Below are positions 1 to 64,000 of a DNA stretch of 64,000 nt, piece after piece. The DNA lies in the NCBI RefSeq assembly GCF_002005165.1, contig NZ_CP019699.1:2294001-2358000 (forward strand), given 5' to 3'. Made by a program: the position numbers and the translations under genes. The notes beneath the pieces are model-generated. The model did not search any database, was not told the DNA's origin, and saw only the letters and a list, made by a program, of their open reading frames with translations. Position 1 is the stretch's first letter, and each line of letters opens with the position of its first letter. Source of the DNA: Novibacillus thermophilus. GTDB taxonomy: Bacteria; Bacillota; Bacilli; Thermoactinomycetales; Novibacillaceae.

Positions 1-1
1 C

Positions 2-574
2 ATTCAGTCGGTCGTCAGTCGCGTTCAGCAGGCGTACGGCAAACTCGATGTGTTGGTGTGCAATGCAGGCGGACCGCCTGGCGGTCCATTCGAATCGTTT
101 GATGATGCGGCATGGCAATCTGCTTTTGAGACGAATTTACTCAGTGTTGTGCGTTTAGTCCGTGAGTGTCTTCCATTGATGAAAGACAATGGGGGCCGAA
201 TTCTCGCTGTCGCTTCATCGTCGGTGAAAGTCCCCATACCGGGGTTGATCCTGTCTAACGTAATGCGGTCCGGGGTGGCCGGCCTCATGAAAACACTGGC
301 CAACGAACTGGCTCCGTACGACATTTTGGTCAATACGGTCTGCCCGGGGCGCATTGCGACAGATCGTGTGGCGGAACTGGATGCGGCAAAGGCGGAACAA
401 AACGGGATGAGCCTAGAGAGCGTCAAACGAGAAATGGAAGGGCAAATCCCATTGAAGCGTTATGGAAAGCCAGAAGAGTTCGCCAAGGTGGTCGCTTTTC
501 TCGCGTCCGAAGCGAACAGTTATATGACCGGTTCGACGCTCATGATCGACGGCGGCATGGTTCAGGCCCTTTAA
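2..574 (+). CDS. Atypical short-chain dehydrogenase/reductase, 5'-truncated by window edge
   Basis: The last 190 codons of an SDR-fold protein; the reading frame is open from base 2, so the true start lies outside the window. The NAG-type motif (CNAGGPPGGPFE), the N-terminal part of the Rossmann fold and the C-terminal FLAS...TGS...IDGG block are visible. The usual YxxxK catalytic pair is not: the aligned stretch reads LSNVMRSG, so Tyr is replaced by Ser and Lys by Arg. A subgroup of SDR-like proteins with the same GGPP and LSN.xR.G signature is known to lack the normal tetrad, and this protein fits it. Substrate is unknown. It is followed after about 30 bp by the Asp23-family gene and could be co-transcribed with it. 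Confidence 0.85.
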   Translation: MQSVVSRVQQAYGKLDVLVCNAGGPPGGPFESFDDAAWQSAFETNLLSVVRLVRECLPLMKDNGGRILAVASSSVKVPIPGLILSNVMRSGVAGLMKTLANELAPYDILVNTVCPGRIATDRVAELDAAKAEQNGMSLESVKREMEGQIPLKRYGKPEEFAKVVAFLASEANSYMTGSTLMIDGGMVQAL

Positions 575-605
575 CATTAGAACAAAGAAACGGAGGCATA
601 CGACA

Positions 606-992
606 TTGGCAAATGAACAGGATGGTCAAGTACGCATAGCAGATGACGTCGTGGCCGTCATTGCTGGCATAGCGGCGACGGAGACGGATGGCATCGCCGG
701 CATGTCCGGTGGAGTGACGGAAGGTTTTACGAGACGTGTCACCGGAAAGAATGTCACCCGGGGGGTTAGCGTCGAAGTCGGCGAGCTGGAGGCGGCCATC
801 GACTTGCGCGTCATCGTGCAGTACGGGGCGAAAATTCACGAAGTGTCCCGCCAGCTGCAGCACAACGTGAAACAGGCCGTAGAATCGATGACAGGATTAA
901 ACGTTATTGAGGTGAATGTGAAAGTGGAAGGTGTCGTTTTGGCCGAAGAGGGAAAACATGCACCTGAAGAAGGCGAACAGCGGGTCAAATGA
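606..992 (+). CDS. Asp23/Gls24 family envelope stress response protein
   Basis: A 128-residue protein of the Asp23/Gls24 (DUF322) family, whose members in Bacillus (YloU, YqhY) and Staphylococcus are cytoplasmic and linked to envelope stress or lipid metabolism. The family core is clear: VVAVIAGIAATETDGIAGM near the N-terminus, then GVSVEVGE, a predicted IDLRVIVQYG strand and VESMTGLNVIEVNVKVEGV. Start is TTG at 606, chosen because GGAGG lies about 9 bases upstream and the residues after it (ANEQ) lead straight into the domain. The gene ends just before a strong hairpin terminator. The C-terminal tail is short and charged. Confidence 0.85.
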   Translation: MANEQDGQVRIADDVVAVIAGIAATETDGIAGMSGGVTEGFTRRVTGKNVTRGVSVEVGELEAAIDLRVIVQYGAKIHEVSRQLQHNVKQAVESMTGLNVIEVNVKVEGVVLAEEGKHAPEEGEQRVK

Positions 993-1011
993 CGGAAAAG
1001 CGGAGCAAAAA

Positions 1012-1049
1012 GCGCTTGAATATCCGAGGGGATTCAAGCGCCTTTTTCT
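1012..1049. terminator. Bidirectional Rho-independent terminator, target of the intron
   Basis: A perfect 10-bp stem (1012-1021 with 1032-1041) is followed by CTTTTTCT on the plus strand and is preceded by AAAAA, giving a U-tract on the minus strand too. It can end asp23 transcripts (+) and, before the intron arrived, would have ended yugN transcripts (-). The intron begins right after the plus-strand T-tract. Confidence 0.8.
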
Positions 1050-1456
1050 GTACGCCCAGCATGGGCGTCATCTATAGGGTGAAAGTCCCGAACGGGGGCT
1101 GGCGAGCGCCTACCGTAGTCAAAGGCAAGGGTGTCCGTCGCGAGGCGGAATCTGAAGGAAGCCGGAGACAAACGCACGGGTCAAGGTACACGAACTGGAT
1201 TTGAGGCAGGATTAGTTGGATGAGTTGCCAGAACACAACGAAATCCAAAGCCGCCAAGGGCTCATCCTGTAAACTCCAGTGATCGCGGGCGGAAAGATGA
1301 CGCTCTTATCTGGGGAGGCCTGCGGAACACGCGAAGTAACATCGTAACCGCAGTCGAGAGGCTGCGCTGAATCCGCAGGAGTCAGCAGAGGCCATAGTAC
1401 GCAAGTACGGGGCGCCGGAAAGCGGAAGGGCCGAACCGAAAGGAGAGAGGAAACCG

Positions 1457-2867
1457 ATGCGTTCGAGAGAAGAGCGCAGACAGCAGAATATCCCGCAAGG
1501 GAGCTGCCAACAGAGAGCAGCGGTGAAGCCGCGAGGGTATGTTGGAGCGCCGAGCTCTTCTCCGGCACAAGTCGCCCCTTCCTCTCGCGAAGACCATAAC
1601 GACTTGCTGGACAGGATGCTTGAGAGAGAAAATCTCTTGCTCGCATAACAAGCGAGTGGTCCGAAACGGAGGAGCGCCCGGAGTGGACGGAGTAACGGTA
1701 GCTGAACTGCAGGCTTACCTGAACACACACTGGGCACAGGTGAAAGCAGAGCTCCTAGCGGGAACCTACAAACCCGCGCCAGTCAAACGGGTGGAAATCC
1801 CCAAACCTGGAGGCGGCGTGAGGCTTCTAGGGATCCCGACCGCGATGGACCGGCTCCTCCAGCAAGCCCTGCTGCAAGTGATGCATCCGATCTTCGATGC
1901 TCACTTCTCATGGGACAGCTACGGCTTCCGACCAGGGAAGCGAGCCCATGATGCGGTCCTTCAAGCCCAGCGCTATATCCAGAGTGGATACAGATGGGTT
2001 GTGGACTTGGACTTAGAGAAGTGCTTTGACCGAGTAAACCACGACATGCTCATGGGGAGGGTAGCAAGAAGGGAGAAGAACAAGCGAGACCTGAAACTCA
2101 TCCGGGCGTACCTCAACGCCGGAGTCATGGTCAACGGAGTATGCCAACGGACAGAGGAAGGGACGCCGCAAGGCGGACCGCTGAGTCCGCTTCTGGCCAA
2201 CATCTTGTTGGACGACCTGGACAAAGAACGAAAGAAACGCGGGTTGCAATTCGCACGTTATGCGGACGATTGTAACATCTTTGTCGCTAGCAAGCGCGCA
2301 GGGGAACGCGTCATGGAATCGGTGATTCGCTTTGTAGAGGGAAAGCTGAAACTGAAAGTGAAGCGAGACAAAAGTGCGGTAGACCGCCCCTGGAACCGGA
2401 AATTCCTAGGGTTCAGTTTTCTGCCGGACAAACAAGCAACGATTCGGTTAGCCCCGAAGACCATCTCCCGATTCAAAGATAGAATACGTGAGATGACGAG
2501 TCGTTCACGGGCGATCTCCATGGAAGAGCGAATTAAACGGCTCAACCGCTACATCATCGGTTGGGTCAGGTACTTTCGACTGGCATCGATGAAGACGCAC
2601 TGTGAAAGATTCGACCAATGGATTCGGCGCAGACTGAGGATGTGCCTATGGAAACAATGGAAACGGGTCAGAACCCGTCTTCGTGAACTTAGGGCCCTTG
2701 GCGTACCAGAATGGGCCTGCTTCATGATGGCCAATTCCCGCCGAGGACCATGGGAAATGTCCCGGAACACAAACAATGCCCTTCCGACTTCCTACTGGGA
2801 AGCGAAAGGGCTGAAGAGTATGCTTTTTCGTTATATGGAACTTCGTCAACCTTTTGGAACCGCCTAG
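1457..2867 (+). pseudogene. ltrA: Group II intron reverse transcriptase/maturase, frameshifted
   Basis: The intron-encoded protein (about 469 residues if repaired) has reverse transcriptase blocks 1-7, YADD at 2259-2270, and a maturase X domain (RYIIGWVRYFR onward); it ends LRQPFGTA without a DNA-endonuclease domain. The start is ATG 1457 behind AAAGGAGAG. The frame is broken near 1646: the first part ends LERENLLLA-stop, while the family sequence continues one frame over as NKRVVRNGGAPGVDG. Removing one A from GCATAACAAG gives LLLAYKRVV, the expected sequence. The stop codon lies inside domain V. Unlike other frameshifts in this window this is not a G/C run, so the intron may truly be unable to make full-length protein. 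Confidence 0.8.
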
Positions 2868-2926
2868 TGCGGACCCGCATGCTAGGTGGTGTGAGAGGAC
2901 GGGGGCTAGCCGCCCCCTCCTACTCG
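2859..2926 (+). ncRNA. Group II intron domains V and VI
   Basis: Domain V is a hairpin with arms around CCGCCTAGTGCGG and GCATGCTAGGTGG; it holds the catalytic CGC triad. Domain VI follows as a GC-rich hairpin (GACGGGGG / CCGCCCCC) with an unpaired A at 2922, the likely branch point. The reverse transcriptase stop codon (TAG, 2865-2867) is inside domain V. Confidence 0.7.
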
Positions 2927-2927
2927 A

Positions 2928-3302
2928 TTAATGCTGGTTGTGCGTTTCCAGTTCAGGCAAGGCCGAGAGCTTTTCTTTCACTTCTGACAAAAGTTGTTCC
3001 GCCTTTTTTAACAGGTCCTGCGGCACTTCTGCGTCGAAGTTCATCCCGTGGGGGTAGTAGTGTTTGAATGTCACGGGTGTCTTCAGTACGATCTCGCAAC
3101 CTGGGTGCTCGACCGTGCCAGCCACGACTTTACAGGGGATGCGCAAGTAATAGTCGGGGGCGTGTCCGTTGTCCACCAGTTTGTAGTCGTAAGACACTTT
3201 ATGGTAATCCCAGGCCGGATAAAAGCCTATTTTTTTCATAATCGGGTCGATTTTTTCGAATAAGTGATGGATGCCTTCCACTCCGCTGTCTTCAAAGATC
3301 AC
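2928..3302 (-). CDS. yugN: YugN-like family protein
   Basis: A 124-residue cytoplasmic protein similar to Bacillus subtilis YugN, function unknown. The start is set at GTG 3302, giving MIFEDSGVEGIHHLFEKIDPIMKKIGF, because AAGGAGG lies 8 bases upstream and B. subtilis YugN begins in the same way; a longer frame reaching 3347 lacks a ribosome-binding site. The TAA stop abuts the 3' end of the group II intron, so the intron has moved yugN about 1.9 kb away from the bidirectional hairpin that probably served as its terminator. Its mRNA may now run antisense into the intron. Confidence 0.8.
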   Translation of the reverse strand: MIFEDSGVEGIHHLFEKIDPIMKKIGFYPAWDYHKVSYDYKLVDNGHAPDYYLRIPCKVVAGTVEHPGCEIVLKTPVTFKHYYPHGMNFDAEVPQDLLKKAEQLLSEVKEKLSALPELETHNQH

Positions 3303-3350
3303 GGACCATTCCTCCTTCGTATCATTCGCGCTTCTTCTATTTTCCACTAT

Positions 3351-3379
3351 ATCATATTACGTATTCCTCCTGGACGCAA
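3351..3379 (-). promoter_or_regulatory. Sigma-A-like promoter of yugN
   Basis: On the minus strand TTGCGT (3374-3379) and TATGAT (3351-3356) are separated by 17 bases, about 50 bases before the GTG start of yugN. Confidence 0.45.
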
Positions 3380-3480
3380 TGAATTGTCGATCTTGTGGCA
3401 ACACGCATAAGTTTTGTCAGAGTGGACACGTTAATCGATAGAGTTTAAGCACATTCGCAAAAGGAGGACGTTGACTGTCT

Positions 3481-3918
3481 ATGCGAGAAGAAACTTTGCG
3501 AGACATTATGACGACAAACGTGACGTACAGCAACCCGCAAGATCCCGTGATGCAAGCTGCCCAAAAGATGAAACAGCTGAATGTCGGCTCCATTCCCGTC
3601 TGTGACGCAAACCAAAACGTCATCGGCATGATTACGGACCGGGACATTTGCTTGCGCTGTGTGGCGGACAACTTGCCGAACTCCACACCAGTTCAACAGG
3701 TGATGTCGCAAAACGTCGTAACGGCTTCTCCAGACATGACTGTGGACAAAGCCGCCCACCTCATGTCGGAACGGCAAATTCGCCGTTTGCCCGTCGTGGA
3801 GAACGGAAAAATGGTCGGGATTGTCGCCATCGGCGACCTGGCCACCCGTCACCCGTCCGCTGAAGAAGCCGGTCACGCGCTCAGTGACATTTCCTCCCCC
3901 AGTCAGCCGTTACAGTAA
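3481..3918 (+). CDS. Tandem CBS-domain protein
   Basis: A 145-residue cytoplasmic protein consisting of two CBS motifs (about residues 7-60 and 72-127), similar to stand-alone CBS-pair proteins such as B. subtilis YhcV. Each motif ends in the usual IGMITDRDI or VGIVAIGDLA strand-turn. CBS pairs bind adenine nucleotides and sense energy or ionic state; the partner here is unknown. Start ATG 3481 follows AAAGGAGG with a rather long spacer of 13 bases, and the in-frame TGA just upstream excludes an earlier start. It is a single-gene unit with its own hairpin behind it. Confidence 0.85.
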   Translation: MREETLRDIMTTNVTYSNPQDPVMQAAQKMKQLNVGSIPVCDANQNVIGMITDRDICLRCVADNLPNSTPVQQVMSQNVVTASPDMTVDKAAHLMSERQIRRLPVVENGKMVGIVAIGDLATRHPSAEEAGHALSDISSPSQPLQ

Positions 3919-3941
3919 CACCGCACACTTCACTCCTCTTT

Positions 3942-3967
3942 AACCGCCTGTCTCGTGTCAGGCGGTT
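3942..3967 (+). terminator. Hairpin after the CBS gene
   Basis: AACCGCCTG / CAGGCGGTT, 9-bp stem with an 8-base loop; the following bases are only moderately T-rich (GATTCGTG), so it may be an imperfect terminator. Confidence 0.5.
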
Positions 3968-4064
3968 GATTCGTGTAAAAACGTGTGTATTTTATCGTTT
4001 GACTGTGTTAATCTTGAAAAAAACAGTCGTCATTTTGTAGAGGTTATGCGGGAGACGCGGAATA

Positions 4065-4703
4065 ATGGAATGGAACACAATTTGGGCGGTAGTTGAAGAC
4101 TTTTTTTCTGCGGAACACTTGTTGTATCTGCTGGAGGAATACCGTGATCTCGGGCCTTTGCCGGGGATCCTCTTGCCTATGATCGAAGCCCTGATGCCTT
4201 TCCTGCCTTTGGTCGTCATTATAGCCGGAAACGCAGCTGCGTACGGGTTTTGGTTCGGTTTTCTGTTTTCGTGGATTGGGGCGGTTTTCGGATCGCTCAT
4301 CGTCTTTCTCATTTTCAGGCGACTGGCTCGGCAACGGGTCATGGGGTTTATATCCCGGCACCCGAAAGTGTTGTCGATGCTTGACTGGTTTGAGCGGCAC
4401 GGCTTTGGGATGATTTTTCTCCTCCTGTGCTTTCCGTTTACTCCGTCTTCCTTAATTAACGTCGTCGCCGGTCTGTCGAAAATCAACGTGCTGACGTTTT
4501 CCCTCGCCGTCATTCTCGGGAAGATGGTCATGATTTCAGTGGTGGCGTTTGTCGGACACGACATCGTGTCCCTCGTGAGACAGCCAGAGCAATTGGTCGT
4601 CCTGTTAGTAGCTATGGCTATACTGTGGATGATCGGCAAGTACATCGAAATGCGTTTGACAAAGAGAAGAGTGTCGCCGGACACAAGACAAGAAAACAGC
4701 TGA
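4065..4703 (+). CDS. TVP38/TMEM64 (DedA-superfamily) membrane protein
   Basis: A 212-residue integral membrane protein with about five hydrophobic segments and the SNARE-associated/VTT-domain signature: GILLPMIEALMPFLPL, then GFWFGFLFSWIGAVFGSLIVFLIFRRL, then FPFTPSSLINVVAGLSKI. Proteins of this group act in membrane lipid homeostasis and some are scramblases; the specific substrate cannot be read from sequence. The basic C-terminus (RLTKRRVSPDTRQ) is expected in the cytoplasm. The gene stands alone between two hairpins. Start ATG 4065; the ribosome-binding site (ATGCGGGAGA) is modest. Confidence 0.85.
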   Translation: MEWNTIWAVVEDFFSAEHLLYLLEEYRDLGPLPGILLPMIEALMPFLPLVVIIAGNAAAYGFWFGFLFSWIGAVFGSLIVFLIFRRLARQRVMGFISRHPKVLSMLDWFERHGFGMIFLLLCFPFTPSSLINVVAGLSKINVLTFSLAVILGKMVMISVVAFVGHDIVSLVRQPEQLVVLLVAMAILWMIGKYIEMRLTKRRVSPDTRQENS

Positions 4704-4724
4704 GATACATATGGAGATTTGTCC

Positions 4725-4750
4725 AATCCGCCAGTTAGGCGGATTTTTTA
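4725..4750 (+). terminator. Terminator of the TVP38-type gene
   Basis: AATCCGCC / GGCGGATT stem with a 5-base loop followed by TTTTTT. Confidence 0.85.
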
Positions 4751-4760
4751 CGTTTGAGTC

Positions 4761-4791
4761 TGTATAGACGCCGTGTTGGAGCTTCATACTA
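4761..4791 (+). promoter_or_regulatory. Forespore (sigma-G/F-like) promoter
   Basis: TGTATA (4761-4766) and CATACTA (4785-4791) are separated by 18 bases. The -10 is an exact match to the sigma-G consensus as known in B. subtilis (TGMATA-N17/18-CATACTA) and the -35 differs at one base. It lies 17 bases before the TTG start of the 36-residue gene at 4808. Confidence 0.6.
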
Positions 4792-4807
4792 CTGTTGAGG
4801 TGATGCA

Positions 4808-4918
4808 TTGGCACTGTCGGAACGAATGGAACCGTTGGGAAGGTGGGAACTCATGGGACTGGACCCGGAACACATATACTGTAATGACTGTATGGCGATG
4901 GAGAACTATTTTAAATAG
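4808..4918 (+). CDS. 36-residue putative forespore microprotein with YCNDC motif
   Basis: A small gene starting at TTG 4808 with GAGGTGA 5 bases upstream. The product begins MALSERMEPLGRWELM and ends in a Cys-rich, aromatic tail (HIYCNDCMAMENYFK). It has no membrane segment. I do not recognise the family. Support for it being real: a proper ribosome-binding site, natural amino acid composition, and a sigma-G-like promoter directly upstream. The overlapping frame that would extend the next gene upstream is Trp/Arg-rich and looks non-coding. The two Cys, spaced C-N-D-C, could bind metal or form a redox pair; that is inference. Confidence 0.55.
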   Translation: MALSERMEPLGRWELMGLDPEHIYCNDCMAMENYFK

Positions 4919-4949
4919 GCCGATTGGACAGGAGAAAGGGGTCTTCGCC

Positions 4950-5417
4950 ATGCTGGATCAGTTGTTGAGCGAAGAAAACATCCGCGTACAAGAAGAGTGT
5001 CAAGACTGGCAAGCGGTTGTAGACAGGGGAGCCGGTATTTTACTTGCGCAAGGGTGTATCGAAGCGGGGTACGTTTCCCGCATTAAAGACTACTTAGAGG
5101 AGCACGGGCCGTACATGGTGATCGCGCCGGGCGTCGTCTTACTTCACGCCCGTCCGGAAGACGGAGCGAACGGCGTGTGCATGAGCCTGATGACGTTAGC
5201 TTCTCCCATTGCGTTCGGGCACGCACAAAACGATCCGGTCGACATCGTGATTACGTTTGCTACCCCGGACGACGAGCAGCACGTACAGGCCCTTTCGCAA
5301 ATGACGGAACTGCTTTCCGACGAAACGAGCCTTAGAAAACTGAGAGAGGCGAAGGAGGCTGAGGAAGTGCTCAATGTTGTTCGGCCTTTCGTACAAAAGG
5401 GAGGTGAGAGGCGATGA
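4950..5417 (+). CDS. PTS EIIA component (ascorbate/mannitol-fructose type)
   Basis: A 155-residue cytoplasmic phosphocarrier, EIIA type 2. It takes phosphate from HPr and passes it to the IIB encoded next. The active-site His is His66 in APGVVLLHARPE, followed by the family's SLMTLASPIAFGH and DPVDIVITFATPD blocks. The start is ATG 4950 behind AGGAGAAAGG; a longer open frame to 4773 is Trp-rich, unlike the family, and was rejected. It overlaps the IIB start by 4 bases (ATGA), so translation is probably coupled. With IIB and IIC it forms a complete three-gene permease similar in order to ulaC-ulaB-ulaA. Confidence 0.85.
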   Translation: MLDQLLSEENIRVQEECQDWQAVVDRGAGILLAQGCIEAGYVSRIKDYLEEHGPYMVIAPGVVLLHARPEDGANGVCMSLMTLASPIAFGHAQNDPVDIVITFATPDDEQHVQALSQMTELLSDETSLRKLREAKEAEEVLNVVRPFVQKGGERR

Positions 5418-5689
5418 AAAAAATTCTCGTCGTCTGCAGTAACGGTCTGGGCAGCAGTCTCATGCTCAAATCCGCTATCCAGCGGGCATGTGACGAACAG
5501 GGCATCGAGGCGGAAGTCGAGCACTGTGACTTGGGGTCTGCCCACTCCATGGCACACGGTCGCGATTTAATTGTGACGTCAGAAGCTCTGGCGGACGAGC
5601 TGGAAGGATTGGAGGTCCCCGTTGTCACGATTGTGAACTTTACCAGTCAGGAAGAAATCAAAGAGAAGGTGTTGAGCAAGTTGCAATGA
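5414..5689 (+). CDS. PTS EIIB component (ascorbate type)
   Basis: A 91-residue cytoplasmic IIB subunit with the phosphorylated Cys in the first strand (KKILVVCSNGLGSS, Cys8) followed by the P-loop-like GLGSSLMLK. Family length is about 90-100, so it is complete. It sits between IIA (4-base overlap) and IIC (26-base gap). It would transfer phosphate from IIA to the incoming sugar, probably L-ascorbate or a related acid sugar. Confidence 0.85.
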   Translation: MKKILVVCSNGLGSSLMLKSAIQRACDEQGIEAEVEHCDLGSAHSMAHGRDLIVTSEALADELEGLEVPVVTIVNFTSQEEIKEKVLSKLQ

Positions 5690-5715
5690 CACGCCATGTT
5701 TAGGAGGAGGCCATC

Positions 5716-6984
5716 ATGCAGGGGTTTCTCGGGTTTATCGTCAACGAAGTGCTGAGCCAACCAGCGGTCATTGCCGGTCTGATGGCGCTCATCGGCTTGG
5801 TGGCGCTCAGAAAACCGGCTCGCACCGTTTTGACCGGCACTTTGAAAACGATTATCGGGTTTTTAATTCTCGGGGTCGGTGCCGATGTCATTACGAGTAC
5901 ACTCAATCCGTTGGGGACAGTGCTGCAGGAAGGGTTCGGGATAAACGGAGTGATCCCGAACAACGAAGCCATTGTCGCGCTTGCCGTGGACGATTTCGGG
6001 CGCCAGACGGCGATCATCATGAGTCTCGGCTTCGTGTTTAACTTGGTCTTCGCGCGGTTGACACCTTTAAAGTACGTGTTTTTAACCGGCCATCACACGT
6101 TTTTCATGGCCTGTTTAATCTCTGCCGTCTTGACGACTGCCGGTATGGGCGGAGGCCTACTCATCCTCGTCGGTTCTGTCATTCTCGGCTTTCTCATGGT
6201 GGCGATCCCGGCATTGGGACAGCCGTTTATGCGCCGCATTACCGGTGACGACAATATCGCCATCGGTCACTTCGGGACTGTCGGGTACGTTGCGTCTGCA
6301 TTAGTCGGTAAGTGGTTCGGAAACCCGGAGAAGAGCACGGAAGAAGTGAAAGTGCCGAAAGGGTTCGGTTTTCTGAGAGATACGACTGTGTCCACCGCTT
6401 TGACGATGGTCGTCATTTATGTGTTCGTCGTCTTGTCGGCTGGACCGGATGCGTCAGCAGGTGTGGCCGGCGGACAGAATTACATCGCCTTTGCCGTGTT
6501 GCAAGGGTTGATGTTCGCCGTCGGTCTGTACGTCATCCTGGCCGGTGTGCGGATGATGCTCGCCGAGATCGTTCCCGCTTTTCAGGGGATCGCGGAAAAA
6601 ATTGTGCCGGATGCCAAACCGGCTTTGGACTGTCCGGTGACGTTCAATTTCGCCCCGACAGCGGTGATCATCGGGTTCTTGTCCAGTTTTCTCGGCGGAT
6701 TGATTGGGTTGGGCATTCTCGCCGCAGTGGGCGCGACGGTGATTATTCCAGGTCTCGTTCCGCACTTTTTCACCGGGGCCACCGCCGGAGTGTTCGGGAA
6801 TGCCACCGGCGGGAGGCGCGGCGCATTCCTCGGTGCGCTGGCAAACGGCTTGCTCATCAGCTTTTTGCCTGCGTTGCTGTTACCCGTACTGGGCGACCTC
6901 GGGTTCCAGAACACGACGTTCGGGGATGCCGACTTCGCAGTGGTTGGCATTGTCATCGGCTTTTTCGCCAGTTTGTTTCAGTAA
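5716..6984 (+). CDS. ulaA: PTS ascorbate-type EIIC permease (UlaA/SgaT family)
   Basis: A 422-residue integral membrane transporter with about 10-12 hydrophobic segments. It begins MQGFLGFIVNEVLSQPAVIAGLMALIG and carries family features such as GFLILGVGADVI, LTGHHTFFMACLISAVL and PHFFTGATAGVFGNATGGRRGA. It translocates and, with IIB, phosphorylates its sugar. A ribosome-binding site TAGGAGGAGG precedes ATG 5716. No UlaG-type lactonase or regulator gene is adjacent, so the downstream catabolic steps must be elsewhere and the substrate assignment to ascorbate rests on family alone. A hairpin terminator follows. Confidence 0.85.
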   Translation: MQGFLGFIVNEVLSQPAVIAGLMALIGLVALRKPARTVLTGTLKTIIGFLILGVGADVITSTLNPLGTVLQEGFGINGVIPNNEAIVALAVDDFGRQTAIIMSLGFVFNLVFARLTPLKYVFLTGHHTFFMACLISAVLTTAGMGGGLLILVGSVILGFLMVAIPALGQPFMRRITGDDNIAIGHFGTVGYVASALVGKWFGNPEKSTEEVKVPKGFGFLRDTTVSTALTMVVIYVFVVLSAGPDASAGVAGGQNYIAFAVLQGLMFAVGLYVILAGVRMMLAEIVPAFQGIAEKIVPDAKPALDCPVTFNFAPTAVIIGFLSSFLGGLIGLGILAAVGATVIIPGLVPHFFTGATAGVFGNATGGRRGAFLGALANGLLISFLPALLLPVLGDLGFQNTTFGDADFAVVGIVIGFFASLFQ

Positions 6985-7000
6985 GTGACGTGTGAGATTG

Positions 7001-7025
7001 ACCCGCCGCACTGGCGGGTTTTTTG
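7001..7025 (+). terminator. Terminator of the PTS genes
   Basis: ACCCGCC / GGCGGGT stem with a 5-base loop and TTTTTTG tail. Confidence 0.85.
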
Positions 7026-7063
7026 CGTTTTTCCGCGCAGGCGCTAAGTCCCCGGCAGACAGC

Positions 7064-7093
7064 TGCATAATTTCTTCCGGATAATACACAATA
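7064..7093 (+). promoter_or_regulatory. Sigma-G-like promoter of the germinant receptor operon
   Basis: TGCATA (7064-7069, exact match to TGMATA) and CACAATA (7087-7093, two mismatches to CATACTA) with a 17-base spacer, 31 bases before the gerA-type ATG. GerA-type operons in B. subtilis are sigma-G-dependent. Confidence 0.45.
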
Positions 7094-7124
7094 AAGGCAG
7101 CTTAGAAAATGGTGGGTCGTTTCT

Positions 7125-8723
7125 ATGAGGAAGGCGTTCATACGTCCCAAAAAAGTAAAGGAAATGCGGAAACAAGAACAACTGCATAAACAGTCGGAAC
7201 GGAAATTGAAAGAGCGGACGGAGAACGTCAAAGTTTATCCAAACCTGCAAGACAATGTCACCTTTGTGGGCACAACACTGGGTGACAGCGGCGATCTCAT
7301 CACCCGCAAGTTTAAAATCCCGTACAACCCAACGCGCGAAGCGGCGATCATGTACTTCGACGGTATGGCGGACTCTGCCATCGTTGACGAATTCATCCTC
7401 CACTCCCTCACGGTGGAACCGGAAAAGGTTGACGAAAAGTACAAAATCGTTCAATGGCTGGAAGACCGCTTGTTGCACATCGGGGAGACGAAACGCAGTC
7501 GCAATATGGAGGACATGTTGGCTGCCCTTTTGTACGGTGACACGATCCTCTATGTCGACGGCTGCGAGGAAGGATTTATATTGGGGACGAAAGGCTGGAA
7601 ACACCGCGGCGTCGAAGAGCCGAACATTGAAGCGGTCGTGCGGGGTTCGCGGGAAGGTTTGACCGAAAACATACGCGTGAACTCGGCCCTCATTCGCCGG
7701 CGCCTGAAAGATCCCGATTTGCGCCTCATCAGCTATACGCTGGGAAAGCGTACGAAAACGAGTGTGGCCGTCCTGTACATCGAAGGCATTATGGATGAAA
7801 AAACGCTGGATGAAATCAAAAAGCGCATTGAAGGCATCAGTATCGACGGGGTGTTGGAAAGCGGGTATATCGAAGAATTTATTGAAGACAACACGTGGTC
7901 TCCTTTCCCGCAAGTTCAGGGAACTGAACGGCCAGACGCGTGTGTGGCGCACCTGTTAGAAGGGAAAGCCGTCATTCTCGTGGACGGCACCCCTTTTTCA
8001 CTCATTGTGCCGGCTGTCTTCTCCCAGTTTTACTGCAGCCCTGAAGACTACTATTCCCGTTTTCTCATTTCCTCCCTCGTTCGGGGCATACGCTTCATTT
8101 CATTTTTTATCGCGTTACTGTTGCCGGCGTTCTACATTGCGTTTGTTTCATTTCACACTGAGATGATCCCGTCTAAACTGTCCATCGCCATTGCCGCGGG
8201 GCGTTCGACGGTGCCGTTTCCGTCGGTGATCGAAGCGCTCCTCATGGAGATCAGTGTGGAGATTTTGCGGGAAGCGAGCATCCGCCTCCCGGGTCCGATC
8301 GGTCCGACCATTGGGATTGTCGGTGCCCTTGTCATCGGAGAATCGGCTGTAGCCGCAGGCATTGTCAGTCCCCTGATGGTCATAGTCGTCGCCCTGACGA
8401 CGATCGGGTCGTATGCCAATCCAAGTTATACGGCGGCGATTGCGATTCGCATTTTGCGCTTTCCGCTCATGATCGCCGCAGCTACAGTAGGACTGTACGG
8501 CGTGATGCTCGGATTGATCCTGATAGTGTTGCACCTGGTGAAATTGAAGTCATTTGGCGTGCCGTACTTGTCGCCCATAACCCCGTTTAAATTGCGCGAT
8601 GCGAAAGATTCTTTGCTTCGCATGCCGTGGAAGTGGATGAACGAGCGCCCGCAAACGTTCAGCCCGGGAGATAACAAGCGGGAAGGCCAAATCAAGCCCC
8701 AGAAGTCGGGGGGACCGTCATGA
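7125..8723 (+). CDS. Spore germinant receptor subunit A (GerA family)
   Basis: A 532-residue subunit of a germinant receptor in the spore inner membrane. A long hydrophilic N-terminal region (residues 1-300) with the family blocks DLITRKFKIPYN, YFDGMAD and INSALIRRRLKD-like NSALIRRRLKDPDL is followed by membrane segments between about 310 and 490, including LRLPGP-type RLPGPIGPTIGIVGALVIGESAV. It overlaps the B subunit by ATGA. Family length is 480-540, so it appears complete. Which nutrient is sensed cannot be read from sequence. Confidence 0.9.
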   Translation: MRKAFIRPKKVKEMRKQEQLHKQSERKLKERTENVKVYPNLQDNVTFVGTTLGDSGDLITRKFKIPYNPTREAAIMYFDGMADSAIVDEFILHSLTVEPEKVDEKYKIVQWLEDRLLHIGETKRSRNMEDMLAALLYGDTILYVDGCEEGFILGTKGWKHRGVEEPNIEAVVRGSREGLTENIRVNSALIRRRLKDPDLRLISYTLGKRTKTSVAVLYIEGIMDEKTLDEIKKRIEGISIDGVLESGYIEEFIEDNTWSPFPQVQGTERPDACVAHLLEGKAVILVDGTPFSLIVPAVFSQFYCSPEDYYSRFLISSLVRGIRFISFFIALLLPAFYIAFVSFHTEMIPSKLSIAIAAGRSTVPFPSVIEALLMEISVEILREASIRLPGPIGPTIGIVGALVIGESAVAAGIVSPLMVIVVALTTIGSYANPSYTAAIAIRILRFPLMIAAATVGLYGVMLGLILIVLHLVKLKSFGVPYLSPITPFKLRDAKDSLLRMPWKWMNERPQTFSPGDNKREGQIKPQKSGGPS

Positions 8724-9910
8724 GCAAAGCGAATGCGTCCACATCCGATCGGCAGCAGCAAACGACCCAGACGGCAGCCAGTGAACAAGTTTTTACTTTT
8801 TGGCAAGCGGCGGCCATTGTACCGAGCACGCTACTCGGCGCCGGGGTGTTGACACTCCCCCGGGAACTCGCTCTGGCGACAGACAGCAACAGTTTTTTGC
8901 CCATGCTGGTGAGCGGGGCGTTTTTCCTGTTTGTGGTGTGGATGATCACCAAACTCGGACAGCGGTTTTCAGGGTTGACGATCGTCGGTTATACGCAAAA
9001 ATTGCTCACGTTTGCCGGCAACCAGCGGATCGGCCGCGTGTTGGCATTTCCGGTCCTGGCCGTTGTCGGCATCTGGTGGCTGTTGTCCGTCGCCGCCGCT
9101 CTCAGGATTTTCGGAGAGGCCCAGCGGTCCGTCGTGTTCCCGGACACCCCCTTGTGGTTCATAGTGGGAACGATGCTGTTTGTCAGCGCCCTCGTGGCGG
9201 CCAACCGGGCGGAAGTGATCGCCCGGCTCAATGAATTTTTACTTCCGATTATCGTCATTCCCCTCGTCCTGATCGTCATCTTAGCCCTCGACAATGCGGA
9301 GTGGACCAATTTGTTACCGCTTGTGAATATGAGTTGGGGTGAATTTTGGCGCGGAGTCCTGCAAAGTTTCTTTGCCTATCAGGGCGTTTCGGTTATCGCC
9401 GTCTTTATGGCGTCCTACCAGCAGCCGGAAAAAGCGGTACGGTCCCATTTTACCGGGATCGGGATTATGATCGTCGTTTACATCATGGTCACGATGACGA
9501 CCATGGCCGCTTTTCCGCACAAGGAATTGGAACGGCTCATGTGGCCGACGTTGGAACTCGTCAAGTTGACCCAAATTCCCGGACTGATTTTCGAACGGCT
9601 GGAGTCGGGATTTTTGGCCATCTGGGTTGTAGCCGTCTTTACAACGTTAGCCAATCTGTTAACGGCAGCAGTCCACTTATTCAGTGAGTACTCCGGTATC
9701 AAACAGGAACAGCGCGTCTGGATCATGTTGCCCCTTGCCTTGCTGGTCTTTGTCGTGGCCTTGTGGCCACAAGACGTCTATCAGACGTTTGAGTTTGCAA
9801 AGAAAGTGCAAATGGCTGGATTTGTGATGGCGATCGCGATTCCCCCGCCGCTGTTAATACTCGCTTGGTTGAGGAGGATGGGCCGTGACCGTGAGAAGGA
9901 GAGTCGTTAA
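8720..9910 (+). CDS. Spore germinant receptor subunit B (GerB family, APC-type transporter fold)
   Basis: A 396-residue membrane protein with about ten transmembrane segments, a member of the amino acid/polyamine/cation transporter superfamily used as germinant-binding subunit in GerA-type receptors. It starts with a polar, Ser/Gln-rich leader of about 25 residues, then FTFWQAAAIVPSTLLGAGVLTLPRE, the typical first helix. The start overlaps the stop of subunit A, and its own last 26 bases overlap the start of subunit C, so the three subunits are translationally linked. Confidence 0.9.
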   Translation: MSKANASTSDRQQQTTQTAASEQVFTFWQAAAIVPSTLLGAGVLTLPRELALATDSNSFLPMLVSGAFFLFVVWMITKLGQRFSGLTIVGYTQKLLTFAGNQRIGRVLAFPVLAVVGIWWLLSVAAALRIFGEAQRSVVFPDTPLWFIVGTMLFVSALVAANRAEVIARLNEFLLPIIVIPLVLIVILALDNAEWTNLLPLVNMSWGEFWRGVLQSFFAYQGVSVIAVFMASYQQPEKAVRSHFTGIGIMIVVYIMVTMTTMAAFPHKELERLMWPTLELVKLTQIPGLIFERLESGFLAIWVVAVFTTLANLLTAAVHLFSEYSGIKQEQRVWIMLPLALLVFVVALWPQDVYQTFEFAKKVQMAGFVMAIAIPPPLLILAWLRRMGRDREKESR

Positions 9911-11012
9911 AGGGCTGCTGGTCGTGTGCTGCATCTTGATTTTGAGCGGATGCTGGGACCGCCGGGAGATAGAGGAGCGCACGTCTGTCGTGGCCCTTGC
10001 AGTGGACAAACACGAGCAAGGGATTCAAGTGACCATTCAAGTGCCGATTCCCATCAAAATCGTCGGTTCAGGTGGCGGCGGCGGTGGCGATGGCGGACAG
10101 GGGGCCGTGCAGCTGTTCACATCCAGCGGGCAAGATTTAACCGACGCGTTTAAAAATGTGCAAAAGCAGCTCAACAATGAGCTGGATCTCGGGCAAATGC
10201 AATTGGTCGTGATCAGTGAGGCGTTGGCCCGAGACGGCCTGGAAGACATCACCGACGCTCTGCAACGGATGCACCAAGTGCGCCGCCGTCTTTGGCCGGT
10301 CGTCGTGGAAGGGAAGGCGGAAAAGGCATTGGTCGTAGGACCCCAGTTAGAGCAGATTCCTGCCTTTTACTTAATCGATATGCTCCAAAACGATGTGAAA
10401 CAGAAGCGCTTGTTTGACTTCAACCTGGGAGCTTTCCTCTCCAATCTGATGGACGAAGCGGAGAATCCAATACTCAACCTGTATCGCGTGACCGATCAGA
10501 CGATTGACTGGAACGGATTAGCGTTGTTCCGGGGTGATCGCATGGTAGGGCAATTGGGTGAAGCCGAGAGCTGGACACTCGTCCAAATTCGAGACGGAAG
10601 GCCAGGTTTCCGAGAGAGCTTTCCTTGCCCTGACGGGGAAAAGGAGGAGTTGACGTTTGAACCGAGGCATGCCAAGCGGACGGTCGCATTTAGTGAACAA
10701 CCGTTTAAATTACGCGTTCACATTCACATGGAAGGCGTCATCGTCGAAGAGACGTGTGGCACCGATTTGTCGAAGGAGAAAAACAGAGAAGCGGTGGAAC
10801 GCGAATTAAAACAAGTGTTCGAACGGCGGGCGGACCGTACGATCCGCAACATCCAACAATCTAACACGGACGTGACAAAACTCGGCACGCACATCCGGGC
10901 GTATCACCCGGCTGTCTGGCATCACATCGACTGGCAGGAAAAGTTCCCGACGACGGACGTTGACGTGACGTACACTGTCCGTATCACCGGGACCGGTGCG
11001 AAATTTCGATGA
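9885..11012 (+). CDS. Spore germinant receptor lipoprotein subunit C (Ger(x)C family)
   Basis: A 375-residue lipoprotein anchored on the outer face of the spore inner membrane. The signal peptide ends in the lipobox LSGC with the lipidated Cys at residue 23, followed by WDRREIEERTSVVALAVDK, the invariant start of mature GerC proteins. A Gly-rich insert (SGGGGGGDGGQG) is at about residues 63-74. The C-terminal third carries the conserved PAVWHHIDWQEKFP-type motif. Start GTG 9885 lies inside the end of subunit B. It completes an A-B-C receptor operon. Confidence 0.9.
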   Translation: MTVRRRVVKGLLVVCCILILSGCWDRREIEERTSVVALAVDKHEQGIQVTIQVPIPIKIVGSGGGGGGDGGQGAVQLFTSSGQDLTDAFKNVQKQLNNELDLGQMQLVVISEALARDGLEDITDALQRMHQVRRRLWPVVVEGKAEKALVVGPQLEQIPAFYLIDMLQNDVKQKRLFDFNLGAFLSNLMDEAENPILNLYRVTDQTIDWNGLALFRGDRMVGQLGEAESWTLVQIRDGRPGFRESFPCPDGEKEELTFEPRHAKRTVAFSEQPFKLRVHIHMEGVIVEETCGTDLSKEKNREAVERELKQVFERRADRTIRNIQQSNTDVTKLGTHIRAYHPAVWHHIDWQEKFPTTDVDVTYTVRITGTGAKFR

Positions 11013-11174
11013 CAAGTAATTTAACCGAATCGAATTGAGGGAAATGACACGTTGACTCATGTGAAAGGGTTTCGCGAACAAAATTTAGGTGTTTAGTCTC
11101 CTTTTTTTTCCTTTAGTCAATGTGTTATAATTTGTCGAAAGAGTGACAGGCCCAATGGGGAAGGAGTGGAGGAG

Positions 11175-11417
11175 ATGGTTGAGCCGTCAGAAGCTGAATT
11201 GTTGCAAGAGTACAGCGATTACTTGATAGATGAAAAAATTACGCTGAGGAAAGTGTCCTACTCGGACGGCGTACGCTACCAAGTGAAGTGGACGCGAAAA
11301 GTCGATCAAGCTTATCAAGTGGATTTTACGGAGTTTCAAACGGTAGACGATGCACGCAAGACGTTTTTGGATTACATACGAACATATGTTTTGAAGGACA
11401 ATCGACTTGAAACGTAA
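11175..11417 (+). CDS. Hypothetical 80-residue acidic protein
   Basis: A small soluble protein, rich in Glu, Asp, Lys and Tyr, with no signal or membrane segment (MVEPSEAELLQEYSDYLIDE... to ...YVLKDNRLET). I do not recognise the family. The start is ATG 11175 with AAGGAG 8 bases upstream; a GTG three codons earlier is too close to that site. A TATAAT element at 11126-11131 suggests its own sigma-A promoter although the -35 region is only a T-run. It converges on the DUF421 gene with 8 bases between stop codons, leaving no room for a separate terminator. Confidence 0.65.
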   Translation: MVEPSEAELLQEYSDYLIDEKITLRKVSYSDGVRYQVKWTRKVDQAYQVDFTEFQTVDDARKTFLDYIRTYVLKDNRLET

Positions 11418-11425
11418 CAAACCCA

Positions 11426-12240
11426 TCATTTGAACGGTCGCAAATAGTCGTCGGCAAATTCCGGCTCCTGTAAGGACCGGTCTTTTTTTAAACTTTGTTT
11501 GATTTGATTGCGTAAATTGTTCGCTTGCGGTTGGTGGGCACCTTGAGTTGGGTCGTTGTTCCAGTCGATGTGGATGTTGCCGTTTGCATCTAGCAGCGCG
11601 AGACTGACATTTGCGAGCAAATCTCTCGTAACGCCGCTTGCCGTCAGTTTCATCCACAACCACTCACGGTCAATTTTCAAGAGACGCAGGACGTTATCCT
11701 GGATCTCCCCGTCTTGGACGAGGATCGCCGGAATTCCCGCATACGGAGGGGTCAAATTCAGGTCGGATGGCCGCACTGCCCGATGACCAGGTTTTGGGAT
11801 CACGCTGATCTGCCCCATTTCTTCGAGGAAAGCGAACTCGATGTCTTTCGGGTTGACATACCCTTTCACCCTCAACTCGCTGAGTAATTGGGGATCGTCA
11901 TACGCGCTTTTTTCAAATTTTTTTCATTCATGTTGCCGTGGCGGATCAGTTCTAACGTGTCACCGACCACATACTTGCGGGTGGCGTTGTTATAGGAGAG
12001 AAAGTCCAGCATTAAGTGTGCCCCGACGAGAACTGTGGCAAGGAACAGACTGGGGAGCAGGCCTTCGTTGGAAATCGGTTCAGTCAAGGCGTTTCCCAAA
12101 AGGACGACAATGGCCAAATCGAACGTCGACAGTTCGGAAACAGCGCGCCGGCCCATGATGCGCAAAGACAACCAAAACGTCACAAAAATGACTAATGGCG
12201 TAATCATGTGTTCGTACAGTTCTGTGATCATCTTCAACAT
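11426..12240 (-). pseudogene. DUF421 membrane protein, split by a one-base frameshift
   Basis: A DUF421 (YetF/YrbG-like) protein. The first 122 codons from ATG 12240 encode three membrane helices, LRIMGRRAVSELSTFDLAIVVLLGN and the start of the cytoplasmic domain (DTLELIRHGNMNEKNLKKARMTI). The frame then shifts, and 11426-11875 carries the rest (ELRVKGYVNPKDIEFAFLEE...). Adding one C to the CCCC run (plus-strand G 11890-11893) gives RMTIPQLLSELRVKGY, the expected family sequence. It is therefore probably an intact gene of about 271 residues with a consensus error. Members of this family may influence germination or membrane function in spores; role here unknown. Confidence 0.75.
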
Positions 12241-12285
12241 GGTTTAACCGCCTTCCTTATGTCACCACTCGCCGTTTTCTTGTTC

Positions 12286-12426
12286 CTAAGAGAACCGTAC
12301 ATTGGGCAGATCTTCACTTCTCTTCCTCGCCAACGCTAGGTACACCTTTTTAACAGGTTTTTCCGTCTCCAGGGCGAATTGCTCCAATTGTACGCCGCCA
12401 TTTTCGTTTCGGTTAACGTTTCCCAT
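12286..12426 (-). CDS. Possible 46-residue protein upstream of the DUF421 gene
   Basis: An open frame from ATG 12426 to TAG 12286 encodes a charged, soluble peptide (MGNVNRNENGGVQLEQFALE... ending RSEDLPNVRFS). It lies 45 bases upstream of the DUF421 start on the same strand. Composition looks protein-like, but no convincing ribosome-binding site precedes the ATG, so it is a weak call. Otherwise the region 12241-12536 holds only the promoter areas of the divergent DUF421 and spoVAC genes. Confidence 0.3.
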   Translation of the reverse strand: MGNVNRNENGGVQLEQFALETEKPVKKVYLALARKRSEDLPNVRFS

Positions 12427-12536
12427 TATGTGGCTAGACGATCATGCGGAGAAAATGCCTCCCTGTTTGACTGTATTTATAAAATCTGGAAAGACCGTTT
12501 AAAATATACATGTCGAGCAGCGTGAGGAGGAGGAAG

Positions 12537-13008
12537 ATGACGCAGAAGGCGGAAGCCCAACAAGCTTCAGAGCAAGTGCAGCGCCAGTATTACCATAACG
12601 TTGTGAATCACTATACGCCGAAGATTCCCCTTGTCCGAAACTGTGTCCGGGCTTTTCTCGTGGGGGCACGGTATGTGTCATCGGACAGTGGGTACAGAGT
12701 TTCTTCGTCCACTACTTCAGTTTCAGTCCGGACGAAGCAGGGGAACCGACGGTGGCCACGTTGATCGCGTTCGCCTCCTGGCTGACCGGTTTAGGCGTGT
12801 ACGATACACTGGCGCAGTGGGCAGGTGCCGGGGCAACGGTTCCGGTTACCGGGTTTGCCAATGCCATCGCGTCAGCGGCCATGGAACACAGGAAAGAGGG
12901 ATGGGTGCTCGGTGTGGGGGACATTTGTTTAAAGTGGCGGGACCGGTCATCGTGATCGGAGTTGTGGCGGCGTTCTTGATCGGATTGGTCCGGGTGATTG
13001 TCACCTGA
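12537..13008 (+). pseudogene. spoVAC: SpoVAC, stage V sporulation protein AC, with two one-base frameshifts
   Basis: SpoVAC is a membrane protein of the SpoVA channel that moves dipicolinic acid into the forespore. The protein is spread over three frames: residues from ATG 12537 (NHYTPKIPLVRNCVRAFLVG), then FSPDEAGEPTVATLIAFASW, then GGHLFKVAGPVIVIGVVAAF to 13008. Adding one G at the run 12662-12666 and one at 12916-12920 restores a continuous 157-residue SpoVAC of normal length. Both defects are G-run shortenings, so sequence error is the likelier explanation. The start has GAGGAGGAGGAAG just upstream. SpoVAD follows after 66 bases. Confidence 0.85.
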
Positions 13009-13074
13009 CATTTTCACCAGGTGTCGGTGCCGTAAAGTGGCACGAGCGTCTATTCTGAACAGGAGAGGGTAGCT

Positions 13075-14085
13075 GTGTCGTTAAAGAAAATCGGGCAGCA
13101 GACGTGGGCGCTAGGGTCGGAAGTGCGCGTTCTCTCCAGCGCGGCTGTCGTCGGACCGAAAGAGGGGAAGGGGCTGTTAAAAGACGATTACGATGTCGTC
13201 TACCCTGACTTGTACGCCGGACAGGATACGTGGGAGCGCGCTGAGCGGAAGATGATGGAGGACGCCGTCGATTTCGCGATCCACAAAAGTGGCGTCGACC
13301 GACGGGATATCGAGTTATACATCGCAGGAGATTTACTTAATCAAAATATTACCGCTTCCTTTTCCGCCCGCACTAACCAATTGCCGTTTATAGGTGTGTT
13401 CGGGGCGTGTTCCACGTCGATGCAGAGTGTGACTCTGGCGGCTGCCCTCATTGACGGCGGGTTTATCGATCGAGCCCTTGTAGCCGTGAGCAGTCACAAC
13501 GCCACAGCTGAAAAACAGTTTCGCTATCCGACGGAATACGGGAGTCAAAGGCCGGCGACGTCCGGTTGGACGACGACCGGTGCCGGTGCCGCCGTATTGG
13601 GCGAAGGAAAGATCGGGCCTCGCGTCACTTACTGTACCGTTGGCAAAGTCGTGGATTGGGGGATTCAAAATCCGGATGATTTGGGGAGCGCCATGGCGCC
13701 GGCCGCTGTGGATACGATCGTGACGCACTTTTCGGACACGGGGAGGACTCCAGACGATTACGACCTCGTCGTTACGGGCGACTTGCGCGTGTCGGGTTTC
13801 AATATTGCGAAAGGTCTGCTGCGACAAAAAAAGATCGCGGTAGACGAACGCTTTCAAGATTGTGGATTGATGATCTACAGCCCGGAGCAGAAAGATTACG
13901 GCGGTGGAAGCGGATGTGCCAGCAGTGCCGTCGTCACGTTCGGGCACTTGTTTCGCCAGATGGCGCGGGGCAAGTACCGCCGCATCCTGGTAGTGGCGAC
14001 GGGAGCTTTGTACAACGCGGTCACGTGGCGGCAAGGGGAGTCGATCCCGTGTATTGCCCATGCTGTTTCGTTCGAAATGGGGTAA
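13075..14085 (+). CDS. spoVAD: SpoVAD, stage V sporulation protein AD (dipicolinic acid binding)
   Basis: A 336-residue thiolase-fold protein of the spore inner membrane that binds dipicolinic acid. Start GTG 13075 behind AGGAGAGGG. The sequence is full length, with VFGACSTSMQSVTLAAALIDGG in the thiolase-like nucleophile-elbow region and the terminal GESIPCIAHAVSFEMG. spoVAC is upstream, but no spoVAE follows: the next element is a T-box leader. This is a reduced C-D set rather than the full operon, so a second spoVA locus elsewhere is likely. Confidence 0.92.
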   Translation: MSLKKIGQQTWALGSEVRVLSSAAVVGPKEGKGLLKDDYDVVYPDLYAGQDTWERAERKMMEDAVDFAIHKSGVDRRDIELYIAGDLLNQNITASFSARTNQLPFIGVFGACSTSMQSVTLAAALIDGGFIDRALVAVSSHNATAEKQFRYPTEYGSQRPATSGWTTTGAGAAVLGEGKIGPRVTYCTVGKVVDWGIQNPDDLGSAMAPAAVDTIVTHFSDTGRTPDDYDLVVTGDLRVSGFNIAKGLLRQKKIAVDERFQDCGLMIYSPEQKDYGGGSGCASSAVVTFGHLFRQMARGKYRRILVVATGALYNAVTWRQGESIPCIAHAVSFEMG

Positions 14086-14124
14086 GCCTTAAATTAAAGA
14101 TCCTCGGCCGTGAGAAATTGGTGG

Positions 14125-14153
14125 TTGACACGTCTCAAGAATCGTAGTATAGT
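14125..14153 (+). promoter_or_regulatory. Sigma-A promoter of the T-box/DAHP synthase unit
   Basis: TTGACA (14125-14130), 17-base spacer, TATAGT (14148-14153). Confidence 0.8.
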
Positions 14154-14164
14154 AACGTTCAACA

Positions 14165-14406
14165 TCACATATATGCTTAAACGCGTTGAAGGACTAAAGT
14201 AGAGCAGAATTCCCCCAATGGAGAGAGCCGGTGGCTGGTGCGAACCGGTTTGGGCTTCTGTTCGAATTACACTCTGGAGCAGTGGGTTGTCCACCGGCTG
14301 GCCCCGCCGTTAAAGGGGAGAGTGGATTCGGCCTGTCAGCCGGATCAACAAGGGTGGTACCGCGGGTTCAACTCCTCGTCCCTTCGTCGGATGAGGAGTT
14401 TTTTAG
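14165..14406 (+). ncRNA. T-box riboswitch, probably tyrosine-specific
   Basis: The leader between the promoter and the DAHP synthase gene holds the T-box AGGGTGGTACCGCG at 14351-14364, immediately followed by a terminator (AACTCCTC / GAGGAGTT at 14370-14400 and a T-run). Stem I shows the AGAGAGCCGG...GAACCGG distal part and the ...GAATTACACTCTGGAG segment, where the codon before ACTCTGGAG is TAC (14268-14270). In known T-boxes the specifier codon sits at this place, so uncharged tRNA-Tyr is the likely effector. This leader fills the gene-free stretch 14086-14437. Confidence 0.88.
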
Positions 14407-14437
14407 TTTCCAGCTTAAAGAAAGGAGTAGACGTTCG

Positions 14438-15463
14438 ATGGTGATCGTGTTAGAACCGGATGCGCGGGAAGAAGACATTCAAAACATCGTCCGGGTAGTT
14501 GAGGAGAAGGGCATCAAAGTCCATCTGTCCAGAGGCGTGGACAAAACGTTAATCGGGCTTATCGGAGATAAGCGCTTGATGGCCGAGTTGCCCCTTGAGT
14601 CGTACCCGGGCGTGGCGAGAGTCGTCTCCATCAGCGAACCTTACAAACTGGCAAGCCGCCATTTTCACCCTGAAAGTACGAAAATCCGTGTAGGCGATGT
14701 CATGATCGGCGGCGATACGCCCGTGATGATGGCCGGGCCGTGCTCTGTTGAAAGCCGGGAGCAGCTTCTCACCACAGCTCACGCCGTGAAGAAAGCAGGT
14801 GGTCACCTTTTGCGTGGCGGTGCGTTTAAACCCCGTTCGTCGCCGTACTCCTTTCAGGGCTTAGGCGAAGAAGGGCTGAAACTGTTAGCCGAAGCGCGGG
14901 AAGAGACGGGGTTGCCGGTCGTGTCCGAAGTGATGGACCCGGAAAATCTTCCTCTCGTGGCCGAGTACGTCGACATTTTGCAGATCGGGGCCCGCAACAT
15001 GCAAAACTTTCACTTGTTGAAACAGGTGGGCTGCCTCGACAAACCTGTGTTGTTAAAGCGGGGGTTGTCGGCGACGATAGAGGAGTGGCTCATGTCAGCA
15101 GAGTACATTTTAAACGAGGGGAATCCGAATGTCATTCTGTGCGAGCGAGGCATCCGCACGTTTGAGACGTACACGCGCAACACTCTCGATCTGAGCGCCG
15201 TACCGGTCGTGAAACATCTCAGCCACTTGCCTGTCATCGTCGATCCGAGTCACGGCGTTGGAAAGCGGCGCTACGTCGCGCCTTTGGCAAAAGCGGGAAT
15301 CGTCGTGGGTGCAGACGGATTGATCGTCGAAGTACACCCCCGCCCGGAAAAAGCCTTATCCGACGGGCAACAGTCGCTCTCACTTCCGGAATTCTCGGAT
15401 CTGATGCTTGGGCTCCGCCGCTTACAGCGCGCCCTGTCCCGGGAAGATACGATTTCGGTTTAA
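14438..15463 (+). CDS. aroF: 3-deoxy-7-phosphoheptulonate (DAHP) synthase
   Basis: A 341-residue enzyme for the first step of aromatic amino acid synthesis (phosphoenolpyruvate plus erythrose 4-phosphate). Residues 1-70 form the ferredoxin-like regulatory domain of the type I-beta class ([24 protein letters not shown]); the barrel follows, with [40 protein letters not shown] and [10 protein letters not shown]. Start ATG 14438 follows AAAGGAG. There is no fused chorismate mutase. Expression should depend on read-through of the T-box terminator when charged tRNA-Tyr is scarce. Confidence 0.93.
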
Positions 15464-15555
15464 GGCGCGGTCTTCGGGTACTGCTGCCCAGGCAGACGGC
15501 ACGGCTCTTGCATACGGTATAAGTGTTGAGACTACTTTGGAACGGAGGGATTCCG

Positions 15556-15885
15556 ATGGGGGAAAAGCCAAGCATGCCGAAGGAGTCGAGCCGTCATGAA
15601 TCGAAAAAGCCGTTTAAAATGCCGCCTATGCCCCACATGCCGATGAAAGACATGTATAAGCACATAATGCCGACGATGCCGCACCGGCATGTCAAGGAAC
15701 CGTACATGTACCAGCATTTGTTGGAATTAAAGGGGAGACGGGTGGAAGTGGCGACCCAGTGCAAAACGGTTAAAGGCAAACTGAAAGCCGTATTTCCGGA
15801 CCACGTCTTAGTGGAAATGGACCGCCGTGAGTACCACATCCGCCTCAAAACGATCTGCTTCGTTTCCCCGCTCTTGGACCCGTAG
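15556..15885 (+). CDS. DUF2642 (LSm-like) spore-coat-type protein
   Basis: A 109-residue protein. The N-terminal half is low-complexity, rich in Met, Pro, His and Lys (KMPPMPHMPMKDMYKHIMP). The C-terminal half matches the DUF2642 domain found in B. subtilis YuzF and in the N-terminal part of CotB: YQHLLELKGRRVEVATQCKTV, then VLVEMDRREYHIRLKTICFVSPL. This domain has a small beta-barrel and is associated with spore coat proteins. Start ATG 15556 behind GGAGGG; a longer frame to 15523 has no ribosome-binding site. It is followed by its own hairpin. Confidence 0.7.
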   Translation: MGEKPSMPKESSRHESKKPFKMPPMPHMPMKDMYKHIMPTMPHRHVKEPYMYQHLLELKGRRVEVATQCKTVKGKLKAVFPDHVLVEMDRREYHIRLKTICFVSPLLDP

Positions 15886-15897
15886 ACGGTTGCAGCG

Positions 15898-15931
15898 AAT
15901 GGCACCAGACGTGACATCGTCCGGTGCCATT
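15898..15931 (+). terminator. Hairpin between converging DUF2642 and CorC-type genes
   Basis: AATGGCACC / GGTGCCATT, a 9-bp stem followed by GTTTGT; may serve the plus-strand gene and the converging minus-strand gene. Confidence 0.6.
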
Positions 15932-15964
15932 GTTTGTCTCGCCAGTTTGAAACGTGACGAGACC

Positions 15965-17278
15965 CTATCTTCTGGTCTTGTCAACTTTTTCTCTCACGCT
16001 CAGGCGAGTGATGCTGTGCTGGTCCGTCTCTGTGACCCGGAAGACAAAATTGCCGTAGTTCACCTCGTCGCCGACAGATGGCACTTGTTCCAGCTGGGAA
16101 AAAATCCACCCTCCGATTGTTTTGTTGTCCGGGTCGTCGATGTCGAGGTGGAAGTAGTCATTCACTTCCTCGATGAGCAAGCGGGCGTCGATAGACGTTT
16201 CCTCTCCCTCTTTCTGATAAAACGGGCGTTCGTCGTCAAATTCATCTTGAATTTCACCGACAATTTCTTCAATAATGTCTTCTGTCGTCACCAGGCCGGC
16301 TGTCCCTCCGTACTCATCGACGACGATGGCCATCTCTGAACGGTTTTTCTGTAACGTCTGTAAGATGTCTTTCACTTCCAGCGTTTCCGGGACGAGGACG
16401 GCCGGGCGGGCTAAAGAGGCCAAATCTGGCTCACTTTTTTCCTCGATGAGGGCGTGAAAGACTTCTTTCGTGAGCACGATGCCGATGATGTCGTCTTTGT
16501 CTTCCCCGCACAGGGGGTACCGGGAGTGCATGTGGTCGATCATCGTGCGGTAGTTGTCTTCAAACGAATCTGTCGTGTACAAGCAGAGCATGTCAATGCG
16601 CGGCACCATGATTTCGCTGGCGATGCGGTCAGCGAATTCAAACACGTTGTCAAACAAAGTTAACTCTGTTTTGTCGATCATGCCGCTCTTGTGGCTTTGG
16701 GCGACGAGCATGCGGATCTCTTCTTCCGTGTGTCCTTGTTGCGTCTCGTTGACCGGTTCGATTCCCACCCACATCAACAAGCGGTTGGCGGTGCCGTTTA
16801 ACACGTAAATGAGAGGGTAAAACAGTTTGTAAAACAGGGCGAGGGGACGTGCGGTCCAGAGAGTCGTTTTTTCTGCCCGTCGGATTGCCAGCGACTTCGG
16901 CGCCAGTTCCCCGAGCACAATGTGGAGAAAGGTAATAATGGAAAAGGCGATCACGAACGAGACGGTATGGAGTAACACAGGCGGTAACAGGTCGGCAAAT
17001 AGCGGCTCCAACAGACGGGCGATGGCCGGCTCTCCGATCCAGCCCAGACCGAGGGAGGCGAGCGTAATCCCCAACTGGGTAGCCGAAAGGTAACCGTCGA
17101 GGTGTTGAATTACCTTTTCTGCCGTTCTAGCGCGCTTGTTTCCTTCTGACGTCAGTTGGGCGATGCGCGTCCCCCGAACTTTTACGATGGCGAATTCAGT
17201 TGCGACGAAAAAACCGTTTAAAAAGACGAGAAACACGACCATAAACAAATTAAAGGCGATCGTAAACGGATTGTCCAT
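15965..17278 (-). CDS. CNNM/CBS/CorC-HlyC membrane protein (TlyC-type hemolysin homologue)
   Basis: A 437-residue membrane protein: CNNM transmembrane domain (about 1-200, starting MDNPFTIAFNLFMVVFLVFLNG), a CBS pair (about 205-330, RIDMLCLYT and VVDEYGGTAGLVTTEDIIEE), and the C-terminal CorC/HlyC domain. Homologues move or sense Mg2+ (B. subtilis YhdP, MpfA). The start is ATG 17278 with GGAGGGGG 10 bases upstream; a frame reaching 17443 would add a non-membrane, unlike-family leader. Its neighbour upstream on the same strand is mgtE, which fits a magnesium transport role, probably efflux versus uptake. Confidence 0.88.
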   Translation of the reverse strand: MDNPFTIAFNLFMVVFLVFLNGFFVATEFAIVKVRGTRIAQLTSEGNKRARTAEKVIQHLDGYLSATQLGITLASLGLGWIGEPAIARLLEPLFADLLPPVLLHTVSFVIAFSIITFLHIVLGELAPKSLAIRRAEKTTLWTARPLALFYKLFYPLIYVLNGTANRLLMWVGIEPVNETQQGHTEEEIRMLVAQSHKSGMIDKTELTLFDNVFEFADRIASEIMVPRIDMLCLYTTDSFEDNYRTMIDHMHSRYPLCGEDKDDIIGIVLTKEVFHALIEEKSEPDLASLARPAVLVPETLEVKDILQTLQKNRSEMAIVVDEYGGTAGLVTTEDIIEEIVGEIQDEFDDERPFYQKEGEETSIDARLLIEEVNDYFHLDIDDPDNKTIGGWIFSQLEQVPSVGDEVNYGNFVFRVTETDQHSITRLSVREKVDKTRR

Positions 17279-17308
17279 AATATTCAACTGTTCCCCCTCC
17301 AAGGAGCA

Positions 17309-17342
17309 GGTAATGCCTGTCGTCTTATCTTTTCCCATTACC
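17309..17342 (-). repeat. Inverted repeat in the leader of the CorC-type gene
   Basis: GGTAATG (17309-17315) and CATTACC (17336-17342) form a 7-bp stem in the leader between mgtE and the CorC-type gene. It is not followed by a T-run and does not match the M-box riboswitch as I know it. It could be a structure in the mRNA or an operator. Confidence 0.35.
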
Positions 17343-17444
17343 GTCCGGGAGACACATAGAGCCGAGTTCATTTCACCAAAAGCTTTTTTAGACACACTCC
17401 TTGGGGTGGGGCACAGCCGGGTGAAGTTTCCAGTTCCTGTCATG

Positions 17445-18809
17445 TCAAGCGAGCAGCTGATTTAAGAAGAAAGACGCAATCGTAAAGTATATCGTGATCG
17501 AAAAAATGTCGTTCAATGTCGTAATCAGTGGACCAGAAGCGGCAGTGGGATCGACTTTTAACACGTGCAGCACCAGAGGGATGACGGAGCCTGCCATCGT
17601 GCCGACGATGAGCGTCATCCAGAGAGAGGCGCCGACGACGATCCCGAGGACGAGATCACCTCTCCATAAGAGAGCCATGAAAGCGATGAGAACGCTGCAC
17701 GTCGTGCCGATGATGATGGAGACGAGAAATTCCTGCCGCAACATGCCCCACATCGTTTCCCGGGAAATTTTGCCGCTCGTCAGACCTTGAATGACCATGG
17801 CTAACGACTGGGTTCCGGTATTGCCCGTCATCCCGGCAATCATCGGCATAAAGTACGTCAGTGCCGTCACTTGTTCGATCGTACGTTCAAAGTTTTGTAA
17901 AATGGTGGCCGTGAACATCCCGATGAATAGAAGCATGACTAACCAGGGCAAGCGCCGGCGGGTAACCGACCAAAGGCTGGTCATGCCCGAGCGGTCCTCT
18001 GCCCCGACGGCCGCCAAGCGACTGATGTCTTCATGGGCTTCTTCGTAGATGACGTCGACGATGTCGTCGACTGTGACAATTCCCAGTAAACGTCGTTCCC
18101 GGTCGACGACGGGCAGGGCCAAGAAATCGTACCGCTCTAAAACGCGGGCCACTTCTTCCTGGTCAGTGTCGACAGTTACGGAAATGACCCGTTCAAACAT
18201 GATGTCTTCCACACGTGTGTCTGGCTTTGCAATTAAAAGTTCCCTTAACGAGACGACGCCGACTAACCGGGAGTTCTCATCGATGACGAACACGTAGTAA
18301 ATCGTTTCGGCCGTTGGCGCTTCTTTCCGCAAGTGATCAATCACCTGCTGCACCGTAAAGGTGTTGTACACGGCGACGAACTCTTGCGTCATTAAACCCC
18401 CGGCGGTATCTTCGGAGTAGTGGAGCAGGGCTTTGGCTTTGTTCGCTTCGCCTGCTTCCATCGCGGTGAGATACGCCTTGACCTTTTCCTCTTCCAGTTC
18501 CCCCAGCAAATCAGCAACGTCGTCTGACTTCATGACGTTAAACACACCGGTAATACGGTCTGGGGTTAGAGTGTCCAGTACGAGTGCTTGCTCGTGGTGT
18601 TCGAGATCTTTCAAAAGTTCGGCTATCTCTTCGTTTTTTAACTGAGACAAGAAGGGGCCTCGCCTGTCTTCAGGCAGTTGAAAAAATATCTGTCCCAAGT
18701 CAAAGGGCTGCAACTCGTCGAGTAAAGCCCGTATCTCATGACGCTCGCTCTCGCTTAAGATCGTATTGACGATGTCGGTTAATTCGCATATCCGTTGTTC
18801 TGAGGACAT
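17445..18809 (-). CDS. mgtE: MgtE magnesium transporter
   Basis: A 454-residue Mg2+ channel. The order is a MgtE N domain (about 20-130, superhelical: FDLGQIFFQLPEDRR), a CBS pair (about 135-260, FVIDENSRLVGVVSLREL and LLGIVTVDDIVDV), a plug helix and a five-helix pore domain (about 280-450) containing PMIAGMTGNTGTQSLA. The cytoplasmic domains sense intracellular Mg2+ and gate the pore. Start ATG 18809 follows GGAGGAGAT. Length is normal (about 450). The CorC-type gene lies 166 bases downstream. Confidence 0.93.
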   Translation of the reverse strand: MSSEQRICELTDIVNTILSESERHEIRALLDELQPFDLGQIFFQLPEDRRGPFLSQLKNEEIAELLKDLEHHEQALVLDTLTPDRITGVFNVMKSDDVADLLGELEEEKVKAYLTAMEAGEANKAKALLHYSEDTAGGLMTQEFVAVYNTFTVQQVIDHLRKEAPTAETIYYVFVIDENSRLVGVVSLRELLIAKPDTRVEDIMFERVISVTVDTDQEEVARVLERYDFLALPVVDRERRLLGIVTVDDIVDVIYEEAHEDISRLAAVGAEDRSGMTSLWSVTRRRLPWLVMLLFIGMFTATILQNFERTIEQVTALTYFMPMIAGMTGNTGTQSLAMVIQGLTSGKISRETMWGMLRQEFLVSIIIGTTCSVLIAFMALLWRGDLVLGIVVGASLWMTLIVGTMAGSVIPLVLHVLKVDPTAASGPLITTLNDIFSITIYFTIASFFLNQLLA

Positions 18810-18978
18810 GTGGATCTCCTCCTTCTTCGCGAAGAACGGCTTTCCCCTTTTTGAAGCATAAACATCATAACATATCGCACAGCGTAAAAAAATGAACGAA
18901 TTGAGATGAGCGTGTGTTTAGTCAAGCTGTGGCCACATAAAGTTAATAAGGAGTACTTCAGGAGGAGGGGAAAGATCG

Positions 18979-19463
18979 TTGTCACAACAGCATCCGTATG
19001 GAGGACAGGGAACTCACGGGCCCTGGGGAGCCGGTATAAATCAATCACAGGGGATACCGTATTCTGGAGCACCGCCAGGTGTGGAATTTCCGATGTACTT
19101 CGGCTATCCTGGGGCTGGTTGTAGGTTCGGTGGCTACGGGGGATGGGAGGTGGCTATCCCGAACCGCCTTACGGCTGTCCAGGAGGGTATCCGGGTTATG
19201 TCGGATGGGGATCTCCCTACGGCTACTATCCGGGTTTAGGAAACCCGTACATGTGGCCTTACGGCTACAATCCGTACGATCATTACGGGCAACACCACCA
19301 TGGCGGACATCATCATGGCCATCATCACGGTGGAACCCATCACGGATATCACCGCGACGGCCACTATCAGTACGGTAATCCGAACCCCCACCGCGAATCT
19401 CCCGGGGAGTCCTCTGATTCCAGTTGGTACAGAGCGAAAGCAGAGGAGGACGAGAGCAGTTAA
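18979..19463 (+). pseudogene. Gly/Tyr/Pro- and His-rich coat-like protein, one-base frameshift
   Basis: An unusual low-complexity protein. The first part from TTG 18979 (SD GGAGGAGGGG) reads MSQQHPYGGQGTHGPWGAG; the second, one frame over, is rich in Gly-Tyr-Pro (YPEPPYGCPGGYPGYVGWG) and then in His-Gly clusters (HHHGGHHHGHHHGG) before an acidic end. Adding one G to the run 19138-19142 fuses them as GGYGGMGGGYPEPPYG in a single protein of about 161 residues. Composition resembles cross-linked spore coat proteins. The His clusters would bind divalent metal; that is inference. No homologue named. Confidence 0.65.
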
Positions 19464-19551
19464 AAAGTTCCACCGCCGTCCACTCATATTTCACAGGGGA
19501 TAAAGCACACTATGCCTACGCTCTACCGAGTTAAAAAAGGAGGCAAACGAC

Positions 19552-19704
19552 ATGGTTTTTTTGAGAATACCGGACGTCGGAAACCCGCTCGGAGAACCGG
19601 AAATCGATTCACCGGGACGGGAACGGGAAATCGTGTCACCGCCCACTACCGATGTCCCGAACCCAAAAGAACCACCTGAGAAAGAACCGGAGCGCAGGCG
19701 TTAA
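19552..19704 (+). CDS. 50-residue proline/glutamate-rich small protein
   Basis: A small gene with an excellent ribosome-binding site (AAAAAAGGAGG, 8 bases before ATG 19552). The product starts MVFLRIPDVGNPLGEPE and ends in alternating Pro, Glu and Arg (PKEPPEKEPERRR). No membrane segment and no recognised family. It lies 88 bases after the His-rich coat-like gene on the same strand and may belong with it. It converges on the PrcB-type gene with 6 bases between stops. Confidence 0.6.
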   Translation: MVFLRIPDVGNPLGEPEIDSPGREREIVSPPTTDVPNPKEPPEKEPERRR

Positions 19705-19710
19705 AGTGTT

Positions 19711-20070
19711 TTACCGAGACTTCGCGCGTCGAACGTGTAGTTCGACATCTTCGTTTGTGTACGTTCCTTTAACGGATATGACAGTCATTGGATAAGAAAT
19801 GACCTGGATGACCATCGACCCTGTTGCGGGGGTCTTTTCTTCTGCGTAGACGTGCAAGGTGTCTCCTTGCTGTTCTACTTTCGACACGTTCACACTGTAG
19901 CCGCCGGTGGGCCTCTTGCCGAGAGAGACAATAATATAGGTGCGTTCGTCGACGATGACGACAGTCTCTCTGTCGGACGCACCGCCTTTCGCTTTTTCCG
20001 ATTCTTCTTTTACCTTCGGCGGAAGATTTTCAATTTCTTCAACCGTATATTGAAGCGGTTCGGCTTTCAT
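19711..20070 (-). CDS. PrcB C-terminal-domain protein
   Basis: A 119-residue protein without signal peptide whose C-terminal half has the PrcB_C signature: VIVDERTYIIVSLGKRPTGGYSVNV, then VYAEEKTP and YPMTVISVKG. The domain was described from the Treponema dentilisin accessory protein PrcB and occurs widely in Firmicutes, often of unknown role. The N-terminal 30 residues are charged. Start ATG 20070 follows AAAGGAG. Upstream 20071-20277 separates it from the divergent helicase gene. Confidence 0.7.
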   Translation of the reverse strand: MKAEPLQYTVEEIENLPPKVKEESEKAKGGASDRETVVIVDERTYIIVSLGKRPTGGYSVNVSKVEQQGDTLHVYAEEKTPATGSMVIQVISYPMTVISVKGTYTNEDVELHVRRAKSR

Positions 20071-20277
20071 TCCTTTTCAGTCTCCTTTCCATTTTAAACG
20101 AGCACGCCCCTGTTCTCGCACACTATTTTACTAAACCCATCGTTGCGGTTCATCTTGTAGAAGCGCCATCCGTCGATGCGTCACGCGATTTTCTTCTGTT
20201 ATTTTATGATAAAAATGCGACATGTGAACCAAGATATAAGATGACAGCTGCTTGACAAAACTCGGGGGTGACGGGAG

Positions 20278-21963
20278 TTGCACTTTCGCCCGGATAATCC
20301 GCTCATCGTGCAGTCCGATCATACAATTTTGTTAGAAGCAGGGCACCCTAAGTTTCCGGAAGTGCGTGACGGACTGGCCGCCTTTGCCGAACTGGAAAAG
20401 AGCCCAGAGTATGTTCACACGTACCGCATCACGCCGCTCTCTGTTTGGAATGCGGCTGCAGCCGGTATGTCGGCAGAGACCATCATCCACTGTTTAGAGG
20501 AGTGGAGCAAGTTCGAGATCCCTCCGTCCCTCGTGCGGGAGATCCACGTTCACGCGAAGCGTTACGGCTTAATTCGCTTGGAGACGCGACGGGATACCCT
20601 CGTGTTAACCAGCGGTGATGTGGCATTGTTGCATCAGGTGATCAGCGCCCCACAAGTTCAGCCACTCGTAGAGCAACCGCTGGAGGACGGTGCTGTTCCC
20701 GTCAAGCACAAAGCCCGGGGGAAAGTGAAACAAGAGTTGCTCAAAGCTGGTTATCCGGTAGAAGACGTGGCCGGCTACTCAGATGGAGAGCGTCTGCAGG
20801 TGAGACTCAAGGAAACGGAGACGTTTCGCCTCAGACCATATCAGCGGGAAGCCGTGGAGGCTTTTTATCGCCAAGGGGCCGCTACGGGGGGAAGCGGGGT
20901 GCTGGTGCTGCCGTGCGGAGCGGGAAAAACGGTCGTCGGCCTCGGAGTGATGGAGCGGGTCGGAAGCGCTACCCTTATTTTAGCCCCAAATACGACGTCC
21001 GTTCGGCAGTGGATTCGTGAAATACGTGAAAAGACAGACGTCCCGAGTGAGATGGTCGGCGAGTATACGGGCCTGGAAAAAGAAGTGAAACCGATAACGG
21101 TCGCGACGTATCAAATGTTGACAAACCGCCAACACAGTGACGATTCATTTCCCCACATGCAGTTGTTTTCCAAGCGCGATTGGGGGCTCATCATTTACGA
21201 CGAAGTCCATTTGTTGCCTGCGCCTGTATTTCGGGCCACTGCTCTGTTGCAGGCTAAACGCCGCCTCGGCTTGACCGCCACACTCGTGCGTGAAGACGGA
21301 AGAGAGCAGGACGTTTTTTCCCTCGTCGGGCCCAAGAAAATGGATGTGCCGTGGAAGAGCCTGGAAAGGGAGGGGTGGATTGCCCGAGCCGACTGCTGGG
21401 AAATCCGAACCTCCCTTCCCTATGAGCGGCGCAAGGCCTACACCCGAGCCCCCTCCCGGGAAAAGTACCGCATCGCGAGCGAAAATCCGCGCAAGATCGG
21501 CGTCCTCAAGCGCATTTTAGAACGCCACCCGCACAGCCAAGTCATCGTGATCGGACAGTATTTGGATCAGTTGCGGGAAGTGGCAGCCGAGCTAGGCGCG
21601 CCACTCATCACCGGTCAAGTCGCTCAATCAGAACGGGACCAGCTGTATCGGCAGTTTCAGCGGGGGATGTTCTCCGTGATCGTCGTTTCGAAAGTGGCGA
21701 ACTTTGCCGTCGATCTGCCCGATGCCAACGTTGCGGTGCAGTTATCCGGTACGTTCGGGTCGCGGCAAGAAGAGGCGCAGCGGTTGGGACGCATTTTGCG
21801 TCCGAAGCGGGGGGACAACCGCGCCTATTTCTACACGGTTGTCAGCCGGGATTCGAAAGACGAAGCGTATGCTCTTAAACGGCAGCGGTTTTTAGTCGAA
21901 CAGGGGTACCGTTATACAGTAGTGGATGCAGAGGAGTTAGATGAGTGGGTGGTGTCGTCATGA
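20278..21963 (+). CDS. XPB/Ssl2-type DNA helicase (SF2)
   Basis: A 561-residue ATP-dependent helicase of the bacterial/archaeal XPB type. An N-terminal DUF-like region (residues 1-150: NPLIVQSDHTILLEAGHP) precedes the RecA-like core: Walker A CGAGKT with Lys near 217, DEVH near 308, motif III GLTAT, and C-terminal motifs QVIVIGQY and motif VI EEAQRLGRILRPK. Start TTG 20278 after GGGGGTGACGGGA. Its stop overlaps the start of the partner gene by ATGA, so the two products are made together. Bacterial XPBs unwind DNA 3'-5' and may serve in repair. Confidence 0.88.
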   Translation: MHFRPDNPLIVQSDHTILLEAGHPKFPEVRDGLAAFAELEKSPEYVHTYRITPLSVWNAAAAGMSAETIIHCLEEWSKFEIPPSLVREIHVHAKRYGLIRLETRRDTLVLTSGDVALLHQVISAPQVQPLVEQPLEDGAVPVKHKARGKVKQELLKAGYPVEDVAGYSDGERLQVRLKETETFRLRPYQREAVEAFYRQGAATGGSGVLVLPCGAGKTVVGLGVMERVGSATLILAPNTTSVRQWIREIREKTDVPSEMVGEYTGLEKEVKPITVATYQMLTNRQHSDDSFPHMQLFSKRDWGLIIYDEVHLLPAPVFRATALLQAKRRLGLTATLVREDGREQDVFSLVGPKKMDVPWKSLEREGWIARADCWEIRTSLPYERRKAYTRAPSREKYRIASENPRKIGVLKRILERHPHSQVIVIGQYLDQLREVAAELGAPLITGQVAQSERDQLYRQFQRGMFSVIVVSKVANFAVDLPDANVAVQLSGTFGSRQEEAQRLGRILRPKRGDNRAYFYTVVSRDSKDEAYALKRQRFLVEQGYRYTVVDAEELDEWVVSS

Positions 21964-23822
21964 TCAAGGTGAAAGATTGTTGGGATCAACTGTCTTCACG
22001 CGTTCAGCAAAAGATCGTGAGCCATCACCCGCACGTGTCAGGAGACAGCAGCAGGAAAGAACTGACCGATCCGCTGTACTGGGAGTCGTACTTAAAGGAA
22101 TTAAACCGTGACGAAAAGGCCGTTGTGCACTGGATGGCTTTGGAGCGGGGAGAGGTCGGTCTCTCGTTCCGAGATTTGCGGGGAAACGACCTTCCTCTGC
22201 GCCCCGTACCGTTTCGTGTGGCGTTAACCCGCCTCCGGCAACGCGGTGTCGTTTACGCTGTACGCCAAAAGTGGGGGGAAACGTTTTACATTATACCGGG
22301 CGACATTCGGGAGGCTTGGCTTAAATCCGTCCTGACGGACGCGACAGCACCCGCCGAGAACGTGGAAGTGACGGCTCTCGCGCCTCCCGGCAGCGTACAC
22401 GATCTGTTCCACCTGATGGTCATGATCGACCGGGACGGTCTTCCGTTAACGGAGAAGGGCGACGTCCGTCGCCGCGCTGCACAGAAGATGGACGTCGAGT
22501 TGGAAACAGAAGGGGAAGCTTTTGCTGATGCCCGTTGGATTAACAGAAACGAGCCCACTGGATTCCACATCGTTTTTCAAATAGCAGAGTGGTGCGGGTT
22601 GCTGACAGCTGAAACGGGGAGGTGGGCTCTGAAACGGCAGGCGCTGGACACGTGGTTGACCATGTCCTACAAAGGGGCGGCGGCATATGTGTACCAGCAA
22701 GTGAAACGGGCGCTGTTGCAGGAAAACCCCCGACTGGCGGCCGTGCTGTGGTGGATGGAGCAACAGTCGGAATGGGTGTCCGTCCGAGATATGGCCTTGA
22801 TGTGGTTACAGAAGACAGAAAAGCCAGAGCGGAATTGGAAAGCGTTGGCCGACGCGTGGATGAAAACGTGCTTGCGCCCTTTTCACAGTTTGGGGTGGAT
22901 TGACTGGGGAGAGTGTCTCTCCGGAACGGCGTGGAGGTGGTCTGTCTTTTCTCCGTTTGTTGAGGGGAAGGACGCAGTAGAGCAGCGCTGGTTTGTACAA
23001 CCGAATTTTGAGTGGTTGATCCCGTTTAATTTTCCCCTTGACTTGCGGTGGAAGGCAGCCCAGTTCGCCGACTTAGTGCAGACGGACCGTCTGTGCACGT
23101 ATGTGTTAAGTGGCGACTCCGTGAAACGGGGGCTGGCAAAAGGGTGGACGGCGGAAGACATCGTCCAATTTTTAAAACGGTACAGTGCCGTGCCCCTGCC
23201 ACAAAATGTGGTAGCCAGCATCCGGCAGTGGGAAAAAAACTTGATCGGGCCCGTGCGGTTGGAACGGGTGTTGTTGATGAGCTGTGAAGACGAGCACATT
23301 GCCCGTCAATTGAGCACCGATCCGAGCATCGGACCATCGTTTAGGCGCCGTCTCGGTGGGAGGCATTTTGTGGTAGACGAGCAATCGGCTGGGCGCTTAG
23401 TGCGGCAGTTAGAAGCTGCAGGATACCCTCCGTTCACGATTGAAAGGAGCGGCGCCGCAGAAGACGCCAGTTCTCAGCCGGTCGCAGGAGATAAAAAGCA
23501 TCGGCTTCAAGTGGAAAACCGCTATCCGGAACTGACAGAAGCAGTACCGGGCTTAGAACGCCTTCCTAAGCTGTGGACGAGCACGATGCGCCTGTATCAT
23601 CCGTCAACGCTGATAAAGCTCGTGGAACGGGCGGTGGAGATGCAGTTAGAGCTGGAGTGGCGCCGTCCCCGTTCAGACCGATGCGACATTTTACGACCAA
23701 TTCGCGTTTTTAACACCGACGGAGTATGGAAGGTGGAGGGGCTAGATCAGAAAGAAGAAGCGAAGGAGATAGAGTTGCAACACATCGGCGAAGTGCGCAT
23801 ACGCGTTCCTGAGTTAACGTAG
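21960..23822 (+). CDS. XPB-partner protein with helicase-associated domain
   Basis: A 620-residue protein that starts inside the helicase stop codon (ATG 21960). The N-terminal half is made of winged-helix-like segments (RFVAL-type VALTRLRQRGVVYAV). The middle has VQPNFEWLIPFNFPLDLRWKAAQFADL, the signature of the Helicase_C_3/XPB-associated domain, followed by LCTYVLSGDSVKRGLAKGW. The end carries a beta-rich RPIRVFNTDGVWKVEGL. The gene pair XPB plus this protein is conserved in many spore formers; it probably regulates or targets the helicase. The precise role is unknown. Confidence 0.75.
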   Translation: MIKVKDCWDQLSSRVQQKIVSHHPHVSGDSSRKELTDPLYWESYLKELNRDEKAVVHWMALERGEVGLSFRDLRGNDLPLRPVPFRVALTRLRQRGVVYAVRQKWGETFYIIPGDIREAWLKSVLTDATAPAENVEVTALAPPGSVHDLFHLMVMIDRDGLPLTEKGDVRRRAAQKMDVELETEGEAFADARWINRNEPTGFHIVFQIAEWCGLLTAETGRWALKRQALDTWLTMSYKGAAAYVYQQVKRALLQENPRLAAVLWWMEQQSEWVSVRDMALMWLQKTEKPERNWKALADAWMKTCLRPFHSLGWIDWGECLSGTAWRWSVFSPFVEGKDAVEQRWFVQPNFEWLIPFNFPLDLRWKAAQFADLVQTDRLCTYVLSGDSVKRGLAKGWTAEDIVQFLKRYSAVPLPQNVVASIRQWEKNLIGPVRLERVLLMSCEDEHIARQLSTDPSIGPSFRRRLGGRHFVVDEQSAGRLVRQLEAAGYPPFTIERSGAAEDASSQPVAGDKKHRLQVENRYPELTEAVPGLERLPKLWTSTMRLYHPSTLIKLVERAVEMQLELEWRRPRSDRCDILRPIRVFNTDGVWKVEGLDQKEEAKEIELQHIGEVRIRVPELT

Positions 23823-23903
23823 CCTTGAGAAGGGAGTTATGCTTCGTTTCCTTCTGTGACGACAGAGTACCGCTGTGTTACAATAAGGACGGAGGGATGC
23901 GAC

Positions 23904-24320
23904 GTGGCTTCCTTAGACATGCTGGAAATTTTGCAAGACGTTTACGATATATCCGATTCTATCAACAATTCGGAACTCGTCGCCCGCTACTTGGAAAAAA
24001 AGCGCCTCATGGCAGAGGATGAGTCGGCGCAACGCCTCATTCGCCAGTTCCAACAAAAAAAAGAACGGTTTGAAGAGGCGAAGCGTTTCGGGCATTTTCA
24101 CCCCGATTATCATCAAGCGAAGAAAGAAGCGCACACGTTCAGGCGCGAAATGGAAAAGCACCCGGTCATCGGGGCGTATCTCAAGGCTGAGCACGAATTG
24201 GACGAATTGTTGTTTCACGTGATCAAAACAATTGCCCACGCCGTGTCGCCGACGATCAAAATTCCGTCCAATGATCCGCGGCTTGAGCGGTCTACGATTC
24301 AAAAGAAAAGCTGTGGTTAG
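23904..24320 (+). CDS. ricF: RicF (YlbF) regulator
   Basis: A 138-residue YlbF-family protein. In B. subtilis RicF forms a complex with RicA and RicT that carries Fe-S clusters and promotes mRNA maturation by RNase Y, affecting sporulation, competence and biofilm. Family features are the helical ILQDVYDISDSINNSELVARYLEKKRLM and KKERFEEAKRFGHFHPDYHQAKKE. Start GTG 23904 with GGAGGG 7 bases upstream. TACAAT at 23878-23883 is a possible -10. The ylbG gene is nearby as in Bacillus, separated by a lipoprotein gene. Confidence 0.85.
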   Translation: MASLDMLEILQDVYDISDSINNSELVARYLEKKRLMAEDESAQRLIRQFQQKKERFEEAKRFGHFHPDYHQAKKEAHTFRREMEKHPVIGAYLKAEHELDELLFHVIKTIAHAVSPTIKIPSNDPRLERSTIQKKSCG

Positions 24321-24427
24321 AGGAAATCACTGTAAGTCCGTTGTCCGTTAGATTGGGCAGCGTTTTTTTGTGAAACCGCTGCGCAGGTCTTTTCGTCTAA
24401 TCATGATAGAAGGAGATGGAGAGTCAT

Positions 24428-25117
24428 TTGAAGCGCAGCGTTGCCCTCATTTTGTGTACAGCGTGTATAGTAGCGTGCTGCAGTTGGCCCTTGGGAGAAA
24501 CTGTGCAATCTGTCGGGTTTACCGTCCTGGAATCGCCAGGGTACGACAAGACTCCGACAGTTCCCGAGGTGAGTATCGTGAATGTCGGCGATGAGACCGT
24601 GGACATCCTCATCACCGGTGAAGCGTTGAACAACGGCGCATCTCCCTTTGTGGTTCGCAACATTAAAGCAAACCGCAGTGAACTCCAGATCGTCCTCGAT
24701 TGGGATACAAGTGGCGATGCGTTTCCCCGGCCCGTGCACCAGCTAATCCGCCTGGAAAAAGGCGACTGGTGGTCTGCTGATGAACAGCCGGCTATTCGGC
24801 TCCTCAATGGGAACAGGGGCTTGCTCCAGGCCGTGTCAACGCCACAGCAAGTACGGGATGCTGTCGCCGACCATTTGCCTGGACTGAAAGGCCAACACAC
24901 GTATCTGAAGTTTTCGTTTGCAGAGGTGGCGAGTTCGGATCCGAAGGGTCTTTGGGATGTCACTGTCGTCGGCTCTTTACGAGAAGCTGACGGAAACGAT
25001 ATGGACGTTGTGGCCAAGATAACGCTCCTCGATCGCGATTTGACCGTATCCTCAGGGAAAGTCACGTACTATTCACCGAGTAACGGCACGATTGTAAAAA
25101 CGGAGGAACTGCCGTAG
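24428..25117 (+). CDS. Putative lipoprotein of unknown function
   Basis: A 229-residue exported protein. From TTG 24428 the product begins MKRSVALILCTACIVACCSW, a short basic start, a hydrophobic core and a lipobox IVAC with the lipidated Cys at about 17. The rest is soluble and beta-rich (VLESPGYDKTPTVPEVSIVNVGDETVDILITGEA). I do not recognise the family. An ATG at 24416 exists but lies directly on the AAGGAG site, so TTG is preferred. It sits between ricF and ylbG, a place where B. subtilis has no such gene. Confidence 0.65.
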   Translation: MKRSVALILCTACIVACCSWPLGETVQSVGFTVLESPGYDKTPTVPEVSIVNVGDETVDILITGEALNNGASPFVVRNIKANRSELQIVLDWDTSGDAFPRPVHQLIRLEKGDWWSADEQPAIRLLNGNRGLLQAVSTPQQVRDAVADHLPGLKGQHTYLKFSFAEVASSDPKGLWDVTVVGSLREADGNDMDVVAKITLLDRDLTVSSGKVTYYSPSNGTIVKTEELP

Positions 25118-25197
25118 CCCGTTGCCCAGACAGCTTATTTCGTGGTATCATGAAATTGGCACATGTCAGTCGATGCGATAGAAGGAGTTCATACACG

Positions 25198-25458
25198 ATG
25201 CAAATAGCAGAGCGCACTGGCTTAGCTGTTTGGGTGAATGATTTGCGGAAAGCCCGTTCCCTCGGACGTTTTGGGAACATACACTACATGTCAAAACGGT
25301 TAAAGTACGTCTGCATGTACGTCGACGCGCGTAAAGAAAAGCAGTTGATCGAACGCATACAGAGTATGCCGTTCGTCATACGCGTGGAAAAGTCCTTGCG
25401 CAAGGAACTACCGACGGAATTCAAAGGAATCCGGGAAGGAAAGAAAACCCCTTCTTGA
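25198..25458 (+). CDS. ylbG: YlbG family protein (DUF2129)
   Basis: An 86-residue cytoplasmic protein matching YlbG: GLAVWVNDLRKARSLGRFGNIHYMSKRLKYVCMYVD, then IERIQSMPFVIRVEKSLRKEL. In Bacillus it lies next to ylbF and its function is unknown. Start ATG 25198 with AAGGAG 9 bases upstream; the frame upstream of it has no homology. A hairpin follows 14 bases after the stop. Confidence 0.88.
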   Translation: MQIAERTGLAVWVNDLRKARSLGRFGNIHYMSKRLKYVCMYVDARKEKQLIERIQSMPFVIRVEKSLRKELPTEFKGIREGKKTPS

Positions 25459-25472
25459 GCTGACGCCCGTGG

Positions 25473-25498
25473 CAGCCTGCAAATGAGCAGGCTGTTTC
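25473..25498 (+). terminator. Terminator of ylbG
   Basis: CAGCCTG / CAGGCTG stem (25473-25494 with loop) followed by TTTCATT. Confidence 0.65.
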
Positions 25499-25507
25499 AT
25501 TATGACA

Positions 25508-25532
25508 AAATATTTCGTTACACGAAATATTT
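25508..25532. promoter_or_regulatory. Perfect 11-bp palindrome, likely repressor operator
   Basis: AAATATTTCGT (25508-25518), 3-base spacer TAC, ACGAAATATTT (25522-25532). It lies 27 bases before the ATG of the MFS transporter and is AT-rich in a GC-rich surrounding. The shape suits a dimeric regulator of TetR or MarR type; no such gene is adjacent. Confidence 0.65.
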
Positions 25533-25558
25533 ATGAGATGTTAAGGGAGATGCGATGT

Positions 25559-26797
25559 ATGGAGAGATGGAAGCGAAATTTGTGGGTTTTGGCTGTCGCT
25601 CAGTTTTTGGTCATGGGTGCGATGACGATGATCGTGCCGTTTTTGCCGCTTTACTTAAATGAACTGGGCATGACAGACCCTGAAGACGTCCAGTTGTGGG
25701 CCGGATTTATTTTTGGCATCAACTTTTTGTCGGCGTTTGTGGTGTCACCCGTTTGGGGGATGTTAGCTGACAAATACGGGCGCAAGATCATGGTAATCCG
25801 CTCCGGCATCGGCATGTCCATTGCGATCACGTTGATGGGATTGGCCTCCAGCCCGCTCCACCTGCTGATTTTGCGTTTTGTCAACGGGTTGGTTTCAGGT
25901 TTCATTCCGGCTGGAATTTCTCTGACGGCAGCGAACACGCCGAGGGAGAGAGTAGGGTACGCCCTCGGCTTGCTCCAGGCCGGTGCCGTGGCTGGTTCGG
26001 TGATGGGCCCCCTTTTCGGTGGCCTCATGGCGGAGTGGTTTGGCTTTCGCACCATTTTTACGATGACTGGCATTTTGGTGTTTGTAGCTACAATGGTCGT
26101 GTTGTTGATGGTGAGAGAATTGCACAAGCCAGATCCGGCGAACGTGAAAGTGAGCGGCTTCTTCCGTGAAGGTTCGGCTATTTTGCGGAACAGGACCTTG
26201 CTGCCGCTTTTCAGTGTGGCGTTTTTGATCCAATTTGCCATGATGAGCCCCAATCCGCAAATGCCGCTCTTCGTGCAGCAGTTGGGAGCACCAGGGGGTT
26301 ACGTCGTCTTCTTTGCCGGCTTGGTGACGGCCGTCACCGGACTCGCCAACATTGTGGCTTCGCCGCAGCTCGGAAAGCTGGGGGACCGATTCGGTTCCCA
26401 GTACGTGTTGCTCTTGGCTTTGCTCGGGGCGGCTGTTTTCTTTATTCCCCACGCGTTTGTGACGAATGTCTGGCAACTGTTACTGTGCCGCTTTTTGCTC
26501 GGTTTGTTTGTCGGCGGCCTGCTTCCATCGCTCAATTCTCTCGTGCGCCACAATGTTCCCACCGGAAAAGAGAGCACGGCTTACGGATACAGCAACAGCG
26601 CCGTATGTCTGGGCAACATGCTCGGGCCCTTTGTCGGCGGACTGGTGAGCGGCTGGATTGGGATCAGGGGGTTGTTCCTCATCACATCCCTTCTGTTGTT
26701 GCTGAACAGTGTGTGGTTTAGAGTGTCGTTCGGCGCTTCTTTCAAGGGGGAACGGAGAAACCGGAGCAAGCAAAAACAGACGTTGACCCATGTATAA
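25559..26797 (+). CDS. MFS multidrug-type efflux transporter
   Basis: A 412-residue twelve-helix major facilitator protein. It shows the loop 2-3 motif GMLADKYGRKIMVIRSG, the export-type motif C region GLLQAGAVAGSVMGPLFGG, and a second-half repeat GKLGDRFGSQYVLL. It resembles MdtG/YusP-like drug exporters, but the substrate is not known. The start is ATG 25559 (MERWKRNLW) with AAGGGAG 9 bases upstream; the longer frame from 25502 runs across the palindromic operator and has no ribosome-binding site. The palindrome suggests induction by a ligand. Confidence 0.85.
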   Translation: MERWKRNLWVLAVAQFLVMGAMTMIVPFLPLYLNELGMTDPEDVQLWAGFIFGINFLSAFVVSPVWGMLADKYGRKIMVIRSGIGMSIAITLMGLASSPLHLLILRFVNGLVSGFIPAGISLTAANTPRERVGYALGLLQAGAVAGSVMGPLFGGLMAEWFGFRTIFTMTGILVFVATMVVLLMVRELHKPDPANVKVSGFFREGSAILRNRTLLPLFSVAFLIQFAMMSPNPQMPLFVQQLGAPGGYVVFFAGLVTAVTGLANIVASPQLGKLGDRFGSQYVLLLALLGAAVFFIPHAFVTNVWQLLLCRFLLGLFVGGLLPSLNSLVRHNVPTGKESTAYGYSNSAVCLGNMLGPFVGGLVSGWIGIRGLFLITSLLLLLNSVWFRVSFGASFKGERRNRSKQKQTLTHV

Positions 26798-26832
26798 CGG
26801 AGCGTTTTTAAAAGTTAGGCGGAACGTTCGGG

Positions 26833-26871
26833 ATAGGTGCGTATACGAGATAAACGTAGTCTCCATATAGT
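26833..26871 (+). promoter_or_regulatory. Sigma-K-like promoter with upstream ATAGGTG box (yjcZ-type gene)
   Basis: ATAGGTG (26833-26839), then TATACG with AC at 26845-26846, 17 bases, CATATAGT (26864-26871). It aligns base for base in spacing with the promoter at 27104-27142. Sigma-K promoters in B. subtilis have AC-N16/17-CATAnnnTA; the box resembles part of a GerE site. Confidence 0.5.
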
Positions 26872-26907
26872 GTAGTAACTTTGACAGGGAAAGGAGGATG
26901 TTGCGGC

Positions 26908-27015
26908 ATGGCATCTGGATACGGTGGCGGATACGGTTACGGATTTTACAACTATCGCGGTTTGCTCCTGTTGATTCTGTTGATTATCATCTTCTTCTGG
27001 TTTATCTGGAACTAG
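26908..27015 (+). CDS. YjcZ family sporulation microprotein
   Basis: A 35-residue protein: a Gly/Tyr-rich head (MASGYGGGYGYGFYNYRG) and a single hydrophobic tail helix (LLLLILLIIIFFWFIWN). This is the layout of the YjcZ sporulation protein family, small proteins made late in spore formation. ATG 26908 follows AAAGGAGG with a 9-base spacer. The sigma-K-like promoter about 40 bases upstream agrees with mother-cell expression. Confidence 0.85.
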   Translation: MASGYGGGYGYGFYNYRGLLLLILLIIIFFWFIWN

Positions 27016-27103
27016 CCTCTCTTGTCAAAGTACCCGGCAGCTTGGCCGGGTTTTTCTTTTGCTCGGATCACAGGGGTATGAGTGTATAAACGGTCTCCCC
27101 GGT

Positions 27104-27142
27104 ATAGGTGACTATACGGTCCACCGACAGGTCGCATACAAT
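27104..27142 (+). promoter_or_regulatory. Sigma-E/K-like promoter with upstream ATAGGTG box (Gly/Pro-rich gene)
   Basis: GTATAGGT box (27102-27109), TATACG, and CATACAAT (27135-27142), with the same internal distances as the promoter at 26833. The -10 also equals the sigma-E consensus, so either mother-cell sigma factor could use it. Confidence 0.5.
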
Positions 27143-27183
27143 GTGTTGATCCAAATTTCACTAGTCGCGGAGGGGTGGATATA

Positions 27184-27723
27184 TTGTTAAAATCACTGTT
27201 CTTGCAACGCATGAGGAGGGCTCCGTACCCGGGAATCGCGAGATTTGGCCCGGGGCCTGTGGGGCCGCCGGGGTTCAGGTTAAGTCAGGGAATGAGGCCT
27301 GGCAAGAGGCGGGGACCGTTTGGACCCGCTCTAGGCAGACGTCCAGGCCGAGGACCGTTTCCTGGGGGAGAGTTTCAACCGGGAGGGCCTGGATTCGCAG
27401 GAGGCCGTCCACCAGGTGCAGATGGGCCGCCTCCTGGGATTGAACAAGGTCCAGGGGGAGCTGGTCCAGGGTTCGGACCGGAACCGGGACTTCCCTTTAG
27501 CGGGCACGGTCCCGGAGGACCAGGGTTAGAAGCCGGGCCCGGATTTCCCGGCGGGCCAGGAGGCTTTGGCCTCGGAGGATTGCCGCCTGGGGGAGGCGGA
27601 TTGGGTCCTGGCGGTCCGGGATTCGGTCCCGGATTCGCGGGACCGGAAGGTCTAGGTGTTCACGGACCAGAAGAGCCGATCGGTGTACCGGATTTTGATC
27701 CCGACCGCGGTTTGCGCCTTTGA
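27184..27723 (+). CDS. Gly/Pro-rich putative spore coat protein
   Basis: A 179-residue protein, almost entirely low complexity after residue 12: FGPGPVGPPGFRLSQGMRPG and irregular GPG, GGP and PGG runs, ending VPDFDPDRGLRL. Early residues are basic (LLKSLFLQRMRRAPYPG). The repeats are not strict Gly-X-Y, so it is not a classical collagen-like protein. No signal peptide. The start is TTG 27184, 9 bases after GGAGGGG; a GTG at 27175 touches that site. A mother-cell-type promoter and microprotein neighbours suggest a coat or crust component. I know no named homologue. Confidence 0.65.
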   Translation: MLKSLFLQRMRRAPYPGIARFGPGPVGPPGFRLSQGMRPGKRRGPFGPALGRRPGRGPFPGGEFQPGGPGFAGGRPPGADGPPPGIEQGPGGAGPGFGPEPGLPFSGHGPGGPGLEAGPGFPGGPGGFGLGGLPPGGGGLGPGGPGFGPGFAGPEGLGVHGPEEPIGVPDFDPDRGLRL

Positions 27724-27747
27724 ACGAAAATGGAACATCACGTAAAA

Positions 27748-27788
27748 GGAACGCCCGTTGTGTTTTTGGAACGGGCGCTCCTTTTTTC
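27748..27788 (+). terminator. Terminator between Gly/Pro-rich gene and converging microprotein gene
   Basis: GGAACGCCCGTT / AACGGGCGCTCC stem followed by TTTTTTC. Confidence 0.8.
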
Positions 27789-27804
27789 GCGAACTTACAT
27801 CACG

Positions 27805-27978
27805 TCAAAAGCGAACACCGCCGATAAACCAGAATAGGACGATGACCAACAAGATCAGTAAAAGAAGTTTTCTAGGGCTGGAGAAAAAGTCGCTGGACGG
27901 ATACCCCCCTGTCGGGTACGGATAAGGACACGGAAAATCGGTGCCCATTGCGTATATCGCATGATCGTATGGAAACAC
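27805..27978 (-). CDS. 57-residue tail-anchored microprotein
   Basis: A short protein starting at GTG 27978 with AAAGGGGG 8 bases upstream. The head is Tyr/Pro/Gly-rich (MFPYDHAIYAMGTDFPCPYP), followed by SSPRK and one hydrophobic helix (LLLLILLVIVLFWFIGGVRF). Its layout and tail closely resemble the YjcZ-type gene at 26908, though it is longer. It is probably another spore membrane microprotein. An overlapping frame from 28070 looks non-coding. No named family assigned. Confidence 0.65.
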   Translation of the reverse strand: MFPYDHAIYAMGTDFPCPYPYPTGGYPSSDFFSSPRKLLLLILLVIVLFWFIGGVRF

Positions 27979-28237
27979 GTCACATTCCCCCTTTTCACCG
28001 CGTTGAATGTATTGAGAACCGCGTGCAGCTCGGAACCGGCGAACGTCATGAAACAGCGTCTCCGGGACATGATGTCGCGTCTACCCGTAGTCTGAGCGGA
28101 CAGAATGTATTTTCAGTATACAGAGTATGTCTTAAAACCGTCACCTGTCATGAACAATTGCAAAGTATTCTAAAACGGGCGCAGAACCGAATGCTGTGAT
28201 AATATAGGGACGTAGTGTTGTGAAAGGAGAACGAGAG

Positions 28238-28963
28238 ATGGAACTGAAGAAATATGCTGACTACGATCAGATGAGCGAGGCTGTGGCAAAGGAAATTGCG
28301 GCGCACGTCCGCCGTCACCCGCGCACCGTTCTCGGGTTGGCTACAGGGAGCACACCGATCGGACTGTACCGCGAACTCATCCGACACCACAGGGAAGAAC
28401 AGCTGGATTTTTCAGAAGTGATCACGTTTAACTTGGACGAGTATTACGGGATTCAATCGGATCACCCGCAAAGTTATCACCGGTTTATGCAGGACCACTT
28501 TTTTGCACACGTGAATATTCCGGAACAACACATTCACATTCCGGAGAGCCAACCGGAGGACGTACAGTCGTACTGTCGCCGTTACGATGAGATGATTGAA
28601 GAGGCAGGCGGTATCGACATTCAAATACTGGGGATCGGCTCTAACGGCCATATCGGCTTCAACGAACCGGCAGAAGAACTTCAACTGCATACGCACCAAG
28701 TGCAGCTGGCGCCTTCTACGATTGAGGCAAACTCCCGGTTCTTTTCCAGTCGAGATGAAGTGCCGCGATCGGCGATTACGATGGGGATGCGTTCGATTCT
28801 GAAAGCCCGGCGCATCTTTTTGTTGGCCAGCGGAGAAGGAAAAGCGCCGATTGTGAAAAAGTTGATGAAACCTGCCATTTCGACACGCCTTCCCGCTAGT
28901 TTGCTCTGGTTGCACGACAATGTCCAAATCTGTGTAGACGGCGCAGCGGCTCAATTATTATAA
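28238..28963 (+). CDS. nagB: Glucosamine-6-phosphate deaminase
   Basis: A 241-residue enzyme converting glucosamine 6-phosphate to fructose 6-phosphate and ammonia. Diagnostic parts: LGLATGSTPIGLY (phosphate binding), FNLDEYYG with Asp67, GIGSNGHIGFNEPA, and the C-terminal PASLLWLHDNV. Start ATG 28238 behind AAAGGAG; a GTG six codons upstream lies on that site. nagA and a NagR regulator are not adjacent. The 259 bases before it contain no convincing gene; GTGATAATAT just upstream (28193-28202) may be an extended -10. Confidence 0.92.
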   Translation: MELKKYADYDQMSEAVAKEIAAHVRRHPRTVLGLATGSTPIGLYRELIRHHREEQLDFSEVITFNLDEYYGIQSDHPQSYHRFMQDHFFAHVNIPEQHIHIPESQPEDVQSYCRRYDEMIEEAGGIDIQILGIGSNGHIGFNEPAEELQLHTHQVQLAPSTIEANSRFFSSRDEVPRSAITMGMRSILKARRIFLLASGEGKAPIVKKLMKPAISTRLPASLLWLHDNVQICVDGAAAQLL

Positions 28964-29003
28964 TAAGGTGAACACCACCTCGAACAGGAGGGGGCACAGC
29001 TAG

Positions 29004-29426
29004 ATGGCACACCACCACTCCACTGAGCACTTCGTCCCGGCTGTGCTGCGTCTGTTGCAGCATTTACAGCGGGATGCCTCTACGCCTAAAGGGGAACGGA
29101 CGATTTTACAACAGTTCAACAAAAAAATTGAGCGTGTAGGCGGGAAACACGAATTTATCGAAAAGCTGCGCCTCATGTACGATTACTTTATCGACCCCCA
29201 CACGAGCAGGAAACAGAAGGTGTGGATCGGCGCGGCGCTGTTGTACTTCATCATGCCCATGGACGTCATCGTCGACGTCGTACCCGGCTTGGGGTGGTTG
29301 GACGACGGAGTTGCGGCGCTGTTTGTGTGGAACTTGATGAGACATGAGATGAACCGTTATGAGCGTCGCCGGAAGAAAGAACACGAGGGCGTCGATTGTC
29401 GGCAACGGACCATTAACAGCGGATAG
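29004..29426 (+). CDS. DUF1232 (YkvA-like) protein
   Basis: A 140-residue protein with a DUF1232 domain: SRKQKVWIGAALLYFIMPMDVIVDVVPGLGWLDDGVAALFVW, one or two hydrophobic helices with the DxxPxxG-like core. The N-terminus is His-rich (MAHHHSTEH), the C-terminus basic. Function of the domain is unknown. ATG 29004 follows AGGAGGGGG. It lies 40 bases after nagB and 55 bases before minD on the same strand. Confidence 0.75.
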   Translation: MAHHHSTEHFVPAVLRLLQHLQRDASTPKGERTILQQFNKKIERVGGKHEFIEKLRLMYDYFIDPHTSRKQKVWIGAALLYFIMPMDVIVDVVPGLGWLDDGVAALFVWNLMRHEMNRYERRRKKEHEGVDCRQRTINSG

Positions 29427-29481
29427 TGGCGTTATGAATCATAGAAGGAAATCTTTTATGGAGAAAGGAGACCGGGAAAAC

Positions 29482-30282
29482 ATGAGTCATGAGTCGGTGG
29501 CGATTACGGTTACGAGCGGCAAAGGCGGCGTCGGCAAATCGACAACGGTCGCGTCTGTCGGCATGGGTTTGGCCCGTTTAGGAAAAAAAGTGTGTTTGAT
29601 GGACACGGATATCGGACTGAGAAAATTGGATTTAATGTTAGGTGTGGAGAATCGCATCGTATACGATCTCGTGGATGTCATCGAGGGAACGTGTAAGCTA
29701 AGACAGGCCCTCGTCCGGCACAAACAGTATACGGAATTGGCTTTACTCCCTGCGGCTCAAACGCGCTACAAGGAAGAAGTGACGCCGGAGCAGGTGAAAC
29801 GTGTCGTCGACGAGCTCCGCGCAGATTTTGATTACATACTGATCGATTCGCCGGCTGGAATCGAAGGGGGATTCCGCAACGCCATTGCACCGGCAGACCG
29901 GGCCATACTCGTCGTCAATCCGGAAATTCCGTCAGTGCGCGATTCCGACCGAGTCATCGGGTTGTTGGAAGCGGCGGAATTGAGTGAACTGAACCTCATC
30001 ATTAACCGAGTTCAGCCGCGAATGGTGGAAGAAGGCGACATGTTGAGTGTGGAACGGGTCCAAAACCATTTAGCCATTCGTCTACTCGGTGTGGTTCCAG
30101 AAGACAAGCGCATTATCCGCTCTTCCAATACGGGAGAACCGGTTATCGCCGATGAGAAATCTCTTGCAGGACAAGCCTTCTTCAATATTGCGCGCCGCAT
30201 GACGGGTGAAGAGGTGCCGTTTCTCGATTTGGAAGAGCGCGGCTTAATTTCAAAATTGAAGCGAATCTTCAGCACGGCTTAG
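29482..30282 (+). CDS. minD: Septum site-determining ATPase MinD
   Basis: A 266-residue ParA/MinD ATPase that recruits MinC to block misplaced division. The deviant Walker A SGKGGVGKST, switch I MDTDIGLRKLDLMLG, Walker B DYILIDSPAGIEGGF, and the membrane-targeting amphipathic C-terminus LISKLKRIFSTA are all present. ATG 29482 has AAAGGAG upstream; longer starts at 29359 or 29458 add nothing conserved. minE follows directly, minC is not in this window. In B. subtilis minD is next to minC and no minE exists, so this arrangement is notable. Confidence 0.92.
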   Translation: MSHESVAITVTSGKGGVGKSTTVASVGMGLARLGKKVCLMDTDIGLRKLDLMLGVENRIVYDLVDVIEGTCKLRQALVRHKQYTELALLPAAQTRYKEEVTPEQVKRVVDELRADFDYILIDSPAGIEGGFRNAIAPADRAILVVNPEIPSVRDSDRVIGLLEAAELSELNLIINRVQPRMVEEGDMLSVERVQNHLAIRLLGVVPEDKRIIRSSNTGEPVIADEKSLAGQAFFNIARRMTGEEVPFLDLEERGLISKLKRIFSTA

Positions 30283-30315
30283 CCGCGATGCTGAAATGTT
30301 TGGGGAGGGGAGCGC

Positions 30316-30609
30316 GTGAATTTTATCAAGCGTATACTCGGACAGAAAGAACGCTCTGCCGACAAGGCAGATGACCGCTTGTCGCTCGTGTTAAACTACC
30401 AGAGGCTGCAGATTGACGAGAACCGATTGGAAGAATTCGAACGACGGCTCATTGAATTGTGTGAGGAATTCGGTTACGACGTGATCGGGCAAGTCGAAGT
30501 GCGACCGCAACACGTCTCCCGCAAGACTGTCCTCAATGCAAACATACCCGTGAAGATGCGCGGTGATTCAGACGTTGAAGCAGAAGTGAGGCGGGCTCGC
30601 GGCCTGTAA
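30316..30609 (+). CDS. minE: Cell division topological specificity factor MinE
   Basis: A 97-residue MinE-like protein. The N-terminal amphipathic stretch (MNFIKRILGQKE) is the membrane anchor; residues 20-35 (DRLSLVLNYQRLQIDEN) match the MinD-binding region; the C-terminal part (RLIELCEEFGYDVIG...VLNANIPVKM) matches the dimeric topological domain. It stimulates MinD ATPase and drives pole-to-pole oscillation in species that have it. GTG 30316 behind GGGAGGGG. The 33-base distance to minD indicates one operon. Confidence 0.85.
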   Translation: MNFIKRILGQKERSADKADDRLSLVLNYQRLQIDENRLEEFERRLIELCEEFGYDVIGQVEVRPQHVSRKTVLNANIPVKMRGDSDVEAEVRRARGL

Positions 30610-30719
30610 TGTTTTTCAAAAACGCGTATAAAAAGGGCGTCAATGGGGAAAAATGGATGCCAATCCTATCATCTCTTTCTACTCATGACCGTATGGATTA
30701 AGAGATTCGGGGTGGGCCC

Positions 30720-31115
30720 ATGTCCAACCTATACACGCCAGATTGCTCGGCAGAAGCAGCCGTGTCGAAAGATTCCATTCTTCTCCAGATGACGTCTCTC
30801 TATCGGCAGACAAATCGGTGCCTCCCGATTGTGTGGAGTCGTCTCGTGTTGCCGATCCTGAAAGCCCGCATGAAAGACAAAACGGTTCAGCGCGTCACCT
30901 GTTCCGAACAGGAGTTGGACGACGAACTGAAAACGGTGATCCATGATCCCGTCGCACGCCTTGCGGCCATGCGCCTGTTACAGCGTTACGATTACATCCG
31001 TGTGAGCCCTGGAGGACGCTGGACAGCTGGAACGCGGCTTTGGCAAGAAGTGGATGCTCGCCGCATGATGGAGGCGCTCGCAGGTCAACAGGCGACAGAT
31101 GGCCGTGCACATTAA
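30720..31115 (+). CDS. Hypothetical protein, 131 residues
   Basis: A soluble, mostly helical protein with no signal or membrane segment (MSNLYTPDCSAEAAVSKDS...). The C-terminal half (ELDDELKTVIHDPVARLAAMRLLQRYDYIRVSPGGRW) could form a small winged-helix-like fold with a beta-hairpin. I do not recognise a family. Start ATG 30720 has GGGTGGG 5 bases upstream. It follows minE by 110 bases; co-transcription is possible. Confidence 0.55.
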   Translation: MSNLYTPDCSAEAAVSKDSILLQMTSLYRQTNRCLPIVWSRLVLPILKARMKDKTVQRVTCSEQELDDELKTVIHDPVARLAAMRLLQRYDYIRVSPGGRWTAGTRLWQEVDARRMMEALAGQQATDGRAH

Positions 31116-31152
31116 GGGTGTGCTGTTTTTTTCTACCTGTTTTCGAGTGGCG

Positions 31153-31181
31153 GAAGGATTTTTGGCGATGATCGCGAATAG
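31153..31181 (+). promoter_or_regulatory. Sigma-H-like promoter
   Basis: GAAGGATT (31153-31160) and GAAT (31176-31179) match the B. subtilis sigma-H pattern RnAGGAWW-N11/12-RnnGAAT except for the R. It lies about 65 bases before the 55-residue gene. Confidence 0.4.
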
Positions 31182-31244
31182 AATAATAGGGGTAAATGAA
31201 GGAGTGCGCCAGAATGTAAGTGATTTCACGCGGGAGGTATGGGA

Positions 31245-31412
31245 ATGGAGACGAAAGCCGATATTGAGCGCTTGATCAGACACAAGCGGGAGCAGCTGAA
31301 TTTAGCTATCGAGCGGCACGAGTTTTTGGAACAGTATGAACTGAAGCAAGAGATTGAGGACTTGTTAAAAAAGTGCGAGAAATCGAGTGAAGCTTTTGCC
31401 GCGAATCTTTAG
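31245..31412 (+). CDS. 55-residue coiled-coil-like small protein
   Basis: A highly charged helical peptide (METKADIERLIRHKREQLNL... then ELKQEIEDLLKKCEKSSEAF). Heptad-like spacing of Leu and Ile suggests a short coiled coil or two-helix hairpin, like a UvrB/UvrC-type motif or a Spo0E-type phosphatase, but the Spo0E SQELD signature is absent. ATG 31245 lies 7 bases after GGGAGG. A sigma-H-like promoter upstream and a terminator downstream make it a self-contained unit, probably switched on at the start of sporulation (inference). Confidence 0.6.
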   Translation: METKADIERLIRHKREQLNLAIERHEFLEQYELKQEIEDLLKKCEKSSEAFAANL

Positions 31413-31425
31413 CGGGTGAACGAAG

Positions 31426-31455
31426 GCGGTGTTCCCAAACGGGGCACCGCTTTTT
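31426..31455 (+). terminator. Terminator of the 55-residue gene
   Basis: GCGGTG..CCC / GGGG.CACCGC hairpin followed by TTTTT. Confidence 0.85.
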
Positions 31456-31545
31456 ACGTTTCTGCCCATTTTTAGGATAACTGTGCCTTCACCCAGGGCG
31501 GGTGCATAAAATGGCGTTGACAAATGCACGAGGAGGGCAAATGTC

Positions 31546-31785
31546 ATGTTCACGAACTATAAATATTGGTACCCGTATATTAGCCCGTTTGACCCTTGTC
31601 CGCCTAGACGTGTCAAAAGGTATGTCACGCCGCCCAACCTGTACCTCGGCTTTCAACCGCCGAACATGCCCCAGTTTAAACCGCGTGAAGCGCTGTTCAA
31701 GGGAACACTGTGGCCAGCCCTGTTCAGTCCTTATGCCAGCGCTTATCGAGACAGGAGGGAGTTCTGTGGCACACGCGATGCCTAA
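31546..31785 (+). CDS. cotJA: Spore coat-associated protein CotJA
   Basis: A 79-residue coat protein: YISPFDPCPPRRVKRYVTPP, then FQPPNMPQFKPREALFKGTLWPALFSPY, the invariant CotJA pattern. In B. subtilis CotJA and CotJC interact in the coat and are made in the mother cell under sigma-E. ATG 31546 follows GAGGAGG. A CATAAAAT element at 31505-31512 could be the sigma-E -10. The stop overlaps the cotJB start by 20 bases. Confidence 0.92.
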   Translation: MFTNYKYWYPYISPFDPCPPRRVKRYVTPPNLYLGFQPPNMPQFKPREALFKGTLWPALFSPYASAYRDRREFCGTRDA

Positions 31786-32029
31786 AGCGTACTACCGACT
31801 GTTGGAGGAGTTGCAGGCTGTTGACTTTGTGTTGGTGGAATTGAATCTCTATCTAGATACTCATCCGCAAGACCTGAATGCATTGAAACAGTACAACCGC
31901 TTTGCGCAGGAGCGCAAAAAGATTGCGGGCGAATTTGAGTCGCGGTTTGGCCCTTTGCAACATTTCGGTCACAGTTACTCAAGGTTTCCGTGGAAGTGGG
32001 TGGAGCCGCCGTGGCCGTGGCAAGTGTGA
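31766..32029 (+). CDS. cotJB: Spore coat protein CotJB
   Basis: An 87-residue coat protein (YYRLLEELQAVDFVLVELNLYLDTHPQDLNAL...). CotJB is helical and Trp-rich at its end (WKWVEPPWPW). GTG 31766 with AGGAGGG 6 bases upstream, inside the end of cotJA; the frame open to 31502 upstream is only a shadow of cotJA. Second gene of the cotJ operon. Confidence 0.9.
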   Translation: MAHAMPKAYYRLLEELQAVDFVLVELNLYLDTHPQDLNALKQYNRFAQERKKIAGEFESRFGPLQHFGHSYSRFPWKWVEPPWPWQV

Positions 32030-32109
32030 CTCACCTGAGGTGACCAAACGAGAAATACCGATTGACCGTTCACGCTTTCACAAAAAAGACGAAGAGGAGG
32101 AAACCGAAC

Positions 32110-32679
32110 GTGTGGATTTATGAAAAAAAATTACAGTATCCGGTGCGAGTGAGCACGTGTAACCCCCAACTGGCAAAATGGCTCATCGAGCAATACGGTG
32201 GGGCCGACGGTGAACTGTCAGCAGCCTTGCGGTACTTAAACCAGCGGTATTCGGTTCCCGACAAAGTGGTCGGCATTTTAACCGACATCGGCACAGAGGA
32301 ATTCGCCCACCTGGAAATGATTGCGACGATGATTTACAAACTGACCAAAGACGCCACCCCGGAGCAAATGAAAGAAGCGGGGTTAGGTGGCCGCTACACG
32401 GATCACGACCTGGCGATGTTTTACGAAAATACGGATCGGACCCCGTGGACGGCGGCGTACATCCAGGCCAAAGGCGATCCTATCGCCGATTTGTACGAAG
32501 ACATTGCGGCAGAGGAAAAAGCGCGTGCCACCTACCAGTGGATTATCGACTTGTCCGACGATCCCGATTTGAATGACGGTCTCAAGTTTTTGCGGGAACG
32601 GGAAGTCGTCCACTCCCAGCGTTTCCGGGAAGCAGTGGAGATTTTGAAAGAGGAGCGCGACCGCAAAAAATTCTTTTAA
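32110..32679 (+). CDS. cotJC: Spore coat protein CotJC, manganese catalase-like
   Basis: A 189-residue ferritin-fold protein related to Mn-catalase. Two ExxH-type metal ligand sets are visible: TEEFAHLEMIATMIYKL and AAEEKARATYQW...REVVHSQRF. It may remove hydrogen peroxide in the coat. GTG 32110 (VWIYEKKLQYPVRV) lies 9 bases after GAGGAGG; the longer frame from 32062 is a basic leader unlike CotJC. It closes the cotJABC operon and converges on the anti-sigma gene. Confidence 0.92.
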   Translation: MWIYEKKLQYPVRVSTCNPQLAKWLIEQYGGADGELSAALRYLNQRYSVPDKVVGILTDIGTEEFAHLEMIATMIYKLTKDATPEQMKEAGLGGRYTDHDLAMFYENTDRTPWTAAYIQAKGDPIADLYEDIAAEEKARATYQWIIDLSDDPDLNDGLKFLREREVVHSQRFREAVEILKEERDRKKFF

Positions 32680-32737
32680 ATGGGTGCCGTCGGATGTCAT
32701 GTTGGGTCATCGCTTCACACCGGAAAAGAAGGGAGCC

Positions 32738-33457
32738 TTACCTTTTTAGGTCCACAATGAACGTTTCGGCTCCTGTCGGGACCGGGCTCCCTCCTTTCGG
32801 TTCGAGACTCGTGCGCAAGGACTGGATGCGTTGAATACCGTCACCGTGCAAGTACAAGACGGCCTTCCCGTTTTGCAGCTCCAGCACTTTGCCGTGCAAG
32901 CGGTCATCTGTATCGACGAACCACAACTGGTAGTCTTTGTGCACCATCGGGACAAGCCCTTCGACGCGGATGAGCATTTCTTTCGTCGAATCGTTCACCC
33001 ACACGTCTCCCCGGACATCTGCCGCCAAAAGAGGAATGACGTCGTACTGCACCGTGTGCGGGTCGTAAATGAATGTCGCCTGTTCAAGAGGGCCGTCTTG
33101 AATGGATGGAACGTCCTGTCCGGTCGACTGGAAGGGGAGGAGGACAAGGGCGACAACAGCTAATGCGGCCAGACTGAAGCCGATGACCCACTGCTTGTTC
33201 CCCAGCCGTTTCAAGGTTGACACGTTTTGGGCGTTGTCGCGCTGGGCAACGTTGCGCATGAGGTGCCGCTTCAGTTTACCGGCCTCCGCTTCAGTGTCAG
33301 GTTGCCTGTGCAGTAGAACGTGCCACTCCCTGTACCGCCGCGAACACGACGGGCAGTGGGACAGGTGCTCATGCAGTTTCTCTGCCTCTGCTTTGGGCAA
33401 GTTGTGCAAGATCGCATCGACGAGCTGTTCGTCTGCTGCATGTCTAATGGGAGTCAT
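32738..33457 (-). CDS. Anti-sigma factor (ZAS zinc finger, RskA-like)
   Basis: A 239-residue membrane protein. The N-terminus has the Zn anti-sigma motif H-x3-C-x2-C (HLSHCPSC, residues 31-38), one transmembrane helix follows at about 90-110 (VIGFSLAALAVVALVLLPF), and the extracellular part shows RskA-like blocks (YQLWFVDTDDRLHGKVLELQNGKAVLYL, ending ETFIVDLKR). It should hold the ECF sigma factor inactive at the membrane until a signal triggers release. Its start overlaps the sigma stop by 4 bases, the usual arrangement for such pairs. Confidence 0.85.
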   Translation of the reverse strand: MTPIRHAADEQLVDAILHNLPKAEAEKLHEHLSHCPSCSRRYREWHVLLHRQPDTEAEAGKLKRHLMRNVAQRDNAQNVSTLKRLGNKQWVIGFSLAALAVVALVLLPFQSTGQDVPSIQDGPLEQATFIYDPHTVQYDVIPLLAADVRGDVWVNDSTKEMLIRVEGLVPMVHKDYQLWFVDTDDRLHGKVLELQNGKAVLYLHGDGIQRIQSLRTSLEPKGGSPVPTGAETFIVDLKR

Positions 33458-34044
33458 TTCGGCTCACCTCGCTCAGGATGAACCCAACCGAGGAGAGTTA
33501 ACCGCTTTTTTAAATTGTGCAAACCGTAACGGATCCGGGATTTAATCGTTCCCAAGGGCAGTTGAATGCGCTCAGACAGTTCGCGGTGCGTGCGTTCCTT
33601 AAAATACGCGTCGTACAACACGTTCCGTTGAGGTTCGGGTATGTCTTGCATGGCATTGTGGATCGCTTCCCGTTCGGCTCTTTCTAGGACGAGCACTTCT
33701 GCTGAGGGCGATATGATCTGCTCTCCGGCAACGCGTTCCCAATTGTCGACGCAAACGGCTTTTCTCTTTCTCAGCCGGTCGAGGCACCGGCTGCGCGTCT
33801 TAACGGCGAGCCACGCTTCCACACTGCCGCGCTCAGGATTGTAGCGCTCAGGATGTAAAAACACCTCGAGAAATACGTCGTGGCAAATGTCTTCCGCTTC
33901 TTGACGGTCTTGGACGGTATTGAACGCAATGCGAAAGACAAAACTGATGTATTGGTCGTAAAACGAAGAAAATGCCTGTTGTGAGCCGCGCTGAATCTGC
34001 CGAAACAGATCATTGCCGCGTTCTCTGTTCGTGTCGTATCCCAC
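33454..34044 (-). CDS. ECF RNA polymerase sigma factor
   Basis: A 196-residue extracytoplasmic-function sigma factor. Region 2 contains FYDQYISFVFRIAFNTVQDRQEAEDICHDVFLEVF and the DNA-contacting WLAVKTRSRCLDRLRKR; region 4 contains NVLYDAYFKERTHRELSERIQLPLGTIKSRIRYGLHNL. Start GTG 34044 with GAGGTGG 6 bases upstream; the frame extends to 34101 without ribosome-binding site. It resembles SigK-type partners of RskA. It is transcribed divergently from the NEW3/ABC gene cluster, its likely regulon (inference). Confidence 0.88.
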   Translation of the reverse strand: MGYDTNRERGNDLFRQIQRGSQQAFSSFYDQYISFVFRIAFNTVQDRQEAEDICHDVFLEVFLHPERYNPERGSVEAWLAVKTRSRCLDRLRKRKAVCVDNWERVAGEQIISPSAEVLVLERAEREAIHNAMQDIPEPQRNVLYDAYFKERTHRELSERIQLPLGTIKSRIRYGLHNLKKRLTLLGWVHPERGEPK

Positions 34045-34170
34045 CTCGTACCACCTCTGCCCGCTAAGTAAGTTATTAACAAAAAAATCAAAAAATATCA
34101 AGGCGATAAATCCAAACAGCCTCCTTGCTTCGTACTTTTAGTGAAAACACGAAGGAGGTTGTATGTCTTG

Positions 34171-35334
34171 ATGTGGAAACGGCGAGCAGTTATTACATCA
34201 CTTTGTATGACACTTGTAATCGGTTTGGTCGTCGCAGCTGTTCCGACTGCACACGCCGCTGTAGGTTTTTCGCTGTACACGCCTTTTTCGGGTATTTCGG
34301 CGACGCCAGGTGAGACGATCGACTACGCCGTGGAGGTCCTGAACGACACGGACGCCATTCGGACTGTCGAGTTTAAGATGCAGAAACTTCCGGACGGATG
34401 GACGTCCCACTTGACGTCAGGCGGGCGGGATGTGCAACAGCTCTCGATTAAACCGGGAGATGCACAAGAAATAAGTTTAGAAGTTCAAGTCCCGCTGGAA
34501 GTGGAGAAAGATGTCTACACTTTTGAACTTATCGCCCAAGGTAGCGGCGTCAACAGTACGTTGCCGTTGACCGTCACCGTCACCGAGGAAGGCACGTCTG
34601 CGACAGAGTTGAGCGTGGAACAACCGAACCTGCAAGGAGATGCCGCATCAACGTTCGACTACAAAGTGACATTGCGCAACCGGACGGCCGATGAACAAAA
34701 TTATGCCTTGACGGCGGATACCCCGAGGGGCTGGAGTGTGACCTTCAAGGCGGACGGCAACGATGTGACATCCGTCACGGTCGAGCCGAACAGCACGAAG
34801 GACGTTGACGTTTCGGTGAGTCCGCCAGAGAACGTAAAAGCTGGGGAGTACGCGATCCCGATTAAAGCGGCGACGAGCGCCACGTCAGCCGATGCCGAGC
34901 TGGAAGCCGTCATTACCGGGACTCATGAATTAGATCTCAGCACGCCTTCTGAACGCTTGAATACGGATGTGACCGCAGGCGGAAGTCGCACGATGGAGTT
35001 GGTCGTCACCAACGCCGGCACGGCTCCTGTATCGGACATCGAGTTGAGTGCTGAAGCCCCGACAAACTGGGAGATCAGTTTTAATCATGAGAAAATTAAC
35101 GCGCTGGAACCCGGACAGTCCCAGACAGTGAAGGCCACGATTGCGGCAGCCGATGAAGCCATTGCCGGGGACTACGTCGTGACGATGAAAGCTGAATCGC
35201 CGGACGCGTCAGCGGACGCAGACATCCGGGTGTCGGTGAAGACATCGTGGCTGTGGGGAATTGTCGGCATCCTCATCATTGCGGGAGTACTTGGTGGCGT
35301 TTACTATTTGATCCGTACGTATGGGAGGCGGTAA
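34171..35334 (+). CDS. Exported NEW3-domain membrane-anchored protein
   Basis: A 387-residue surface protein: signal peptide (VITSLCMTLVIGLVVAAVPTAHA), three Ig-like repeats of about 100-110 residues of the NEW3 type (each with a motif such as LPDGWTSHLTSGG, TPRGWSVTFKADG, APTNWEISFNHEK), and a C-terminal helix (WGIVGILIIAGVLGGVYYLI) with a basic end. The bulk faces outside. NEW3 repeats are seen in proteins linked to ABC-2 exporters. It overlaps nothing but is 3 bases from the ABC ATPase, so the three genes act as one unit. Start ATG 34171 with AAGGAGG 12 bases away. Confidence 0.8.
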   Translation: MWKRRAVITSLCMTLVIGLVVAAVPTAHAAVGFSLYTPFSGISATPGETIDYAVEVLNDTDAIRTVEFKMQKLPDGWTSHLTSGGRDVQQLSIKPGDAQEISLEVQVPLEVEKDVYTFELIAQGSGVNSTLPLTVTVTEEGTSATELSVEQPNLQGDAASTFDYKVTLRNRTADEQNYALTADTPRGWSVTFKADGNDVTSVTVEPNSTKDVDVSVSPPENVKAGEYAIPIKAATSATSADAELEAVITGTHELDLSTPSERLNTDVTAGGSRTMELVVTNAGTAPVSDIELSAEAPTNWEISFNHEKINALEPGQSQTVKATIAAADEAIAGDYVVTMKAESPDASADADIRVSVKTSWLWGIVGILIIAGVLGGVYYLIRTYGRR

Positions 35335-35337
35335 GCC

Positions 35338-36318
35338 TTGGCCGACACTATCATTGAGCTCACCGAATTAACGAAAGTGTACGACCGCTATACGGCCGTC
35401 GATCACTTGACACTGACCATTCGACGCGGTGAAATCTTCGGTTTACTCGGTCCAAACGGTGCCGGAAAATCGACCACGATTCTGATGATGTTGGGATTGA
35501 CGGAGCCCACTTCTGGCACGGTCCGAGTCTGCGGTCTCAACTCGACGCGGCAACCCCTTGACGTGAAAAAACGCGTAGGGTACTTGCCGGACGATGTGGG
35601 TTTTTATGAAGATTTGACCGGGTTTGAAAACCTCGTGTACACAGCTTCCCTAAACGGTCTGTCCCGTCAGGAGGGAGAGGTCCGCGCCTCGGCGTTGCTG
35701 AAACTCGTCGGACTGGAGGACGCGGCGGACAAAAAAGCCGGCAAATATTCACGGGGGATGCGCCAACGCCTCGGCTTGGCCGACGTTCTCGTCAAACACC
35801 CAGAGCTGATCATTCTCGATGAGCCGACCCTCGGGATCGACCCGGAGGGAGTGCGTGACTTTTTAAATTTAATCAAACGGCTGAATGAAGAAGAAGAGCT
35901 GACTGTTCTCGTATCCTCGCACCACTTGCACCAGGTGCAAGAAATTTGCGACCGGGTCGGGCTCTTCGTCGAAGGGAAACTGTTGGCAGAAGGAGATGTG
36001 CACAGTCTGGCGATGAAACTGTTTTCAAAAGAGTCGATCGTCATCCGTGTACAAGCATCTCCCCTTGAAAGCGAACTCGTGCGTGCGATCGAACAACTGC
36101 CGCAAGTGGAACGCGTAGAAGAAGGGGATGACGGGCAGTTGGACATTTACGGGACGGAGGACGTGACGTCAGAGATCGCCCGCCTCATCGTCGATTCGGG
36201 TGCGAGCCTCCACCATATCAGCAAAAAAGATTACAGTCTCGATGAGATTTACCACCGCTACTTTGCAGGAGGTGACCGTCGTGGCGAAAGTCGGGATCCT
36301 GAAACGATTGAACCGTGA
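35338..36318 (+). CDS. ABC transporter ATP-binding protein
   Basis: A 326-residue ATPase of the ABC-2 exporter class. Walker A GPNGAGKST, signature YSRGMRQRLGLA, Walker B LIILDEPTLGIDP and the switch His (VLVSSHHL) are all present; the last 90 residues form a C-terminal regulatory extension. TTG 35338 behind GGGAGGCGG. Its end overlaps the permease start by 38 bases. What is exported is unknown. Similar sets (NEW3 protein, ATPase, permease) occur in other Bacilli. Confidence 0.9.
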   Translation: MADTIIELTELTKVYDRYTAVDHLTLTIRRGEIFGLLGPNGAGKSTTILMMLGLTEPTSGTVRVCGLNSTRQPLDVKKRVGYLPDDVGFYEDLTGFENLVYTASLNGLSRQEGEVRASALLKLVGLEDAADKKAGKYSRGMRQRLGLADVLVKHPELIILDEPTLGIDPEGVRDFLNLIKRLNEEEELTVLVSSHHLHQVQEICDRVGLFVEGKLLAEGDVHSLAMKLFSKESIVIRVQASPLESELVRAIEQLPQVERVEEGDDGQLDIYGTEDVTSEIARLIVDSGASLHHISKKDYSLDEIYHRYFAGGDRRGESRDPETIEP

Positions 36319-37348
36319 CAAGCTGCAGCGGGTGTGGCAGCCGTTCAGAAAGTGGCAAGCCGAACGATGGTCCCGCCGCACAAAAAAAGAACAGCACCCT
36401 TTTTGGGCCATCGTGCACAAGGAAGCAGCTGATTACATTCACAGCTGGCGGATCAACATTTTGTTTGCCATCATCGGCTTGACGTGCCTCGGTTCCCTGT
36501 ACACGGCGGTGTCGGCCATCCGCGATGCGGCGGAAGACACGGAGGCCAGCGACGTACTGCAAACTAGCGGATTGTTTTTGAAGTTGTTTACGGTCTCCGA
36601 CGGAACGTTGCCTACGTTTATTTCGTTTGTCGCGTTTTTGGGTCCCCTTTTAGGGATTGCCCTCGGGTTTGATGCCATCAATTCCGAACGGAATAAAGGG
36701 ACCTTAGTCCGTATGTTGGCCCAGCCCATTCCGCGGGACTACGTTCTGAACGCCAAATTCGTCGCGGCCCTCTCGGTCATATCTGTCCTGTTTTTCATGC
36801 TCGGGTTTCTCGTCATGGGGCTCGGCATTCTCATTACCGGGATCCCACCTACGCTGGAAGAATTTTGGCGCATCTTGTTTTTCTTAATCTCGAGTATTGT
36901 GTACGTTGCGTTTTGGCTTAACCTCGGCATTTTGTTCTCTGTCCGCTTTAAACAGGCGGCCACGTCAGCGCTGGCGAGCATTGCCGTGTGGTTGTTTTTC
37001 AGTGTGTTTTATTCGATGATTGTCCAGTTGCTCGTACGCGCCACTGCCCCGTCGTCTGTTCAAAATGTCGAAGAGCTCCTCGGTTATCAATCGTTCATTC
37101 AGAATGTGATGCGCCTTTCGCCAAACCACCTGTTTACGGAGGCGACGACGACCCTGCTTTCGCCGTCGGTGCGGACTCTCGGTCCGCTCACGATGGAGCA
37201 AGTCGCGGGGGCGATCCCCAGTCCCCTTCCTCTCGGTCAAAGTTTGCTCCTCATCTGGCCGCAGCTGACAGGGCTCATCGCTTTGACAGCAGCCTGTTTC
37301 GGCCTGTCGTACGTTTGGTTTATGCGACAAGAAATTCGGTCGAGGTAA
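36281..37348 (+). CDS. ABC-2 type permease
   Basis: A 355-residue membrane protein with six main hydrophobic segments. A basic N-terminal stretch precedes HPFWAIVHKEAADYIHSWRINILF, typical for ABC-2 permeases of the NosY/YhaP kind; GIALGFDAINSERNKGTLVRMLAQPIPRDYVLNAKF is the conserved coupling-helix region. GTG 36281 with AGGAGGTG upstream, inside the ATPase gene. With the ATPase and the NEW3 protein it forms a probable export or surface-maintenance system. Confidence 0.85.
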   Translation: MAKVGILKRLNRDKLQRVWQPFRKWQAERWSRRTKKEQHPFWAIVHKEAADYIHSWRINILFAIIGLTCLGSLYTAVSAIRDAAEDTEASDVLQTSGLFLKLFTVSDGTLPTFISFVAFLGPLLGIALGFDAINSERNKGTLVRMLAQPIPRDYVLNAKFVAALSVISVLFFMLGFLVMGLGILITGIPPTLEEFWRILFFLISSIVYVAFWLNLGILFSVRFKQAATSALASIAVWLFFSVFYSMIVQLLVRATAPSSVQNVEELLGYQSFIQNVMRLSPNHLFTEATTTLLSPSVRTLGPLTMEQVAGAIPSPLPLGQSLLLIWPQLTGLIALTAACFGLSYVWFMRQEIRSR

Positions 37349-37462
37349 CGCGAGGACCACTCATAATATGTCCGCATTCGGTACACGCTAACCGTAGGAC
37401 AACGGATGGAAAAGCGTTCGGTCAACCGGGCGCTTATTCGTTTGAAGCGGAGGAGGTTAACT

Positions 37463-37830
37463 GTGGCAGACGTGACACTGATGGGCTTTTTCGACCGGGA
37501 GAGCGCGGCCAAAGCAGCTGAGAAAAACTTGAGGGAGCAACAGTTCGAAGACGTTCAGTTGAGTGAAGTGTCGCCGTATCCGGGGGACAACGCATCGGAT
37601 TTGGACAATCCGATCAGCGAACCGATGGATTCTTTGGCGACAGAAGTGTTGGAAGCGGAAACGGGAGGCCCCGACGAACAAGTACTCCTTGCCTCTTCTC
37701 CAGATGCGAGCGGCATGGAAGACGGGGAACATCACCACAGCGCTGAAAATTGGCTGGTGACGGTCGTGTCCCCCGCGAACGGCACGAAGAGGCGAAGCGG
37801 ATCTTAGAGCAACACGGCGCACGGCTGTAA
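37463..37830 (+). pseudogene. Stress-type hypothetical protein, one-base frameshift near its end
   Basis: A soluble acidic protein from GTG 37463 (SD GGAGG). It starts MADVTLMGFFDRESAAKAAEKNL, resembling the N-terminus of general stress proteins that begin with a flexible fold of ferredoxin type, continues with an acidic linker, and reaches ENWLVTVVSP. There the frame shifts: the sequence next door reads ERHEEAKRILEQHGARL-stop (37830), an obvious continuation. Adding one C to the run 37770-37774 joins them into a 122-residue protein. I do not know the family. Confidence 0.6.
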
Positions 37831-37918
37831 CCGGGTGGTCGTTGCCAAAATGTAGTACGCATGAACATTCGACGATCCTCACACGATATTAACACCTATT
37901 TAAAGGAGGTGAGACATC

Positions 37919-38137
37919 ATGGCTCAACAACAACAAGGTCGTGAGCGTAACACCAACCAACTGTTGGTCCCGACGGCTGAACAAGCGTTGGACCAAATGA
38001 AATACGAAATCGCTCAAGAATTTGGCGTTCAATTGGGAGCTGATACGACCTCCCGCGCCAACGGTTCTGTAGGTGGAGAAATTACAAAACGCTTGGTTGC
38101 TTTAGCAGAGCAACAACTGGGCGGCGGAATCCAATAA
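37919..38137 (+). CDS. Alpha/beta-type small acid-soluble spore protein
   Basis: A 72-residue DNA-coating SASP made in the forespore. Both family signatures are present: the germination-protease site region [32 protein letters not shown]. It protects spore DNA from heat and UV and is degraded at germination. ATG 37919 with AAAGGAGGTGAG. Upstream GCATGA (37859-37864) and CGATATTA (37884-37891), 19 bases apart, may be a weak sigma-G promoter. Confidence 0.95.
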
Positions 38138-38162
38138 CCAACTGAATAAACATGGTGTATGT

Positions 38163-38192
38163 TAAGGCAGTGGCCAAGAGCCACTGCCTTTT
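38163..38192 (+). terminator. Terminator of the SASP gene
   Basis: AAGGCAGTGGC / GCCACTGCCTT stem and TTTTT tail. Confidence 0.9.
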
Positions 38193-38252
38193 TACATCTG
38201 ACTGTGATATAATGCTGAATCGTAAACTGCTTTGCGGGAAAGGGTTGGACCG

Positions 38253-38771
38253 ATGAGTTACCGGATACGACAAGGGTACGTCCGTCACGACAAAAGTGAA
38301 GGGCGGATTGTGACTCTGGAGGCCTTCGCCCACAAGTTGAACGAGTATATCCGTTTGTATCAGCCTGTCCTGTTTGGGACGATCACTTTAGAGCCAGACG
38401 CCATTTATCAATACGGCACGCTGGAGAGGGTACAGGCTGATACGCCGCAAGGCCGTTGGATGTTTGTCGCCCGCCACGCCGAAACAGCAGAGGAAATGAC
38501 GATTGACGTTCCGTACAGCGGGATTGTGCGGACATACGACGTGGAGTACACGGTAAAAGATGAACAACAGGGAGACGTGGCGTATCCCGTTTTTTATATG
38601 ACCGCCACAGATCCAAAAGAGGGGCAGACGTTGACGTACTACATCGGGTCTCGTCCCCTCGTCTCGCGACCGTTAGACTGCATCGCCGAGTTCTTTGTGC
38701 GGTCTCACGAAGTGGGGAAAGAGATGAAACAGCCCGAACAGCGCGCGTGCAGCTGGAAACCGCCAGAGTAA
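38253..38771 (+). CDS. Hypothetical protein, 172 residues
   Basis: A soluble protein without signal peptide. It begins MSYRIRQGYVRHDKSEGRIV and is beta-rich in the middle (FGTITLEPDAIYQYGTLERV; YSGIVRTYDVEYTVKDEQ). No membrane segment, no recognised catalytic motif. Start ATG 38253 with AAAGGG 9 bases upstream. A terminator lies 140 bases after the stop. Not assigned to a family. Confidence 0.6.
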   Translation: MSYRIRQGYVRHDKSEGRIVTLEAFAHKLNEYIRLYQPVLFGTITLEPDAIYQYGTLERVQADTPQGRWMFVARHAETAEEMTIDVPYSGIVRTYDVEYTVKDEQQGDVAYPVFYMTATDPKEGQTLTYYIGSRPLVSRPLDCIAEFFVRSHEVGKEMKQPEQRACSWKPPE

Positions 38772-38913
38772 GCTCCTCTGACGGGTCGCTTTTCGGGATT
38801 TTTCGCCCGTCTTTTAATCGTCTGGGCCGTCACGCGGTCTGGAAACCACTCTCTCACTGGAGCATCCTCGTGTGGTCCCCGCTTATTTTCATCCGTGCCC
38901 CATGGTTAGATCC

Positions 38914-38949
38914 AACCGGTGAACCCGAGCGTTCACCGGTTGTTTTTTT
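38914..38949 (+). terminator. Strong terminator
   Basis: AACCGGTGAAC / GTTCACCGGTT, 11-bp perfect stem, then GTTTTTTT. The bases 38772-38913 before it hold no gene I can support. Confidence 0.9.
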
Positions 38950-39042
38950 ATGTATGCGCCTAATTCCCGTACGATAGGTGACACGTCTAACACCCTTTTG
39001 ACTATAGGTTCGTAACATAGTTAGAGAAAAGGAGGTAGTGAC

Positions 39043-39384
39043 GTGAGCGGAAAACCGTCGAAGAAAGACTTTGCCAACTTAATCAATTCCGTGTTGGGGC
39101 AGGACGTCATGACAGAACAGAAGCTGGACCGCATATTGCATGAAGCCAAAAGGGCACACGACACAAGAGGTTCAGATGGTTTGTTCGATTATTTGCGCCG
39201 TCTGACGAACGCTCCGGTTGACAACGACCAGATTCGCGGCATCGCCGATGTGGTCAAACATTCGGGAGGACCGGAACGGGCGCTGGAATCGTTAAAAAAG
39301 CAAAAGCTTATCAATGAACGTCAAGCGAAACAGATTAACAGCACCTTGCACAAGAAAAGGACGAAGCGCCGACGGGGCCGGTAA
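39043..39384 (+). CDS. Hypothetical basic protein, 113 residues
   Basis: A soluble, helical, Lys/Arg-rich protein (MSGKPSKKDFANLINSVLGQDV... ending LHKKRTKRRRGR). The basic tail suggests nucleic-acid contact. No family recognised. GTG 39043 follows AAAAGGAGG with 7 bases spacing. Its upstream region has an ATAGGTG box at 38974-38980 and CATAGTTA at 39016-39023, similar in elements but not spacing to the coat-gene promoters near 27 kb, so mother-cell expression is possible. Confidence 0.6.
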   Translation: MSGKPSKKDFANLINSVLGQDVMTEQKLDRILHEAKRAHDTRGSDGLFDYLRRLTNAPVDNDQIRGIADVVKHSGGPERALESLKKQKLINERQAKQINSTLHKKRTKRRRGR

Positions 39385-39442
39385 AGACACGTATGAAAAG
39401 ATGGGCTGCCGTTTAGAAGCCCGTCTTTTCTGAATCACCTGG

Positions 39443-39777
39443 CTACGGAGCGTGATCTCTCGGAACGTCCTCGAGTTCTTCTTGCTTATCCTGTGTCTCT
39501 ATGGCGGAGATGGCCGATATGAGATCGTTCAACGTATGTTTATCCCGCACTGCCTGTGATATGTTGTAGAACGCGTTCATCCATTTTTCCACTTGTGAGA
39601 CGGCTGAAGAAATTTCGCGAAACAAGATGTGGACCTCTTCGATTCGGTCAGAAAGGCTGATTGTATCCCTTTCGCGCCTTTTCGTGGAGCGAACGGGTGC
39701 GACCCGGCGACGCTGGTGCGGCAAAGGGCGTGTGCGGTAGGCACGGGGGACCTGCCATAACCCCGCCTTGTGTGCAT
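39443..39777 (-). pseudogene. Hypothetical protein, one-base frameshift
   Basis: A gene read from ATG 39777 (SD GGGAGGTG): the basic start MHTRRGYGRSP then shifts frame. The other frame carries LPHQRRRVAPVRSTKRRERD followed by a helical part (ISLSDRIEEVHILFREISSAVSQVEKWMNAFYNISQAV) and an acidic end. Adding one C to the C-run (plus strand G 39745-39749) gives a continuous Arg-rich head (RSPRAYRTRPLPHQRRR) and 111 residues in total. The family is unknown; the helical part may dimerise. It is divergent from the subtilase gene. Confidence 0.5.
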
Positions 39778-39860
39778 AAGGACACCTCCCGATAGTCGTA
39801 GACTGGTCGGTCTCAATATATTCAACCCTGCATTAAAAGGTGAAGAGGAGTGAATAGGGC

Positions 39861-41006
39861 ATGTACGCTTTTGGACATTGGCCGATGCGCGATCGTTACG
39901 ATAGATTCAATCGAATGAATCGAAGGGAAATGCGTGCCAGGCGCATTTTTTATTTTAAAGATGATGATTTTCGGAGTGACTGGCAAAGGTTGAACCCCCG
40001 ACAATTCGGACTGCGCTCGTTCCGTTATTTAAAACACATCGGTGCCATTGTCGGAGAATTTCCGGAAGACATGTGGGCGGAATACTTTGAAACCAATTTT
40101 CGGGGGATGTTGTACTCAGAGCCCGACATCCAAATAAAAATTGGCGAACCGCACATCGGCCAAGTCCTGCAAGCGTCCAACGGAGTTCCGTGGGGGGTAG
40201 AGCGCATTGATGCACACCGGGCGTGGCCGATCACCATGGGAAAAGGGGTGAAAGTGGCCGTTATCGATACGGGGATCGCCTACGATCATCCGGGTTTAGC
40301 ACGAAATTACCGCGGCGGAGTGAACATTCTGTCTCCCCTCTTTTCTCCTTACGACTACAACGGGCACGGCACACACGTCGCCGGGACGGTGGCAGCACGA
40401 AAAAACTCGACAGGCGTTGTCGGTGTGGCGCCGCGGGCGCACTTGTACGCCGTGAAAGCTTTCAACCGCAAAGGGAGTGCCAATCTCTCCGATTTGTTGA
40501 CGGCGATTAACTGGTGTATCGACAACCGGATGGACGTCATCAACATGAGTTTCGGCATGGACAAAATGAGTGAAAGTTTGAGGCGCGCCATCCAAAAAGC
40601 GCGGAGCAGCGGCATTGTGATGGTGGCGGCAGCGGGAAACCAAGGCAGCCATCGAAAACTGGATTTTCCGGCCCGCTATCCGGAAACGATTGCCGTGACG
40701 GCGACGGACAAAAACAACCAGTTGGCTTCTTTTAGCAATACGGGACAAGAGGTGCGCCTCGCTGCCCCGGGTGACAAAATTACCTCGTGTTGGAATAACG
40801 GAGCCACGCGGGAATTGAGCGGAACGTCCATGGCTGTCCCACACGTCACAGGAACGGTGGCGCTCATGATGTCCCTCAACCCTCAGTTGACACCGGACGA
40901 TATCGACGCGATTATGACCCGGACGTGTACGCCGATTCAGCGCGTGTCATCTGGTCGACTAGGTTTGGTGAACGCGTTTAACTCGGTACAGATGTTGTCA
41001 GGCTAG
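39861..41006 (+). CDS. Intracellular subtilisin-like serine protease (S8)
   Basis: A 381-residue subtilase. Catalytic Asp136 (VAVIDTG), His169 (NGHGTHVAGT) and Ser323 (SGTSMAVPH) are in place, with the oxyanion Asn region AAAGNQG. No signal peptide: the first 55 residues are aromatic and basic (MYAFGHWPMRDRYDRFNRMN), unlike a secretion signal or the standard I9 propeptide, so a cytoplasmic, forespore or mother-cell location is likely. The start is ATG 39861. A second subtilase (AprX-like) is at 53013. Confidence 0.9.
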   Translation: MYAFGHWPMRDRYDRFNRMNRREMRARRIFYFKDDDFRSDWQRLNPRQFGLRSFRYLKHIGAIVGEFPEDMWAEYFETNFRGMLYSEPDIQIKIGEPHIGQVLQASNGVPWGVERIDAHRAWPITMGKGVKVAVIDTGIAYDHPGLARNYRGGVNILSPLFSPYDYNGHGTHVAGTVAARKNSTGVVGVAPRAHLYAVKAFNRKGSANLSDLLTAINWCIDNRMDVINMSFGMDKMSESLRRAIQKARSSGIVMVAAAGNQGSHRKLDFPARYPETIAVTATDKNNQLASFSNTGQEVRLAAPGDKITSCWNNGATRELSGTSMAVPHVTGTVALMMSLNPQLTPDDIDAIMTRTCTPIQRVSSGRLGLVNAFNSVQMLSG

Positions 41007-41100
41007 ACACGAATGAGTGTCAGAAAGGGCGGCTTTATGTTATGATGTAAGGCGAGGCATGGTCTCGAATCACGTTGTCTGAAGGAAAGGCCTGGCGCAT

Positions 41101-43134
41101 ATGGTAGAGGAACACAAAAAGCAGGAATTAAAGCGCAAAAAAGTGATGTACACCCGTCTACACGTGTTGTGGCTCGCCATCTTTTTGCTGTTTGCCGTCC
41201 TGATCTTGAGACTGAGCGTCGTGCAGTTGGTCGACGGAGAAGAGTACTTAAAAAAAGCTGAAGAAAACAACATTAAAAAAATACCGACTGTCGCACCGCG
41301 AGGAATAATTTACGACCGCAAAGGGAAAGAACTGGTGACGAACGAACCGATTTTTACGGCGATGTACATCGAGACGAACCATTCCGATGACGTGAAAATA
41401 GAAATGGCAAAAAATCTGGCGGAGCTCCTGGACATGGAGGCGGCCGACGTGTTGGAAGCGATGGACGTCGGGGTGAACCTGGATGGCCAAAAAGTGGAAC
41501 CGAAGCAGCCTCGGTACACGCTAAAGAAAATTAAAGCCGGATTGACGGAAGAACAAGTGGCGAAAATTCGCGAGAGGCCCGAAAAGTTCCCAGGCGTGAA
41601 CGTCGTGTACGAGCCGAAGCGCTTATACCGCGACGACACGTTCGCCGTGCAGACCATCGGGTACGTCCGCTCTTTTTCCGGTTCGCAACAGCTGGATAAG
41701 TACAAGGAAATAGAAGAGAAGAATCCCGATGAGTACCTGGACTGGGAACAAGTCGGCAATGACGGCATCGAGTACGCCTATCAGGACGAATTGCGCGGCA
41801 AACACGGATCTAAACTGGTGCGAGTGGATGCCCAAGGGCGCATTGTGGAAGAGCTGGAAAACGAAAATCCGGAGATCGGACATTCCCTTTACTTAAACCT
41901 TGATGAAACAATTCAGTTGGAAGGGGAGAAGTTTGTCGAGAGCCACTTGCGCAAGCTGCGTTCGTGGGAAATGGGGCGCTATCGGGCGCCGCATGCCAAG
42001 AACGCGTACGCCGTGATGATGGAAGTCGACACGGGTAAAGTGCGGGCGATGATCAGCTATCCGGACTACGACCCAAACGTCTGGCAAGGTAAAATATCGG
42101 AAAAATTTTTAGAGGAAGAAATCAAATACGTCGGTAAAAACGGGACGATCACGTCCGTGCCGCCGGATGTGCGCGGGTCTAGCAATCCAGATGTGGAGAT
42201 CAACCGTCATCCGTGGTCCATCCTGCCCATGGGGTCAACTTACAAGCCGCTCAACATATTGATGATGTTAAACGAAGGGATCATTGGCCCTTACACAGGT
42301 TTCAACGACCGGGGCGCTTACCATTACGCCCGTTCGACGAACCCGGTCAGGAACGACAATTCCCACGCTTACGGCTATTTAAACCCGAGGACCGCTTTGA
42401 TGAAGTCGTCGAACGTGTACATGGCCTGGACGGGGCACCAGTTCTACCGGAGAACTGGCGGTGAAGACGGAGATGCCTTGGACATTCTGTCGAAGTACAA
42501 TCAGCAGTTTGGGCTGTTTACGTCCACCGGCGTCGATTTGCCAGGGGAAAGTAAAGGAAATGAAGATTACATTGATATGGTTGAAAATGGAAGCAACAGT
42601 GTGCTCGGGGCGACAGTTTTGGCTTCCTTCGGGCAAGCGCAGCGTCCGACCGCGCTGCAGCTGGCGCAGTTTGCGGCGACCATTGCCAACGACGGGGTGC
42701 GCATGCAGCCCCAACTCGTTGATAAAATTGTCGACAGTGAAGGAAACGTCGTCCAGGAGATTGAACCGAAGGTGATGAGTAAAGCGGACGACATCAAACA
42801 AGAGTATTTTGACGTCGTGCAGGATGGGATGGAATTGGTGACGTCAAGCGGGGGGACGGCGAGATCGCTGTTCCGCAATTTGCCGCACAAAGTAGCCGCC
42901 AAAACGGGAACATCTGAGCAAGACATTCCGATCTACGACGGCGATCGATTCGTAAGGTTAAAAAGAGTGGAAAACTCCGTGATGGTTGCCTACTATCCCG
43001 CTGACGACCCGAAAGTGGCGGTCGCCGCCGTCGTGCCAGAAGGCGGCTACGGTTCCCGCGGCGCCGGACCGATCGTCGAAAAACTGTTGGAACTTTACCA
43101 ACGTGAGTTTATGGATAAAAAGGAAAGTGTATGA
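41101..43134 (+). CDS. Penicillin-binding protein 2 class transpeptidase
   Basis: A 677-residue class B PBP that cross-links peptidoglycan. A short cytoplasmic basic start is followed by one membrane helix (LHVLWLAIFLLFAVLILRL), the dimerisation domain (RGIIYDRKGKELVTN...), and the transpeptidase domain with Ser379 in STYK, SSN at 436-438 and KTG at 601-603. It resembles B. subtilis PbpA/PbpH, elongation or germination PBPs. The start is ATG 41101. No rodA or shape gene adjoins, so elongation versus spore role is open. A hairpin follows. Confidence 0.9.
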   Translation: MVEEHKKQELKRKKVMYTRLHVLWLAIFLLFAVLILRLSVVQLVDGEEYLKKAEENNIKKIPTVAPRGIIYDRKGKELVTNEPIFTAMYIETNHSDDVKIEMAKNLAELLDMEAADVLEAMDVGVNLDGQKVEPKQPRYTLKKIKAGLTEEQVAKIRERPEKFPGVNVVYEPKRLYRDDTFAVQTIGYVRSFSGSQQLDKYKEIEEKNPDEYLDWEQVGNDGIEYAYQDELRGKHGSKLVRVDAQGRIVEELENENPEIGHSLYLNLDETIQLEGEKFVESHLRKLRSWEMGRYRAPHAKNAYAVMMEVDTGKVRAMISYPDYDPNVWQGKISEKFLEEEIKYVGKNGTITSVPPDVRGSSNPDVEINRHPWSILPMGSTYKPLNILMMLNEGIIGPYTGFNDRGAYHYARSTNPVRNDNSHAYGYLNPRTALMKSSNVYMAWTGHQFYRRTGGEDGDALDILSKYNQQFGLFTSTGVDLPGESKGNEDYIDMVENGSNSVLGATVLASFGQAQRPTALQLAQFAATIANDGVRMQPQLVDKIVDSEGNVVQEIEPKVMSKADDIKQEYFDVVQDGMELVTSSGGTARSLFRNLPHKVAAKTGTSEQDIPIYDGDRFVRLKRVENSVMVAYYPADDPKVAVAAVVPEGGYGSRGAGPIVEKLLELYQREFMDKKESV

Positions 43135-43145
43135 AAGCAAAGTTG

Positions 43146-43171
43146 ACGGGTTCGCCCGAAGGCGAACCCGT
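43146..43171. terminator. Terminator shared by PBP2 and gamma-SASP genes
   Basis: ACGGGTTCGCC / GGCGAACCCGT, 11-bp perfect stem with CGAA tetraloop between the two converging genes; T-runs on both sides are weak. Confidence 0.65.
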
Positions 43172-43188
43172 ATCTTAAACAGAGGTTG

Positions 43189-43362
43189 TTACTGTTGGTT
43201 TTGCTGCTTCTTCTGTTGTGATTTTTGGTTTTGTTGGCGAATTTCTTGGGCATCCGTTTCAGCAGCAAATTCATTTTCATTGCCGCCTTGGGCTGCTTGC
43301 TGGTTCTTCTGACGAACTTGTTGGGCGTTCGTCTTAGCAGCACCTTTCGGTTGGTAAGCCAT
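43189..43362 (-). CDS. sspE: Gamma-type small acid-soluble spore protein
   Basis: A 57-residue, Gln/Asn-rich spore amino-acid store. It begins MAYQPKGAAKTNAQQVRQKN and carries the duplicated germination-protease region (GGNENEFAAETDAQEIRQQN) with one cleavage-site copy, ending in Gln-Lys repeats. B. subtilis SspE is 84 residues with two repeats, so this is a short version. ATG 43362 follows ACGGAGGTGA. Confidence 0.88.
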   Translation of the reverse strand: MAYQPKGAAKTNAQQVRQKNQQAAQGGNENEFAAETDAQEIRQQNQKSQQKKQQNQQ

Positions 43363-43444
43363 AGTATCACCTCCGTTGTCGGTTATTGTGTCCAAGTCGG
43401 GATGATTCAATCCGCATTTTTTCTTTTTTGTGTGGTGTCATAGT

Positions 43445-44302
43445 ATGAACGATCGCCTTTGGCTGTGGGTCGTAAAGGGCCTGCCAAAGCGCGCGCTGTC
43501 GCGCCTCTTTGGCAAAGTGGCCTGCCAAGGCTGGACCCGTCACTTTATTCCCCTCTACATCAAACGGTACAAAATTGATACGAGCGAATTGAGCAAAGAC
43601 ATTGCGGAATACGCGCACCTGACGGATTTTTTCGCGCGGCAGCTCAAGGCTCAATCGCGGCAGGTCGCTCCGGGGGAGGACCGTGTTACAAGCCCTGTGG
43701 ACGGTACGGTTACGGGATTCGGAAAGATCGACGGTCACCGGCTCATTCAGGCCAAGGGACGCGACTATACGCTGGAGGAGCTGTTTCGAGGAGCTGAAGA
43801 AAAGGCAGCAGCCTTTCTAGACGGTCAATTTTTGACCTTGTACTTAAGTCCCGCCGACTACCACAGGGTTCACGCCCCTGTTTCCGGTCGTGTGACGGAG
43901 ATGGTTTACCAGCCCGGTACACTGTTTCCAGTCAATGGGCGCGGGATACGGTTAGTCGAGCGGCTATTTGTGAACAACGAACGGGTGACGACGTTTTTGT
44001 CGACCCATTTCGGCGAGGTGGCGATCGTCAAAGTGGGCGCCATGAATGTCGGCAGTGTAAAAGTCGCCTACGACGAGAACGTTCAAACCAACCGTAAGCG
44101 AAAGAAAGGGAAAAAGCGTACATACGAGCCGCCTGTCGCCGTTCGGAAAGGAGAGGAAATCGGCTGGTTTGAGTTCGGTTCGACGGTCATCCTACTGTTT
44201 CCACGCCATACGGTCACGTTTTTGCCCGATTTAAAGCCTGGGTCTTCTGTACGCATGGGGGAGACGATCGGACGGGTTTTAAACTGCGAAGGGGGAATTT
44301 GA
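43445..44302 (+). CDS. psd: Phosphatidylserine decarboxylase
   Basis: A 285-residue proenzyme making phosphatidylethanolamine. Cleavage before the Ser of FGST (Ser246) creates the pyruvoyl group and the alpha chain. Other features are FFARQLKAQSR, SPVDGTV, LSPADYHRVHAPVSG and VGAMNVGSV. The motif is FGST rather than the usual LGST, as in many Firmicutes. ATG 43445 is preferred, though a GTG at 43430 is in frame. The rhomboid gene follows with no gap. Confidence 0.93.
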   Translation: MNDRLWLWVVKGLPKRALSRLFGKVACQGWTRHFIPLYIKRYKIDTSELSKDIAEYAHLTDFFARQLKAQSRQVAPGEDRVTSPVDGTVTGFGKIDGHRLIQAKGRDYTLEELFRGAEEKAAAFLDGQFLTLYLSPADYHRVHAPVSGRVTEMVYQPGTLFPVNGRGIRLVERLFVNNERVTTFLSTHFGEVAIVKVGAMNVGSVKVAYDENVQTNRKRKKGKKRTYEPPVAVRKGEEIGWFEFGSTVILLFPRHTVTFLPDLKPGSSVRMGETIGRVLNCEGGI

Positions 44303-44905
44303 TTGTTCCGGCAACCTGCCTCAACCTTTCAGTCGTATCGCCGACAGTTTCCTGTGGTTACGGGTATTTTAGCTGTTCAACTGATTGTCTTTGTCGTCAT
44401 GACGGCGAGCGGCGGCACGACGAATCCCGAAGTGCTCGTCCGCTTCGGCGCCAAAGTGAATGACCTGATCGATCAGGGGCAGTGGTGGCGGCTGGTGACA
44501 CCCATTTTGATCCATATCGGTCTGATCCACCTCCTGTTCAACAGTTTCGCTTTATACATTTTCGGTCCGACAGCGGAATGGCTGTTCGGGCGGTTTCGTT
44601 TCTTCCTGTTTTATGGACTGGCCGGTTTCGGGGGCAACGTCGCCAGTTATTGGTTTAACCCGTATTCCGTTAGCGCAGGGGCATCCGGTGCCATTTACGG
44701 TTTATTCGGCATGTATGTGTACTTGTACTGGCGTGCCAAGCGATTGGTCGATCCGGATGTGGGGAAAGGCATTGTGGCGCTCGTCGTGATCAACCTTCTT
44801 TTGAGCTTCAGCCACGGGATCGATCTGGCCGCCCACCTCGGCGGGCTCATAACCGGTTTTATTCTGACACCTGTCTTCATGAGGCACGCAAGGCAACGTC
44901 TGTAA
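44303..44905 (+). CDS. Rhomboid-family intramembrane serine protease
   Basis: A 200-residue membrane protease of six helices. Catalytic Ser128 (AGASGAIYG) and His178 (DLAAHLGGLITG) are in place, as are the WR loop (GQWWRLVTPILIHIGLIHLLFN) and the HxxxN motif. TTG 44303 starts directly at the psd stop with GAAGGGGG upstream, so the two are co-translated. Substrates unknown. Confidence 0.9.
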   Translation: MFRQPASTFQSYRRQFPVVTGILAVQLIVFVVMTASGGTTNPEVLVRFGAKVNDLIDQGQWWRLVTPILIHIGLIHLLFNSFALYIFGPTAEWLFGRFRFFLFYGLAGFGGNVASYWFNPYSVSAGASGAIYGLFGMYVYLYWRAKRLVDPDVGKGIVALVVINLLLSFSHGIDLAAHLGGLITGFILTPVFMRHARQRL

Positions 44906-44964
44906 AAATAGCTTCCACCCATATCCCCTCTCGATGTTGGTTACCCTATGGAGGAAACCGGCAC

Positions 44965-46206
44965 ATGGGTGGGGATTTTTTGCAACTTCTTGGAAGAACC
45001 GATCTGCTTGACCGACAAGCGAAACTGTTACTCGTCATCAGTACGTTGTTCGCCATGTCAACGGCACTGTCCAATACGTTTGTAAACGTGTATCTGTGGC
45101 GGATCAAAAGCGATTACGCGGTCATCGGCTACTTTAACCTGTTCCACTACCTAGCCATGGCAGCCGCATTTGTGCTGGGCGGAAAGCTGGCAAAAAATGT
45201 GGACCGGGTTGTGGCGATTCGCCTCGGCGTCCTCATACATGCTCTGTTTTACTTGACAGTGCTGTGGCTGGGAAAGTCGTCAGCTCAGTACATCGCGGGA
45301 TTGGGTATTTTTTTGGGGATCGGCGCCGGGTTTTTCTGGCTGGCCTTCAACGTGCTGTACTTTGAAATTACGAACAGGGATAACCGGGACATATTTAACG
45401 GCGTCGACGGACTGCTTACGTCAGGAGCCGGTATTGTAGCCCCTGTCTTCTCTGGATGGCTGATTACGCGGTTAAACGACTTGGTGGGATACCGGATTAT
45501 TTTTGCCGTGTCGTTCGCCATTTTCGCCATCGCCGTCGGCGTGAGTCTCTTTTTAAAGAGGCGGGACGCCCGCGGCCAGTACAGATTGGATCGCATTTTT
45601 CGATTGAGCGCGCGGCGCGGGGGGCATTGGTTTTGGGTCAGTCTGGCAATGGTGGCCCAAGGGGTGCGGGAAGGAGTCTTCGTCTTTTTGATCGGGTTAC
45701 TCATTTTTGTGATGACGGACAACGAACTCATTTTGGGAAGTTTTGCGACGGTGTCGTCCTTCGTCTCCCTTGTCGCTTTTTTTGTCGTGGGGAGGGCGTT
45801 GAAGAAGCGGTGGCGCAATACCTTCATGGTCGTCGGTGCCGGGTTGCTCGGTGTGGTCGTATTGCCGTTTGTGTTTAAAGCTGGCACTCTCCAGTTGTTC
45901 ATTCTCGGCGTCGGAGCCGCCCTGTTTTATCCGATGTACTATGTTCCGTTGACGTCGAAAGTGTTTGACGTCATCGGAGAGTCGCAAAAAACGGCCAAAC
46001 TGCGCGTCGAGTACGTCGTCACGCGCGAGCTGGCCCTCAATGTCGGCAGAGTGGCCAGTATCGCTTTATTTCTCATCGTCGTCAGCCGCACGACGGAAGT
46101 CGATCACCTCAAGTGGATCTTGTTTGCCGTCGGCTTTGCGCAAGTATTCGCTGCGCTGTTCATGCGTCGCGTCCACGTCGTTCCCGTGGAGGACCGGTCG
46201 GCCTGA
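44965..46206 (+). CDS. MFS transporter
   Basis: A 413-residue protein with twelve hydrophobic segments and MFS-like repeats, including LGGKLAKNVDRVVAIRLGVLIHA and FWLAFNVLYFEITNRDNRDIFNG. The latter motif occurs in a Firmicute MFS group of unknown substrate. It follows the rhomboid gene by 59 bases, perhaps in one operon with psd. ATG 44965 behind TATGGAGGAAACC. Confidence 0.8.
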   Translation: MGGDFLQLLGRTDLLDRQAKLLLVISTLFAMSTALSNTFVNVYLWRIKSDYAVIGYFNLFHYLAMAAAFVLGGKLAKNVDRVVAIRLGVLIHALFYLTVLWLGKSSAQYIAGLGIFLGIGAGFFWLAFNVLYFEITNRDNRDIFNGVDGLLTSGAGIVAPVFSGWLITRLNDLVGYRIIFAVSFAIFAIAVGVSLFLKRRDARGQYRLDRIFRLSARRGGHWFWVSLAMVAQGVREGVFVFLIGLLIFVMTDNELILGSFATVSSFVSLVAFFVVGRALKKRWRNTFMVVGAGLLGVVVLPFVFKAGTLQLFILGVGAALFYPMYYVPLTSKVFDVIGESQKTAKLRVEYVVTRELALNVGRVASIALFLIVVSRTTEVDHLKWILFAVGFAQVFAALFMRRVHVVPVEDRSA

Positions 46207-46226
46207 GCGGTTGTCCTGTTTTACTG

Positions 46227-46565
46227 CTAGATTTTTTGGGCGAGATGGGTTGTCACAGGGTAGTAGTACGGTTCACCTCTCAAGCTCTTCACGACAGCGA
46301 CGACGGTACAGATGACATACACCACAAAAAAGAAAGGCAGCAATAGCCAGCCGATGACGATGATGACTAACAATGTTGAAATAAACTCAGCGACCATAAA
46401 ACCGAGGTGGAACAAGAGTGCCTCCTTGGCGTGGTGTCGCACGAAAGAGGAGTCTCTTTTTAACAAGTAGATGACGAGGGGGAGCAGAACAGGGAAAAAA
46501 GCAGCACTAGCGTGACTCAACACAGCTAGCAGTTTCTCTTCCCCGGTGTACGTGTCAGAATCCAT
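46227..46565 (-). CDS. DUF4870 small membrane protein
   Basis: A 112-residue protein with three hydrophobic helices, the DUF4870 pattern: GEEKLLAVLSHASAAFFPVLLPLVIYLLKRDSSFVRHHAKEAL. Function of the family is unknown. ATG 46565 with GGAGGG upstream. It converges on the MFS transporter with 20 bases between stops. Confidence 0.85.
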   Translation of the reverse strand: MDSDTYTGEEKLLAVLSHASAAFFPVLLPLVIYLLKRDSSFVRHHAKEALLFHLGFMVAEFISTLLVIIVIGWLLLPFFFVVYVICTVVAVVKSLRGEPYYYPVTTHLAQKI

Positions 46566-46651
46566 GACGGCCCTCCACTTGTAAATGACGTCTTGATTTG
46601 AACCCAGTATACCGTAAATACCGCCTTAACAAAAGGTGGGATTTCGCATCT

Positions 46652-46679
46652 TTGACATCTTATAGCGGTGTGCTACAAT
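46652..46679 (+). promoter_or_regulatory. Sigma-A promoter of greA
   Basis: TTGACA (46652-46657), 16-base spacer, extended TGCTACAAT with TACAAT at 46674-46679. Confidence 0.75.
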
Positions 46680-46746
46680 AGGGCGAGATAAGTCAGAAGA
46701 GTCACATTGAACGCCTGTCGTTCCATCACATTAAGGAGAGGTTGTT

Positions 46747-47223
46747 ATGGCAGATAAAAAAGAGGTCCTGCTCACTGAAGAAGGTCTAGCCAAAATTCAA
46801 GAGGAGTTAGATCAACTGAAAACCGTGAGGAGACAAGAGGTAGCGGTCAGGCTGAAAGAAGCGATTGCGCAAGGGGATTTAAGTGAGAACTCGGAGTACG
46901 ACTCAGCAAAGGAAGAACAGGCCTTCATAGAAAATAGAATTGCAACCTTGGAGATGATGGTGCGCAATGCCAAAATCATCAACCAGGATGAACAGGATAA
47001 AGACGTCGTCAGTGTCGGGACAAAAGTCAAAATACAGGAAATGCCGGAGGGCGATGTTGAAGTCTACACGATCGTCGGAAGTGCTGAATCCGATCCGCTA
47101 GAAGGAAAAATATCGAACGAGTCCCCTATCGGTGCGGAGTTAATCGGCAAAAGGAAAGGGGACACGGTCTCCGTGCCAACTCCGGACGGCACGTTGCAGT
47201 TTAAAATCCTGGAGATCAATTGA
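46747..47223 (+). CDS. greA: Transcription elongation factor GreA
   Basis: A 158-residue factor that enters the RNA polymerase secondary channel and stimulates transcript cleavage in stalled complexes. The N-terminal coiled coil carries the acidic tip DLSENSEYDSAKEEQ; the C-terminal FKBP-like domain follows (VEVYTIVGSAESDPLEGKISNESPIGAELIG). ATG 46747 with AAGGAG. It has its own sigma-A promoter and terminator. Confidence 0.95.
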   Translation: MADKKEVLLTEEGLAKIQEELDQLKTVRRQEVAVRLKEAIAQGDLSENSEYDSAKEEQAFIENRIATLEMMVRNAKIINQDEQDKDVVSVGTKVKIQEMPEGDVEVYTIVGSAESDPLEGKISNESPIGAELIGKRKGDTVSVPTPDGTLQFKILEIN

Positions 47224-47226
47224 ATG

Positions 47227-47252
47227 CCGGTTACGGAGTTAACCGGTTTTCC
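47227..47252 (+). terminator. Terminator of greA
   Basis: CCGGTTA / TAACCGG stem with TTTTCC tail. Confidence 0.7.
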
Positions 47253-47329
47253 TATGTTGTCGAGGCTGTTACTATAAACGGTGTTGGTTAAGCATACTAC
47301 GATTATACACTGATGGAGGTTGTACGTGC

Positions 47330-50209
47330 ATGGCGACTGAAGGCACCAAGGGAAAACAGTCCCCATGGGAGACGGTTTACGGTCCGAACCTTGGCTATTT
47401 CAATGCACTGTACGAAATGTACCGACAAAATCCCGGCTCTATCGATGACGACGTGAAACGGTTGTTTGAACAGTGGGGAGCTCCACCCGTGGCGTTGAAC
47501 GGGAAGTCGGGAACGCCCGTCGATACTGTGGGGATGGCAGATGACGTGAAAGTGGTCGCCGCAGAACAGTTGGCGCGAAACATTCGCACCTACGGCCACT
47601 TAGCGGCCAAAACGAGTCCGTTGAAGTACAATGAACGGACGGATACGCGATTGATCGATCCATCGGCTTACAATCTGAGCGAGGCCGACTTAATCGCAAT
47701 TCCGGCCCAAGTTGTCTGGCCCGAAGCTCCGGAGAACGTAGAAACTGCTTTGGATGCCATCAATTTCTTGAGGAAGGTGTACACGGAGACGATCTCCTTT
47801 GAGTTCAGTCACGTCCACGACGTCGAGGAACAGCAGTGGCTGTACCGCATGGTGGAATCAAGGGCGATTTACCGCCGATTATCAAAGGAAGAGCGCATCG
47901 CCCTTTTGCGTAGACTGACGGAAGTGGAGTGTTTTGAGAAGTTTTTACACCGTACGTTTGTCGGACAGAAGCGGTTTTCCATCGAAGGCATCGACATGCT
48001 CGTCCCGATCATTGACGAAATTGTCCGAGAAGGGATGTTGAACGGCGCTCGGGACATCATGATCGGAATGGCTCACCGCGGCCGATTGAACGTGCTGGCC
48101 CACGTCCTCGGCAAGTCGTATGAAAAGATTTTCTCAGAGTTCCACCTCTCGCCGAATAAGGAACTCGTCCCGTCGGAAGGTTCGATGGGAATCAACTACG
48201 GCTGGACCGGTGATGTGAAGTACCACTTAGGCGCCAACCGGTCACTGGAAGAAGATGAAGTCCGAGCCCGGTTGACGTTGGCCAACAACCCGAGCCACCT
48301 GGAATTTGTAAACCCAGTGGTGGAAGGCTTCGCCCGGGCGGCGCAAGAGGACCGCAGTCATGCCGGCGCACCCCAACAGGACGTCTCTCGGGCACTGGCC
48401 ATTTTGGTTCACGGCGATGCGGCATTTCCCGGTGAGGGCATTGTGGCCGAGACGTTGAACATGAGCCGGTTGAAGGGCTATCAGACGGGCGGGACGATTC
48501 ACATTATCGCCAACAACGGCATCGGGTTTACGACAGAGAGCTCAGATGCCAGATCGACGACGTACGCCAGTGATTTGGCAAAGGGGTTTGAGATCCCCGT
48601 CGTCCACGTCAACGCAGACGATCCGGAAGCGTGTCTTGCAGCCGTGTACTTGGCGTCAGAATACCGGCGCCGGTTTCATAAAGACTTTCTCATCGACTTG
48701 CGCGGGTACCGGCGTTTCGGCCACAACGAAATGGACGATCCGGAAGTGACACAGCCCCAGCTGTACGCCGAAGTCCGCCGCCATCCGACTGTGCGCGCCC
48801 TTTATGCCGAAAAGCTGCAGGCAGAAGGGTTAGTGGGCGAAGGGCACGTGCGAGAAATGGAGCAAACCGTCCAACAAAAGCTGCGCTCGGCCTATGAAAA
48901 ACTGAAGAACCACCTGGACGAAATCGAAGAATTAAGAGGAATTCCCGAAAAAGTGTCCACGCGCTTACCGAAGGTGAAAACGGCGGTTCCCCTGGACAAA
49001 CTGCGTGACATGAACACCGCCCTGCTAAAGCGACCGAAGGGGTTTAACACGTACCCGAAGTTGGAACGGATCTTAAAGCGCCGTGCCACGGCACTGGACG
49101 ACAACGGCAAAGTCGACTGGGCTTTAGCGGAAACGTTGGCGTTTGCCACAATCTTGGCTGACGGGCAAGCGATTCGGTTGACAGGACAGGATTCAGAACG
49201 GGGAACGTTTGCTCACCGGCACCTCGTGCTGCACGATATCGAAACGGGGGAGACGTATTCGCCTCTGCAGGCACTTCCCCATGCCCGTGCGTCTTTTGCC
49301 ATTCACAACAGTCCCCTTTCGGAAGCGTCTGTCCTCGGTTTTGAATACGGCTATAACGTGTTTGCTCCCGAAACGTTCGTCATATGGGAAGCCCAGTACG
49401 GCGATTTTGCCAATGCGGCACAAGTGATCATTGACCAATTCGTCGCGGCCGGCAGGGCCAAATGGGCTCAGCGGTCCAGTCTCGTCATGCTGCTGCCCCA
49501 CGGGTACGAAGGACAAGGGCCTGAGCATTCGAGCGCCCGCATGGAACGTTTCCTGCAACTGTCAGGTGAAAACAACTGGACCATCGCCAACTTAACGAGT
49601 GCGGCCCAGTACTTTCACATTTTGCGGCGACAGGCCAAAATTGCAGGGAGAGACGAGGCGCGTCCCTTGATCATCATGACCCCGAAGAGTTTGATCCGCA
49701 ACCCTTACACGGCTTCCAAAGGGAATGAACTGAGCGAAGGACGCTTTCAGTTTCTGTTGGAACAACCGGGATTGGGACGAAAGCCAGATCGCGTCGAACG
49801 CTTAATTTTCTGCACTGGAAAAGTGGGCGTCGATTTGGCCGCGGCCATCGAGACAGGCCAATTCGACGGCGATGCGCTGGATTGGCTGCACATTGTGCGG
49901 GTGGAGCAGCTGTACCCGTTCCCCGAAGAAGAGCTGAAGGACGTGATCAGCCGTTACGGCCGCGTGAAAGAAATGGTCTGGGTGCAGGAAGAGCCCCAAA
50001 ATATGGGGGCATGGACGTACATGGAGCCGAGATTGAGAGCTTTAACGGACGGTCGGGTCCCTGTCCGCTTCATCGGGCGGCCTGAGCGCTCCAGTCCGGC
50101 TGAAGGCCTTCCAGACGTCCACAACATTGAGCAAGATCGCATTATTCGAGAAGCGTTTGAACGGCATGAGGCCGGAGCTCGTCTAGCTGACGGTCGTAAG
50201 TCTCGCTAG
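47330..50209 (+). CDS. odhA: 2-oxoglutarate dehydrogenase E1 component
   Basis: A 959-residue thiamine-diphosphate enzyme of the TCA cycle, decarboxylating 2-oxoglutarate and passing succinyl to E2. Early [20 protein letters not shown] is the E2-binding start; [29 protein letters not shown] (ThDP-Mg), [11 protein letters not shown] and the second-half [18 protein letters not shown] and [21 protein letters not shown] are conserved. Length 959 matches Bacillus OdhA. ATG 47330 with GGAGG. The E2 gene follows; E3 (lpd) is not here. Confidence 0.95.
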
Positions 50210-50291
50210 GCTCCGGCGCAGCGAATGGCAATGCAGCAAAGAGGCGTATTCGACGCAGGAAAAATGACAACGAAGGTAGGAGGTCACGCGG

Positions 50292-51548
50292 GTGATTGAA
50301 GTTAAAGTACCGGAACTGGCCGAATCGATTACGGAAGGAACGGTTGCCAACTGGTTAAAAAAGGTGGGCGACGTCGTCAGGGAAGGGGAGGCTGTCGCGG
50401 AACTTGAAACGGATAAGGTGAACATCGAAGTAAACGCCGAAGGAGAAGGTGTTTTACACGAAATTTTAAAGCAGGTGGGAGATACGGTACAAGTAGGCGA
50501 AGTGATTGCGCTGCTGAATGAAGAAGCGGCTGAAGGGGGGAGTCCGGGAAGTGAAGAACCTTCTCCCCGCAGCGAAGAACAAGCCCGTCAACAGCCGCAA
50601 GAACAGGAGGCGGAGCAACCGCCGAAAGAACAAACGGAGAGAAAAGGCGACGCCCCTGTCATTGCTTCCCCCGCTGCGAGAAAATGGGCAAGGGAGCGGG
50701 GCATCGACTTGAGGCGAGTCCAAGGGCAAAATCCTGCCGGTCGCATTACGGCGGACGACGTGAGATCATTTGTGGAAGCACCGCCCACTGCCCCTTCACA
50801 TGGCGAGCCGGACCGCATCCCGGCGTCGCAGCCTGCGGAAGATCCTGCAAAACCGGTTGAGCGCAGACGCATGTCCAGGCGGCGGCAGACGATTGCTAAC
50901 CGACTAGTAGAAGTCCAGCAGACGGCGGCCATGCTCACGACCTTTAACGAAGTGGATATGACGGCGATTATGGACATCCGGCGGCGGCGCAAAGAGTCGT
51001 TCCGTGAAGCATACGACGTCAACCTCGGTTTTATGTCCTTCTTTACGAAAGCAGTCGTCGGCGCGTTAAAGGCCTTCCCGCTGTTAAACGCTGAAATTGA
51101 CGGTCAGGATATGCTCATCAAGAAGTACTACGACATCGGGATCGCTGTCGCTACTGACGAAGGGCTGGTCGTCCCAGTCGTCCGGGATGCCGACCGCCTC
51201 AGCTTCGCCCAGATCGAGAAGGAAATTGCTTCGCTGGCGGAAAAAGCGAGGACGAACAAACTGACGCTCAAAGAACTTCAAGGCGGGACGTTTACGATTA
51301 CGAACGGCGGCGTGTTCGGCTCGCTGTTGTCAACGCCGATCCTCAACGGCCCGCAAGTCGGGATTTTGGGCATGCATGCGATTCAGAAGCGTCCTGTCGC
51401 CGTAGGGGATACCGTCGAAATTCGCCCGATGATGTATATCGCCCTCTCGTACGATCACCGTATCGTGGACGGAAAGGAAGCCGTCAGCTTTCTCGTAAAA
51501 GTGAAAAACATGTTGGAAGATCCGGAGACATTGCTGTTAGAAGGGTAG
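50292..51548 (+). CDS. odhB: Dihydrolipoyllysine succinyltransferase, E2 of the 2-oxoglutarate complex
   Basis: A 418-residue E2: lipoyl domain (1-75) with the lipoylated Lys42 in LETDKVNI, a Pro/Glu/Gln-rich linker, peripheral-subunit-binding domain (about 115-150, [16 protein letters not shown]...GRITADDV), a second linker and the acyltransferase core with catalytic His389 in [12 protein letters not shown] 50292 behind AGGAGGTCA. A hairpin terminator closes the odhAB operon. Confidence 0.95.
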
Positions 51549-51561
51549 CCAATGTTTCTTT

Positions 51562-51592
51562 AGCCGCCAAGTTTTACAGGCGGCTTTTTTTT
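51562..51592 (+). terminator. Terminator of odhAB
   Basis: AGCCGCC / GGCGGCT stem followed by TTTTTTTT. Confidence 0.85.
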
Positions 51593-51660
51593 GAAACCGA
51601 AAATGTCGAGGCTCAGACATTGGGAGGAAGATTGAAGTTTAAAAAGTTGTGTGACGTTCG

Positions 51661-52104
51661 TTACCGGTAGTCTCGAGTCAGCATCGACAGCGGATGGGAC
51701 GTGTCGTAGACTATCCACTGTCCTTGCGCGTTTAGTAGCAACATGTCGGGCTGATCCCACTGGTTGTCGGGAAGGGTGACGATCATTTGCTTAACGGGGA
51801 AAGGCACGGCGTCGTGATCGAGGATGATGTCTCGTTCAAACTTAAACAGCAGGTACGATTCCGGCAGCTGCCTGTACGAAGAGGCGCGCATCGACGTGAT
51901 AGATTGCAATACTTTTGAAATCTCGTACTCTGTCCACTTGGATGTTCTTAACGGTTCTTCACGCTGATGCTCGACTTTATAAACCTCTACCGGTCCGACA
52001 ACAATTTCGGCCTTCAGCCATTTTTCCGGTTGGAAGCCGAATACGGCGGCTAGGACGGCCACAATGAACAACAGATGAATGCGTAAATCCCACTTGTGTC
52101 GCAC
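51661..52104 (-). CDS. Hypothetical membrane-anchored protein, 147 residues
   Basis: A protein with one N-terminal membrane helix (LRIHLLFIVAVLAAVFGF) and an external soluble domain with VGPVEVYKVEHQREEP and YLLFKFERDIILDHDAVPF. No named family recognised. GTG 52104 is chosen because AAAGGGGG lies 8 bases upstream; the frame is open to GTG 52125, which lacks a site. It is divergent from the nitrilase-family gene. Confidence 0.6.
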   Translation of the reverse strand: MRHKWDLRIHLLFIVAVLAAVFGFQPEKWLKAEIVVGPVEVYKVEHQREEPLRTSKWTEYEISKVLQSITSMRASSYRQLPESYLLFKFERDIILDHDAVPFPVKQMIVTLPDNQWDQPDMLLLNAQGQWIVYDTSHPLSMLTRDYR

Positions 52105-52219
52105 GCTCAAGTCCCCCTTTCTCACCTTGCAAGTTCATGAGCGGTTCTCTTTCAGTCTTCCCTTTTACGCACTAAAATATGCTAACATAGGGTCATACGG
52201 TTGAGCGGGAGTGATGTAA

Positions 52220-53016
52220 ATGAAGCTGTGTCTCATTCAGTTGGATCTCGCCTACGGTGATCCACCAGAGAACATGAATCGCATCGCCGAAAAGGTCGCC
52301 CGTGCAGCGAGAGACAAACCCGATGTCGTCGTTTTGCCAGAAATGTGGAACACGGCCTACAATTTCCGCGAGCTGGATCGCCAAGCTGATCCCGAAGGGC
52401 AGAACACTCGAAAGCTGTTGCGAGAGTTGGCTTTGACATATCATATTCACCTGGTCGGGGGTTCGGTAGCGGAAAAACGCGACCGTGGCATTTACAATTG
52501 TACGTATGTATACAACCGTCAGGGTAAAGAGACGGCTGTTTACCGCAAAGTCCACTTGTTTCGCCTGCTAGAAGAGGATAAGTTCTTGACCCCAGGGGAT
52601 GCACTCACGATGTACGACGTGGAAGAGGCGCGCGTCGGTGCGGCCATCTGCTACGACTTGCGCTTTCCGGAAATGTTCCGCCACTACGCACTTAAAGGGG
52701 CGAACATGGTCATCATTCCGGCACAGTGGCCGAATCCGCGATTGTCCCACTGGCGTCAACTGCTCATCGCACGGGCCATAGAAAATCAATTGTACGTCGT
52801 TGGCTGCAACCGTGTGGGATCAGGGGGAGATCACACGTTTTTCGGGCACTCGATGGTTGTCAGTCCGTGGGGGACGTGTTGATAGAAGGAAAAGAGGAAG
52901 AGTCGATCCTGACAGTCGAAGTCGATTTAGACGAAGTCGAACGTGTGCGGGAGAACATTCCCGTCTTTCAGGATCGACGCGCCGATTTGTACGGGTACCT
53001 GCAATATCGGCTCTAA
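52220..53016 (+). pseudogene. Carbon-nitrogen hydrolase (nitrilase/omega-amidase type), one-base frameshift
   Basis: A nitrilase-superfamily amidase. Catalytic Glu (VVLPEMWN), Lys (YRKVHLF) and Cys144 (AAICYDLRFPE) are in the first 220 codons. That frame ends SPWGTC-stop, but the family continues SPWGDVLIEGKEEESILTVEVDLDEV in the next frame to 53016. Adding one G to the run 52869-52873 restores a normal 265-residue protein. It resembles B. subtilis MtnU, thought to hydrolyse 2-oxoglutaramate-type amides. Its end overlaps the end of the converging protease gene by 3 bases. Confidence 0.85.
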
Positions 53017-54329
53017 CGGTTTGCAAGGGCGTCGAGAGCGGCTGTGGCGTTGACGAGGCCGTGACCTTCTGCGTTCGGTTCATCCCCGAGGGATGTCGCT
53101 GTCTCCGTTAATGCTGTTTTGACGTCGTCCGGTGTGAGGTCGGCGTCTTTTTGTATGAGCTGAGCGGCAATTCCAGCCACAATAGGTGTCGCCATAGACG
53201 TTCCGGAGAGACTCACATAGTCGTCATTGACGACACTTTCGATGTTCGTTTTGTCCAAGTAGCTGCCATTTGCGCGCAGAGACACGACATGCGTGCCGGG
53301 CGCGACGACATCCGGTTTGGGAACTCCTTCCGGAGTAGGTCCTCTGCTGGAAAAACTCGCCACCTCATCGTCATCAGAACGGATCGTGTCATGGTCGTCA
53401 GAGGCGCCGACGGTGATGATCTCGGGGACAACGCCCGGACTGGTGATCGTGCCGCCGTTTGGCCCCGAATTTCCCGCAGCGGCTACGACGACGAGCCCAC
53501 TCGTCCAAGCTTGTCGGACAGCGCGGGCCAGCGGATCGTCCTTCACGCGTCCGGAGGCAGGGGAACCGACTGACAAGGAAAGGATGCGAATGTTGTAAGT
53601 GTCCCGGTTCTCGATACACCAGTCGACGCCGGCGATGAGATCCGACAACTGTCCGGAACCTTGCTTATCCAACACTTTAACCCCGATAATGTCCGCTTCA
53701 TAGGCCGGTCCCCGGTACTTGCCGTCTGAAGCCGTCCCGTTTCCAGCGGCATCCCCGGCGCAGTGGGTGCCGTGTCCGTTGTCGTCGTATGGCTCGGTTT
53801 CATGGCCGATGAAGTCTTTAAACGCGACAATCCGGTTACGGGGCTCTGTCAAGTCAGGGTGGGGGGCGACACCGGTGTCAATGACAGCGATCCCGACGCC
53901 TTGACCTGTGATGGATGCGTTCCACAGCCGGTGGCTGTTGACGGAAGGAGTGGCTTTATCGAGGAGCGCCGTCACCTTTCGGTCCAAATACACTTTGCGG
54001 ACCCCATCCTGTCTCAGCAAGTGGTTCATTTTGCGCAAAGTGAGGCGCGTGGCACAACCGGGGTAATGGGAAAATTGACGTTTCACCTTAATGTTGTGTG
54101 AACGCCATCGAGACACAATCGCTTCGGATTGAGCGCTGAAAGTCGATTCAAATTCGACGATGACAGGCATGCGCATTACGTAGTAGAGCAACTTTGCGAT
54201 GACACGATGTAAGAAACACGGAACATATTGGGTCCAACGCATTTTATCTATCAAGTGTTGTTGAACACTCACATCTACTTGTTGCCGGTTTTCTCGTATC
54301 CAGCGCAGCGGCTCCAAGTTGAGTATCAT
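53013..54329 (-). CDS. aprX: AprX-like intracellular subtilase
   Basis: A 438-residue S8 protease. Catalytic Asp151 (AVIDTGVAPHPD), His186 (NGHGTHCAG) and Ser378 (SGTSMATP). There is no signal peptide; the N-terminal 130 residues include an I9-like inhibitor region (PVIVEFESTFSAQSEAIVSRWRSHNIKVKRQF). Length and layout match B. subtilis AprX (442), a cytoplasmic stationary-phase protease. The gene converges on the nitrilase gene with overlapping stops. Confidence 0.9.
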   Translation of the reverse strand: MILNLEPLRWIRENRQQVDVSVQQHLIDKMRWTQYVPCFLHRVIAKLLYYVMRMPVIVEFESTFSAQSEAIVSRWRSHNIKVKRQFSHYPGCATRLTLRKMNHLLRQDGVRKVYLDRKVTALLDKATPSVNSHRLWNASITGQGVGIAVIDTGVAPHPDLTEPRNRIVAFKDFIGHETEPYDDNGHGTHCAGDAAGNGTASDGKYRGPAYEADIIGVKVLDKQGSGQLSDLIAGVDWCIENRDTYNIRILSLSVGSPASGRVKDDPLARAVRQAWTSGLVVVAAAGNSGPNGGTITSPGVVPEIITVGASDDHDTIRSDDDEVASFSSRGPTPEGVPKPDVVAPGTHVVSLRANGSYLDKTNIESVVNDDYVSLSGTSMATPIVAGIAAQLIQKDADLTPDDVKTALTETATSLGDEPNAEGHGLVNATAALDALANR

Positions 54330-54522
54330 CTTATGACCTCCATCTATCGAAACTACTATATCGTATGAACCACATTTCGATAGAGGAAGGGTGGGTGACT
54401 ACGGGGAGTCAAAAAATCTTCCGTCGCACAGACAGCAAATAGCTTTAAAGAAGAAAAAGGCGTCCGCACTTTAAAAAATGTTGAAAAAAAGAGCGTCATC
54501 GTGTAATATACAAATACAAATA

Positions 54523-54532
54523 CTGTATACAG
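54523..54532. promoter_or_regulatory. CTGTATACAG palindrome upstream of the GntR gene
   Basis: A 10-bp perfect palindrome 33 bases before the GTG start, in an AT-rich stretch (GTAATATACAAATAC...). TGTATACA-type sites are usual for FCD-type GntR regulators, so it is probably the autoregulatory operator. Confidence 0.55.
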
Positions 54533-54564
54533 AATACATAAAGATGTGGTCAAGGAGGGCAAAC

Positions 54565-55209
54565 GTGCTTCCCAAAATAAAGCAAAACCGCACACTGGCG
54601 GATCAAGCCTACACATTGATTAAGAAGAGCATTGTGAACAACGAGTTGAAGCCGGGGGACTGGCTCGCAGAAGAAGAGATAGCCACTCAAATGGGAATCA
54701 GCCGCACACCGATCCGATCGGCTTTGACACAGCTGTCGTACGAGGGTCTCGTCGAGATGAGCCCCGGAAAACGCGCCCGCGTCAGCACGATTTCAGATAA
54801 AGACATTCGCGACTTTCTCGTCATACGCGAAGTGTTGGAAGCGCTGGCAGCAGAACTGGCCACGACCGAAATGACAGAGACAGACTTTGAGGACTTAGAA
54901 GACATCGTCGCCCGACAGAAGAAAAGTATCGAGTCCGAAGATTTTACTCAGTTTGTCGAACTGGACCGACAGTTTCACAGTCGCATTGCGTCGGTGACGA
55001 ACAATAAGAAACTCAGCGAATTTGTGGAAAACTTGAATACGCAGTTACAGCGCTTTCTCATTTTAACGGGCACGCTGCAAAAGGCAGCGCGCGAGGCGGT
55101 GGAAGAGCACGAAAACATTGTGGAAGCGTTGCGTACGAAAAAGGCGGACAAGGCGAAGGATGCGATGGCGCATCACGTTCGGCAGGTGTCTGAACGCATG
55201 ACGACTTGA
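54565..55209 (+). CDS. GntR-family (FCD subgroup) transcriptional regulator
   Basis: A 214-residue regulator. The winged helix-turn-helix spans residues 5-70 (LADQAYTLIKKSIVNNELKPGDWLAEEEIATQMGISRTPIRSALTQL), and the FCD ligand domain spans 85-210 with Asp/His metal ligands (FVELDRQFHSRI, EHENIVEAL). GTG 54565 behind AAGGAGGG. It is the first gene of a one-directional cluster and lies 12 bases before the amidinohydrolase gene, so it most likely controls the cluster in response to its substrate. Confidence 0.9.
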   Translation: MLPKIKQNRTLADQAYTLIKKSIVNNELKPGDWLAEEEIATQMGISRTPIRSALTQLSYEGLVEMSPGKRARVSTISDKDIRDFLVIREVLEALAAELATTEMTETDFEDLEDIVARQKKSIESEDFTQFVELDRQFHSRIASVTNNKKLSEFVENLNTQLQRFLILTGTLQKAAREAVEEHENIVEALRTKKADKAKDAMAHHVRQVSERMTT

Positions 55210-55221
55210 GGAGGGATCACA

Positions 55222-56061
55222 TTGGCGAGAGCCTTCACAGAATACGGACGATTAAAAAAAGTGTTAGTTTGCCGTCCCGAATTTCTCAACATTGAAACAC
55301 CTATCAACGTCATTGCAGAAAAACATCAGCACACCCTGGATGTGGAACAGGCGTGCAAAGAGCATGACGAGTTCGTCGCGGCTTTTCGCGCACACGACGT
55401 CGACGTGTTGTTAGCGGAAACCCACCCTCGCTTTCCGTACGAGGTGAACACCCGGGATTTGGGTGTCGCGACACAAAAGGGGATCGTGTTTGGCCGCTTT
55501 TACAGTCCGATGCGGTGGGGAGAGCACCGCCTCGCTGAGAGGACTTTATCGAATCATCGCATCCCAGTATTCCACAAAATGACGCTTGGCAACTTTGAAG
55601 GCGGCGACTTTATGTACATCGACGACAGTGCGGCTGCCGTCGGAACGGGCATCCGTACCGATTCCCTCGGATTACAGGCCCTTAGTTTGGCCCTTTCCGA
55701 TCTAGATCTCGAGTTGATTTCGGTGGACTTTGACGAGGAGTACTTGCACTTAGACATGATTTGCAATGTCATCGGCGAGAAAGTCGCTATTGTCTGTTTG
55801 GAAGCGTTGCCAGATGCGTTCGTTCAAGTCCTCCGGGACAAAAAGTTTGAACTGATTTCCGTATCCAGGGAAGACGTCTTTCTCCATGCGTGTAATCTGC
55901 TGAATATAGGCGACGACACCGTATTGTCACACCGACAAGCCCAAAAAGTGAACGAACAGCTGAAAAGTTTAGGATTTCACGTCGTGGAACTCCATCTAAA
56001 CGAGATTTTAAAGAGCGGGGGTGGGCCGAGATGCATGAGTTTTCCTGTTGAAAGGCTCTAA
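55222..56061 (+). CDS. DDAH/arginine deiminase-like amidinohydrolase
   Basis: A 279-residue enzyme of the guanidino-group-modifying superfamily (pentein fold). Nucleophile Cys271 in GGGPRCMSFPV, His176 in YLHLDMICNVIG, and the substrate-binding FEGGDFMYID with Glu/Asp are present. It lacks the extra helical domain of bacterial ArcA (about 410 residues) and is closer in length to dimethylarginine dimethylaminohydrolase. Likely reaction: hydrolysis of arginine or an N-substituted arginine to citrulline. TTG 55222 with GAGGAGGG. Confidence 0.88.
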   Translation: MARAFTEYGRLKKVLVCRPEFLNIETPINVIAEKHQHTLDVEQACKEHDEFVAAFRAHDVDVLLAETHPRFPYEVNTRDLGVATQKGIVFGRFYSPMRWGEHRLAERTLSNHRIPVFHKMTLGNFEGGDFMYIDDSAAAVGTGIRTDSLGLQALSLALSDLDLELISVDFDEEYLHLDMICNVIGEKVAIVCLEALPDAFVQVLRDKKFELISVSREDVFLHACNLLNIGDDTVLSHRQAQKVNEQLKSLGFHVVELHLNEILKSGGGPRCMSFPVERL

Positions 56062-56093
56062 AACGCACGCTTGATTAAAGGAGGTCAAGGTTG

Positions 56094-57431
56094 ATGCATT
56101 CAACAGTCAATCGCAAAGACTTTTTGCGCTTTTTGATTCCGTCAGCGTTCGGGGTATTCGTTTTTATGTTTCCGATCCGAGATGACGGAACGTTTAACAT
56201 CCCACTGGGCCTCGTCACGGACTTTTTCTTAACGATATTGGAAAGTACGTTGCCCGTCATCGTCGTTTTGACGATGGTATTGTCTACGGCTCTCACATTC
56301 GTGACAAAACTGTTTAAACCGTCCTTCATCATGTCCAAAGAGAGCTGGCGGGACATGTTTGACGTGTCGCCGCTGTGGCTCACCACCCGGTTGTTAGGCA
56401 CGATATTCGCCATCATGACGCTGTATGAATTCGGTTGGGATGTCATTAAGTCAGATGTGACCGGTCAGACGATGCTCGGTCTCATGTCCAGTTTAATCGT
56501 GTGGTTTTTTGTCGGTTCGTATTTATTGCCGTATCTTACGAATTTCGGTGCAATGGAATTTGTCGGAACGTTACTGCGCAATGTCGTCCGACCCCTCTTT
56601 ACGCTCCCCGGTCGATCGGCTATCGATCTTCTCGCTTCGTGGGTCGGGAACGTCAACGTCGGTGTCGTGGTGACGCGGGAACAGTACATGCGCGGATTTT
56701 ATACCGGCAGGGAAGCGGCAACCATTGCCACGTGTTTTTCCGCAGTCTCATTGCCCTTCTGCCTCGTCATTGCCGGGATGTTGGAACTGGATTACATGTT
56801 TCCTGTATTTTATGGTACGGTATGTTTGGCTGGGGTGATCAGTGCCATTATCGTCCCGCGCATTCCGCCGCTGTCGCGCATCCCGGACACGTACTACACG
56901 GACACACAGTACAGTGAAAAGATTCCTCAAGGTGAGTCCAAGGTGAAATGGGGCGTTCTGAAAGCAGTGGAGCGGGCGAAGGCAGCAGGTACGCTGAGGG
57001 ACCAACTGAAAGAGGGCACGAACATTTTCACCGGTATCGCCCTCGTGCTCATCCCACAGGCGATGGGGATCGGGACGCTCGCCCTCATCATAGCCGAGTT
57101 TACTCCCGTGTTTCAGTATATCTCAGCGCCGATGGTCCCACTTTTAGAACTGTTCCGCATTCCGGAAGCGCAGGCAGCAGCTCCGGCCACGTTAGTCGGC
57201 TTCATCGACATGTTTATCCCAGCTGTACTCGGTTCGGGTATAGAATCGGAGCTGACCCGTTTTGTCGTCGGGACCCTGTCTTTAGTGCAGATTATTTACA
57301 TGACGGAAATGGGGACGCTTCTCCTCATCTCCAAAATACCGCTGAACTTGTGGAGATTGGCCCTCATCTTTATCGAGCGCACCATTATTTCGTTACCGGT
57401 AATCGTCCTCATCGCACATCTTTTGTTCTAA
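56094..57431 (+). CDS. YjiH family transporter-like protein (Gate domain)
   Basis: A 445-residue membrane protein with about ten helices. Features: FLRFLIPSAFGVFVFMFPI, the Gate/nucleoside-recognition stretch FFVGSYLLPYLTNFGAMEFVGTLLRNVVRPLFTLPGRSAIDL and YTGREAATIATCFSAVSLPF. YjiH proteins have no proven substrate. The position between the amidinohydrolase and the RocB-like gene suggests it imports the compound they degrade. ATG 56094 with AGGAGG 9 bases upstream. Confidence 0.82.
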   Translation: MHSTVNRKDFLRFLIPSAFGVFVFMFPIRDDGTFNIPLGLVTDFFLTILESTLPVIVVLTMVLSTALTFVTKLFKPSFIMSKESWRDMFDVSPLWLTTRLLGTIFAIMTLYEFGWDVIKSDVTGQTMLGLMSSLIVWFFVGSYLLPYLTNFGAMEFVGTLLRNVVRPLFTLPGRSAIDLLASWVGNVNVGVVVTREQYMRGFYTGREAATIATCFSAVSLPFCLVIAGMLELDYMFPVFYGTVCLAGVISAIIVPRIPPLSRIPDTYYTDTQYSEKIPQGESKVKWGVLKAVERAKAAGTLRDQLKEGTNIFTGIALVLIPQAMGIGTLALIIAEFTPVFQYISAPMVPLLELFRIPEAQAAAPATLVGFIDMFIPAVLGSGIESELTRFVVGTLSLVQIIYMTEMGTLLLISKIPLNLWRLALIFIERTIISLPVIVLIAHLLF

Positions 57432-57445
57432 CAGGGTTATACGAC

Positions 57446-57493
57446 AAGGCGTTGAACATGTCGTCTTACTTTGCTCATGACCTTCAACGCCTT
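57446..57493 (+). repeat. 11-bp inverted repeat between permease and RocB-like genes
   Basis: AAGGCGTTGAA (57446-57456) and TTCAACGCCTT (57483-57493) enclose 26 bases. The stem is perfect and could slow transcription or protect mRNA; no T-run follows, so it is not a normal terminator. Confidence 0.6.
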
Positions 57494-57531
57494 GCGATAC
57501 GTCTTGGAGAGAATGGGGAAGGAGACTGTGA

Positions 57532-59250
57532 ATGTACGAAGTCATCAAGGAGAGACCCGTTCCCGAACAGGTTGAGATTTTGACGGAAAAGTTGGTCAAA
57601 GTTCTCAGCGTGAACTCAACGTCGGGAGAGGCCGAGATCGCGGATCACGTGTACCGCATACTCGCGACGTTCCCGTATTTTCAGCAGCATCCGGAACAGC
57701 TCTGGTGTCAAGCGCTCCCCGATGATCCGTTGGGGAGAAAAAATGTTTTTGCCGTCATTAAGGGTAAGCCGGGAGCGAAAAAGACGGTCATCCTTCACGG
57801 TCACACCGACACCGTCGGCATTGAGGATTTTGGGGAGCTCAAAGGTCTCGCGGCTGAGCCAGAGAAGCTGCGCGATTACTTTGCTCATTGGGAGTTGGAT
57901 GAACGGGTGCGACAGGATGCCCGTTCAGGAGACTGGATGTTCGGACGCGGAGCCCTCGATATGAAGAGTGGCGTGGCGGTCCACCTCGTCAATGTGTTGC
58001 GCCTTTCTGAACAGGCGGACAAGCTGGACGGCAACGTTGTGTTTATGGCGAACCCCGTGGAGGAAAATGAACATACGGGCGTGATCGCAGCAGTTTCGGA
58101 ACTGGCGCGGTTGCGTGAGGAAAACGGGTGGACGTATGAAGTGGCCATTAACACCGACTATACGACAGAACAGTACCCCGGTGATGATACGCGCTACATT
58201 TATACGGGGACCGTCGGAAAACTGCTCCCCTGTTTTTACGTGCACGGGCGCACGACGCACGTCGGGGACACGTTGCTGGCCGTAGACCCAACCTTGATCG
58301 CTTCCGAAATCAACCGGAGGCTCAACAACCGGTTAGAACTGGCGGAAGACATTGCAGGCGACGTATCGCTGCCGCCGTCGTGCTTAAAACAGACCGATTT
58401 GAAAGATTTTTACAACGTCCAAATTCCGATTGCCAGTTTCATGTACTTCAACTATTTCGTTTACGAGAAAACGCCGGCTGATGTGCTCAACACACTGAAA
58501 CGAGTGGCTGAAGAAGCGTGCAATGATGTCGAACAGGACCTAGAAAAGCAGTACAAACACTTTTGTGCGCGACATAACATGCCGCACCTCTCGCCGTCTT
58601 ACAGAGTGAACGTGTTGACGTTTGAAGAACTTGTCGACAGGGTGAAAGCCCTGGGGACTGACGTAGACGCCGTCGTCCGAGACGTTGTGGCGGACAACCG
58701 CGGGATGGAACTGCGAGAACTCAGTTTGAAGATTGTGCAAAAGGTGTTTGAAAAAGGTGACGTGCACGATCCGGCGGTCGTCATCTTTTTCGCGCCGCCG
58801 TACTGCCCGCACCATTACGTCAAAGGCGAGACGGAGCGCGAGAAGGCGCTACTCACCGTTTTGCAGCGTCAATTGGACGAGGTGTCGCGAGCGACAGGAG
58901 AGACGTTTGAGGTCAAGCGGTTTTTCCCGTTCTTAAGTGACAGCAGTTATCTCTCTTTACACGAGACGGATCGTGAACTTGCCCGTATGACCGACAACTT
59001 TCCCGGTTGGGGCCACATCTACCAGGTGCCGGTTCAACAGATTCGGAAGTTGAACATTCCGGCGATCAACATGGGTGTGTACGGCAAAGACGGCCATCAA
59101 ATGACTGAGCGCGTGTACAAACCGTATTCTTTTCGCGTGCTGCCAGATCTCATTTACAATACGGTGCGACACATGTTGTGTCGTGGAACGAAGGGCGGCG
59201 AATGTGAACAGGTGCAGGTGTCGGAGCTGGAAACAAACGTAGAACGTTAA
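57532..59250 (+). CDS. rocB: M20 family metallopeptidase, RocB-like
   Basis: A 572-residue M20-type metallohydrolase related to RocB of the B. subtilis arginine-utilisation operon, whose exact reaction is unknown. Metal-site motifs are LHGHTDTVG (His91, Asp93), GRGALDMKSG, and NPVEENEHTG. Long inserts distinguish it from ordinary M20 peptidases and match RocB length. ATG 57532 with AAGGAG. In this cluster it could hydrolyse an acyl- or peptide-linked arginine derivative. Confidence 0.85.
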   Translation: MYEVIKERPVPEQVEILTEKLVKVLSVNSTSGEAEIADHVYRILATFPYFQQHPEQLWCQALPDDPLGRKNVFAVIKGKPGAKKTVILHGHTDTVGIEDFGELKGLAAEPEKLRDYFAHWELDERVRQDARSGDWMFGRGALDMKSGVAVHLVNVLRLSEQADKLDGNVVFMANPVEENEHTGVIAAVSELARLREENGWTYEVAINTDYTTEQYPGDDTRYIYTGTVGKLLPCFYVHGRTTHVGDTLLAVDPTLIASEINRRLNNRLELAEDIAGDVSLPPSCLKQTDLKDFYNVQIPIASFMYFNYFVYEKTPADVLNTLKRVAEEACNDVEQDLEKQYKHFCARHNMPHLSPSYRVNVLTFEELVDRVKALGTDVDAVVRDVVADNRGMELRELSLKIVQKVFEKGDVHDPAVVIFFAPPYCPHHYVKGETEREKALLTVLQRQLDEVSRATGETFEVKRFFPFLSDSSYLSLHETDRELARMTDNFPGWGHIYQVPVQQIRKLNIPAINMGVYGKDGHQMTERVYKPYSFRVLPDLIYNTVRHMLCRGTKGGECEQVQVSELETNVER

Positions 59251-59270
59251 AAAATTGTTGAAGGAAAAAG

Positions 59271-60230
59271 GTGAGACCATTGATTTTGTGCACGACGGAC
59301 GCATTGCAACCTTTTTCTGAAGAAATCGGAGAAAAGACGCGCCAACCTGTAGCTGTTCGTCGCATCGAACGATTGCCGGAAGAGAAGCGAGACCGAGTTC
59401 GCATTGTCATCACCTTCGGCAATTACGACGACTCTGTTAGCAGTGAGGAACTGCGTTCACTGCCCCGTTTGGAGTGGATTCAAGTCATCAGTTCCGGCAT
59501 TGAACAACTGCCTCTTGAGTACTTGTCAAAACGCGGCATTTTGGTGACGACGGCCAGGGGGATTCACCGCATCCCGATGAGCGAGTACGTGTTCAGTGCG
59601 CTTTTGTATTTTGCCAAAAAGATTCCGGCTTACGCGCGTTTGAAACGCGACAAAACGTGGGGACGCTTCGAGACGATGGAGGAGCTGTACGGGAAGACGA
59701 TTGGGATTTTGGGGACCGGTCAAATCGGCGGGGAAATTGCGTACAAAGCGAAGACTTTTGGGATGACGACACTCGGCGTCAACCGTTCGGGGAGGTTGGT
59801 CGAGCACTTTGACCGCATTTACCCTCTGTCCGAATGGGAACACATCTTACCACTGTGTGACTACGTGTGCGGCGTCCTCCCGTCTGCGCCGGAGACCAAA
59901 CAGTTGATTAACCGTCGGACGATCGAGCAGATGAAAGACGGAGTCATATTTATCAATGTCGGCCGCGGCGATCTCGTCGTCGAGAAGGATCTCGTCGAAG
60001 CGCTGCAGAGGGGGAAAATCGCCGGTGCCGCCCTCGACGTTTTTGCGCAAGAACCCCTCGACCGCCGTCACCCGCTGTGGGAGCTCGACAACGTGATCAT
60101 CACACCCCACGCGTCAGCCAAAACGCCGATGTACGTGCCGCGGAGTTTGGACATATTTTACCGGAACTACGACCTTTTTCGACAGGGGCGGACTCACGAC
60201 ATGATCAACCTTGTCAAACATCCGCAGTAA
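59271..60230 (+). CDS. D-isomer-specific 2-hydroxyacid dehydrogenase
   Basis: A 319-residue NAD(P)-dependent enzyme. The nucleotide-binding GILGTGQIGGE, NVGRGDLV with the catalytic Arg region, and the TPHAS motif with the catalytic His are seen. It interconverts a 2-oxo acid and a D-2-hydroxy acid. Start GTG 59271 is assumed; TTG 59280 with AGGTGAG is an alternative. It lies 20 bases after the rocB-like gene and 23 before the aminotransferase gene. Confidence 0.88.
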   Translation: MRPLILCTTDALQPFSEEIGEKTRQPVAVRRIERLPEEKRDRVRIVITFGNYDDSVSSEELRSLPRLEWIQVISSGIEQLPLEYLSKRGILVTTARGIHRIPMSEYVFSALLYFAKKIPAYARLKRDKTWGRFETMEELYGKTIGILGTGQIGGEIAYKAKTFGMTTLGVNRSGRLVEHFDRIYPLSEWEHILPLCDYVCGVLPSAPETKQLINRRTIEQMKDGVIFINVGRGDLVVEKDLVEALQRGKIAGAALDVFAQEPLDRRHPLWELDNVIITPHASAKTPMYVPRSLDIFYRNYDLFRQGRTHDMINLVKHPQ

Positions 60231-60253
60231 ACAGCTAGAAGGAGTGGAGAAAC

Positions 60254-61537
60254 ATGACAGCATCTCCCAAAAGTTTGTATGAACGGGCACAAGCCGTACT
60301 GCCTCCCGCGGCAGGGCGGGCCACTGACCTCGGTGTCGTCAGAGGGGAAGGGGCCTACCTCGTGACAGAAGACGGACGGCGCTACTTGGATTTCGCCAGT
60401 GGCGTGGCGGTGACGAACGTCGGCCACAACCATCCCAAAGTCGTGGCAGCCGCGAAAGTGCAAATGGAATCCCTTATTCACGGCGGCCACAATGTCGTCT
60501 ATTACCCGTCGTATGTGGAACTGGCGGAAACATTAAATGAGCTGACAGGCGGCGGGAACAAAGTGTACTTCAGCAACAGCGGAGCTGAAGCGAACGAAGG
60601 GGCCGTGAAACTGGCAAAAAAGGTGACGAAACGCCCGGCGGTCATCGCTTTCAAGCGCGCCTTTCACGGGCGGACGCTGGCTGCCGCCAGTCTGACGGCG
60701 TCCGGCTCACTGTACCGCAAGGATTACGAAGGGTTGCTCCCGAGTGTGTACCATGCAGAGTATCCGTACCCGTTCCGCTCCGGCCTGTCGGAAGACGCAG
60801 AGACCGAACGGTGCATCCGACAGCTGGAGGAGTTGTTCCAGCTGCAAGTCGACCCTGAGACGGTGGCGGCGATGATCGTGGAACCGGTCCAGGGAGAAGG
60901 CGGCTATATCGTGCCTCCGGCATCGTTTATACAAAAAATACGGGAGATTTGTGACAAGTACGGCATCATGCTCATCTTCGACGAAATACAGACGGCTTTC
61001 GGCCGGACGGGCAAGATGTTTGCCTACGAACACTTCGGTGTCAAGCCGGACATTCTCACGCTGGCGAAGGGCATTGCCTCCGGTTTTCCGTTGAGCGCCA
61101 TTGTCGCGCCGCAAGCGATTATGGATCAGTGGCCGGCCGGCACACACGGTGGCACGTACGGCGGCAATCCGGTGGCGTGTGCGGCTTCTCTGGCGACAAT
61201 TGAACTGCTTAAGGACGGCCTCCTTGACCAAGCGGCCCAAATGGGAGAGTACTTCCGTGAACAATTGCGTAAAGTGCAACAGGACTTAAACATTCAGGGG
61301 GAGGTGCGCGGTCTCGGCCTCATGATCGGATTTGAAATCGTAGGTGACGATGGAAGGCCGGCCCCCGCCATCGTCGGTGAACTGCGTGCGAAGTGCATGG
61401 AAGACGGTCTCTTGCTGCTCACGTGCGGTACAGATAAGAACGTGATCCGCTTCATGCCGCCGACGATTGTCACAAAAGAGCACATAGACGAGGCCGTTGC
61501 GATCATCGGGAAACACTTGAGGACGCTCGTTTCGTAA
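60254..61537 (+). CDS. Class III aminotransferase (4-aminobutyrate/ornithine type)
   Basis: A 427-residue PLP-dependent aminotransferase. Key motifs: YLDFASGVAVTNVGHNHP, FSNSGAEANEGAVKLAK, FHGRTLAAASLT, VEPVQGEGGY, DEIQTAFGRTGKMFA, and PLP Lys272 in TLAKGIASGFP. It removes the terminal amino group of substrates such as ornithine or 4-aminobutyrate. ATG 60254 behind AAGGAGTGG. Within this cluster ornithine from citrulline breakdown or a related omega-amine is a plausible substrate (inference). Confidence 0.9.
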   Translation: MTASPKSLYERAQAVLPPAAGRATDLGVVRGEGAYLVTEDGRRYLDFASGVAVTNVGHNHPKVVAAAKVQMESLIHGGHNVVYYPSYVELAETLNELTGGGNKVYFSNSGAEANEGAVKLAKKVTKRPAVIAFKRAFHGRTLAAASLTASGSLYRKDYEGLLPSVYHAEYPYPFRSGLSEDAETERCIRQLEELFQLQVDPETVAAMIVEPVQGEGGYIVPPASFIQKIREICDKYGIMLIFDEIQTAFGRTGKMFAYEHFGVKPDILTLAKGIASGFPLSAIVAPQAIMDQWPAGTHGGTYGGNPVACAASLATIELLKDGLLDQAAQMGEYFREQLRKVQQDLNIQGEVRGLGLMIGFEIVGDDGRPAPAIVGELRAKCMEDGLLLLTCGTDKNVIRFMPPTIVTKEHIDEAVAIIGKHLRTLVS

Positions 61538-61815
61538 CTGCTAACAACGTGAGCGTGTCACAACAAGGCGTTGACCGCGTTGGCGGCCCAAAACTTACCC
61601 ATTTTGCAGCATAGACGTTCCCTATCGCAATATGGTATCCGTAGAGAGAGAATATCAAGTGGCGTGTCATCGGATGCGCAGTGGACTGTTTCAGTTGATC
61701 TACCCGTACTTGGTTTGTTGTTTTCACGGTTTACCACCGCGTTTAAACCACAAGCTGAACGGCGCGTGGACGGCGCAGATTGGAAGAGACCTGGCGTAAA
61801 AGTGGGGGATGCGAG

Positions 61816-63221
61816 ATGCAACCGGAAGTCATAGAGGAGATAGAGGGCATCATCGGGGATAAAAAGCGCGTGCTCACCGCGGAGCACGATCTGTACAGCT
61901 ATGCCTACGATGCCTCATTCGGCACACACTTGCCGGACGTCGTCGTCCAGCCCCGGACGGCTGACGAAATCGCCGCCCTGATGAAACTGGCCAACCGGGA
62001 GAAAATCCCCGTGACGCCGCGGGGGCACGCGACGTCACTGAGCGGCGGCCCGTTGCCGGTAAAGGGCGGCATCGTTCTCGACCAGACGCGGATGACCGAC
62101 AAACTGGACATCCACCGCGAAGACCTCGTGGCCGTCGTCTCAGCGGGTGTCCGGACCGCCGACATCCACAAGGCAGCAGAGGCCGTCGGCCTCATGTATC
62201 CGCCCGATCCGAGCAGCTCCAACGTCTCCACCATCGGCGGCAACCTGGCCGAAAACTCCGGCGGTCCCCGGGGTTGAAGTACGGCGTGACGAAAGATTAC
62301 GTCCTCGGGCTGGAAATCGTCACCCCGGAAGGCCGCATCATACGCACGGGAGGCCGCACCATCAAAAACGTGACCGGGTACGACTTGACCAAACTGATCG
62401 TCGGCTCCGAAGGCACCCTGGCGATCATTACCGAAGCGACGTTGCGTCTCATCCCGAAACCGCCTGCGACCGAGACACTGATGGCCGTCTTTGACGACCT
62501 CGTCCAGTCGGGGAGGGCCATCTCCCGAATCCTTTCTTCCGGCATTTTGCCCGCCAAAATGGAAATCATGGATCACGCCTGCATCGCCGCCGTGGAAAAC
62601 TACAAGCCGTGCGGCTTGCCGCTGGACGCTGCCGCCATTTTACTCATCGACGTGGACGGCCACCCGAACGCAGTGAAAGACGAAATAAACCAGGCGGCCG
62701 ACATGTGCCGCCAGGTGGGCGCCCGGGACGTCACCGTGGCACAAACGGCCCACGAGCGGAAGGCGCTGTGGTTTGCCCGCCAGCAAGTCTCCCCGGCCAT
62801 CGCCCAAATCAAGCCGACCAAAATATCCGAAGACGCCACCGTTCCGCGGAGCAAAATCCCCGATTTGTTCGCGCGCCTGGAGGAGATTCGCGAAAAGTAC
62901 CGCCTCCACCTCGTCGTCTTCGGCCATGCGGGAGACGGCAACGTGCACCCGAACATCGTCGCCGACGCCCGGGACAAAGACGAAATGAAACGGGTCGAAC
63001 AAGCGGTGAGCGACATATTTGCCGCTGCCGTCGAACTGGGCGGCACCCTCTCCGGAGAACACGGAATCGGGACGATGAAAGCCCCGTTTATGGAAATGGA
63101 GCTGGGAGCCGACGGCCTCGAACTCATGAAGCGCATCAAACGGGCGTGGGACCCCCACAACATTTTAAACCCGGGCAAAATCTTCCCCGAACCGGGGCAA
63201 AGGCTGGTGTTGTCCGAATGA
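61816..63221 (+). pseudogene. glcD: Glycolate oxidase FAD subunit GlcD, one-base frameshift
   Basis: A FAD-linked oxidase of about 468 residues if repaired. The first part from ATG 61816 holds the PP-loop (PVTPRGHATSLSGGPLPVKGGI) and ends SGGPRG-stop; the second begins KYGVTKDYVLGLEIVTPEG and reaches 63221 with FGHAGDGNVHPNI and GEHGIG. Adding one G at 62270-62273 joins them as SGGPRGLKYGVTKDY. It oxidises glycolate or another 2-hydroxy acid. The 278 bases before it (61538-61815) contain no gene I can support. It overlaps glcF by ATGA. Confidence 0.85.
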
Positions 63222-64000
63222 GAACCCAGCGTGAAACGGAAACGCGGCGCGACAGTCTCGCCTACGACCTGACATTCGACTGCGTCCAGTGCGGCTACTG
63301 CCTGCCGGTGTGCCCGACGTACGAAAGCATGGAAAAAGAGACCCATTCCCCCGGGACGGATCAACCTGGTGAAAATGGCGGCAGAAGGAAACATCGATCT
63401 CGCCCAGCTGGCAGAGCCCATCGACTTGTGCCTCGGCTGCCGCAACTGTGAAGAGATCTGTCCGACGCATGTGGAGTACGGAGCCATTTGGGAATCGGCG
63501 AAAACCGTAATCGAACAGGAACGGCACCGTCCGGTCCCCGTGAAGGCATTCCGGGCGTTCTTGTTCCAAACAGTCTTTCCGAGACGGGCGATGTTGCGCC
63601 TGATGGGGGACACCGTATGGCTGTACCAAAGAAGCGGCCTGAGACGGATCGTTCACAAATGGGGGATACTCAAGCGATTGCCGAACCACATGCGAGCGTT
63701 CGAAGCGATATTGCCGCCCGTCGAGTCGCCGAAGCGGCGCCGGGAGCGCACGCGTCAACGCACGGCAGCTCATGGACAGGCAAAAGGGACCGTGGCGTTT
63801 TTCACAGGGTGTATCATGGATGAAATGTTCCACCGCACTAACCGCCGCACAGAACAGTTACTCGCCCGAGCGGGATACGACGTCGTCGTCCCCCTGGAGC
63901 AGACGTGCTGCGGCGCCCTCCACTCCCACGCCGGAGAACGGAACGCGGCGAAGGAGCTGGCCAAACGGAACATCGCCGCCTTTGAGGCGACCGGCGCCGA
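63218..64000 (+). pseudogene. glcF: Glycolate oxidase iron-sulfur subunit GlcF, frameshifted and cut by window end
   Basis: The Fe-S partner of GlcD. From ATG 63218 the first ferredoxin motif is FDCVQCGYCLPVCPTYE, ending in THSP. The frame then changes and continues as GRINLVKMAAEGNIDLAQL, with the second cluster CLGCRNCEEICPTHVEYG and the CCG domain GCIMDEMF...TCCGALHSHAGE to the window end. Restoring one C at 63348-63352 and one G at 63353-63355 gives the typical THSPRGRINL. The 3' part of the gene is outside the window. Confidence 0.85.

Follow-up and report, generated by a model that had tools for sequence, protein, structure and literature searches.

A 36-codon reading frame before a phosphotransferase operon of Novibacillus thermophilus is related to a four-cysteine protein family and follows a putative forespore-type promoter

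What does a 36-codon open reading frame (ORF) preceded by a forespore-type promoter encode in Novibacillus thermophilus, and why does it lie directly in front of the genes of a phosphotransferase system (PTS)? We analyzed the 64,000-nucleotide stretch of contig NZ_CP019699.1 that contains it, referred to here as the window. The initial annotation of the site had pointed to TGTATA and CATACTA separated by 18 nt, a ribosome-binding site, and an ORF with a YCNDC motif, all of which were present on re-reading:

4761 to 4766, + strand: TGTATA, -35 element of a forespore-type promoter (sequence reading, pattern scan, and comparison with relatives)
4785 to 4791, + strand: CATACTA, -10 element of the same promoter after an 18-nt spacer (pattern scan and comparison with relatives)
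4797 to 4804, + strand: Shine-Dalgarno (SD) sequence GAGGTGAT, common to all six genes compared (that of the window and those of five relatives)
4808 to 4918, + strand: 36-codon ORF with a TTG start at 4808 and a TAG stop at 4916 to 4918, matching a 68-residue four-Cys protein over its C-terminal half and keeping the second Cys pair (YCNDC)

Translation of 4808 to 4918 gives (M)ALSERMEPLGRWELMGLDPEHIYCNDCMAMENYFK. A translated search across spore formers had been proposed as a check on the initial annotation. Among 61 genomes including its own, the 36-residue sequence had some match at an E value of up to 1 in 21, and strong relatives were found in 5 of the 60 other genomes, with 69 to 77% identity over residues 2 to 36 (E = 1.2e-15 to 2.2e-12); the next-best match (E = 0.009) has a stop inside. 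Relatives this similar in five other genomes show that the ORF is not a chance frame. The relatives are encoded by Melghirimyces profundicolus (L026), a member of the Thermoactinomycetaceae, M. thermohalophilus (L029), Marinithermofilum abyssi (L027), Paludifilum halophilum (L028), and genome G019 (L003).

All five relatives are longer, with 68 residues, or 71 if read from an upstream GTG, and they carry CDTC as a first Cys pair and YCxDC as a second. Their residues 34 to 68 are the part to which the window ORF aligns, and it includes the C-terminal block of the family, YCxDCMAMxxYFK. The N-terminal half with CDTC is missing from the ORF, and a profile search of the genome at E values of up to 10 did not find it elsewhere; this search returned model positions 34 to 68 and one weak match (E = 0.157) with three stops inside. 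Lacking that half, the copy in the window counts as a truncated relative rather than a full member of the family. The 68-residue start of the relatives (ATG in four, GTG in L003) lies 4 nt behind GGTGAT, and the TTG of the window lies 3 nt behind it; since the start thus sits 3 to 4 nt behind GGTGAT in all of the genes, the missing stretch can be placed between the SD sequence and codon 34. By sequence comparison, then, the window ORF is the C-terminal half of a larger four-Cys protein.

The full-length profile matched 6 of 42 genomes of the order, including that of the window. One other genome of the same taxonomic family gave no profile match, and its best match to the 36-residue sequence had an E value of 0.49; the truncation was seen in one genome of the lineage. 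In a class-level sample, 7 of 398 genomes matched, comprising the six already known and a weak partial match in G349 (E = 0.003, within a 503-residue frame), and in a phylum-level sample 3 of 398 matched, comprising the window genome and two weak partial matches with an internal stop. A Ciceribacter locus (L030) showed 46% identity over about 33 residues, and the full-length protein had no match in phage or plasmid collections.

The retained codons appear to have been under constraint. Over 35 codons, the window differs from its relatives by 26 to 34 nucleotides and by only 8 to 11 residues, where random placement of the differences would give 17 to 21 residue changes; none of 2,000 simulations was as low in any of the five comparisons. 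The C-terminal half has 22 columns that are identical in the window and in all four relatives with species names, and the frame contains neither a stop nor a frameshift. This constraint spans the entire period since separation and may predate the truncation.

Family and structure searches gave limited guidance on the function of the protein. Pfam and NCBIfam had no row for the 36-residue sequence and nothing above the cut-off for the five full-length relatives, for which Pfam rows were weak zinc-ribbon matches only and the best NCBIfam row had an E value of 0.003 and 17.5 bits versus a cut-off of 37. Sequences of solved structures gave seven weak matches, to zinc-finger chains over the TGE..C..C stretch (best E = 0.015). 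A model of the full-length protein, built from an alignment of four rows (pLDDT 81, pTM 0.64), has three strands, a helix, and a final helix, with the first CxxC (residues 15 to 18) between strands and the second (57 to 60) opening the last helix. The model was considered against a treble-clef or zinc-ribbon fold, in which two CxxC knuckles flank a hairpin and a helix; Foldseek found no match to it at an E value of 0.001 or better, and the top-ranked row from VIA-align 2 (Z = 4.0, rmsd 5.4, 49 aligned residues) was not significant. The model of the 36-residue form was poor (pLDDT 61, pTM 0.25). Judging from the two CxxC pairs only, the full-length protein probably holds one four-Cys zinc site. 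The suggestion in the initial annotation of a Cys pair for metal or redox chemistry is therefore borne out in part: the pair is there, but as the first CxxC is gone, a four-Cys metal site is impossible within one chain of the window product.

A known small protein that resembles the four-Cys family in size is Gin/CsfB (PF10764), which carries Cys pairs. The five full-length relatives, however, gave no PF10764 row at E values of up to 10 (in a search whose filters drop most rows above 0.1), and the genome of the window, like 40 of 42 genomes in all including it, has a separate Gin match elsewhere, at C1:28622. The PF10764 model matched 0 of 14 control genomes, Bacillus subtilis among them, and it may therefore miss CsfB itself. 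From these searches, the four-Cys protein is probably not Gin/CsfB. One study places csfB under sigma-F control in the forespore (PMC4383634). The four-Cys family is named by none of the family libraries searched, and a literature search, which covered sigma-G promoters, PTS in the forespore, sporulation genes, and PRD regulators, could not target a nameless protein. No Rfam family reached its gathering score within 3900 to 7200.

The initial annotation had also called the promoter sigma-G-like. GHATR-N18-CATWMTA is used as a sigma-G consensus; none of the literature searched on sigma-G promoters spelled such a consensus out letter by letter. The pattern matched once in the 64-kb window versus 0.07 expected, and at least one match occurred in 6 of 100 shuffles. 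Genome-wide it matched seven times (two of these being one place read on both strands) versus five times for a reversed control pattern, and because this strict consensus is not enriched, the motif by itself is weak evidence. None of the seven matches lies at any of the six matches of this genome to small acid-soluble spore proteins (SASPs). By eye, CATACTA or CATTATA stands upstream of three of those six (L049, L048, and, further off, L051), and the word before L049 is CATACTA, as in the window.

Comparison with the relatives is more informative. We scored the 100 nt before each start against TGHATR-N17-19-CATWMTA, which has 13 consensus positions, a spacer range chosen after a stricter first look had given a site in one of the five relatives (L003, spacer 19). 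The best score was 13 for the window and 12, 13, 11, 11, and 12 for L002 to L006, with shuffle P values of 0.001 for the window and 0.002, 0.002, 0.006, 0.042, and 0.005 for the relatives. Fisher's combined P value for the five relatives was 1.1e-7 with kinship ignored; they are themselves related, with L002 and L006 clearly near to each other here, and part of their agreement is inherited. Between the -10 box and the SD sequence lie 5 nt in the window and 4 to 6 nt in the relatives, which would place the start of transcription at or within GAGGTGAT. As the full-length genes have a comparable promoter-SD block in front, a sigma-G- or sigma-F-type (forespore) promoter before the ORF is well supported by sequence comparison: -35 and -10 elements with 17- to 19-nt spacing precede the gene. 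The first C of the -10 box is replaced in four relatives (G in L002, L004, and L006; T in L005), which leaves sigma-F as a further candidate. The sequence does not separate the two factors, and a study of Clostridioides difficile describes promiscuity between SigF and SigG in promoter recognition (PMC7438776). A forespore-type promoter thus probably accompanies the gene in the window and in the relatives, with sigma-G as one of two candidate factors.

The surroundings of the ORF, on which the initial annotation was silent, bear on what this promoter might now control:

4725 to 4745, + strand: terminator-like hairpin (8 pairs, 5 GC) followed by TTTT, behind the upstream VTT/DedA-like gene (PF09335)
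4950 to 5417, + strand: stand-alone EIIA (PTS_EIIA_2), a homolog of the domain at the C terminus of MtlR-like PRD regulators
5414 to 5689, + strand: EIIB (PTS_IIB), overlapping the EIIA stop
5716 to 6984, + strand: EIIC (EIIC-GAT in Pfam; PTS ascorbate transporter subunit IIC in NCBIfam)
7000 to 7020, + strand: terminator-like hairpin followed by TTTT, behind EIIC (hairpin scan)
7125 to 11012, + strand: GerA-type germinant-receptor operon (PF03323 GerA, PF03845 Spore_permease, PF25198/PF05504 GerAC), directly behind the PTS operon

The ORF adjoins the PTS operon with a gap of 31 nt from its end to the EIIA start, and no other promoter-like site was seen in between. A simple scan found six sigma-70-like sites in 2800 to 12000 and none between 4703 and 4950. 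Because the forespore promoter is the only one seen before the operon, PTS synthesis would be expected in the developing spore. The scanned region has 11 terminator-like sites versus a shuffle mean of 11.5, and the hairpin at 4725 to 4745 was therefore judged by its position and strength. A lenient search for a hairpin with a T-rich tail found one behind four of the five full-length genes, L006 being the exception, and for the window ORF a single weak hairpin (-7.4 kcal/mol), some 86 nt downstream and inside EIIA. The EIIA reading frame is open from 4773 to 5417 (+ strand) and spans the entire short ORF, which we judged to be chance. An EIIA extended in frame from ATG 4803 across the ORF region was rejected by eye; the SD sequence touches this ATG, and the stretch is unlike the linkers of the relatives.

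The full-length genes share with the window the C-terminal 35 residues, the promoter block, and the SD sequence; they differ from it in having 68 residues, two Cys pairs, and other neighboring genes. Their neighbors, identified at four of the five loci (L027 was left out of the family search), also differ from one another: rRNA/tRNA methyltransferase-like and SNF2 genes at L026, M23 peptidase and GH81 genes at L028, CCG/Fe-S protein and DeoR genes at L029, and a glycine dehydrogenase-like gene at L038.

The PTS operon seems to have had a different beginning. Its EIIA has matches in 27 of 42 genomes at an E value of 1e-15 or better, its own included, and we inspected the sequence preceding EIIA at 11 loci, again with its own among them (L059 was void because of a contig end). 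The four nearest loci are 57 to 62% identical in EIIA, 67 to 71% in EIIB, and 75 to 78% in EIIC. In all four, EIIA is the C terminus of a 711- to 737-residue protein that joins HTH, PRD, and EIIA parts in one chain, with EIIB and EIIC behind, whereas the window gene encodes EIIA only. A more distant EIIA (L058, 44%) sits within a 182-residue frame, so a stand-alone EIIA occurs elsewhere too. The N-terminal part of the regulator of L077 has matches of at most 31 to 33% identity in the genome of the window versus 43 to 53% in the other three of the four relatives, and the ortholog therefore appears to have been lost. Remnants of the regulator linker in 4918 to 4950 were not significant, as 372 to 885 of 2,000 shuffles scored as well in four comparisons. 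An alignment of the N-terminal part with the upstream VTT gene (27% over 85 columns) was taken as chance, its E value of 8e-4 applying to a 1.1-kb target only. Elsewhere in the genome (G000:C1:1607884-1609787), a 470-residue PRD-regulator-like frame is followed by a separate EIIA-like frame.

A 19-bp element, TGCCRCATTGAAASCGGAA, stands before the regulator-EIIA gene in the four nearest relatives (L075 to L078), from which the pattern was itself derived. Allowing up to two mismatches, it has 25 matches in 16 of 42 genomes versus 2 for a reversed control; five matches are exact, four of them preceding these regulators. The element also lies upstream of MtlR-like regulator-EIIA genes at L085, L088, L091, and L092, and we regard it as a candidate operator. 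It was absent from the genome of the window at up to two mismatches and from the window at up to three. In the four relatives, the homolog of the window EIIA forms the C-terminal domain of an MtlR-type PRD regulator, a type that includes B. subtilis MtlR, and unlike these the window EIIA stands alone, without the HTH and PRD parts and the 19-bp element. The fused regulators have the architecture of MtlR, and a B. subtilis study describes operator regions in front of mtlA as well as mtlR (PMC3217849). At L086 (G006:C38:21630), an exact TGCCRCATTGAAASCGGAA is followed by what is by eye an apparent C-terminal part of EIIC, which looks as if the regulator, EIIA, EIIB, and most of EIIC had been deleted.

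On balance, and with some reserve, we favor the view that the ORF is a truncated relic whose forespore promoter and SD sequence have been captured by the PTS operon, the ORF itself serving as a leader cistron. In the relatives, the intact gene encodes the 68-residue two-CxxC protein behind a putative sigma-G- or sigma-F-type promoter with almost no leader. A deletion in the window lineage may have removed the N-terminal half and spared the promoter, the SD sequence, and the last 35 codons, where a TTG suitably spaced from the SD sequence would start translation of the remnant. The PTS EIIA-EIIB-EIIC operon would once have begun with a regulator-EIIA gene, of which the PRD-regulator part was lost together with the 19-bp element, and the remnant would have come to stand before EIIA, EIIB, and EIIC after that loss. 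Transcription would read through into the PTS genes, and the short ORF would now be translated as their leader or first cistron and would not work as a metal protein.

The same observations can be read in other ways. The 36-residue product might still be a working forespore protein in which two chains pair their CxxC motifs into a four-Cys site or the C-terminal helix binds a partner. The 22 invariant columns, the freedom from stops and frameshifts, residue changes far below random expectation, and the intact promoter and SD sequence would fit this, but the predicted hairpin has gone with the first CxxC, the model of the short form is poor beside that of the full-length protein, and the selection could predate the truncation; we consider it unlikely. 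The opposite reading, a truncated gene in plain decay before a PTS read from another, unrecognized promoter, the arrangement being meaningless, seems to us improbable as well. Half of the protein is indeed missing, a single genome of the lineage shows the arrangement, and the promoter calls come from sequence, but promoter, SD sequence, and 35 codons show no decay, a terminator-like hairpin isolates the upstream gene, and the stretch from 4703 to 4950 has no sigma-70-like site. As for the native, self-standing forespore microprotein with a Cys pair for metal or redox chemistry that the initial annotation had envisaged, the peptide is indeed conserved, matches no Pfam or NCBIfam model at cut-off, and has the promoter and SD sequence, but the five other genomes with strong matches all encode the longer form and no other short form appeared among the genome samples searched, which makes a native 36-residue protein very improbable.

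If the relic and its promoter were captured by the operon, a further proposal, which we regard as possible if somewhat doubtful, is that the PTS was rewired into the forespore through deletion of its PRD regulator and operator and joining to a sigma-G-type promoter that had belonged to the small forespore gene, beside a GerA-type operon, so that the spore would have sugar-phosphorylating uptake ready for germination or outgrowth. In B. subtilis, the glcU-gdh genes for sugar uptake and a dehydrogenase are read by sigma-G. As proposed for the window PTS, they place sugar uptake in the forespore, and by this analogy a forespore-controlled uptake gene would not be new in kind; unlike the window genes, glcU-gdh is not a PTS and is not known to have a relic gene in front. 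The locus points to a small four-Cys family, nameless in the libraries searched, that occurs in Thermoactinomycetaceae and a neighboring family and has a forespore-type promoter, and it is a concrete candidate for an operon whose developmental control changed through promoter capture. Should the PTS indeed be produced in the forespore, next to a germinant receptor, one could test whether spores in this group are equipped with a sugar-phosphorylating transporter of their own.

Elsewhere in the window, a group II intron reverse transcriptase/maturase of 442 residues lies at 1539 to 2867 (+ strand; PF00078 and PF08388), and an alpha/beta-type SASP match lies at 37955 to 38119 (+ strand; PF00269, 83 bits).
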